IMG/VR virus record: IMGVR_UViG_3300005613_000296
Span: 1-30,263 of that record
Source of the DNA: a virus
Reading direction: 5' to 3' (one strand)
DNA length: 30,263 nt
A program made the translations under genes and the position numbers. Below are positions 1 to 30,263 of this stretch, piece by piece; the first letter of the stretch is position 1, and each line of letters starts with the position of its first letter. The notes beneath the pieces were generated by a model. That model was not told the origin of the DNA. It did not search any database and was given only the letters and a program-made list of their open reading frames with translations.

Positions 1-3000
1 TACTTTTACTAACCCCGAAGCCCTTGCTCCATGGGGAAAATTTATGTTTCCCTTAATGTTTCCCGACCCTGCCGATGCCACCGTGAAAACGCCACTTGCT
101 TTTGCTAAGTTCCCCGCTCTTGCCGTATTTGAAGTAGTAGTGTTTTGAGTAAATCCAGAGTGGGTAAATAAAAACGGAGATTGCGCTGGGTTTGTGTTTC
201 TGCTCTCTCTTATAGGCTCAACCCATTCCATACCATTTGCCACAGTATGTTGAAGAACATATCCATCCGTAGGCGAATTATGTATGTCGAGTTTTGGCTC
301 TGATATAGTGTCATCCGCTATCTTAGCGTTCGTTATAGATAAGTCATTTACTTTGTTAGTAGTAACGGCATTCGATGCTATCTTGCCCTCCGTAACGGCT
401 AAGTCATTTATCTTGCTCGTAGTTACCGCTCCATCTATAAGCATTGCCTCTGTAATAGAGTTGTCCGCTATCCAAATATCAATTTGATTGGGGGTTGCAT
501 TAGACTGCGTTGTTATGCCAGCTCCCCCGCTAAACGTAAGCACTTGCCCGCTTCCAATAAAGTCGTTTGAGCCTAAGTCCCCTTTCACGGAAAAGCCTGA
601 ATATGTAGAGTACCGACCATCTAAGTCCACTACAACATCAGGTAGGCTTTCTGTTCTACTTAGAGTTAATTCTCCATTAGACGTATTAAAAGTAGCACCA
701 TTAACTACCCCATCCGCTACGCTACCGCCACCGCCTTGCAAGTCCGTAAACGATGCTTGAACGGTTGTGCTATCTCTTAACGTTATAGTTAAGGTCTTTG
801 TGTTTGTTCCCGAAAACGCAATAGATGCGACTCCCTTCGGGTCAACTTCTGTAAAGTCCCGCAAGTATCTGCCATCTAAATTAACCGTAACATCGGGCAA
901 CCCTAACGAACGTTGAAGTGAAAGAAGCCCGCCTACAAATGTCGCTCCATTGACAACCCCATCGGCAGAACCTCCGCCTGAAGCCGAAGCAACCCAAGTG
1001 CTTCCATTCCAAGTAAGCACATCATTCGTATTAGGCGATGGTACACTAACATCTCCAATGTCATTCAACTTTGCAATTCCTCCTGAAGTAACCGTTGCCC
1101 ATTGAAAAGTAGTGCCGTTGTATTGGTAAACCTGACCCGCTGTTGGGCTATTGTCCGCCAATAAATCGCTACCCTCAATCCGTAAGTCAAGAGTATTTGA
1201 AAGTACAAAACGATTCAATACCGAACTCCATTGCATTACCGCACCATCATTCTTGTTCGATGCGGCATCAACATCTGTTAAGTCGTTTAGCGATACGGAT
1301 TGCAAGTACCTACCATCTAAATCTACCGTTGTTTGAGTTCCACCGCTAAGGCTTGCAGTAAGGACACCATCCGCAACATTAAAAGACAATGAACTTAAAT
1401 TCTCATCTACATACCCTTGCCCAATCACCCAAACCTGCGTTGCAAAGCCTTGTTGGTTTACCCAAGTTTGTGTTGCATATCCTTGCGAAGTTACCCAGCC
1501 CTCTGTCGTGTAGTAGTCCTCATCTCTTGCGAATACCGTTCCATCGGTTGCTACAATCAATAAGTTATGTCCAGAAAGAGGTGCATACGCATCAAAGCGT
1601 AAATTACTTTGCGCTCTCAAGTCCCCTTGAGCATCAATAGGGTCTGTCGTTGCAGTTAAGCCATTAACAACTATATTGTTGGTAGTAGTTGCGCCCGCAT
1701 CAGTTACTTCTTGTAAGTTTCCGCCCGCTTCTAAATCACTTGGCAATACATATTCGTATTTTTTTGTGATTGGGTTATATATAGATACTAATGGCTTTGA
1801 TTGCGTTGGATCGCCAGCAATAGGTTTTGGGTCGGGTCGCGTTGGTCTTGTAACTGGTTTCGAAGTCGCTGGGGGTCTATCAAACTTCAAATAGCATTTG
1901 CCATTCTTACCGTTCCAAGTATAGCCATAAAAGTTACAACAATTCTCAGTTGCGTCTTGTGTTATATTGCCATCAGCATCTACGAAGTTTACAACGCCTC
2001 TAAAGTCAATTATATTCGTAGGGCTTGGCGTAAGGTTACAAATAACTGGATTCGTTCTAACCGCCTTTAATAATTCAATCTTTGCGCGCTCGGTTAGCGT
2101 ATCGTAGGTGAATCTTTGAATATAATACCCTTGATTCTTGTATATAACCGAATCATTCAGTTCAAGCGTATTGAGTACGCTCGCGGGAATATGCGCTTCG
2201 AGTTCTACTAAACGAGAATCGGAGTCGTATATGTTGCCAATGTAGTTCTCCCAATAGTCGGTAAATAAGTTATCCGTTGGTATGTTTATTCCTGAAGCTA
2301 CGGCGGGCGGAGCAAACCCCAAGTTAAATGTGGGGTTTTCATAGCCGTTATATGGTTGTAATTGTGGGAACGGTGAAAATACCGACTGAGCGTTCGTTAA
2401 AGTGCTTTCAAAATACCAAGTTGGCGAAGGCGATGTGCCATTCCAAAAAGCTAAACGAAGTCCTATATCGACCGATTCGAAGTTCTCATCCGCGATAATA
2501 GGGAACTGGATAAGCGATGTAGAATCGCGGACAATAAACGTATTTATAAATCCGCTTTCAATCTTTGTTTCGCCTTCCGCAAATTCATTTCCAGTATCGG
2601 ATATTTCAACCGATGAATGCGTTGTGCCATATTGCTTGAGGTATTTCTGCGATAATTCATCCTCGCCTTCCGCCATATTAAACGCAAGCGAGCGCGATTG
2701 AATAGAGGTCGTAGGTTTAACCGAAATTGGCTTGGCTATATCTACATACTCGGTAAGGTTAAAAAGCGAACCTGCGGCAATCCAATCATCATAGGGTTGT
2801 ATATGGATTAACTTGTCATCGTAGCGGTCAGGTACAAAAACAAGGTTGTACAATCTAGCTACTTCGGCAATAAATTGCTTTTGCGTTACATCAGGCAATA
2901 AAGACGTGAAGTCTAAGGTTGCTCCCGCTGGGTTTAGCGGGACATCTACAATCGTTAATTGCGAGTTTGTAATTGGAATACTTGCCGTAGTAGCCGTCCG

Positions 3001-4092
3001 AACCCTTATATAAAACTTATATGAGGTATTGGCTAAAAGCGGCAACTCCACATTAAAGTTAAACGCCCCAGTATTATTTGTGCCAAAGGTGAATATCTGC
3101 GAAGTCTGAACTTGGTTAGAAGTAAATGGGTCATTCGTAGCGGCTTCAGCATCTGAAATCATTACGAAATCAAGGCTGTACGATGTTGGTTGGGCTTGCC
3201 CGCTAATTTGGAATTTGTAATCCCCCGCAACCGCTGGTGTGAATGTAGATGTTGCAGGATTGTATTGAGATGAAGGGTCTTGTATTTCCGTTCCAAAAGA
3301 AAGTTGACTCCAACTCGGTTGGAATAGCGGAGTGTTAGGTCCGTAATTAACCGCAGTACCGTTAGTCGCTCCTGAAACATCTATCATTTTAGCCGATGTA
3401 ACTTCGGCATCAGATAATATACCACCGTTACGCCCCAACATCAAATAGACATCGTTTATGTCGTTGTCTAAGAAAGTCGAAGAATAGCGATAACCGTTTT
3501 CCTCAATGATACCCTTAACGATTGTAGATAGTCGCATATAAGGCATAAAATCAGCCTCGTAAACTGGGTCGCCTGAAGACAACGCCGCAAAGCTACCATC
3601 GCCATTCAATAATCCTCTGCGGTCTACAAGACCAAAACGAATATCGGAATCACCACTCCAACTTGCGGCTATTTCGCTTATCGTATAAGGTACATCCGTT
3701 ACGCTTGGTAAATTAAGCGCATCTATCTTCTTCGCTTCTAAAGTTTTTGCCAATGAAGGTGCGGCTGAAGCAACTAAAATTTCATATTGCTTTGGCTCGT
3801 CATTCTCAATGATGCAATCAATGAGTTCTAAATACCCCGCGAAGATTTGTTCCGAATCTACAAATAATTGTGCGGGCGTTCTTACATAAGCATTGAATCC
3901 ACCATCTACATTTACATCGTAGTAGTGTTTGAAGTATTGGTTGTTTCTATCGCTTGCGGGTACGGTAAACGTCTTTGAAATTGGCGCATATATCTTGCCA
4001 ATATCGCGTACGTTATTTACGCTCAATTCAAGTTCAACTGATTCGTCTTGGAATAGGTCTAAAACAATGCCGCCAGTTTCTACTCTTACCAT
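1..4092 (-). CDS. Tail hub/fibre fusion protein, 3' end outside window
   Basis: The reading frame from the ATG at 4092 stays open to base 1, giving at least 1364 codons with no stop, so the C-terminus is outside the window. The first ~750 residues look like the hub or tail-tip proteins of Bacteroidota siphophages. A Cys-rich patch near residues 710-730 (ENCCNFYGYTWNGK) is a motif I recall from such proteins. From about residue 860 the protein becomes fibre-like: three 11-residue WV repeats, three copies of a D/NLDGRY motif (near residues 924, 1071 and 1156), a Gly/Ser stretch, and six 10-residue repeats (residues 1212-1271). I infer that it anchors at the tail tip and reaches toward the host surface. 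Its ATG overlaps the stop of the upstream tail gene (ATGGTAA). Tail role is fairly sure; the exact subunit is not. Confidence 0.75.
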   Translation of the reverse strand, partial: MVRVETGGIVLDLFQDESVELELSVNNVRDIGKIYAPISKTFTVPASDRNNQYFKHYYDVNVDGGFNAYVRTPAQLFVDSEQIFAGYLELIDCIIENDEPKQYEILVASAAPSLAKTLEAKKIDALNLPSVTDVPYTISEIAASWSGDSDIRFGLVDRRGLLNGDGSFAALSSGDPVYEADFMPYMRLSTIVKGIIEENGYRYSSTFLDNDINDVYLMLGRNGGILSDAEVTSAKMIDVSGATNGTAVNYGPNTPLFQPSWSQLSFGTEIQDPSSQYNPATSTFTPAVAGDYKFQISGQAQPTSYSLDFVMISDAEAATNDPFTSNQVQTSQIFTFGTNNTGAFNFNVELPLLANTSYKFYIRVRTATTASIPITNSQLTIVDVPLNPAGATLDFTSLLPDVTQKQFIAEVARLYNLVFVPDRYDDKLIHIQPYDDWIAAGSLFNLTEYVDIAKPISVKPTTSIQSRSLAFNMAEGEDELSQKYLKQYGTTHSSVEISDTGNEFAEGETKIESGFINTFIVRDSTSLIQFPIIADENFESVDIGLRLAFWNGTSPSPTWYFESTLTNAQSVFSPFPQLQPYNGYENPTFNLGFAPPAVASGINIPTDNLFTDYWENYIGNIYDSDSRLVELEAHIPASVLNTLELNDSVIYKNQGYYIQRFTYDTLTERAKIELLKAVRTNPVICNLTPSPTNIIDFRGVVNFVDADGNITQDATENCCNFYGYTWNGKNGKCYLKFDRPPATSKPVTRPTRPDPKPIAGDPTQSKPLVSIYNPITKKYEYVLPSDLEAGGNLQEVTDAGATTTNNIVVNGLTATTDPIDAQGDLRAQSNLRFDAYAPLSGHNLLIVATDGTVFARDEDYYTTEGWVTSQGYATQTWVNQQGFATQVWVIGQGYVDENLSSLSFNVADGVLTASLSGGTQTTVDLDGRYLQSVSLNDLTDVDAASNKNDGAVMQWSSVLNRFVLSNTLDLRIEGSDLLADNSPTAGQVYQYNGTTFQWATVTSGGIAKLNDIGDVSVPSPNTNDVLTWNGSTWVASASGGGSADGVVNGATFVGGLLSLQRSLGLPDVTVNLDGRYLRDFTEVDPKGVASIAFSGTNTKTLTITLRDSTTVQASFTDLQGGGGSVADGVVNGATFNTSNGELTLSRTESLPDVVVDLDGRYSTYSGFSVKGDLGSNDFIGSGQVLTFSGGAGITTQSNATPNQIDIWIADNSITEAMLIDGAVTTSKINDLAVTEGKIASNAVTTNKVNDLSITNAKIADDTISEPKLDIHNSPTDGYVLQHTVANGMEWVEPIRESRNTNPAQSPFLFTHSGFTQNTTTSNTARAGNLAKASGVFTVASAGSGNIKGNINFPHGARASGLVKV
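280..459 (-). repeat. Six tandem 30-bp (10-residue) fibre repeats
   Basis: Inside the hub/fibre gene, six consecutive 10-residue units follow a pattern like AVTTSKINDL, AVTEGKIASN, AVTTNKVNDL, SITNAKIADD, with none missing a residue. Such units are known from phage tail fibres, where they build repetitive trimeric shafts. They are coding repeats, not a CRISPR array. Confidence 0.85.
1399..1497 (-). repeat. Three tandem 33-bp (11-residue) WV repeats
   Basis: Three 11-residue units, each starting with Trp-Val and carrying a QGY or QGF core (WVTSQGYATQT, WVNQQGFATQV, WVIGQGYVDEN), sit where the hub part gives way to the fibre part of the large tail gene. They probably form a short linker or shaft. 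Confidence 0.8.
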
Positions 4093-5225
4093 ACCTTGTT
4101 AATTGAATCGTATGCGTATTCAAAGTTGAATGTGTAGTTAATTAACCCATCATTCACTCCTTTCTTGAACTCTAATTCTTGCTCGGTTACCTTTACTGGA
4201 ACTGCAATAACATCATCGTTCTTAGCAACTATCTGTATATGCTCCGATAACATCATTTGCTTATATACTTCGTTCATTGCTTCGGGAACAAAGCCAGTAT
4301 TCAACTGTATCTTCTCTACGCCGTTCTTAGAGTATTGCCGCTTTTGTGGTTGTGTTCTTTGGCTTGGATTGATGCGCTTATATTCGTTGCTCGTAGTCGA
4401 TATGCTTTCACTTGACTTCTTATAAAAATATAGATAGTCAAACACGCCATACTTATTGACAAACATAACGGTATAGACATCATACTTAGGCTCGCACGTT
4501 ACATTGAATTTGTATCTATACACATTAAAGTCGGTGTCTATAAATTCTACAACATAAAACTTAGTAGCATCGGGCAATACGAGTTGACTCGTGCCGATTG
4601 GGATATACTTAATTCTTGAAGTCGCAGTTGTCGATACCGTACCTAAAGAAATAGAACCAGTCGTGCCATCATCGGCAAGGTATGCCGCAGAAGCAATAAT
4701 ATCTCTTGCAATTGGATAATAGTAGATAGCATTTTCGGGGATTGAAATCTCCGCAATAGATGTTTGGGGCATATCGGTAATGACCTTCCCAGTTCCGTAC
4801 CAACTAGCGTTGCTTGCCTCGTCCCAATCCAAATATCCTTGAGTAACCAATGGATCAGTCAACGAAGAAGTTGCTTGGCTATCGAATATAACGCCGTTGT
4901 CATCTATATACCCACCTTTAACCGTTAGATGTCTTGCCCCTGAATTTATGTTTTTGATGCCGTTTAATGGTGCGGTATTGATGTCATAATTAGGGTACAA
5001 TTCACTCTTTACTAATTTGCTTACGTCAAATCGCCCTCTGTTGTTTTCATCAGGCGTACATACTAAACGATACAACGCCGTTCCAATAGAAGACGTGCTA
5101 TGAACATAAACATCGAGCAAATACTTATAATCTGCCGTTGCTGTTGATTCGGTAACTTCGTATAATATAGGCGACCTTGCGGACAAGCCCCCTGCGGTTG
5201 GTTCTTCTGTAAAACTAAATGCCAT
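4086..5225 (-). CDS. Distal tail structural protein
   Basis: A 379-residue protein without signal peptide or membrane segment, rich in short beta-prone stretches. It lies between the neck-like gene and the large hub/fibre gene. Its stop overlaps the next start, and its own start overlaps the stop of the gene before it, so the tail genes form one tightly coupled operon. Position and general look resemble the uncharacterised structural proteins found beside the hub in Bacteroidota siphophages. A distal tail or tail-tip role is inferred from context; I see no catalytic motif. Confidence 0.6.
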   Translation of the reverse strand: MAFSFTEEPTAGGLSARSPILYEVTESTATADYKYLLDVYVHSTSSIGTALYRLVCTPDENNRGRFDVSKLVKSELYPNYDINTAPLNGIKNINSGARHLTVKGGYIDDNGVIFDSQATSSLTDPLVTQGYLDWDEASNASWYGTGKVITDMPQTSIAEISIPENAIYYYPIARDIIASAAYLADDGTTGSISLGTVSTTATSRIKYIPIGTSQLVLPDATKFYVVEFIDTDFNVYRYKFNVTCEPKYDVYTVMFVNKYGVFDYLYFYKKSSESISTTSNEYKRINPSQRTQPQKRQYSKNGVEKIQLNTGFVPEAMNEVYKQMMLSEHIQIVAKNDDVIAVPVKVTEQELEFKKGVNDGLINYTFNFEYAYDSINKVW

Positions 5226-5764
5226 TATTTGTATTCTTTATTTAGCTTGTCAATCGTAAAGCGCAAGAAGTCTTCAACGTCTAACGAATAAGCCTCTATA
5301 ATTTCTTGAGGTAAGTTTTTGAACTTACGTTCGAATGGGTCGGTTAAAAAGTTCGTAGCCTCAATACCTTTGCGCTTAATCTTGCGGTTAATCAAATATG
5401 CTAAAGAGTTTATTCTAGATTCGGTTGCCTTAATGAATTGACCATTGGAGGCATCGCGAACCCTTAACGGCTTTTGCTTAATCCATTTGCGAATAGCATT
5501 AGGAGGCACGCCTTTACCTTTTTTACGCCCTTTGTCAACCCACTCGCCGTACTCCTCCATCATTATGTCGGCACTAAAACTATTAGCAGACGTGTTTACG
5601 TTGCCTCTAAGCGAGTTTCTTAGATTTCCAGTATTGTTTATCCGCTTATAGTATATCTTGCCGTTAGAACGCCTTGCTTTGCGTTTCGCGCCTATACCAA
5701 TCTTTGCAAGACGAACTACGTCGTCCACGAAGGTTTGTAATGCCTCGTTTACTTTTTCTTGCAT
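5225..5764 (-). CDS. HK97 gp10-like neck/tail completion protein
   Basis: A 179-residue basic protein. The segment EEYGEWVDKGRKKGKGVPPN followed by an IRKWIKQK stretch (about residues 69-97) matches the core of HK97 gp10-type proteins, which sit at the head-tail joint or help finish the tail. The C-terminus carries FLTDPFERKF, also typical of the phage versions. It overlaps its neighbours by one base on each side (TAATG or ATG/stop sharing). The neighbours, a terminator-like protein upstream and tail genes downstream, fit this role. Confidence 0.6.
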   Translation of the reverse strand: MQEKVNEALQTFVDDVVRLAKIGIGAKRKARRSNGKIYYKRINNTGNLRNSLRGNVNTSANSFSADIMMEEYGEWVDKGRKKGKGVPPNAIRKWIKQKPLRVRDASNGQFIKATESRINSLAYLINRKIKRKGIEATNFLTDPFERKFKNLPQEIIEAYSLDVEDFLRFTIDKLNKEYK

Positions 5765-6228
5765 CAGCAGATATTTGCTTCGTTAGGAACTAACACGGTA
5801 AAGTCTAAAGACCAACCCGCTAATAAGTTTGTGTAGCTATCGCGAATAGGTTGTGCGGTTGGGTCGCCAAACACCTGAAACAAATCATCATACGCACTAC
5901 CACGTCTAAACTGGCTAACGATGTTGTTTAAGAAGTTCAATGTTTCATTCAATACGTCTTGTTCATTGTCTTGCTTAAAGAATGGGTCTAGTTCATCGCG
6001 AATGTCTTTGTTGTTGATGTCAACTACATTCAAGCAAATAAGCGTAAAGTCAATAGACGTTGTCTTAGCACCTAACGTTGCGTTTGTGGGTACGATATGC
6101 AAAAGCGGGAATATAGTTTGCTTGTTCAAATCTACTTCGCTTATATCGCCTTCAGTTACTACATTGATGTAACCATCAGCGATTGCTATATCTCTTATCT
6201 TTTCTGTTATGTGGTAATAACCTTTCAT
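5764..6228 (-). CDS. Probable tail terminator/head-tail connector
   Basis: A 154-residue soluble protein located directly after the tail chaperone and before the gp10-like gene. It opens with a helix (MKGYYHITEKIRDIA), continues with beta strands and an FPLLHIVPTNA stretch, and has a strongly acidic middle. This layout is what I expect of tail terminator or connector proteins in Bacteroidota siphophages. Its ATG overlaps the stop of the -1 frame of the chaperone by four bases, which supports that frame as the true upstream coding end. Function is inferred from position and general look. Confidence 0.45.
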   Translation of the reverse strand: MKGYYHITEKIRDIAIADGYINVVTEGDISEVDLNKQTIFPLLHIVPTNATLGAKTTSIDFTLICLNVVDINNKDIRDELDPFFKQDNEQDVLNETLNFLNNIVSQFRRGSAYDDLFQVFGDPTAQPIRDSYTNLLAGWSLDFTVLVPNEANIC

Positions 6229-6970
6229 CGTCTTGCTTGCTTAGTTTCCATCTCTATTACTTTGTCGCGGTGATTCGTATATTCCAATGCGGTTAGGAAT
6301 TGAGTAATGGGTAGTCGTGTAACTTCATCAAGTACCAAAACATTTCCGCCCGCCAAGTTGAAGATGGCAGAATACCAACCCCAACGCTCGGCAAAGATGC
6401 TTCTGGCATCAAACCCGCGTTCATCTCCACCTCCTGCAAATGTTTTAGGATAGCGTTTGATAACTCGCTTGCGATAGTCCAAAAAAAAACCAATGCTCCG
6501 ACCGCTACACTTGCGGGTGCATCTTGTAACATCCCCGCATATTTATCGCTCCCTTCGTATGGCTCAATCTCATACCAACCTTTGCCAGTTTTAACAATAG
6601 GTCGATACAATACCGACATCGCTTTGTGCATATTAGACCAATCGCCCATATACGACTCAGCATCTATATATTCGCCCGCTGAGATCTCTTCTAGGTTAGG
6701 TACAAATCCCCATTCAATGTTGTTGTATTCGAATGTAGTCTTCAGCGTAGGCTTCTCGTTTAGTACCTTCGACAAGTCAACTGATAACTCATCTAATTGC
6801 TTCTTAGCTACTCTTTTTTGTTCTGATACGCTAAGCCCTACAAAGATGCGTAAAGCCGCCTCTACGGCATCTCGTTCGCTATCTAAGTTGGCCACCATAT
6901 ATTGAGCCAACTGGCGAATGGTGATATCGTCTAGCGATTCGGGTAATGTTATTGTCTTTTGTTCTTTCAT
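6225..6970 (-). CDS. Tail assembly chaperone, -1 frameshift product
   Basis: A predicted 248-residue fusion. The ribosome reads 163 codons from the ATG at 6970, slips back one base on the U9 run at 6481-6489, and reads 85 more codons in the -1 frame. The shared part has FEYNNIEWGFVPNLEE and GEYIDAESYMG, typical of Bacteroidota phage tail chaperones. The shifted part has WGWYSAIFNLAGG, which I also recall from this family, and ends in an ATGA overlap with the next gene. The shifted frame has no ATG of its own near the junction. Tail chaperones G/GT of many siphophages are made by such a shift and guide the tape measure and tube proteins. A one-base sequencing error or fixed deletion in the homopolymer, or transcriptional slippage, would look the same. 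Confidence 0.65.
6293..6970 (-). CDS. Tail assembly chaperone, unshifted product
   Basis: Without slippage the frame continues 62 codons past the U9 run and stops at 6293, giving 225 residues. These last 62 residues do not resemble anything I recognise and lie out of frame with the family-like C-terminus, so they may be a tolerated read-on. The product would act as the short chaperone form. A 64-bp gap separates its stop from the next start, unlike the tight joints elsewhere in this operon. Confidence 0.6.
   Translation of the reverse strand: MKEQKTITLPESLDDITIRQLAQYMVANLDSERDAVEAALRIFVGLSVSEQKRVAKKQLDELSVDLSKVLNEKPTLKTTFEYNNIEWGFVPNLEEISAGEYIDAESYMGDWSNMHKAMSVLYRPIVKTGKGWYEIEPYEGSDKYAGMLQDAPASVAVGALVFFWTIASELSNAILKHLQEVEMNAGLMPEASLPSVGVGILPSSTWRAEMFWYLMKLHDYPLLNS
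6481..6489 (-). other. U9 slippery site for -1 frameshift
   Basis: On the coding strand the reading is GTT TTT TTT TGG. It contains the canonical heptamer U UUU UUU (X XXY YYZ) in the right phase for a -1 slip. After the slip the next codons read TTG GAC TAT, entering the frame that ends at 6225. Nine consecutive T residues could also cause slippage by RNA polymerase. Confidence 0.65.
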
Positions 6971-6972
6971 CG

Positions 6973-6986
6973 TTATATAAATAACG
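6973..6986 (-). promoter_or_regulatory. AT-rich palindromic motif, copy 1
   Basis: The coding strand reads CGTTATTTATATAA two bases before the chaperone ATG. With the following CG it makes a 6-bp inverted repeat (CGTTAT / ATAACG) around a TTAT spacer. The core TTATTTATATA recurs upstream of three other genes. Its place after a terminator suggests a control site, but it is too close to the ATG for an ordinary promoter with a leader. Confidence 0.45.
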
Positions 6987-7012
6987 ACTAAACGACTAAA
7001 GTGTTAACGTAT

Positions 7013-7041
7013 AAAAAAAGCCCCTACTTTCGTAGAGGCTC
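7013..7041 (-). terminator. Rho-independent terminator
   Basis: On the minus strand, AGCCTCTAC and GTAGGGGCT form a stem with one G-U pair, closed by a GAAA loop and followed directly by a run of T. It ends the transcript of the winged-helix gene just before the tail operon. Confidence 0.85.
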
Positions 7042-7060
7042 TGCTTTTTTTCTGTTTTCC

Positions 7061-7390
7061 TTACTTTACCACGAGTTCTGCCAACTCATAAAGATCCGGA
7101 TCCTCATCTACCCAATGCGGAACCAATCCCCACGCATCACCTTGCAAATACCAAATGTGCATACTCGTGTCGTTTGAATTGATGTCCATTTCATCCTCTC
7201 GTCGGTCAATATCCAACAATCCCTTTTGGATTAAACTCGATGCCACCCCTCGCAGCCTTGTTGGACCTAATCCAGTAGCTCTCGTTAATTCATCCAATCC
7301 TGCATCTGAAAATCCCGCCTCTGCGTACATCTCTGCTGCTAATGCTTCTAATACTTGCTTTTCTAATTCTGTTACTTCAATCGTTTTCAT
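7061..7390 (-). CDS. Winged-helix DNA-binding protein, moron-like unit
   Basis: A 109-residue acidic protein. Residues 5-60 form helices with a helix-turn-helix pattern (FSDAGLDELTRATGLGPTRLRGVASSLIQKGLL), followed by a short wing-like stretch; the C-terminus is acidic (HWVDEDPDLYELAEL). It resembles small MarR- or wHTH-like regulators, and I infer DNA binding. It lies between the large terminase and the tail operon, with its own promoter (7392-7450) and terminator (7013-7041), like a moron inserted between late genes. The promoter-leader and first codons nearly match those of the gene at 17899-18249. The target is unknown. Confidence 0.6.
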   Translation of the reverse strand: MKTIEVTELEKQVLEALAAEMYAEAGFSDAGLDELTRATGLGPTRLRGVASSLIQKGLLDIDRREDEMDINSNDTSMHIWYLQGDAWGLVPHWVDEDPDLYELAELVVK

Positions 7391-7450
7391 AATTGTAAAT
7401 TTTAATTGTTGTTTGATGAAGCGAATATAGAACTAATTTTTGAATTACAA
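7391..7450 (-). promoter_or_regulatory. Promoter and leader, copy A of a duplicated module
   Basis: A Bacteroidota-type promoter: TTG at 7448-7450, an 18-base spacer, then TATATTCG at 7422-7429, close to TAnnTTTG. The leader to the ATG is about 30 bases. The whole stretch, about 60 bases, aligns with 18250-18310, including the shared TCATCAAACAACAA and the opening codons ATGAAAACGA. Confidence 0.65.
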
Positions 7451-7469
7451 CACTTTATGCAAAAAAAAT

Positions 7470-8687
7470 TTATCTAACTGCGTATTTGCCTCTATTGGGT
7501 TTGTCTTTCATATACATAAAAGCGTAGCGTATCGCATCAATAGCGTGGTTGTAGTCATCAATCGGCGTGTCGCTTTTCTTGTCGTGCCAAACATAGTTAT
7601 TCAGTTCCTTAGCTACATTGGTGCTATTAGGGGTTAATACAAGTTGGTAGTCTTGCATCTTTAGAATCCCCGCGCGAACGCTATCCGCTCCTTTAATTGT
7701 TCCCTTGACATTTAGCCCTTTGCTTTTGAGTTCGGCTATTAGACGTGGTTCTGCACTATCGGCAACAATCAAATCTTTGTTATTAGCGAACCTTGCATTG
7801 TGGTTGTATATTTCAAGCGTTGTAAGACCTTCTTTATAGAAACACTCATCTACATATACCTTCATTGCTTTATCGTCAATAGCTATCTTTATAAACGTTG
7901 TAGGGTCGATGCTAAATCCGAAGTCTTGCCCGTATAGATACGGAAGGCTATTGTCGAACTCTCCGTGTGTCCAGTTGCTGAAGATAACACCTTCGGCTTT
8001 GTCAAGCCACCCACCTTCTATCTTATGCTTATACTTCTTAGGGTTGGATTGCTTCAATCGTTCAACCGTTGCAATGAATGATTGATCTAAGTTTTCTATG
8101 TTATCACGGTAGGTCGTATGGATGTAGCAAGTATCGCCTTTAACGCCATTGAAGCCTTCTTTCACTCCTCTACCTTCGAAGAACTTCTTATATACCCAAT
8201 GTTCTTTTGTTGTTGGGTTCATTATCAGAACAACTCGGTTGTGAAATCCCTTTTGGCGAATAGATAAATCAATCGTATCGAACGTGTCCTCATCAGTAAG
8301 TTCTTCGGCTTCATCTAGCACCCACGTAGTAACACCTTGCAATGATTTTAATGCGGCGGTTTGGTCGCCTGAACTGGTCTTAATGCCCTTAAATACAACT
8401 GCGCTATTAGTAGCCGTGTTTATGATTTCATCGCGGGTAATCTTATAAGCGGGTGCAATATCGAGTAGTTCTAACTTCTCAACAAATTCAGGAATAATTG
8501 ATAACCCCGCCGATACCATCGTGTAACGTGTAAATAAGATGCGATGCCCTTGCTCCATTGTTAGGAGCGAAAGGAATGCACCTGCGCTAAACGACTTAGA
8601 AGAACCACGACCTCCAGTTAAAATATAATAGCGCACCGTTTCGGGTGCGCTAAATAAAGGTTCGTATTTCGGGCTTAGTTCGATCAC
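7470..8687 (-). CDS. terL: Terminase large subunit
   Basis: A 405-residue DNA-packaging motor of the PBSX-like Terminase_3 type. The ATPase part has a Walker A motif GGRGSSKS at 25-32 and Walker B VLDEAEE from 123. The C-terminal RNase H-like nuclease has its acidic residues in QDFGFSIDP (D255), VADSAEP (D310) and NHAIDAIRYA (D384). It pumps DNA through the portal and cuts the concatemer. The length is normal and all key residues are present. Its start overlaps the terS stop by four bases (ATGA). Confidence 0.95.
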   Translation of the reverse strand: MIELSPKYEPLFSAPETVRYYILTGGRGSSKSFSAGAFLSLLTMEQGHRILFTRYTMVSAGLSIIPEFVEKLELLDIAPAYKITRDEIINTATNSAVVFKGIKTSSGDQTAALKSLQGVTTWVLDEAEELTDEDTFDTIDLSIRQKGFHNRVVLIMNPTTKEHWVYKKFFEGRGVKEGFNGVKGDTCYIHTTYRDNIENLDQSFIATVERLKQSNPKKYKHKIEGGWLDKAEGVIFSNWTHGEFDNSLPYLYGQDFGFSIDPTTFIKIAIDDKAMKVYVDECFYKEGLTTLEIYNHNARFANNKDLIVADSAEPRLIAELKSKGLNVKGTIKGADSVRAGILKMQDYQLVLTPNSTNVAKELNNYVWHDKKSDTPIDDYNHAIDAIRYAFMYMKDKPNRGKYAVR

Positions 8688-8962
8688 TTCTTAAAGCGTA
8701 GAACATCGCTAATCGAAAAGTCATTAAATGTATGCGATGCGTTAACCGTTTCTTTTGGCTTGCCGTGTCGGTAATTCATATACAACTGGATGGCTCGCAT
8801 ATCGCCTTTGAGAATTAGCTTCATTAGAATAGCGATAACCTCGTCTTGGTTAATTACCTTGTCGAGGCGTTCAATTAGTTGTTGCTCATCGCTTCTCGAT
8901 GGTCTACCGTGTCCCTTAGCGTTTTGATTTCCTTTTGGCGCACCGCGCTTACCTTCTGCCAT
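8684..8962 (-). CDS. terS: Terminase small subunit
   Basis: A 92-residue basic protein directly before terL. The N-terminus KRGAPKGNQNAKGHGRPS is a hallmark of a family of phage small terminases, a flexible basic arm likely to contact DNA. A helical region follows (residues 24-70). It should recognise the packaging site and regulate TerL. Gene order HNH-terS-terL is common in siphophages. An AT-rich motif lies 16 bases before its start. Confidence 0.8.
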   Translation of the reverse strand: MAEGKRGAPKGNQNAKGHGRPSRSDEQQLIERLDKVINQDEVIAILMKLILKGDMRAIQLYMNYRHGKPKETVNASHTFNDFSISDVLRFKK

Positions 8963-8978
8963 ATTGTTATAGATTATC

Positions 8979-8991
8979 TATATAAATAACG
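8979..8991 (-). promoter_or_regulatory. AT-rich motif, copy 2
   Basis: CGTTATTTATATA on the coding strand, 16 bases upstream of terS. It has the same core as the copies at 6973, 26085 and 29218, but the right arm (ATAGAT) does not complete the inverted repeat. Confidence 0.4.
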
Positions 8992-9009
8992 AAGCGATAT
9001 AAATGTTGT

Positions 9010-9258
9010 TTATAGTAGCTTGCTTTGGTGGATGTCTATAAGCATTTCTTTGTGTTGCTTTTTATCGCCATATTCTAAATGGCAACTTCTACATAGTGCT
9101 TGAAGATTGCTTATATGGTCTTTTGATTTGTTACCGCCCATTCCTCTGGCTTCTATGTGATGAATATCAACTGCCTTGCTTCCGCATACTTCGCAAGGGA
9201 TGAACTCGTAGCCTGAATAGCCGAAGTAATCTAAATATATTTTAATATGCTTTTTCAT
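9010..9258 (-). CDS. HNH endonuclease
   Basis: An 82-residue small HNH nuclease. Zinc ligands are C22/C25 and C56/C59, with the catalytic HHI at 33-34 and N51 and H60 in SNLQALCRSCH. HNH proteins encoded next to terminase are often needed for specific cleavage and packaging in cos-type phages. The position just before terS favours that over a homing role. It starts four bases after the methyltransferase stop, so the two are co-transcribed. Confidence 0.85.
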   Translation of the reverse strand: MKKHIKIYLDYFGYSGYEFIPCEVCGSKAVDIHHIEARGMGGNKSKDHISNLQALCRSCHLEYGDKKQHKEMLIDIHQSKLL

Positions 9259-9262
9259 ATTG

Positions 9263-9910
9263 TCAGAACATTGTTAATTGTTGCTGGTGTTGTTTCAATC
9301 GCTTCATTGCCGCCTCGTAGTATTCTTTGTCTAATTCGCAAGCGGTTAAATCGAACCCTAAGTTATGGCAAGCAATGGCAATACTGCCACTTCCTAAATG
9401 CGTATCGAGTATCTTATCGCCTTCTTTGGCATAGTTCATAAGTAGCCATTCGTATAGCTTAACGGGCTTTTGGGTTGGGTGTATTCTTTGCTCTTTATTT
9501 TTCATATTTTGCTGAAGCATACCCGCCCACTTCCATTTTACCTTTCTTACACTTGTCTTAAAATTAGTCCAAGCTAATTCGCAGTCGGCAAAGTCAGTAT
9601 CACCATTGTCTTTGTCCCATACTATCCAACAAGGGCTATTATCTAAATACTTAACAAAATAATTACCTCCCCAAATAATTTGATGTTTACTTACTCTTTT
9701 TAGCTCGGAAAAGTATTTTGCCGTTGGAGTTGCATTATCCCAATCTTTTTTTGTGTACTCAATCTTTTTTGCAACGCCGCCACCTTTGCCTTGACTTTGG
9801 GCATTTATTCCTATCCCATAAGGTGGGTCAACAATAGCTAGTTCGAAGTAGTTATCTTCGTGTCTTGCCATTAGCTCCATATTGTCTTCGTTGGTTATTT
9901 TAATGTTCAT
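9263..9910 (-). CDS. Beta-class site-specific DNA methyltransferase
   Basis: A 215-residue amino-methyltransferase (N6-adenine or N4-cytosine). The catalytic DPPYGIG motif is at residues 28-34. HPTQKPVKLYEWLL and the SAM-binding-type loop LDTHLGSGSIAIA follow near the C-terminus. DPPY ahead of the GxG motif indicates the beta group. No partner restriction enzyme is visible, so it is probably an orphan enzyme that protects phage DNA from host restriction. Its start overlaps the small gene at 9900-10031. Confidence 0.85.
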   Translation of the reverse strand: MNIKITNEDNMELMARHEDNYFELAIVDPPYGIGINAQSQGKGGGVAKKIEYTKKDWDNATPTAKYFSELKRVSKHQIIWGGNYFVKYLDNSPCWIVWDKDNGDTDFADCELAWTNFKTSVRKVKWKWAGMLQQNMKNKEQRIHPTQKPVKLYEWLLMNYAKEGDKILDTHLGSGSIAIACHNLGFDLTACELDKEYYEAAMKRLKQHQQQLTMF

Positions 9911-10031
9911 TGTCGGTAAGTATTGAATCGAATATCTTATTGTCTTCTACCTTAATTATGATGCCTTGTGAGCCAATAGGTAAGTCTTTCTTTAGTATTT
10001 CAATCTTGAAGCCTTCGTATATTAGGATCAT
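9900..10031 (-). CDS. Small protein of unknown function (43 aa)
   Basis: A 43-residue frame, MILIYEGFKIEILKKDL at its start, not recognised. Its ATG overlaps the glycosyltransferase stop by four bases (ATGA) and its end overlaps the methyltransferase start by 11 bases. It thus fills an otherwise empty 117-bp gap, and this tight fit is the main support. Residues suggest a small beta-rich domain (PIGSQGIIIKVEDNKIF). Confidence 0.55.
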   Translation of the reverse strand: MILIYEGFKIEILKKDLPIGSQGIIIKVEDNKIFDSILTDNEH

Positions 10032-10693
10032 AGTGCTTTATCTTTTTTGTTACCACCGCCTGCAACAACGCTTTGTGCTTTAGTTGCCAAAATAGGAACG
10101 TGAATTATATCGTTGAAGTTCCAACTAGCTAACTTGTTAATTAGTCTATTGTCGCTACAAGTGAATTCATCCCATTCTATGTAGTATTTCTTATTAAACT
10201 TATAGTGAGGAAACGCGAAGCATCTGCCTCCGATTGTACCTATCTCGGCTTGCTGATGATTCGTTAGGTTGTTAATTGCTTTGGGGGTCGGTAGCACTTT
10301 GCTACCAAACGCCCCATCAAACAAAAGTACTTTATCATCCTTCATATACGATGCGAGTTGTTCTATTGCATCATCTGAAGCTAACATATCATCATCATCT
10401 AAATACATAATGTAGCCGCTATCTACCATCTTGCTAAGTGTGTTTAGGTATAGATTGTAGGGTGCGTGTTTACAAGTATGTCCTCTGTCTTGGTATGTTT
10501 TATTATTATCTCTAATTGTCGGGCAATTATTGATAACGCATACATCTACGTTCTCTTCGAATCCGCAAGTGCCTTCTGAATGTAGCCATATCTTTATATT
10601 GGGATAGGTTTGATTCCATATAGACTGCAAGCAATCGTGTAGGTAGTTAGGTCTGTTGGATGTTCTTACTAGGATGTTTACTTGTGGGTTCAT
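10028..10693 (-). CDS. GT2-like (GT-A) glycosyltransferase
   Basis: A 221-residue protein opening with NILVRTSNRPNYLHDCLQSI and QTYPNIKIWL, the nucleotide-sugar-binding start of family-2-like enzymes. The metal-binding DxD motif appears as YLDDDDML near residues 97-104. The C-terminal third has WDEFTCSDNRL, a plausible acceptor and base region. It probably transfers a sugar to a phage or host component, possibly modified DNA or the cell surface; substrate unknown. Overlaps on both sides (ATGA) place it in the same operon as the exonuclease and methyltransferase. Confidence 0.7.
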   Translation of the reverse strand: MNPQVNILVRTSNRPNYLHDCLQSIWNQTYPNIKIWLHSEGTCGFEENVDVCVINNCPTIRDNNKTYQDRGHTCKHAPYNLYLNTLSKMVDSGYIMYLDDDDMLASDDAIEQLASYMKDDKVLLFDGAFGSKVLPTPKAINNLTNHQQAEIGTIGGRCFAFPHYKFNKKYYIEWDEFTCSDNRLINKLASWNFNDIIHVPILATKAQSVVAGGGNKKDKAL

Positions 10694-10935
10694 CGTTGCA
10701 AGTCTTCTAACGTATCTAATACTATTGGGCTTTGCTGGTAATCGGGTTCTTGTGGGAATCCGAATTGGAGTATGTATGTTGGATCATATCCAGTAATGAT
10801 TTCAGGCAATGGGTTTTTTAATTTGTATTCAGTGCCTGCTTCCTCGCCTTCACCTCTATTATATACTTTCTTGTCTAATAAAGCATCAATGGCTTTTTGT
10901 GTGTATTGGGTTCTTTTGTAATTACGTTTTTTCAT
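10690..10935 (-). CDS. Hypothetical protein (81 aa)
   Basis: Not recognised. The protein starts with a very basic patch (MKKRNYKRTQYTQKAIDALLDKK as two segments) and continues with an acidic, Pro-rich tail. No signal peptide or membrane segment. Four-base overlaps with the exonuclease upstream and glycosyltransferase downstream show co-translation, so it may belong with the recombination genes. Confidence 0.6.
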   Translation of the reverse strand: MKKRNYKRTQYTQKAIDALLDKKVYNRGEGEEAGTEYKLKNPLPEIITGYDPTYILQFGFPQEPDYQQSPIVLDTLEDLQR

Positions 10936-11741
10936 TTCAATGTATCTTTAATGTAGTATTGATCTAATTTATCGGTTACTCCTTCTGCTTCTATTCCGTT
11001 AGGAAAGAACTCTTTGTACGTTTCAATAGCGAACAACGTTTTACGCTTTCCACGCTCGTAGAACTCTTCATTTACATCGTATATGCCAATGTCGCAAGAC
11101 TTTTTGTCTATGGCTACAAACTTAAACGTTTCCCACGACTTACCAAATAGGGTGCAGTAAATGTAGCATTGTACATCATAGCCGTATTTCTTAGCTGAGT
11201 ATTGGAATCCTGAAAGGTCGGAAGTAGTCTTTAAGTCGATAACCGCGTTGGGTGCTAAGATGTCCGCTTTGGCTCTAAACGGTAAGCCATCTATCATTCC
11301 TACTTCGGGTTGTTCGAACTCTGCGCCTTGTATTAGTTCTAAGTAGGCTTCATTGCGTTGCAAGGCATCTACGCACTTTTCTGCCATCTTCCATTCGCTT
11401 TCTAATACCACGCTCATTTTAGGGTTAGCGGCTACTTCTTCTTTATACTTGTTCGTATTGCGGCTCTTTACACTTGATAGCGTGTACAAGTTTGGTACTA
11501 CTTCGGGTTCAAGTGCTAAGTGATGAATCAATCGACCCAAGAATAACGCAGGAGTAGAAGTATCTTTTGAGTACTTCGTTACGTTGTAATAAGTGCGGGG
11601 CGAATCCAATAGTAGCTTTAGGCTAGAAGAAGATAGCGCGGCTTTGCCTAAGTAGCCGTAGTAGAAGTTGTCATCTAGCATACGCTCTAATAGCGTTGCT
11701 TTGTCGTTTAGACTATTGTCTAGTAATTTGATTACGCTCAT
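10932..11741 (-). CDS. RecE/YqaJ-like PD-(D/E)XK exonuclease
   Basis: A 269-residue nuclease. Residues 69-74 (GRLIHH) are the conserved helix of PDDEXK exonucleases. E143 and E146 precede D160 (RAKADIL) and the core IDLKTT with D169 and K171, then YDVQCYIY, matching the C-terminal motif with Q191. Such enzymes resect dsDNA 5' ends to feed single-strand annealing in phage recombination. No clear Bet- or Erf-type annealase is visible in the window, so the SSB-like protein or a host protein may serve. Confidence 0.75.
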   Translation of the reverse strand: MSVIKLLDNSLNDKATLLERMLDDNFYYGYLGKAALSSSSLKLLLDSPRTYYNVTKYSKDTSTPALFLGRLIHHLALEPEVVPNLYTLSSVKSRNTNKYKEEVAANPKMSVVLESEWKMAEKCVDALQRNEAYLELIQGAEFEQPEVGMIDGLPFRAKADILAPNAVIDLKTTSDLSGFQYSAKKYGYDVQCYIYCTLFGKSWETFKFVAIDKKSCDIGIYDVNEEFYERGKRKTLFAIETYKEFFPNGIEAEGVTDKLDQYYIKDTLK

Positions 11742-11902
11742 TTGTTAGTGCATAAAAGGTTAGTGAGTTCTTGAAGTTCTTCTGCCGATAGCGATATGCT
11801 TAGTAAACGCTCGGTAGTAAATTTGGCGATGAAAAGTCCGCCATCACTACGAAATTTTGCGTGGCAAAGACCATTTTCATTAAGGTTAATTAAGTCGCTC
11901 AT
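11738..11902 (-). CDS. Small hypothetical protein (54 aa)
   Basis: Not recognised. I chose the ATG at 11902 (MSDLINLNENG) rather than the upstream ATG at 11932, because that one falls inside the promoter -7 box at 11930-11937. The C-terminal half is helical (LSAEELQELTNLL). Its stop overlaps the exonuclease start by four bases, so it is the first gene of that operon. Confidence 0.55.
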   Translation of the reverse strand: MSDLINLNENGLCHAKFRSDGGLFIAKFTTERLLSISLSAEELQELTNLLCTNK

Positions 11903-11929
11903 TGTATTGTGATTAGTTAAACAATGAAG

Positions 11930-11964
11930 CAAACCTACAAAACGCGTTTCACATATACAACAAA
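11930..11964 (-). promoter_or_regulatory. Bacteroidota-type promoter for the exonuclease-terminase operon
   Basis: On the minus strand, TTTGTTG (11958-11964) is followed after 20 bases by TAGGTTTG (11930-11937), a perfect TAnnTTTG -7 box. The expected transcript start lies around 11922-11924, some 20 bases before the ATG at 11902. The -33 region overlaps the stop of the gene upstream. Confidence 0.7.
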
Positions 11965-12351
11965 CTACGCAATTATTTTTGCATCGGATATAGGAATATA
12001 GCTTACGGTCTTTTGAACACGCAAGCGATTCGCGAACTCTGATGTGGCTGGATTCTTTGTGTTTGTTTCCCAGTTCAGATCTAAGTCATTTAAGCGAAAG
12101 CTAAAAATACCCTTCGGCGTGTGGTTAATGTAAAGAGGCGCATAGCCTATTGCCCGCGCCCTTTTAACTAAACTATCGTACTTTATTTTCTCTATTAGAA
12201 GTGTATCGTAATGTGTTCGCCTAGACTTTAACTCAATAAGAAACTTAAATTTATGGCTTATGCAATCCCATTTACTAAAGCTATCTTTCGCTAGTTCTAA
12301 ATCGAATAGGTAACTTTTCTTTAGGTAGTCAAATAACTCTTGTTCTTTCAA
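11965..12351 (-). CDS. PD-(D/E)XK nuclease-like protein
   Basis: A 128-residue protein. KFKFLIELKSRRTHYD matches the E-x-K core of PD-(D/E)XK nucleases, with an acidic residue earlier (SFSKWDCISHKF). The RTHYDTLLIEKIKYDSLV segment is as expected in small Bacteroidota phage nucleases of this kind. I place the start at the TTG at 12351, which overlaps the upstream stop as TTGA. There is no ATG nearby, and the in-frame extension to 12480 reads across the membrane-protein gene and looks meaningless. Likely a recombination or repair nuclease. Confidence 0.6.
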   Translation of the reverse strand: MKEQELFDYLKKSYLFDLELAKDSFSKWDCISHKFKFLIELKSRRTHYDTLLIEKIKYDSLVKRARAIGYAPLYINHTPKGIFSFRLNDLDLNWETNTKNPATSEFANRLRVQKTVSYIPISDAKIIA

Positions 12352-12611
12352 AATAATTTGTTTTGTGCTACGCTTCCTGATATTACGGCAAAGCCTATAA
12401 ATGCAAAGAATTGTGTTATTGGTAATTGAATGACAGATGCTAAAATAATGCCCCACCAACCGCACCAACAAATGATGCAATTAAGAGGCTTGAAGTCTAT
12501 AAGGTCTAAAACCTTGTCGGGGAACACCTCCCAAATAAAGTTAAAGGCAAGGGTAAAAAACACCCCCGCCCCTATTGCGCTGAAGACAATTTCAATAATT
12601 CCGTAATCCAT
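12348..12611 (-). CDS. Small membrane protein (87 aa)
   Basis: Two or three hydrophobic stretches: residues 5-28 (IEIVFSAIGAGVFFTLAFNF), about 45-62 (IICWCGWWGIILASV) and 66-80. A Cys-x2-Cys-x-Cys cluster before the second segment (LNCIICWCG) resembles a conserved motif of small phage and host membrane proteins. Function unknown. It overlaps its neighbours by about 40 bases upstream and four downstream. Confidence 0.6.
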   Translation of the reverse strand: MDYGIIEIVFSAIGAGVFFTLAFNFIWEVFPDKVLDLIDFKPLNCIICWCGWWGIILASVIQLPITQFFAFIGFAVISGSVAQNKLF

Positions 12612-12889
12612 TGGGTGAAAAGTTTAATGTTAGACTTACAAGCGCACGGTACGCTGAATTTATGCCGAAACGTTCTAGCGTGAATCTCGCTTATCTTACG
12701 TCTTTGGGTGTGGGTTATTTTATCGAAGTCGGCTTTAAGGTTATTATCAACCCATTCTTTTTCTTCTTTAGTCAGCGGCTCAGGCGGTAGCCCTTTCCAT
12801 TCAATCTTTTTGGTCGCGGCGGTTTTTCGCTTCGCGGTAGTCTTTGACCTTCTCGGCTTTCGTGGTTTTTTGGATTTGTTGTCTTGCAT
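12572..12889 (-). CDS. Basic hypothetical protein (105 aa)
   Basis: Not assigned. Residues 1-28 are strongly Lys/Arg-rich. A helical part follows (LTKEEKEWVDNNL), and the C-terminal half contains FRHKFSVPCACKSNIKLFTQWITEL, with two cysteines. Similar short proteins with a late CxC occur in Bacteroidota phages beside the sigma-like gene. The first 89 bases overlap the end of the sigma-like gene in another frame, and there is no later ATG, so the long overlap seems real. Confidence 0.55.
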   Translation of the reverse strand: MQDNKSKKPRKPRRSKTTAKRKTAATKKIEWKGLPPEPLTKEEKEWVDNNLKADFDKITHTQRRKISEIHARTFRHKFSVPCACKSNIKLFTQWITELLKLSSAQ

Positions 12890-13385
12890 TTTTAATTGTG
12901 TTATAAATAGACATTGTTGATATTCCAGTTTCTTTTGCTAGTTGTCTTAGCGACTTGTCCGACATCCCGTATTCCCTTAGAAGTTGAGCATCGTACCAAT
13001 GAAGGTCTGCTTCTTCTACTTCTTTGAGTAACTCCGATTGTTTTTCGTAGTATTCTTCTTCGGCTAACACCGATTCATTTGGGTCGTATTCTAACGCTAT
13101 GGAATGTTTCAGGTCTTCGATTGGGGTGAATAACTTGTCGTGGCGAACCTTTTGACGTTTGTAATCTAAGAACAACGTAAACAATATACGATAGCAGAAG
13201 TAGGTATTGATTTCATCCTTGTATGTTATCCGCTCAAGGCTACCTTCTTTGCGCTCGATGTCCATCAACTTTATAAACATCAACTGGACTAAATCTCCCG
13301 ATAGTTCTTCGTTCTTGCATATCGACATTGCCATTGCGTAGAACTCATCCCACCGCTTGCTTACGTTATTAACCGTTACATTCAT
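12801..13385 (-). CDS. Sigma-70-like factor
   Basis: A 194-residue protein with a region-2-like helical N-terminus (WDEFYAMAMSICKNEELSGDLVQLMFIKLMD) and a Tyr/Phe-rich stretch (YFCYRILFTLFLDYKR) as in sigma region 2. A C-terminal helix-turn-helix (residues about 150-175, SLRQLAKETGISTMSIYNTI) resembles region 4. Such factors in Bacteroidota phages are thought to redirect host RNA polymerase; this is by analogy. Its start overlaps the DnaA-like gene by 17 bases. It might recognise one of the repeated control motifs in this window, but there is no direct evidence. Confidence 0.65.
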   Translation of the reverse strand: MNVTVNNVSKRWDEFYAMAMSICKNEELSGDLVQLMFIKLMDIERKEGSLERITYKDEINTYFCYRILFTLFLDYKRQKVRHDKLFTPIEDLKHSIALEYDPNESVLAEEEYYEKQSELLKEVEEADLHWYDAQLLREYGMSDKSLRQLAKETGISTMSIYNTIKNARQQIQKTTKAEKVKDYREAKNRRDQKD

Positions 13386-13755
13386 TTAGTTGCTTTATTA
13401 GATTTTTTACTTGCTTCTCTAATTCGCTAACTCGGTCAACTAGTTCCGCATACGTTTTAACCTCGCCATCACATAAAACGCTTCGAACTTGAATATCCGT
13501 TTCTTTGAACTCAGGCACGTTTTTTAACTGATCATAGTTTTTAATGCCGTGAATAATTGTCGCGTGGTTTTTATCAAACGCTCTGCCGATTTCCGAAAGG
13601 GTTAGTTTTCTATCTCGGTGTAAGTAGTTATAAATGCAGGCGCGAATATCGCTATATTGTCGATAGCGGGTGTTTAACCACCTATCGTTCAGTCCCATTG
13701 CTTCCTCTACTTCTTTTATAGCATTTTGTGCTATCGTCAATCTGTTTACTTCCAT
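13369..13755 (-). CDS. DnaA domain-IV-like DNA-binding protein
   Basis: A 128-residue protein. Residues 51-77 (LTLSEIGRAFDKNHATIIHG) match the signature helix-turn-helix of the DnaA C-terminal domain, where the NHATI stretch corresponds to the DnaA-box-reading DHSTV motif. The AAA+ ATPase of full DnaA is absent. A leucine-rich coiled-coil tail follows (residues 100-125). It may bind a phage origin or help regulate replication. Such free DnaA_C proteins occur in many Bacteroidota phages. Confidence 0.75.
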   Translation of the reverse strand: MEVNRLTIAQNAIKEVEEAMGLNDRWLNTRYRQYSDIRACIYNYLHRDRKLTLSEIGRAFDKNHATIIHGIKNYDQLKNVPEFKETDIQVRSVLCDGEVKTYAELVDRVSELEKQVKNLIKQLNECNG

Positions 13756-14018
13756 CCTATTATATATTTATGAATATCAATTTCCTTTCTTTCAAAAGTC
13801 TTTTCTTGTCCTAAGTAAGAAAGACCTACTATGTTTTCGCCTCTATCGTCTGACTTGGTAAAGAATACGTATTTAGTTTCCATTGCGGCAATTCTACCAT
13901 CGGGCAATTTCATTAAGTACTTTCTATCCGTTAATACCGAACCAAATTGCGACCGCTTGGTTTTATACCTATAATGATTGTTCCAATGCGTTAGCCAATT
14001 TTCTATTGAGTTCTGCAT
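13746..14018 (-). CDS. Hypothetical protein (90 aa)
   Basis: Not recognised. I prefer the ATG at 14018 (MQNSIENWLTHWNN), which reduces overlap with the upstream gene to 50 bases; an ATG at 14039 would add seven residues. The sequence is beta-rich with a basic N-terminal half. No signal peptide or membrane segment. It overlaps the DnaA-like gene start by 10 bases. Confidence 0.55.
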   Translation of the reverse strand: MQNSIENWLTHWNNHYRYKTKRSQFGSVLTDRKYLMKLPDGRIAAMETKYVFFTKSDDRGENIVGLSYLGQEKTFERKEIDIHKYIIGWK

Positions 14019-14283
14019 TTTGTAGTTTAAGGTCGGCATTTTCTTTAGTTACTTTTGCGGATTCTATCCGCGCTTGCTGAATCTTTTTTTCAATAGCAAG
14101 ATGAACGTCAATATGGTAATGAATCGCCTCTATAAGACTGAACACATCAACAATAGAATCGGTTAAGTCTTGTTGAAGATTTGGCGTTACCTTGCCTACC
14201 ATCTCGTTTAAGTCATTCATTATTTTGTTTCCGAGTTCTATTTTGTCCCGAAAATACAACTCTGTCATTGAAGTGAATACCAT
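13969..14283 (-). CDS. Coiled-coil hypothetical protein (104 aa)
   Basis: A mostly helical protein. The C-terminal third (residues 65-100) has regular leucine and alanine heptads (NADLKLQNAELNRKLANAL), indicating a coiled coil and probably a dimer. It starts a few bases after the ATPase stop. It may be a helper of the replication ATPase, which I infer only from position. Confidence 0.55.
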   Translation of the reverse strand: MVFTSMTELYFRDKIELGNKIMNDLNEMVGKVTPNLQQDLTDSIVDVFSLIEAIHYHIDVHLAIEKKIQQARIESAKVTKENADLKLQNAELNRKLANALEQSL

Positions 14284-14285
14284 AA

Positions 14286-15221
14286 TTAAAATGGGGGTTT
14301 TGATTCATCAGACTCTAAAGCAATTTCGCTTTGAGTTCCTTTGCTCTGTAATTTACGAATTATATTGACTCCATCTAACTCAAACCCTAAATTATTTCTA
14401 AGTGAACGTAATCTTATTGGGTCATCTTTCGGAGTCGGTCGACCGCCAGTTTCCATTTCCTTCACTTTCGATACGTGAATATGGGTTATCATCCAGTCGG
14501 ATGCGTGGTGAATGTATCTATGAAACACATAGAAGTCATCTGCGCGAGCAACAAATATAGAACCCATTGCTACATCATATTCATTTGGCGGTTCGGTTAG
14601 ACCCGCGTATTCGCCTCCTGAATGCTTACGTCTTGCACTTTCGCTATTTGGGTGCATCGCTACATAAAGGCTAACCTTATTCTTTTCGGCAAACTTACGA
14701 AAGCGACTACCGCATTCTAAATGGTAATCAAACATTCCCACGCCCTTGACTAAATCCCTATCAGGAGCAAGTGAGTTATAAGGATCTATAAACATAGCAT
14801 CGAACTTCTCAGTATCGTATTGTTCTTGCGCTCTTTCTAAGAGGCTTGGAACGCTATCTAAGGTGTCCGTTTTTAAGAACGTGAAGAACTGCGACCAATA
14901 GCTATATTCGCTTTGCAACTTTTGTGCGCTCATTTCGGTAATAAGTTGACCGTTGGTAAACTCAATAACCTTTCGCATCAAGCTACTATTCTCGTTCTCG
15001 GATGACCATATAAGCCATTTGATGTTATGTTTTACCGTCCACGCAGTAAACAAGAACATTGCCGCGTGTGTCTTACCGATGTTTGAATGTCCAAGAATAA
15101 TGTTAAACGTTCCTTGTTTATATCTAAACCATTCATCGGTACGCAATCCGAGCGTAAGACCCTCCGTAACTTTACCGCTACGGAGGTTCTCTAGCTTTAA
15201 TTCAAGTCCGTTATCAATCAT
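14286..15221 (-). CDS. RecA/DnaB-like replication ATPase
   Basis: A 311-residue P-loop protein with Walker A GHSNIGKT at 44-51 and Walker B AMFIDPYNS near 142-150, and a sensor-like HPNSESARRKHSGG stretch. The fold matches phage helicase-like RecA superfamily ATPases (RepA or DnaB C-terminal type). It likely loads or unwinds DNA at the fork; no primase or polymerase is encoded here, so host enzymes are probably used. It overlaps the SSB-like gene by one base. The extreme C-terminus, acidic and ending KPPF, looks like an SSB tail (see findings). Confidence 0.75.
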   Translation of the reverse strand: MIDNGLELKLENLRSGKVTEGLTLGLRTDEWFRYKQGTFNIILGHSNIGKTHAAMFLFTAWTVKHNIKWLIWSSENENSSLMRKVIEFTNGQLITEMSAQKLQSEYSYWSQFFTFLKTDTLDSVPSLLERAQEQYDTEKFDAMFIDPYNSLAPDRDLVKGVGMFDYHLECGSRFRKFAEKNKVSLYVAMHPNSESARRKHSGGEYAGLTEPPNEYDVAMGSIFVARADDFYVFHRYIHHASDWMITHIHVSKVKEMETGGRPTPKDDPIRLRSLRNNLGFELDGVNIIRKLQSKGTQSEIALESDESKPPF

Positions 15222-15733
15222 CAGAACGGCAAGTCATCGGAAGCAACTACCTCGATTGGCGGTTGTTCGTTAGTAGGTTGCGCTCTAGTGAAGTGGTCGT
15301 TCTTAGCTTCGCTCGCATCAACTCGGTTAACCCAAGCCTCAAACGATTCGGCTAATTGCAACACGTGTTCCTTAGTAACACCTTGCTTGCCACTTAGAAA
15401 GTCAACGGATGCCTTCAACATCGACTGGCGAACAATAGACGTTTGACGTGAATCGTTGCCGCCACCGAAGGTGGGTTTGCTATAACCGTTTGGCTTTGAA
15501 CCGCTATAACCTTCTTTCTTCTCACCGATAAAGACCTTACTGAAGTTCCCTTTTGCGGTTAATTCATAAGACATCTTTTGTCCTATGTGTGAACCATCGG
15601 CGAAACGTTTGTCGTTAAACGAACCTTGCTTCGCGTAGGTTTTGGCAGTTGTGCCGTTGTCTAGTGTAATCTCGTACACGTTTGAGTCATTGAAGTCGCC
15701 TTCGGGTTTGACTGATTGGATGATTCCTTCCAT
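15221..15733 (-). CDS. SSB-like single-stranded DNA-binding protein
   Basis: A 170-residue protein with a compact beta-rich N-terminal domain (residues 1-70) of OB-fold look, a Gly/Ser/Asn-rich linker (YSGSKPNGYSKPTFGGGN), a helical part, and a C-terminal tip ASDDLPF. That tip closely resembles the acidic DDxxPF tail by which bacterial SSB recruits repair and replication proteins. It would coat ssDNA during replication and recombination. A perfect -7 box upstream makes it the first gene of the replication operon. Confidence 0.75.
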   Translation of the reverse strand: MEGIIQSVKPEGDFNDSNVYEITLDNGTTAKTYAKQGSFNDKRFADGSHIGQKMSYELTAKGNFSKVFIGEKKEGYSGSKPNGYSKPTFGGGNDSRQTSIVRQSMLKASVDFLSGKQGVTKEHVLQLAESFEAWVNRVDASEAKNDHFTRAQPTNEQPPIEVVASDDLPF

Positions 15734-15764
15734 TTTTGTTTTAATTTAAATTATTAACAGATTT

Positions 15765-15772
15765 CAAATATA
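15765..15772 (-). promoter_or_regulatory. -7 box of the replication operon promoter
   Basis: TATATTTG on the minus strand, a perfect TAnnTTTG, about 32 bases before the SSB ATG and in AT-rich DNA. No clear TTTG -33 box sits at the expected distance, so the promoter may be weak or activated. Confidence 0.5.
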
Positions 15773-15779
15773 CACTTTT

Positions 15780-15905
15780 TTAAGCCAAAACTAAGAATGC
15801 AATTATAGACATAAGCGCAATCCATATAAATACATTCCGTATTTGATAGCTTCGTTTTAGTTTTTTGATTTGGTCGTGCAAATCTCGGTAGTCATCTCGT
15901 TTCAT
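15780..15905 (-). CDS. Small single-pass membrane protein (41 aa)
   Basis: Starts at the ATG at 15905 with a charged helix (MKRDDYRDLHDQIKKLKRSY), then one hydrophobic segment (FIWIALMSIIAFLVLA) to the stop. The coding strand has an A/G-rich leader (GGAAGAA) before the ATG. It fills the gap between the secreted protein and the SSB promoter. Function unknown; topology suggests an inner-membrane anchor. Confidence 0.55.
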   Translation of the reverse strand: MKRDDYRDLHDQIKKLKRSYQIRNVFIWIALMSIIAFLVLA

Positions 15906-15930
15906 TTCTTCCTTTTTTCTTCTATTATTC

Positions 15931-16365
15931 TTAAAGATTCACTATAAAAACGCCTCTAATGTTTTCTTTTAATGTTACAGCGATGCGGTAGCCTTCGTAA
16001 TCCCAAGCCATAATAATCTCACTTCCACCGACTGCTATACTCGTGCTTAAAGAACCGTAGTCAAATTTGCTGTCAATGTAACTCGCTAAATAGCTGTTGT
16101 CAATGTCAGGGTTACTGAAATCTAAGCCAGCGTTACCTAGAATCGTAATTAACTCAGCATAGGCGTGTTTAATTCCAACCGCATTATCCTCTACCAAATA
16201 GACAAACATCGAAGAAGACTCGATGTAACTCCATTCTTCCCAATCGCCATTATTTCCCCATTCTAAACTTGTGGGGTATGGTGTAAAGTCATTTGGCAAC
16301 CACTCTTGTGCTGTCGCAAATAAACTCATTGCCATTAAAATTGCTGTTGTTACTAAATTTTTCAT
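15931..16365 (-). CDS. Secreted/periplasmic protein of unknown function
   Basis: A 144-residue protein with a clear signal peptide: MKNLVTTAILMAMSLFATAQ, cleavage expected after Ala19 or Gln20. The mature part is acidic, Trp/Tyr-rich and shows no catalytic motif (EWGNNGDWEEW; SKFDYGSLST; VTLKENIRGVFIVNL). Flavobacterial phages seldom need secreted proteins, so it may alter the host envelope. It belongs to a cluster of exported small proteins. Confidence 0.6.
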   Translation of the reverse strand: MKNLVTTAILMAMSLFATAQEWLPNDFTPYPTSLEWGNNGDWEEWSYIESSSMFVYLVEDNAVGIKHAYAELITILGNAGLDFSNPDIDNSYLASYIDSKFDYGSLSTSIAVGGSEIIMAWDYEGYRIAVTLKENIRGVFIVNL

Positions 16366-16383
16366 CTTTCTTTTATTTATTGG

Positions 16384-16650
16384 TTATCCGTATTTTTCGT
16401 TGTACCATTCTTCAAAATCCTTTCTTGCGCCAGCTAAATCGCGAAAAAAATAAGATATTGCATCTTTATCTCCATTAAATTGAATCATCCAAGCCTGAAA
16501 GGCAATGTCTTTCGACTTGTTCATCGCTTCCTCGTGGCGTTGGTTAGCCATACGCCTAAGATTCATTAAGTAACCCCATTCCAAACAACCCTCGTCAAGG
16601 TCGTAATCAACGACCGAGTTCATATCCTCTTTACTTATCAATTCTTTCAT
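16384..16650 (-). CDS. Hypothetical protein (88 aa)
   Basis: Not recognised. A helical, acidic, aromatic-rich soluble protein (MNLRRMANQRHEEAMNKSKD; SYFFRDLAGARKDFEEWYN). No signal peptide. It lies between two exported-protein genes, with gaps of 18 and 50 bases. Confidence 0.6.
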   Translation of the reverse strand: MKELISKEDMNSVVDYDLDEGCLEWGYLMNLRRMANQRHEEAMNKSKDIAFQAWMIQFNGDKDAISYFFRDLAGARKDFEEWYNEKYG

Positions 16651-16700
16651 ATCAGTTTAATTAGTCGGGTTGCTATTTAAGTTTTTGGTTGATTTTTTAA

Positions 16701-17108
16701 TTAGTCTTCTAATGTCCAATAGTCCCACTCTTCACTCATCCATATGCCTTGCGTACCGTTATGGTACACAATTAGCGTATCTCTTCGATTCTCTACAAAC
16801 GTAATACCATCTTCAAGCCAACGTGATAGGGGTCGTGTAACGGTTCGTCTTATCGTGTCTGACCAAATACTATCAGGCGTAGCCGAAGATAGCTTAGAAG
16901 TTACGGTGTAATACTCCTCGACTGGCGTTGTATCCAATACAATACCGAAATTACCTAATGGTTCAGCATCTATCTGATCCATCGTGGTGAAGGTTGGTTG
17001 TTTAGGTTCTACTAATTCTGTCTTTTCGCAAGACATAAGGGCTAAAGCAATAACCGCAGTTATTAGTATCATTAAGATAGCGGTTCTATTTGAGTTCCAA
17101 GTTTTCAT
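16701..17108 (-). CDS. Putative lipoprotein (135 aa)
   Basis: I chose the ATG at 17108 (MKTWNSNRTAILM) over 17147, because the surrounding bases match those of the neighbouring lipoprotein start. Residues 10-25 are hydrophobic and end in a lipobox-like LMSC followed by EKTE, so the protein is probably lipid-anchored after signal peptidase II cleavage. The mature part is acidic and beta-rich, with TRPLSRWLEDGI and VYHNGTQGIWM. Function unknown; see the tandem-lipoprotein finding. Confidence 0.6.
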   Translation of the reverse strand: MKTWNSNRTAILMILITAVIALALMSCEKTELVEPKQPTFTTMDQIDAEPLGNFGIVLDTTPVEEYYTVTSKLSSATPDSIWSDTIRRTVTRPLSRWLEDGITFVENRRDTLIVYHNGTQGIWMSEEWDYWTLED

Positions 17109-17119
17109 AATTCGTTTTT

Positions 17120-17386
17120 TTACCAACTCGGAAGGTTCGTTATACAAAAATTATCTCCAACATAAGAGTTCATCCAAACATATTCGTCAAAGCAAAGCGT
17201 TGTCTTGTTCCCTGAACAAGAGTTTCTAACCGTCAACCAATAACATCCATTATCAATGCCATCGTCTGTAATTGTTCCGCAGTTACACGCTTGTTCTTTT
17301 TCGCAACTCATTGTAATAGCCGCTGCCGCTAATAATACTAATACTCTTTTCATTTTACTTGTTTTTTTTGAATTCCAAATTTTCAT
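17120..17386 (-). CDS. Putative Cys-rich lipoprotein (88 aa)
   Basis: The ATG at 17386 overlaps the stop of the upstream membrane gene (ATGA) and is preferred over 17353. A hydrophobic stretch (VLVLLAAAAITMSC) ends in a lipobox followed by EKEQ. The mature part has seven further cysteines (ACNCGT, NGCYW, NSCSG, TTLCFD, NFCIT), which suggests disulfide bonds in the periplasm or outside. Not recognised otherwise. Confidence 0.6.
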   Translation of the reverse strand: MKIWNSKKTSKMKRVLVLLAAAAITMSCEKEQACNCGTITDDGIDNGCYWLTVRNSCSGNKTTLCFDEYVWMNSYVGDNFCITNLPSW

Positions 17387-17556
17387 AATTCGTTTGCTTC
17401 TTCGTTTATAATATAGGCGGCTACGGATGCAAATAACGTAACGCCTGAGAATACTAAGGCGGCAAAGTTATCGTAGTTCTTAATCGCTAACGCTAAAGAA
17501 GCGATCGCTACCAATACGAAAATTACTGCCGTTGCTTTGTCAATGTTCTTTTCCAT
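17383..17556 (-). CDS. Small membrane protein (57 aa)
   Basis: MEKNIDKATAVIFVLVAIAS begins a protein with two hydrophobic segments (residues 8-24 and about 31-49), so likely a two-pass inner-membrane protein. The start lies 14 bases after a repeated UUCG hairpin. Its stop overlaps the lipoprotein start by four bases, which supports the frame. Function unknown. Confidence 0.6.
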   Translation of the reverse strand: MEKNIDKATAVIFVLVAIASLALAIKNYDNFAALVFSGVTLFASVAAYIINEEANEL

Positions 17557-17590
17557 ATCGTTTGATTAATGCCCCGCCCGAAGGCGAGGC
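17557..17590 (-). promoter_or_regulatory. UUCG-hairpin leader, copy 1
   Basis: On the minus strand, GCCTCGCC and GGCGGGGC (17571-17590) form an 8-bp stem with one U-G pair around a UUCG tetraloop. It is followed by ATTAA and AAACGATATG to the ATG. A near copy precedes the next gene at 17855-17888. There is no T run after it, so it is a weak terminator or an mRNA element at best. Confidence 0.6.
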
Positions 17591-17599
17591 TGATTTATA

Positions 17600-17854
17600 T
17601 CATAAAGTTTTTATATTCCCTTCAAAACCAAATGAACGAATATGTTTAACCGCTTCTTCGTGAGTTAATCCGTATGCAAGGGTTGGTTTTTTGTCTTTTC
17701 CGTAATAGCCCACAATTACGGGTATCGAAGGATTTCGTGGTGAATTATCGTACCAAATGGTTTCAATCATTGCGTTGTACAATTTTACTCCTTTAGAGTC
17801 GGTATAGGAATACTTGATTCTTCCTTCGGCTTTTGATTCTGTGTAAGTTGTCAT
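17600..17854 (-). CDS. Hypothetical protein (84 aa)
   Basis: Not recognised. A soluble, Tyr-rich protein (RIKYSYTDSKGVKLYNAMIETIW) with a C-terminal helix (THEEAVKHIRSFGFEGN). Its start lies 14 bases after the second UUCG hairpin. It is flanked by hairpins on both sides. Confidence 0.6.
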   Translation of the reverse strand: MTTYTESKAEGRIKYSYTDSKGVKLYNAMIETIWYDNSPRNPSIPVIVGYYGKDKKPTLAYGLTHEEAVKHIRSFGFEGNIKTL

Positions 17855-17888
17855 ATCGTTTAGTTAATGCCCCGCCCGAAGGCGAGGC
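17855..17888 (-). promoter_or_regulatory. UUCG-hairpin leader, copy 2
   Basis: The 20-base hairpin (17869-17888), identical to the one at 17571-17590, sits 14 bases before the ATG at 17854. The tail ATTAA...AAACGATATG is also shared. Confidence 0.6.
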
Positions 17889-17898
17889 TCTTTATTAT

Positions 17899-18249
17899 TT
17901 ACTTTGTTTTTAATAATTCAATGGTATCGCTAAGGTCTTCTATCTGCTCCTTGTACCATTGCTTAAATGGCACTGCTTTAACTTCTGCTCGTTCACCATC
18001 AATTTTCGTGAATGAATGTTTGGAGATAACCTCCTTAACCCCTTCCTCAGTCCATTGTGAAGGACAAGTCTTTGTAGTTAGGTCAGCCACTTTATTGCCG
18101 TCCTCAAGAGTCTTAGTGCATACTGTGTACGCTCCGCAAGTTAAGATGTAGTTGTGTGATACTAACATTCCCTCACTCATAGCGAGTTGAGAAGTTAAGG
18201 TTTCTTTGCGGTCTTCTAGCATTTGTAGCATTTCCTCTGTCGTTTTCAT
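17899..18249 (-). CDS. Hypothetical protein (116 aa)
   Basis: Not recognised. Helical ends (residues 1-25 and 92-115) surround a middle with three cysteines (ILTCGAYTVCTKT, TKTCPSQW). No signal peptide. It opens the accessory operon behind the copy-B promoter, whose sequence and first codons (ATGAAAACGA) match the moron-like unit at 7061-7390. Confidence 0.6.
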   Translation of the reverse strand: MKTTEEMLQMLEDRKETLTSQLAMSEGMLVSHNYILTCGAYTVCTKTLEDGNKVADLTTKTCPSQWTEEGVKEVISKHSFTKIDGERAEVKAVPFKQWYKEQIEDLSDTIELLKTK

Positions 18250-18310
18250 AGTTATAAATTTTTGTTGTTGTTTGATGAGGCAATACTACAACTAATTTTT
18301 GGAACTACAA
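18250..18310 (-). promoter_or_regulatory. Promoter and leader, copy B of the duplicated module
   Basis: TTG at 18308-18310, a 19-base spacer, then TAGTATTG at 18281-18288 (one mismatch to TAnnTTTG). The 60-base region aligns closely with 7391-7450, including AAAAATTAGTT and TCATCAAACAACAA. It overlaps the end of the RusA-like gene. Confidence 0.65.
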
Positions 18311-18652
18311 TACCCTCAAGACAAATTTTGCGGAATTTTTTTCTAATTCCTTGTCAACCAACATTTTAAGGGAAATAAAAAATTTGGGGTTATCGTCTAC
18401 AATCCAACCAGAAGACCGCAAAGCATCGTTAAAGAACTTAACCATCATCGCGTTATTATCCAAGTCTAAACGATTATTGAAGTAGCAAGTGATACCGTAG
18501 GTATCTATTGTAGGCTTGTCGTAAGCATCAAACATATTTTCAAACAGAAGCCGCCATTCGGCTTTTAATTTGCTTCGAGTAGTCCAATGCGGTGCTGAAT
18601 ATATTTTGTTAATGCTTACGCTACCTTTTATGTAAAAAACGTATTCAGTCAT
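18305..18652 (-). CDS. RusA-like Holliday junction resolvase
   Basis: A 115-residue protein. SINKIYSAPHWTTRSK matches the N-terminus of RusA-family resolvases. RLDLDNNAMM, K72, NDALRSSGW and VDD at 86-87 match the acidic cluster and lysine of the family, with about three extra residues between the DLDN and DAL parts. It would resolve branched DNA before packaging. The ATG at 18652 (MTEYVFYIKG) overlaps the upstream stop by eight bases. Divergent, so active-site assignment is tentative. Confidence 0.65.
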   Translation of the reverse strand: MTEYVFYIKGSVSINKIYSAPHWTTRSKLKAEWRLLFENMFDAYDKPTIDTYGITCYFNNRLDLDNNAMMVKFFNDALRSSGWIVDDNPKFFISLKMLVDKELEKNSAKFVLRVL

Positions 18653-18830
18653 CAGAAGCATCTAAAAGAAAGCCTATAAACTCTTTATCTAGATGGAGAA
18701 TCTTTTTTAGATTCTCTCTTTCTATTTTTTTTGCATTTGGAACTGAGTTTTGAAATAGCATCGCGTTCTTGTGTAGAACGCGATCTATCTCTTTTCTAAT
18801 TTTAGCGCAAGTATGATATGTTTTATTCAT
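18645..18830 (-). CDS. Small hypothetical protein (61 aa)
   Basis: Not recognised. The ATG at 18830 (MNKTYHTCAKIRKEI) is preferred over 18863, which would add a Phe-rich stretch from the pyrimidine tract. Mostly helical and basic. It overlaps the RusA-like gene by eight bases and may be a companion. Confidence 0.5.
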   Translation of the reverse strand: MNKTYHTCAKIRKEIDRVLHKNAMLFQNSVPNAKKIERENLKKILHLDKEFIGFLLDASDD

Positions 18831-18840
18831 TTGTAGTATA

Positions 18841-18904
18841 TAAGTTAAACTAAAGAAAAACAAGAAAGAAAAAACAACCGTAAGAAAAAAGAAAGAAGAA
18901 AAAG
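18841..18904 (-). other. Pyrimidine-rich tract downstream of terminator
   Basis: The transcribed strand of about 64 bases is nearly all T and C (purines + strand), broken by a short ACGGTTG. It follows the terminator and leads into the 18830 gene. It may be part of an efficient stop or a low-structure leader; no gene is seen in it. Confidence 0.5.
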
Positions 18905-18935
18905 AAAAACCCCCCTACCCCCCATTGGGGGTTTT
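18905..18935 (-). terminator. Rho-independent terminator ending the lysis operon
   Basis: On the minus strand, AAAACCCCC can pair with GGGGGTTTT across a G-rich 12-base loop, followed by TTTTTCTTTTTCTT. A competing inner pairing with the first G run is also possible. It sits after the MazG-like gene. Confidence 0.65.
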
Positions 18936-19056
18936 ATAAAAAGAATCCTCGCCGCCGTGCATCCATCTTTCGATTGCTTACAAGCCGTTGGTACTTATTT
19001 TGAGTTGCTATCCAACCGACAACTACGACAAATATACGAGTGTTAACGCCTAAAAG
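18936..19056. other. Gene-poor 121-base gap
   Basis: No gene with a usable start codon is seen. A minus-strand frame runs to a TAA near the terminator (ending RRRGFFL) but has no ATG beyond an 11-codon piece. A TATATTTG -7-like box sits at 19029-19036 without a -33 partner. Confidence 0.5.
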
Positions 19057-19287
19057 TTACGTTGTAGTCGTATTTTTTTCGTCTAAATAGTCTAAGTAGT
19101 TGATTTCCAAAGCTAAAGATTTTAACTTTTCTATGTAAATAGCACCATCAAGTAGTTCTTCTTGCAGATGGTTTAGCCATTCGATGCGGCTTAAGTCGCC
19201 ACGTTCCATTGTTACGCCGTACTTCGATTCGCCTATTTCAGCACGCGTACGAATCTTGTCTATTACCCTTTCTTCTATTTGGCTCAT
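19057..19287 (-). CDS. MazG-like/all-alpha phage protein (76 aa)
   Basis: The ATG at 19287 (MSQIEERVIDKIRTRAE) overlaps the spanin stop as ATGA and removes an implausible 22-residue extension. The pattern KYGVTMERGDLSRIEWLNHL and QEELLDGAIYIEKL is common in small phage proteins that look like all-alpha NTP pyrophosphohydrolases (EExxD motif). It may hydrolyse nucleotides, but the family is short and the assignment tentative. Confidence 0.55.
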   Translation of the reverse strand: MSQIEERVIDKIRTRAEIGESKYGVTMERGDLSRIEWLNHLQEELLDGAIYIEKLKSLALEINYLDYLDEKNTTTT

Positions 19288-19727
19288 TTGATCAATAATT
19301 TGTCTATTATACTTCGTAATATAAGTAAAACAAGTAATGCAAGGAAAGCCCATACCAAAATGTTTTTCACATCATCCCAAAACGTAGGCGGGTTCGTAAC
19401 GTACTTAATGCGTTCAACTGGAATCTCTCGTATCTCAGTTTCGGTTTCAGCCGTTACGCTAATTATCGGATTGACATTCATTGGCTCAACTGGGCGCAAC
19501 GTCAACGTAATACCATCTTTGGTAATCACCGTAGGCTTGCCAAAAGGCAAACTAACAAGCGTATCTACTCGCCTTGCGTGTATTGTATCGTGAATCGTAT
19601 CTATTAACGTAATTGTAGGGTCTAACGATATTGCCTTTCTAATATGCTTTTGGGCGCGTTTCTGCGCGTTACACCCGCTCGCTAATATAAGTACTGCGAG
19701 AATAAAAAATAATTGCTTAAAACGCAT
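19284..19727 (-). CDS. Putative one-piece spanin (u-spanin)
   Basis: A 147-residue protein with a lipoprotein-type signal peptide ending LASGC (C19), a charged periplasmic part, and a C-terminal membrane segment (residues 114-145: NILVWAFLALLVLLILR). A lipid anchor at one end and a transmembrane helix at the other is the topology of unimolecular spanins, which link the inner and outer membranes to fuse them at lysis. It sits in the lysis cassette after the endolysin. Similar uncharacterised proteins occur in other Bacteroidota phages. Confidence 0.6.
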   Translation of the reverse strand: MRFKQLFFILAVLILASGCNAQKRAQKHIRKAISLDPTITLIDTIHDTIHARRVDTLVSLPFGKPTVITKDGITLTLRPVEPMNVNPIISVTAETETEIREIPVERIKYVTNPPTFWDDVKNILVWAFLALLVLLILRSIIDKLLIK

Positions 19728-19880
19728 TTAATCGTCATATCGAGTTATCCAAAAGCAAAAGAATGGAACGTAAATAGCAATGCGTTGTGCATCATCCCAA
19801 TTATATACGCGAGTTCCAATCAGCATCCCGCCGTAGAACTCCAAAGTAAATTCCCAATCGTCAAACATCAGTAAAGCCAT
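19728..19880 (-). CDS. Small conserved-looking protein (50 aa)
   Basis: Starts at 19880 inside the endolysin end (13-base overlap) and stops directly before the spanin ATG. The stretch WEFTLEFYGGMLIGTRVYNW and YVPFFCFWITRYD recalls a small phage protein often seen beside endolysin genes. Amphipathic and aromatic; function unknown. Confidence 0.6.
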   Translation of the reverse strand: MALLMFDDWEFTLEFYGGMLIGTRVYNWDDAQRIAIYVPFFCFWITRYDD

Positions 19881-20269
19881 ATAACATTAGAAGGCTTAGT
19901 AGTGTCATTATCCACGTGAATAAAAGTACGACCGATGCCAAATCGGTTAAAACCCGCCTTCTGTAAAGCCGATAATACAATCTTCCTTTCATTACTGTTT
20001 TCTATTTTTATATCTGCCGCACATCCCTTAGTATGCGCTGAATTGCTTACGCCTCCAACTAGCTTGTTATGCGATGCACTACGATAACCGCTATTGATTT
20101 TGAACGGAATACCCGCAATGCCTCGTGCTGAATCTAACATATATACGAACGTAGAATCCATTTCAACGCCCGACCCTTTAACATCGGGACTATCAAATTC
20201 TGCAGCAGTAAAAAAAGTAACTACCGCAAATACACTACCCCCAATTATGCCTGCTGTTTTTGCTTTCAT
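19868..20269 (-). CDS. M15 peptidase endolysin
   Basis: A 133-residue peptidoglycan peptidase. A hydrophobic N-terminal helix (residues 5-22) could be a membrane anchor or SAR-like segment. The catalytic part has SGYRSASHN, SAHTKGCAADI (H79 and D86, zinc ligands) and FIHVD (H118, D120), the M15_3 pattern (D-Ala-D-Ala carboxypeptidase/L-Ala-D-Glu type). It would open the cell wall. It directly follows the holin-like gene (ATGA). Confidence 0.85.
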   Translation of the reverse strand: MKAKTAGIIGGSVFAVVTFFTAAEFDSPDVKGSGVEMDSTFVYMLDSARGIAGIPFKINSGYRSASHNKLVGGVSNSAHTKGCAADIKIENSNERKIVLSALQKAGFNRFGIGRTFIHVDNDTTKPSNVIWLY

Positions 20270-20505
20270 TGTCCGAACAAATGTTTAATTAAAAATCCCG
20301 CTACCGCACCAACAGCGCTTCCAATAGCAATAAGCGCACGATTCACCGCCTTTTGGGCTTCCTCTTTACGTTCAAATCGCTCGATTGCTTTCATCGTTTC
20401 CTGCTGGTTCTTATGTATCTCTTGCATCTCCCGATACAAGTGCTTTACCAATTCTTTGGTAGTCCACGCGTTCGGGTCTATAATCTCATCTTTTTCCTCA
20501 AACAT
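20266..20505 (-). CDS. Holin-like protein (XhlA type)
   Basis: A 79-residue protein with an acidic N-terminus, a long amphipathic helix (residues 14-55: KELVKHLYREMQEIHKNQ) and one C-terminal hydrophobic segment (56-76: ALIAIGSAVGAVAGFLIKHL). This is the layout of XhlA/hemolysin-type holin-associated proteins. It overlaps the PAS gene by eight bases and the endolysin by four. A structural adaptor remains possible. Confidence 0.6.
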   Translation of the reverse strand: MFEEKDEIIDPNAWTTKELVKHLYREMQEIHKNQQETMKAIERFERKEEAQKAVNRALIAIGSAVGAVAGFLIKHLFGQ

Positions 20506-20899
20506 AGCCTCTGAAAATTGCGAAGCTAATTGCCAAGCCTCTGATTGATTCTGTGTTCGCGTGCCATTCTAACACGGCTAACCTCCCATCCTTGCATACA
20601 TATCTATTGGTAAACCCATCAAGACCAGTAGAAGTCTTTTCGCCATCTATTAAATCGTCCCATATCTTAAGCGTTCTCTTTACGTCCTCCTTATATATTA
20701 GCTGAAAGTAGCTTTCGTCTATGAGTTCTTCTTTTGAATAGCCAAGCACTTCAGCAAACTTTTTGTTGATTCTAACGAAATGCCCGTACATATCTACAAT
20801 GGATATAAGCACTTCGCAGTTGTCAAGTAACGAAACAATCGTTTGGTCGCGCTCAAGTATTTTTTCAACCTCTTCTTGAGTTAATCTTACTCTAGTCAT
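20498..20899 (-). CDS. Stand-alone PAS-domain protein
   Basis: A 133-residue protein that is nearly all one PAS fold: SIVDMYGHFVRINKKFAEVLGYSKEEL and ESYFQLIYKEDVKRTL (PAS core and loop), then RYVCKDGRLAVLEWHA (PAC-like strands). There is no kinase, GGDEF, DNA-binding or receiver domain. It lies between the receptor-binding protein and the holin, with one- and eight-base overlaps, so it is made with late proteins. It could sense a ligand, bind a host PAS partner, or be a virion or lysis-timing part; unknown. Confidence 0.75.
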   Translation of the reverse strand: MTRVRLTQEEVEKILERDQTIVSLLDNCEVLISIVDMYGHFVRINKKFAEVLGYSKEELIDESYFQLIYKEDVKRTLKIWDDLIDGEKTSTGLDGFTNRYVCKDGRLAVLEWHANTESIRGLAISFAIFRGYV

Positions 20900-22239
20900 T
20901 ACTTTACTTCTTTAACGATAGTGTTTAAGAACTCAACGGTGATATTGGCATTGTCCGCTACATTTTCTATCCATATCTCAAGATAGTCATTCGTTGTAAG
21001 TTGCGTTATGGTCTGAATAGAAATACCTTCCGCACGGTTACGGCTGTCGCTTCGTGTGTACATTTCAGAGTCAGTAAGAACAACTCCGTTTTTAGCAACA
21101 TAAAGCCCAACCGTTTCATTGGATGAAGCACATACAAACGTACAAACCGTAGATATTTGGAAGTCCCCTTCTAACGCTCCAACATAGGTAAGTCGGTTAT
21201 TGGTGTGTGTGAACTTTTGGTTAATTGAATTGGCTGTTGTCGTGCCAAGAATTTTAGTAGGCGTATCTGCCGCACTAAAGGTCGTTGGCGTTGCGTTCTC
21301 CCGCATATAGTAGTTCCCTACTGCCGAAGTATTTACAATACCCTTACACTCTCTAAAACGTGGCTCGTTGTCAGTAAGGAACTGCCCAATGCCACTTAGG
21401 TATGTACCACCCCCGCTAAAGTTACAAGTATCTAAAATGTAGCTATCAACTGGAATGGTAGCGTTTGCATCTACCTCTATTGCTACCGTAGAACCGAAAG
21501 CTACAAAAGAAGAATAGATGACTCTGAAGCGTCTTGTTACCACGCAACTCGACTGAAGGGTTATTAAGTTGTTTGTACCATCGCCTACAAATAGGGAATT
21601 GTCGATACCAATAGTTCCAACGCTACCCGCAAAAATGAACTCACCCGCAGATAGTATCGCTCCTTTAGAGAATATAAAGTTATCTATATCACCAAAAATG
21701 CAAGATATATCAAGGTTTTGGAAGTTAACTCCAGTCCAATCAAGCGCAATAGGTTGCACCCCCGTATTGCTTGGGTTGACCTCAATACCAACACCCTGAC
21801 CCTTGAACGTGATGTGTCGAATAGGTGTGGTGAAGTCGGTTTGAAATATAGGCTGTTCTAATGCTAGCCCAGTCGATGTAATAGAGCAATTTTCTGAAGA
21901 TGCCCCAAGTATAGTTGTATTCGCCGCGCCGATAATTCTATCTCCAGTAAGATCAACGTGGTCGGTAAAGTAATACGTTCTATCTGACTCAAGCGTAATA
22001 ATACCGCCAACTGGCGTAGGCAAATCGCTTTTTGTCGCAACAAAAGTAATGTTAGCGGGGTCAACCGACCCGCCGCCGTTGGTAATTTCCTCCCAAGAAT
22101 TGCCATTGTTAATGAAAAACGCTTGTATGTCTGAATCAAACACAATAACACCCTCGCGCACCTCAGAAGCAATACGTTTAGCGGTAGTCATACTATCCGC
22201 CACTAAAGCATACCTTGTCTTTTTTGTTGTCTTTGCCAT
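20899..22239 (-). CDS. Tail fibre/receptor-binding protein, beta-helix type
   Basis: A 446-residue protein. The N-terminus (MAKTTKKTRYALVADSMTTA; IVFDSDIQAFFINNG) resembles the attachment part of phage fibres. Residues about 75-310 show repetitive beta strands of a right-handed beta-helix (DRTYYFTDHVDLTG; HITFKGQGVGIE). The last ~110 residues look like a jelly-roll tip (TVCTFVCASSNETVGLYVAK; TTNDYLEIWIENVADN), probably a trimeric receptor-binding knob. No pectate-lyase or depolymerase residues stand out. It sits with the lysis genes rather than the tail operon. Confidence 0.7.
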   Translation of the reverse strand: MAKTTKKTRYALVADSMTTAKRIASEVREGVIVFDSDIQAFFINNGNSWEEITNGGGSVDPANITFVATKSDLPTPVGGIITLESDRTYYFTDHVDLTGDRIIGAANTTILGASSENCSITSTGLALEQPIFQTDFTTPIRHITFKGQGVGIEVNPSNTGVQPIALDWTGVNFQNLDISCIFGDIDNFIFSKGAILSAGEFIFAGSVGTIGIDNSLFVGDGTNNLITLQSSCVVTRRFRVIYSSFVAFGSTVAIEVDANATIPVDSYILDTCNFSGGGTYLSGIGQFLTDNEPRFRECKGIVNTSAVGNYYMRENATPTTFSAADTPTKILGTTTANSINQKFTHTNNRLTYVGALEGDFQISTVCTFVCASSNETVGLYVAKNGVVLTDSEMYTRSDSRNRAEGISIQTITQLTTNDYLEIWIENVADNANITVEFLNTIVKEVK

Positions 22240-22251
22240 TGTATTATATTT

Positions 22252-22383
22252 TTAACTTCCGCAGTTCTCGCACTCTTCGCCTAACTCACAAGTCAAATCC
22301 CTTTGCGGTTGTTCTTTTTCTTCTAGTTCTTTTGTCCAATTCTTAAAGCTATCGCTTTCTTCAAAGTCGTGTGTTACTGTCAT
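22252..22383 (-). CDS. Small Cys-containing protein (43 aa)
   Basis: The ATG at 22383 overlaps the glycosyltransferase stop (ATGA). It is very acidic and ends TCELGEECENCGS with three cysteines, possibly a metal-binding tip. Not recognised. It fills an otherwise empty 140-base gap before the receptor-binding protein. Confidence 0.55.
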   Translation of the reverse strand: MTVTHDFEESDSFKNWTKELEEKEQPQRDLTCELGEECENCGS

Positions 22384-23351
22384 CCAAAAAAGAATTTTTC
22401 TCTGATTTTATTTACATTATTTATTTCAAATTGTTGCACGTCTAAGTACAACCTCTCTCCCATTTCCTTTGCTTTTTCTTTTGTCATCCCCTCAATCGCT
22501 TCGCGCCATTCACGTTCGTTGCTACACAAAATACCGTTAACACCGTTCTTAATTAGATTCGTGTATGGGTGAATGTTGCTACCGATAAAAGCGCACTTCT
22601 TGAATCCTGCTTCTAAGATCTTCAACTCCGACTTCATTTTGTTAAACTCAGTCGATTTAAGCGGCGCAATACTAACGTCTACATTATCATATAGCTTGGC
22701 GTAATTAAACACGTCTAACGGCTCTAAAATAGTCGTAGCACCTAATTGAGTTTTATAGTCTTGAACATCGGCAACAACGAGTTCTTTCCCTTCAGCCTTG
22801 AAGTTGTAGCCTCCTAGTTCTTCAACATCGCGAATATGACTTGCGCCTGCTATATATCCAAATCGAACCGAATCGCTTTCTTTTCTTCGATACTGCCATT
22901 GCGAATCGGAAGCATCTATTGCATTCGGTATGACAACCGAACGAGCGTTTTTATTCAACTTGGAAATTTTTTTAGATAGTTTCTTATGCGTAACCGTTAC
23001 GAAATCACTATAAATGATACTATCAATGATGTGTTGGCGTTTGTTTTGCCCTTCAAACACCTCAATCATTGGATGCCAACTATCTAAAGACCAATGATCA
23101 TCTTGGTCTATTACAATAAAGATGCCTTGCCTATGTAATTCATCTCTTAATGCTTGGTGTCCAAACTTAGGAACGAATCCCCTAGAAATAACCACCGCAC
23201 GACAATCTCGCAATTCTCTATCGGTTAGGTCTGACAAATTTTCAAAGAACTTAACATCATATCCCTTCTCTTGCAAGTTCTTAAAAGGCACATATAGCCT
23301 ATGGTATGAAACGCCTTTAACGTTCTCCTCGTTTAAGAGTACTCCTATCAT
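22380..23351 (-). CDS. GT-B (GT4-like) glycosyltransferase
   Basis: A 323-residue protein. The N-terminal half lacks the usual GT4 GG loop but has VSYHRLYVPFKNL and IVIDQDDHW. The C-terminal half carries KMKSELKILEAG, FIGSNIHPYTNLIKNGVNG, matching the sugar-nucleotide-binding domain and EX7E-like motif of retaining GT4 enzymes. It lies between the head adaptor and the receptor-binding protein. It could decorate the virion or alter a host surface receptor. A second, GT-A enzyme is at 10028-10693. Confidence 0.65.
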   Translation of the reverse strand: MIGVLLNEENVKGVSYHRLYVPFKNLQEKGYDVKFFENLSDLTDRELRDCRAVVISRGFVPKFGHQALRDELHRQGIFIVIDQDDHWSLDSWHPMIEVFEGQNKRQHIIDSIIYSDFVTVTHKKLSKKISKLNKNARSVVIPNAIDASDSQWQYRRKESDSVRFGYIAGASHIRDVEELGGYNFKAEGKELVVADVQDYKTQLGATTILEPLDVFNYAKLYDNVDVSIAPLKSTEFNKMKSELKILEAGFKKCAFIGSNIHPYTNLIKNGVNGILCSNEREWREAIEGMTKEKAKEMGERLYLDVQQFEINNVNKIREKFFFG

Positions 23352-23424
23352 TTTCTTTTGTTTTTAAGTAACGCCTTAGCTTCTCGATGTTTTGCGGCTT
23401 TGGCTTATATGGTGTCTTTTTCAT
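23317..23424 (-). CDS. Possible small basic protein (35 aa)
   Basis: A 35-residue frame (MKKTPYKPKPQNIEKLRRYL at its start) begins four bases after the adaptor stop and overlaps the glycosyltransferase start by 35 bases. The clean spacing argues for it, the length against it. Confidence 0.35.
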   Translation of the reverse strand: MKKTPYKPKPQNIEKLRRYLKTKENDRSTLKRGER

Positions 23425-23427
23425 AAA

Positions 23428-23928
23428 TCAAAGCACCCAGCCGTGAAAAGTACTATCGCGACTTGGGTAAATATCATCGTTTGAATTTTCATTATACTCA
23501 GGAAACAAACGGTTGTTATACGACAAGTAGTCTATAAGCCTACGCGCATAAAATTCTGCTTTATCCCTTGTTTTTTGAACTAAAAAGTCAATGCGGGTTT
23601 TCGATGCGCTTTCAGCGTTCTCGGCTACTGGAACATAAACACCACCGTTGGCAATAGTAACACTTGCAAAAGGCAAGTAATCACTTAAAGCATATTGGAT
23701 AAGTACTGGTTGTACGTAGTCATCTACAAGCGTTTGGTAGTTGCCAGTAAGCGTTGCACCTGAAATCTTAGTTTGTAGTGCTTCATATAGCTTAGTCCCT
23801 AAGATGTTTTGAATATGAATATCTTGCGCTTGCTTTACGAAAAAAATAAACTTATCGGTATCTACATTGCCGCCCAAAGGCGTTTTTGATACAATATCGT
23901 CTGTCGTTATAAATAGTACTTGTGCCAT
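23428..23928 (-). CDS. Head-tail adaptor protein
   Basis: A 166-residue helical protein with FVKQAQDIHIQNILGTKLYEALQ and LVDDYVQPVLIQYALSDYLPF, the pattern of a widespread Bacteroidota phage adaptor family (DUF6712-like, by memory). It would attach to the portal and seat the neck. Its start shares one base with the portal stop (TAATG). Position right after the portal agrees. Confidence 0.65.
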   Translation of the reverse strand: MAQVLFITTDDIVSKTPLGGNVDTDKFIFFVKQAQDIHIQNILGTKLYEALQTKISGATLTGNYQTLVDDYVQPVLIQYALSDYLPFASVTIANGGVYVPVAENAESASKTRIDFLVQKTRDKAEFYARRLIDYLSYNNRLFPEYNENSNDDIYPSRDSTFHGWVL

Positions 23929-25712
23929 TAGTTTTTATATCCTTTAGTTGGCGTGTCAATAGGTGCTTTTGCTACTAGCGGGTTATTCTTAGCCAATACC
24001 GCTCCCTCGCGGATTGCTTGGTTAACGCTTACTTTCTTAGTTCCCGATAACGATCCGCCACCCCATACTTCACCATCTTTTTTTAGTTTCTTACGATATA
24101 CCCTACGCTCCCAAGCGTGATGACAATTCGCGCCGCCCTTGTATAGCCATACGCTATAAGGCTCGCCTTTAGATTCTGCGCCGCCTTTACTGCTCAAAGA
24201 CTCAACATCTTCTTTGCGATATACACGACCCGCGCTTAGTAATGACTTGCACAATGTTCTAGATTCTCCCTTTGGCGTTTTGCGAGTGCCTTTCACATAC
24301 GCATAGCGTACTTTGTATCTTGGTGTGTCTTGTTCGCTTGGTTCTTGTGCCGCAAAATCTTCTCGGCTATTCAAATAGCCTTCAACATCGTATTCGTTTT
24401 CTTCGCTTTCGACAATTTCACTATCTACGAACTCGAAGTCTTTTAGCAAATCTTCTTCCGATTCGCCAATGCTTTCAAGTTGTTTAACCAATTCATTTGC
24501 TAAATCATCTTTAAGGAATGGTCGGTCGTCTTTTGATAGGCTTAATTCTTCACCCGTTTCTTTTTCGCGTGTTTCCGAACTTACTGGTTGATTAATTTCG
24601 ACAAACTCCAATGGCTGAAGTGTCTTGAAATATAAGTCTAAGCTATACCCTTGCGCGCTTAAGAGGTCATCTAAGGCATCAACTATTTTTTCTTGATACG
24701 GAATAACAACCGTGTTATCAAATAGCGTAGAAGCGGTCTTTAGTTCTTCAGCGTTATTACCTAATCCAGTTTGATCTTTAATTCCCAATAACATCGGAGA
24801 AGTAACGCGATGCGATACTAACAACTTACGCATACATTCGTCAGAAAGGAATTGATATTGGTTGTGTGCATCGGATAATTGAACCGCCTCAATAGTTGCC
24901 GCCGCTTCTTTGTCATCATTGAATGCAACAATAACGCGACCCGCATTACTCGAACCGCCAAACTTGCTAAGTACACGGCTTTCAATAAGCATACGCTCTT
25001 CTTCGCTTTCAGGAATACCGTTATTGAAGTTCACCATCATTGAAGGTGCAAGACCGTTCATAATGTTGTTGATGTGGTAGTTGCTTATTTCTTCCTCAAG
25101 TTGAGCGTATTGAACGCCCCCTTGATAATCTACTGGCGAATAGTAATAGTACCCACTATTGTACGGGTTGCAATATAATACTTGCTCTCCTTTAGGGTTT
25201 TCAGCGTTGAATACTGGAATGCGCTTTGGCTTTACCTTGCTTGTTCTACCGTTTACCTCATCCCAATCCCAAGCATAATAGTAAGCCTCAATATCGCCCT
25301 CGTCATTACATTTTTCAGCGCGTAATTTGTCAACTGGGAAATGTGCTACCTGAGTAATCTTCTTACCATCTTTAGACCAAACGACTTGCAAAGCAAATTT
25401 ATTAAACAACTTCAAGTCGTGGGCAATGCGTTGCAACGTGTCTTTTTTAATCACGGAACTTAACCAAGTCCAAGCCTCGATTTGCCGATTCGCATTTGTT
25501 GCGCCCAAACCACGACCGTAAATCATTTTCGAAATAGCGGTAATAATAGCGTTATTAGTTGCGCTTCCGTTGAAGCGGTCGATAAGGTAGCTGAAGTAAT
25601 CTTCGCCTTCTTGCGTAGTCCAATTCACCCACTCTTTATTCCGTTCTTCGGTTACTTCAGGCGAAGTATAAGTAGCTAATTGAACTACGTTTATTCTAGA
25701 AAATTTGTCCAT
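23928..25712 (-). CDS. Portal protein with C-terminal CHHxW domain
   Basis: A 594-residue protein. The first ~400 residues look like a portal: SYLIDRFNGSATNNAIITAI, MIYGRG, SNYHINNIMNGLAPSMMVN, TSPMLLGIKDQTGLGNNAEELK. It forms the DNA gate at one capsid vertex. After an acidic linker (about 400-460), a separate domain begins (RYAYVKG; SRTLCKSLLSAGRVYRKEDV; YSVWLYKGGANCHHAWERRVY) with three Cys/His residues, seen in Bacteroidota phage head proteins, often as its own part or joined to the protease. The joined form here is noteworthy. Confidence 0.8.
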   Translation of the reverse strand: MDKFSRINVVQLATYTSPEVTEERNKEWVNWTTQEGEDYFSYLIDRFNGSATNNAIITAISKMIYGRGLGATNANRQIEAWTWLSSVIKKDTLQRIAHDLKLFNKFALQVVWSKDGKKITQVAHFPVDKLRAEKCNDEGDIEAYYYAWDWDEVNGRTSKVKPKRIPVFNAENPKGEQVLYCNPYNSGYYYYSPVDYQGGVQYAQLEEEISNYHINNIMNGLAPSMMVNFNNGIPESEEERMLIESRVLSKFGGSSNAGRVIVAFNDDKEAAATIEAVQLSDAHNQYQFLSDECMRKLLVSHRVTSPMLLGIKDQTGLGNNAEELKTASTLFDNTVVIPYQEKIVDALDDLLSAQGYSLDLYFKTLQPLEFVEINQPVSSETREKETGEELSLSKDDRPFLKDDLANELVKQLESIGESEEDLLKDFEFVDSEIVESEENEYDVEGYLNSREDFAAQEPSEQDTPRYKVRYAYVKGTRKTPKGESRTLCKSLLSAGRVYRKEDVESLSSKGGAESKGEPYSVWLYKGGANCHHAWERRVYRKKLKKDGEVWGGGSLSGTKKVSVNQAIREGAVLAKNNPLVAKAPIDTPTKGYKN

Positions 25713-25715
25713 CTA

Positions 25716-26084
25716 TTAATATTGGATGTATTGTCGCGAAGAATCCCCCGCGTTGTGTTCAGTATATTTACCGCTATTGCGCGTATATTTATCAAAGTCA
25801 GTTTGTGCCGTTACATATACACGACCGAAATAAAGCCGTTTAACGCTTTCTGATCCGTTGTATTCGTAAAGGTATATATTATGCCAAGTAGCTTCATTCA
25901 AGTCGCTAAACGTTGCCGTAAACGCGCGTAGATATGTGGTCGATGCTGTTAGCGTTGGCGTTACCGTTTGCGAAGTGTTTGTCGCCTCGTTTGTAAGTAC
26001 GATACGATAGTCGTTTGATTCGTTCACCATTGGTCTAATGTAGAACGTCAAACTTTGTGCGGTATTTATAGGCTTTAGTACCAT
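25716..26084 (-). CDS. Small virion structural protein
   Basis: A 122-residue beta-rich protein (NTAQSLTFYIRPMVNES; YRIVLTNEATNTSQTV; WHNIYLYEYNGSESVKRLYFG; ending SSRQYIQY). This resembles short Bacteroidota phage virion proteins encoded directly upstream of the portal or adaptor. The AT-rich motif abuts its ATG and a terminator lies 40 bases upstream, so it is likely the first gene of the portal transcript. Confidence 0.5.
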   Translation of the reverse strand: MVLKPINTAQSLTFYIRPMVNESNDYRIVLTNEATNTSQTVTPTLTASTTYLRAFTATFSDLNEATWHNIYLYEYNGSESVKRLYFGRVYVTAQTDFDKYTRNSGKYTEHNAGDSSRQYIQY

Positions 26085-26097
26085 TATATAAATAACG
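26085..26097 (-). promoter_or_regulatory. AT-rich motif, copy 3
   Basis: CGTTATTTATATA directly touches the ATG at 26084. With the ATG it almost completes the inverted repeat (CGTTAT / ATAATG, one G-U pair in RNA). It follows a terminator, like copy 1. Confidence 0.45.
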
Positions 26098-26120
26098 TTT
26101 GTTTTTGGCTTATGTATAAT

Positions 26121-26152
26121 ATAAAAAAGAAAGCCCCGCCAAAAGGCGAGGC
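26121..26152 (-). terminator. Rho-independent terminator
   Basis: Minus strand GCCTCGCC-TTTT-GGCGGGGC (26133-26152) then TTTCTTTTTTATA. The stem is identical to the UUCG hairpins at 17571 and 17869; only the loop and following T run differ. Confidence 0.9.
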
Positions 26153-26177
26153 AATCTAAAACAAAAGAAAGGAATCG

Positions 26178-26531
26178 TTAGAAAATCTTAGGCTTATTAT
26201 ATCTGTCCATTTCTTTGACAACTTCCATCGCCTCAGAAATTTCTTTCTCTAGTCGGCTGTACTCTGAAATTGTAGAAGCATTGTCAATACCTAACTTTTT
26301 AGCTTGCTTCTCGAAATCTCTTAATACGGACTTAGCATCGTTAGCATTATCTCTAATAATGTTCTTTGTTTTAACAAATCTAGTCCAAGCCGCCATCACC
26401 TCTTTCTCTAATTTTTCTAAAGGTATAACGGCATCCGTTCCTTGAGCATCAGCCTTGCTAAGTTCGTTGGCATATTGTTTCAATTCTGCCACGCTACTTA
26501 ACTCTACCTTGTATGCCCTACTCTTATACAT
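26178..26531 (-). CDS. Coiled-coil protein, paralogue 2
   Basis: A 117-residue, fully helical protein starting MYKSRAYKVELSSV, with DFEKQAKKLGIDNAS and coiled-coil heptads. It resembles the protein at 27139-27510 (shared MYKxxAYK opening and DFxxxAKxxG part). Together they flank the tail-tube-like gene, so they may be virion or assembly factors. Not otherwise recognised. Confidence 0.6.
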   Translation of the reverse strand: MYKSRAYKVELSSVAELKQYANELSKADAQGTDAVIPLEKLEKEVMAAWTRFVKTKNIIRDNANDAKSVLRDFEKQAKKLGIDNASTISEYSRLEKEISEAMEVVKEMDRYNKPKIF

Positions 26532-26552
26532 ATATTTGTTCTTTTAAGGTTA

Positions 26553-27107
26553 TTATGTACCGCTTACAACGGTTGGTGCGTTAGCTAGCCCTGCGAATGG
26601 GTCAACTTTAGTTGCACCAACTAACCAGTTAGCGGGTTTTTGCTCGCGACCTAGCATAGTAATTGAATACCCTACTTTATCGCCATATGCACCACCAATA
26701 ATAGTAGTTTCACCTCCGTTGACATCGCATCCTTGCTCTAGACCAGCAATAAATGCTTCGCCATTACGAGCGTGAATAACAACGTGTGGTCTTCCATACG
26801 CCAACAAGCGGATTTCTTTTTGGTCTGCCGCCGTTAATCCTTTAAGTGAGAAGCTAAGGTTCTGCTCAAAGAACGTAGTTCCGTTATCACGTGAACTCTG
26901 AATCGCTTCGCTATAAGTGTTTTCGTCAGACTTTAGGTCGTACTTATAAGCCGTTACGCCAGTTCCTAAATCAGAAATAGCGTCTGTATCTCCAGTATCA
27001 TAGGCAACCGTTCCAAGTCCATCGTAGTTAATAAAATAGATTGCATCAATTCCTCCTACGGAATCTTTACAAGCCTCTAATCGTCCAAGTGTTAAATCAC
27101 ACGCCAT
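26553..27107 (-). CDS. Probable major tail tube protein
   Basis: A 184-residue protein beginning MACDLTLGRLEACKDSVGG, with DAIYFINYDGLG, TAYKYDLKSDEN, SRDNGTTFFEQNL, LKGLTAADQKEIRLLAYGRPHV and GLEQGCDVNGGE. I recall this pattern in many Bacteroidota siphophages as an abundant virion protein, probably the tail tube. Its place among head genes, away from the tail operon, leaves a capsid-associated role possible. Confidence 0.55.
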   Translation of the reverse strand: MACDLTLGRLEACKDSVGGIDAIYFINYDGLGTVAYDTGDTDAISDLGTGVTAYKYDLKSDENTYSEAIQSSRDNGTTFFEQNLSFSLKGLTAADQKEIRLLAYGRPHVVIHARNGEAFIAGLEQGCDVNGGETTIIGGAYGDKVGYSITMLGREQKPANWLVGATKVDPFAGLANAPTVVSGT

Positions 27108-27138
27108 TGTTTTGTATTTTTAGTTTTGTTATTTTAGT

Positions 27139-27510
27139 TTATAAAGACCTCGATATATATTGCTTCACGTCTGCCTCACTATTTACTTGAAGTAATGATT
27201 TAAGAGTGTTCTCCATTGATTTAAACTGCGGGCTTGACCTATAATCAAAACCCATCTCTTTAGCTTTTCTTTTGAAATCTTCGGCAACTTGGGAGGCTTC
27301 TTTTTCTATTGATTTTGCGTCTGACTCAATACTAGCCGCTTGCTTATATACATCTTTGCCAGACTTAACTACCATCGCCGCTTCGTCTAAAAGCCTTTTC
27401 GACCTTTTAAGCGTGTTTTCAGCCGCTTTTTCCAAAGCATTAAACCTAGCTTCAAAATTAGTTAACTCCACTCTTTTAGAACTTAACTTATATGCTTTGC
27501 CTTTATACAT
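27139..27510 (-). CDS. Coiled-coil protein, paralogue 1
   Basis: A 123-residue helical protein (MYKGKAYKLSSKRVEL; AENTLKRSKRLLDEA; VAEDFKRKAKEMGFDYRSS). Almost entirely Ala/Lys/Glu-rich helix. Related to the protein at 26178-26531. It follows the major capsid gene behind a terminator, perhaps made in smaller amounts by read-through. Role unknown. Confidence 0.6.
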   Translation of the reverse strand: MYKGKAYKLSSKRVELTNFEARFNALEKAAENTLKRSKRLLDEAAMVVKSGKDVYKQAASIESDAKSIEKEASQVAEDFKRKAKEMGFDYRSSPQFKSMENTLKSLLQVNSEADVKQYISRSL

Positions 27511-27525
27511 CGGTTTTATTTAATT

Positions 27526-27558
27526 AAAAAAAGGCGGGCAAGCATCAGCAAACCCGCC
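27526..27558 (-). terminator. Terminator after the major capsid gene
   Basis: GGCGGG and CCCGCC (27533-27558) form the outer stem, with an inner GC-TGAT-GC hairpin, then seven T residues on the minus strand. It can limit read-through from the highly expressed capsid gene. Confidence 0.8.
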
Positions 27559-27580
27559 CCTTTTAGTTTATGTTTAAGTC

Positions 27581-28522
27581 TTACGAGTAAAGAACGATGT
27601 CGCTACCAATTCCGTATTGAACCGCTCCAGTGAATCGCATAATTACGCGAACATTTTGGCTTCCATCAAGGTCTGCCATATCTAATACTTTCACTTCGTT
27701 GTGGTCTGATAACAATCCAGTACCGAAGAACAAGTTAGATTTTTGAGCCGCTACCATTTTGTTAGATGGTAATCCATCACATACAAATAAGTTGATACCA
27801 TCAAATGAAAGTCCGATGTTTCCAACTCCGCGACCTGCGAACCATTGTGTTCCAGCATCGTTAGTACCAGCCGCGCCAACTCCGTTAGCCGCATATCCAC
27901 CCAATGCACGAACATAAGCACGAGCAACGTTTTGCGGAACGTAGATGTTTAAGTCTTCTTTTCCGTAGATAGTAGAAGGAATAGCATCGGCTACTTTGCC
28001 CAATTCTGCAACAACGTTAGAAGCATCAACGGTTGTAGCTGTTACGTCAATAACGCTAGCATCTCCTGAAAGCAATTCTAAGAATCCAGCGAACTCACCA
28101 GTTAAAGCGTTTGAGCCTTGCCAAATGTTCTTCTCGATTTTTTGCGCTACTTTTTCAGCCGTATGGGCAACCATAAAGTCGGCGAAGTTTGGAGGCAAGT
28201 TATCGTGTGCGCTATATCCCATTGAAACGGCTTCCCAATCGCTTCTGAAATCTGCCTTACACAATTCAAGATTTACTTGGAAAGTTTCAGGCTCAAGGAT
28301 TTGCTCGGCAAGCGTCAAGGTTGAAGTATCTGTAAAGTCGCAAGTGCCATCTTTTACGATGTCATCAATCGCGTAGGTTTTAATAACCTCTTTGTACTTT
28401 ACGTTTGGTTTGATAGTTACCCCTTCTTGATCAAGGGTAGGTGCAGATAAAAGAGCGGCGGCAATGTATTCGCCCGCGAACTCTCCTGCGTAAGTTGTTG
28501 TGATGTTTGTTGTTGTAGCCAT
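27581..28522 (-). CDS. Major capsid protein
   Basis: A 313-residue protein of HK97-like type: acidic N-terminal arm, then EYIAAALLSAPTLDQEGV, IKTYAIDDIVKDGTC, CKADFRSDWEAVSMG, EKIEKNIWQGS-like features and the A-domain GLSFDGINLFVCDGLPSN. The pattern fits Bacteroidota phage capsid proteins. It follows scaffold and protease in the usual order, and a strong terminator follows. Cleavage of an N-terminal delta domain is not obvious, as the scaffold is separate. Confidence 0.85.
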   Translation of the reverse strand: MATTTNITTTYAGEFAGEYIAAALLSAPTLDQEGVTIKPNVKYKEVIKTYAIDDIVKDGTCDFTDTSTLTLAEQILEPETFQVNLELCKADFRSDWEAVSMGYSAHDNLPPNFADFMVAHTAEKVAQKIEKNIWQGSNALTGEFAGFLELLSGDASVIDVTATTVDASNVVAELGKVADAIPSTIYGKEDLNIYVPQNVARAYVRALGGYAANGVGAAGTNDAGTQWFAGRGVGNIGLSFDGINLFVCDGLPSNKMVAAQKSNLFFGTGLLSDHNEVKVLDMADLDGSQNVRVIMRFTGAVQYGIGSDIVLYS

Positions 28523-28548
28523 TTTTTTTTGCTAGTTATATTGTTTAA

Positions 28549-29190
28549 TTATTTGTTTCCGAAAAGACGTTCGAATACTCGGTCTTTAGTTGTTCTTGAG
28601 TTAACGCCTTTAGCGCGGTTAAATTTAGACTTTACACTTGGTGCTTCTTGTGGAGCGGCTTTTGTTGCAACCTCTGATGGTGTTGCAGACAATTCTTCTT
28701 TTACCGCCTCAATTTCAGCATCCTTTGCGCTTAGTTCTTCTTTGTGCGTTTCTTTCATTGAAGCAATTTCCGCTTTCAATTCTTCGATTGCGCTAAAGAA
28801 TGTTTCGCGACTTACGCTTTCGGTTTCCACTACCTTCTTAGGCTCTTTGGATTCCGTTGACATTTCTTCTTCTTCGGTAGTTGCTTCTTCCGCTGGCTCG
28901 GCTTCGGCTTCTCCAATAGAAGCGATAACGCCGTTAGCATCAACGGTAAACATATTACCTTCGTCTGTGCGATACGAACCCTCAGCAAGCGGTACACGCT
29001 CGCCTTCTGCGGTAACCGCAAAAACGGCTTCGCCTACTTCAAATTCTTCGGCTTCAATCTTTACGCCCTCAATCATAGCTTCCGCAAGGTTCACCTCTTT
29101 TTCTACCACCGCTTCAGGCGTTGGATTTACGGCTTCTTGCTTCAACTCGTTTAGGAACGCAACGATTTTGTTGATTTTGTTGTTTGCCAT
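28549..29190 (-). CDS. Capsid scaffold protein
   Basis: A 213-residue, very acidic, low-complexity protein. Residues 40-90 carry the pattern IEAEEFEVGEAVFAV, VPLAEGSYRTDEG; residues 130-170 form a coiled coil (EELKAEIASMKETHKEEL; DAEIEAVKEEL), and the basic C-terminus (RTTKDRVFERLFGNK) should bind capsid protein. It assembles the procapsid and is later cut or lost. It lies directly between the protease and the capsid gene. Confidence 0.8.
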   Translation of the reverse strand: MANNKINKIVAFLNELKQEAVNPTPEAVVEKEVNLAEAMIEGVKIEAEEFEVGEAVFAVTAEGERVPLAEGSYRTDEGNMFTVDANGVIASIGEAEAEPAEEATTEEEEMSTESKEPKKVVETESVSRETFFSAIEELKAEIASMKETHKEELSAKDAEIEAVKEELSATPSEVATKAAPQEAPSVKSKFNRAKGVNSRTTKDRVFERLFGNK

Positions 29191-29217
29191 TATAATTATT
29201 GTTTATACTTATCTCCC

Positions 29218-29231
29218 TTATATAAATAAGG
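29218..29231 (-). promoter_or_regulatory. AT-rich palindromic motif, copy 4
   Basis: CCTTATTTATATAAGG lies 27-28 bases upstream of the scaffold ATG. Both arms differ from copy 1 (CC/GG in place of CG/CG) but still pair, with the same TTAT spacer. Confidence 0.45.
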
Positions 29232-29255
29232 CTAATAAGTTGGTTTGTATTATTT

Positions 29256-29402
29256 TCAGTTGTTTCCGTAGATGCTTCCTATGCCTTGAGCCTTTGTTGA
29301 CCCATCGCAACACTTACGCGAATAGGTATTTTTCTTCCAACATAAGCACCCTCTACGACCGCCTTTAGGCGAATTTCTGTTATCCGGATCTCTTTTTGCC
29401 AT
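29256..29402 (-). CDS. Cys-rich mini-protein (48 aa)
   Basis: MAKRDPDNRNSPKGGRRG is followed by CLCWKKNTYSRKCCDGS and AQGIGSI, so a CxC and a CC pair lie close together. I recall this motif from small Bacteroidota phage proteins near the capsid genes. It could bind a metal or form disulfides. It lies six bases after the protease stop and fills the gap before the scaffold. Confidence 0.6.
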   Translation of the reverse strand: MAKRDPDNRNSPKGGRRGCLCWKKNTYSRKCCDGSTKAQGIGSIYGNN

Positions 29403-29407
29403 ATTAT

Positions 29408-29992
29408 TTATTTAGAAAGTAATGAAACAAGCGCATCAATAAGGTCGGCTTCGGTATGATTAGCCGACATCTCAACCTTCTCGGCAAAATACCCTTCGAT
29501 GCTAAAGCCTAAAACCTCACCAGTTTTGATGTAGTTATTCCAAACCTCATCATTCTCAACTTTCACGCTACCCATCCAAGTGCCTACTGGCATCTCCATA
29601 TTGTACAATGCGCTTTTATCTTTTGCGCTATCTTCGACAATCCAACTTTCAGCCAAATACAAACCTTCAAGCGGAATTGCGTGTTCTAAAGTACTTCGAG
29701 ATTGCTTAGACTTCTTCAAGAATAGTTCGCTCGCACGTCTTACCGTTTCTTTGCTGAAAAAGATTTGGTATTCTTCTTGCGTTTCTTCGTTGAATCGCAC
29801 AATCGGCTTTTCAGGTATAAGCAAAGCACCCATAAGTAACCGCTTTTCTTCATCTACGGTCTTGAGTTCGTACCGTGCTTGCTTTGAAAGTGTAACGAAA
29901 TTTTCTTCAATCGCTGGATTGCGTACAATAGAGATTGCATCAATTCCACCTTCTTCTTCAAATTCGTTGATTATTAGTTCGATTAAATTCAT
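29408..29992 (-). CDS. XkdF-like prohead protease
   Basis: A 194-residue serine protease of the XkdF family. HAIPLEGLYLAESWIVED contains the catalytic His, then PVGTWMGSVKVENDEVWN and GEVLGFSIEGYF with the catalytic Ser. It should cut scaffold or capsid during maturation. Its ATG overlaps the stop of the preceding gene (TAATG), and capsid genes follow. Confidence 0.85.
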   Translation of the reverse strand: MNLIELIINEFEEEGGIDAISIVRNPAIEENFVTLSKQARYELKTVDEEKRLLMGALLIPEKPIVRFNEETQEEYQIFFSKETVRRASELFLKKSKQSRSTLEHAIPLEGLYLAESWIVEDSAKDKSALYNMEMPVGTWMGSVKVENDEVWNNYIKTGEVLGFSIEGYFAEKVEMSANHTEADLIDALVSLLSK

Positions 29993-30263
29993 TATCCAAA
30001 TGTTGATTGACCAACTACCTTTCGGTTCAGTTGGTTTGCATTATTTATTTGTTGAGTTGTTACGTATGCTTGAACTGGTTGCTGATTTTGGTTGTTTATA
30101 GCACCTTCCAATTGGTTAAAACCGCCTTGTAACGTGTTAAAGTTCACCGCTGGTATTTGTGGCGCGCCTCCTCCGCTTGGAATTGATACCGATGAACCAC
30201 CGCCGCCTGAACTAGAGCCGCCGAATCCGTTAGGTATCTTAGTACTTGCTATTCTTTTAACTT
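29992..30263 (-). CDS. Probable tail tape measure protein, C-terminal end only
   Basis: A frame open from the right edge to the TAA at 29992-29994, 89 codons visible; the start is outside the window. It has a Gly/Ser-rich stretch (GFGGSSSGGGGSSVSIPSGG) and ends PVQAYVTTQQINNANQLNRK followed by VVGQSTFG. This kind of ending is typical of tape measure proteins in Bacteroidota siphophages. No membrane segments are visible in the fragment. Another large structural protein cannot be excluded. Confidence 0.5.
   Translation of the reverse strand, partial: VKRIASTKIPNGFGGSSSGGGGSSVSIPSGGGAPQIPAVNFNTLQGGFNQLEGAINNQNQQPVQAYVTTQQINNANQLNRKVVGQSTFG

Follow-up and report, generated by a model that had tools for sequence, protein, structure and literature searches.

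A T run conserved between the two frames of a putative tail chaperone gene in a large phage clade, with a possible role in transcriptional slippage

We analysed a virus record of 30,263 bases over its full length (hereafter the window) and found that a frame-0 ORF and a -1-frame ORF of its minus strand meet at nine T's (6489-6481). Sequence comparison with relatives shows that the split between the two frames is conserved, that the relation is always -1, that the -1 frame is under selection, and that a run of at least nine T's is kept independently of its codon phase. We read it as a two-product structural gene, most likely that of the tail assembly chaperone, in a large clade related to Nonlabens phage P12024. 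We see an even chance that this large and old clade of phages, probably infecting Bacteroidota, sets the ratio of the short to the long form of a tail chaperone by slippage of RNA polymerase on the T9 run.

The two-frame gene and its relatives

The features of the window to which we refer below are the following:

5764..6228, minus strand: gene after the -1-frame ORF, with an ATGA overlap (from the ORF list)
6225..6482, minus strand: -1-frame C-terminal part, 85 aa and stop, LDYRKR...WGWY..., which would be reached via U9 to U10 or via a -1 ribosomal slip
6293..6481, minus strand: frame-0 continuation past the run, 62 aa and stop, leading to the 225-aa unshifted product; its length differs widely among relatives
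6481..6489, minus strand: T9 slip run, GTT TTT TTT TGG, with T TTT TTT in phase; at least nine T's in 186 of 187 contexts
6482..6970, minus strand: N-terminal part, 163 aa, common to the short and the fused product, up to ...VFF; phrog_32199; AlphaFold pLDDT 94.8; conserved in relatives
29992..30261, minus strand: probable C-terminal end of the tape-measure protein, cut by the record end; weak match to the last positions of phrog_32985

The frame-0 stop at 6293, the T run, the -1 ORF and the ATGA link to the next gene had been located in an initial annotation of this DNA, and all were found to be correct when the window sequence was re-read. The nine A's of the plus strand at 6481-6489 correspond to T9 on the coding minus strand, with the frame GTT TTT TTT TGG. 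Frame 0 extends from the ATG at 6970 to a stop ending at 6293 (minus strand, 225 aa). The -1 frame extends from 6482 to a stop ending at 6225 (85 aa); it begins with TTG GAC TAT CGC..., gives the peptide LDYRKRVIK...WGWYSAIFNLAGG..., and its stop codon shares an ATGA with the start codon of the next gene (6228-5764). The predicted fusion has 163 + 85 = 248 aa. In 55 of 84 relatives, the start of the next ORF is at -4 or -1 counted from where the -1 ORF ends.

A tblastn search with the -1-frame peptide matched 16 viral contigs; in every one of them the N part reads in frame 0 and the C part in frame -1, and the junction carries T9 or T10. Further relatives were collected with profiles of the C part (A1) and of the N part (A2), and with two more scans directed at divergent subfamilies. 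The N-part profile gave at least 596 matches by tblastn against IMG/VR, and 80 of them were retained. A search for close relatives with the N part of the window itself gave no match; the N-part profile did find relatives. The scan of sequenced-genome contigs produced only a likely chance match, in Streptomyces. The analysed set comprises 262 loci with the site, which represent 187 distinct 200-base contexts and include 84 representatives under 75% identity. The split is identical, and always -1, in all 187 contexts: none of them (262 loci) has a continuous frame. The initial annotation had placed a family-like C-terminus in the -1 frame and had proposed a comparison of the T run across homologous phages. 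The C part lies in frame -1 throughout, and the comparison revealed no run length joining the frames among the relatives examined.

Two of the relatives, Nonlabens phages P12024L and P12024S, have been isolated and sequenced, and both have T9 at the same place. In each genome the annotation splits the gene into a pair of hypothetical proteins (gp40 and gp41 in P12024L, gp38 and gp39 in P12024S). PHROGs v4 also files the N part (phrog_32199) and the C part (phrog_38404) as separate families of unknown function. These are gp40 and gp41 of P12024L, with the fusion unrecognised; phrog_38404 matches 34 of the 84 relatives. As hosts are known only for the Nonlabens phages, we infer from them that the host of the window virus is probably a member of Bacteroidota.

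To assess selection, we counted differences by codon position in 56 pairs. The N part gave 728:398:2286, the stretch of the -1 frame past the frame-0 stop 132:84:394, and the overlap 411:295:508. Judged from these counts, selection acts on the -1 frame, and the overlap seems constrained from both frames. L050 is the only relative with a TAA one codon past the shift in the -1 frame (about 3445-3460). Its C part is otherwise intact, with WGSY in the place of WGWY; decay, an error or an unusual route are possible origins of this stop.

Homopolymers are error-prone, and the two parts might truly be in one frame if a one-base sequencing or assembly error, as considered in the initial annotation, or a phase-variable run (replication slippage) were at work. 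However, the 187 contexts come from many metagenomes and from two isolates, the direction of the split never differs, no context has both parts in one frame, and the overlap seems to be constrained in both frames. The presence of T9 in P12024L and P12024S implies that a one-base homopolymer error in the window contig is not the explanation. We thus give this reading almost no credence; at the level of sequence comparison the split is real, and sequencing error is ruled out as its cause. It is also very improbable that the C part is translated by itself, from a start of its own and without any fusion, which is how gp41 of P12024L was annotated, from an internal start. In none of the 84 representatives does the C part have an ATG among its first 16 codons, and 32 of them have no ATG anywhere in it. 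The open -1 frame 5' of the C part holds an ATG in only three of the 84. Given this lack of an early ATG and the rarity of an upstream one, a separate ATG start is unlikely. Moreover, the similarity between C parts starts at the slip codon.

The T run and the slipping machine

The run is a T9 in 176 of the 187 contexts, a T10 in nine, a T12 in one and a T8 in one (L256). In other words, an uninterrupted run of at least nine T's is conserved in 186 contexts, in any codon phase, and in 83 of the 84 representatives under 75% identity. The run lies at the junction of both frames, and the role of shift site that it had been assigned at the outset is supported. Most runs have the phase xTT TTT TTT Txx, 12 T9 contexts have TTT TTT TTT followed by G or C, and L100 and L227 have a third phase, GGT TTT TTT TTG. 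On a tree of 116 rows, built without the slip residues, the phase changes at least five times and the length of at least nine is lost once. T9 is found even in the most divergent subfamily (L152 to L168), where the N-part scores are 15-28 bits. The trade-off between extension of the run on its 5' and on its 3' side is supportive of slippage, but not decisive because it is based on about five events.

The only site with fewer than nine T's, the T8 of L256 (GGT TTT TTT TCT), has a sister with T10, L257 (TTT TTT TTT TCT). The base just before the run is G or C in 69 of 71 representatives, and the wobble base at -2 before the run is G in 54 of the 71, with nearby wobble bases mostly A or T. The bases flanking the run thus look as if they were under selection. 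Six loci (L111, L112, L118, L119, L130 and L133) have another stretch of nine or ten T's a short way 5' of the start of the putative chaperone gene; it is possibly an intrinsic terminator of the preceding unit.

The initial annotation had read the site as a U9 -1 frameshift at a heptamer and had held transcriptional slippage to be an equal alternative. Under the usual -1 programmed ribosomal frameshifting, the tRNA-Phe in the P site and that in the A site would both move back by one base on T TTT TTT; the same fusion would result, with no need for slippage of the polymerase. The in-phase T TTT TTT is present in all 187 contexts. In E. coli, U_UU.U_UU.U counts as an efficient heptamer (PMC4066793), and the known G/GT genes use ribosomal frameshifting, often of low efficiency and without stimulators (PMC5009743). 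As T TTT TTT is found everywhere, the comparison must use positions that the ribosome does not need. Ribosomal slippage requires seven bases, yet nine are kept in every phase. The eighth T is informative in the usual phase: a T-to-C change there yields a Phe codon, TTC, in frame 0 and a Leu codon, CTG or CTA, in frame -1. This change is silent in both frames and would leave a T TTT TTC heptamer. The most efficient heptamers in E. coli include H_HH.U_UU.Y, with U_UU.U_UU.C in the efficient class; as a tetramer U_UU.C exceeds U_UU.U, and U_UU.U_UU.C is employed by IS elements (PMC4066793). These E. coli data may be poorly transferable to the hosts of the phages studied here. The T-to-C change was observed in 0 of 65 lineages, whereas TTC makes up 34% of the Phe codons followed by T (P about 1e-12 assuming independent lineages, a value that is too small since they are not independent). 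For the first and the ninth T, conservation may be due in part to amino-acid constraint (V/L/I before the run, L/F after it).

Stimulators of ribosomal frameshifting, i.e., a 3' structure or an SD-like sequence, are common although not obligatory. There is no stable RNA structure 3' of the run (mean z of -0.08, versus -0.29 to 0.09 in control stretches), and an SD-like stimulator is nearly absent, with AGGAG or GGAGG before the run in three of the 84 representatives. In the other ORFs of these viruses, T runs of at least nine are depleted about 19-fold (1 observed versus 18.9 expected), and A runs of this length number 7 versus 54 expected, where the expected counts were obtained by shuffling synonymous codons. 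Baranov et al. found that runs of A or T are avoided from nine bases in many bacterial genomes, and regarded a 9A or 9T run whose length is conserved among homologs as very likely purposeful slippage (PMC1088944). The +1 frame, which is entered by loss of one base, closes within 3 codons in 83% of the lineages versus 35% of control codons, an early closure that may be partly due to amino-acid constraint. The window is an exception, with its +1 stop at 11 codons. This exception, the T8 of L256 and the -1 stop of L050 count against slippage.

Transcriptional slippage is favoured because the stretch of nine or more T's stays unbroken whatever its phase, including at the site where the ribosome would tolerate a T-to-C change. 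The -1 relation and the in-phase T TTT TTT of the initial annotation were retained throughout, but this conservation speaks against the ribosomal heptamer as the shift mechanism, and the two machines no longer appear as equal alternatives. On these comparative data, we consider that slippage from U9 to U10 during transcription is probably preferable to ribosomal slippage, and we hold the ribosomal reading to be doubtful. Both may also occur at the same site. We found no description of slippage in a tail chaperone in a literature search that had most subscription journals outside its range.

Gene order and putative function

The gene order in relatives starts with the terminase large subunit, small genes, the two-frame gene and four tail genes. 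It continues with a tape-measure-like ORF (545-723 aa), a protease, a scaffold, a major capsid and a portal gene, where the scaffold and the major capsid were named by position and likeness to the window's genes. The two-frame gene is thus upstream of the tape-measure-like ORF, with four genes between them. In L266, this ORF matches TMP_N with an E of 8.6e-4, which is below the Pfam curated cut-off. The window is a permuted piece of the same gene plan. Its ORF at 29992..30261 precedes the protease gene, like the tape-measure-like ORF in L266, L268 and L269, and is probably the C-terminus of the tape-measure protein. Both ends of the window record (1 and 30261) seemingly lie inside tail genes: a large tail gene is truncated at one of them and the probable tape-measure end at the other. 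This seems to be the layout of a circular genome that is permuted and lacks a piece.

Among tailed phages, G/GT frameshifting is a classic case of ribosomal recoding, and a tail chaperone had been proposed for the two-frame gene in the initial annotation. The predicted fold of its N part is confident (AlphaFold pLDDT 94.8), and PDB searches with the models of the N and C parts gave no usable match. In a viral library, the N part matches uncharacterised phage proteins and a P12024S protein. Among the 84 members, Pfam TAC_7 (PF10109) weakly matches two (best E 0.03) and phrog_166 'tail protein' weakly matches nine (best 3.6e-4). Gene order, the logic of two products and these weak profile matches make a tail assembly chaperone plausible, and it is our best guess from the sequences, a likely one, even if the structure searches and a position that is not directly before the tape-measure gene do not add to it. 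The lack of a PDB fold match, the four genes between it and the tape-measure-like gene, the vicinity of the large terminase gene and the scarcity of TAC_7 matches would suit a two-frame gene that is real but encodes another tail or connector protein in two lengths. We find this unlikely given the two-product logic, the weak phrog_166 matches, and the apparent place of the gene as the first of the tail block, on the upstream side of the tape-measure-like ORF.

A viral-library match in Flavobacterium phage 6H (L271), gp10 (10927-10352, minus strand), was set aside as ambiguous: it has a T TTT TTC near its end, but its -1 frame stops one codon later. This protein is a weak structural relative of the N part, encoded six genes ahead of the gene annotated as tape measure. 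Past the -1 stop lies another -1-frame ORF. Elsewhere on the minus strand of the window, 12801-13385 weakly matches an RNA polymerase sigma factor family (phrog_1740, E 0.0014), and its product may control late genes. Two other ORFs (10028-10693 and 22380-23351) resemble glycosyltransferases by eye.

Proposed mechanism and known systems

In the mechanism that we propose, unshifted mRNA would give the 225-aa product. At the T9 run, RNA polymerase would slip on the all-rU:dA hybrid and add one U (U9 to U10); the loss of two U would also reach the -1 frame. A fraction of the transcripts would then give the 248-aa fusion ...VFF-LDYRKR...WGWY..., and the proportion of the two transcripts would determine how much short chaperone is made per long one, a task that falls to ribosomal frameshifting for gpG and gpGT of lambda. 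In this scheme we infer that the polymerase is what slips, that the protein is a chaperone, and how the product ratio is set. If this is true, a G/GT-type gene relies on polymerase slippage instead of ribosomal frameshifting. A different machine may then have achieved the same fixed ratio of two chaperones, in a family that counts at least 596 matches by tblastn in IMG/VR. Two PHROG families of 'unknown function' are joined into one gene, the fusion being missed by annotation. P12024L and P12024S, isolated phages that share this T9, make a direct test of the slippage reading feasible.

The two-frame gene resembles G/GT of phage lambda (PMC5009743) in being one gene, apparently of the tail block, that would give a short product and a minor -1-frame extension. 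In lambda, -1 frameshifting is ribosomal and takes place at a heptamer, whereas here the T9 run is kept in any phase. Lambda G/T is directly before the tape-measure gene, whereas here four genes intervene, and no sequence homology to lambda G/GT was detected. In mxiE and spa13 of Shigella (PMC5009743), transcript slippage leads to an extended product, as proposed here, and the genes are tied to a length-controlled secretion machine. These are bacterial secretion genes for which slippage was shown by experiment, whereas ours are phage genes with comparative evidence. The dnaX gene of Thermus thermophilus (PMC1088944) shares a nine-base homopolymer and, under our proposal, two products per gene in a set ratio, but its run is A9 and slippage shortens the product, whereas slippage on the T run would extend it. 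Finally, IS elements with conserved 9A or 9T runs (PMC1088944) are similar in that run length is kept among homologs and two overlapping ORFs are fused; they encode transposases and have mostly A runs, whereas the two-frame phage gene has a T run.
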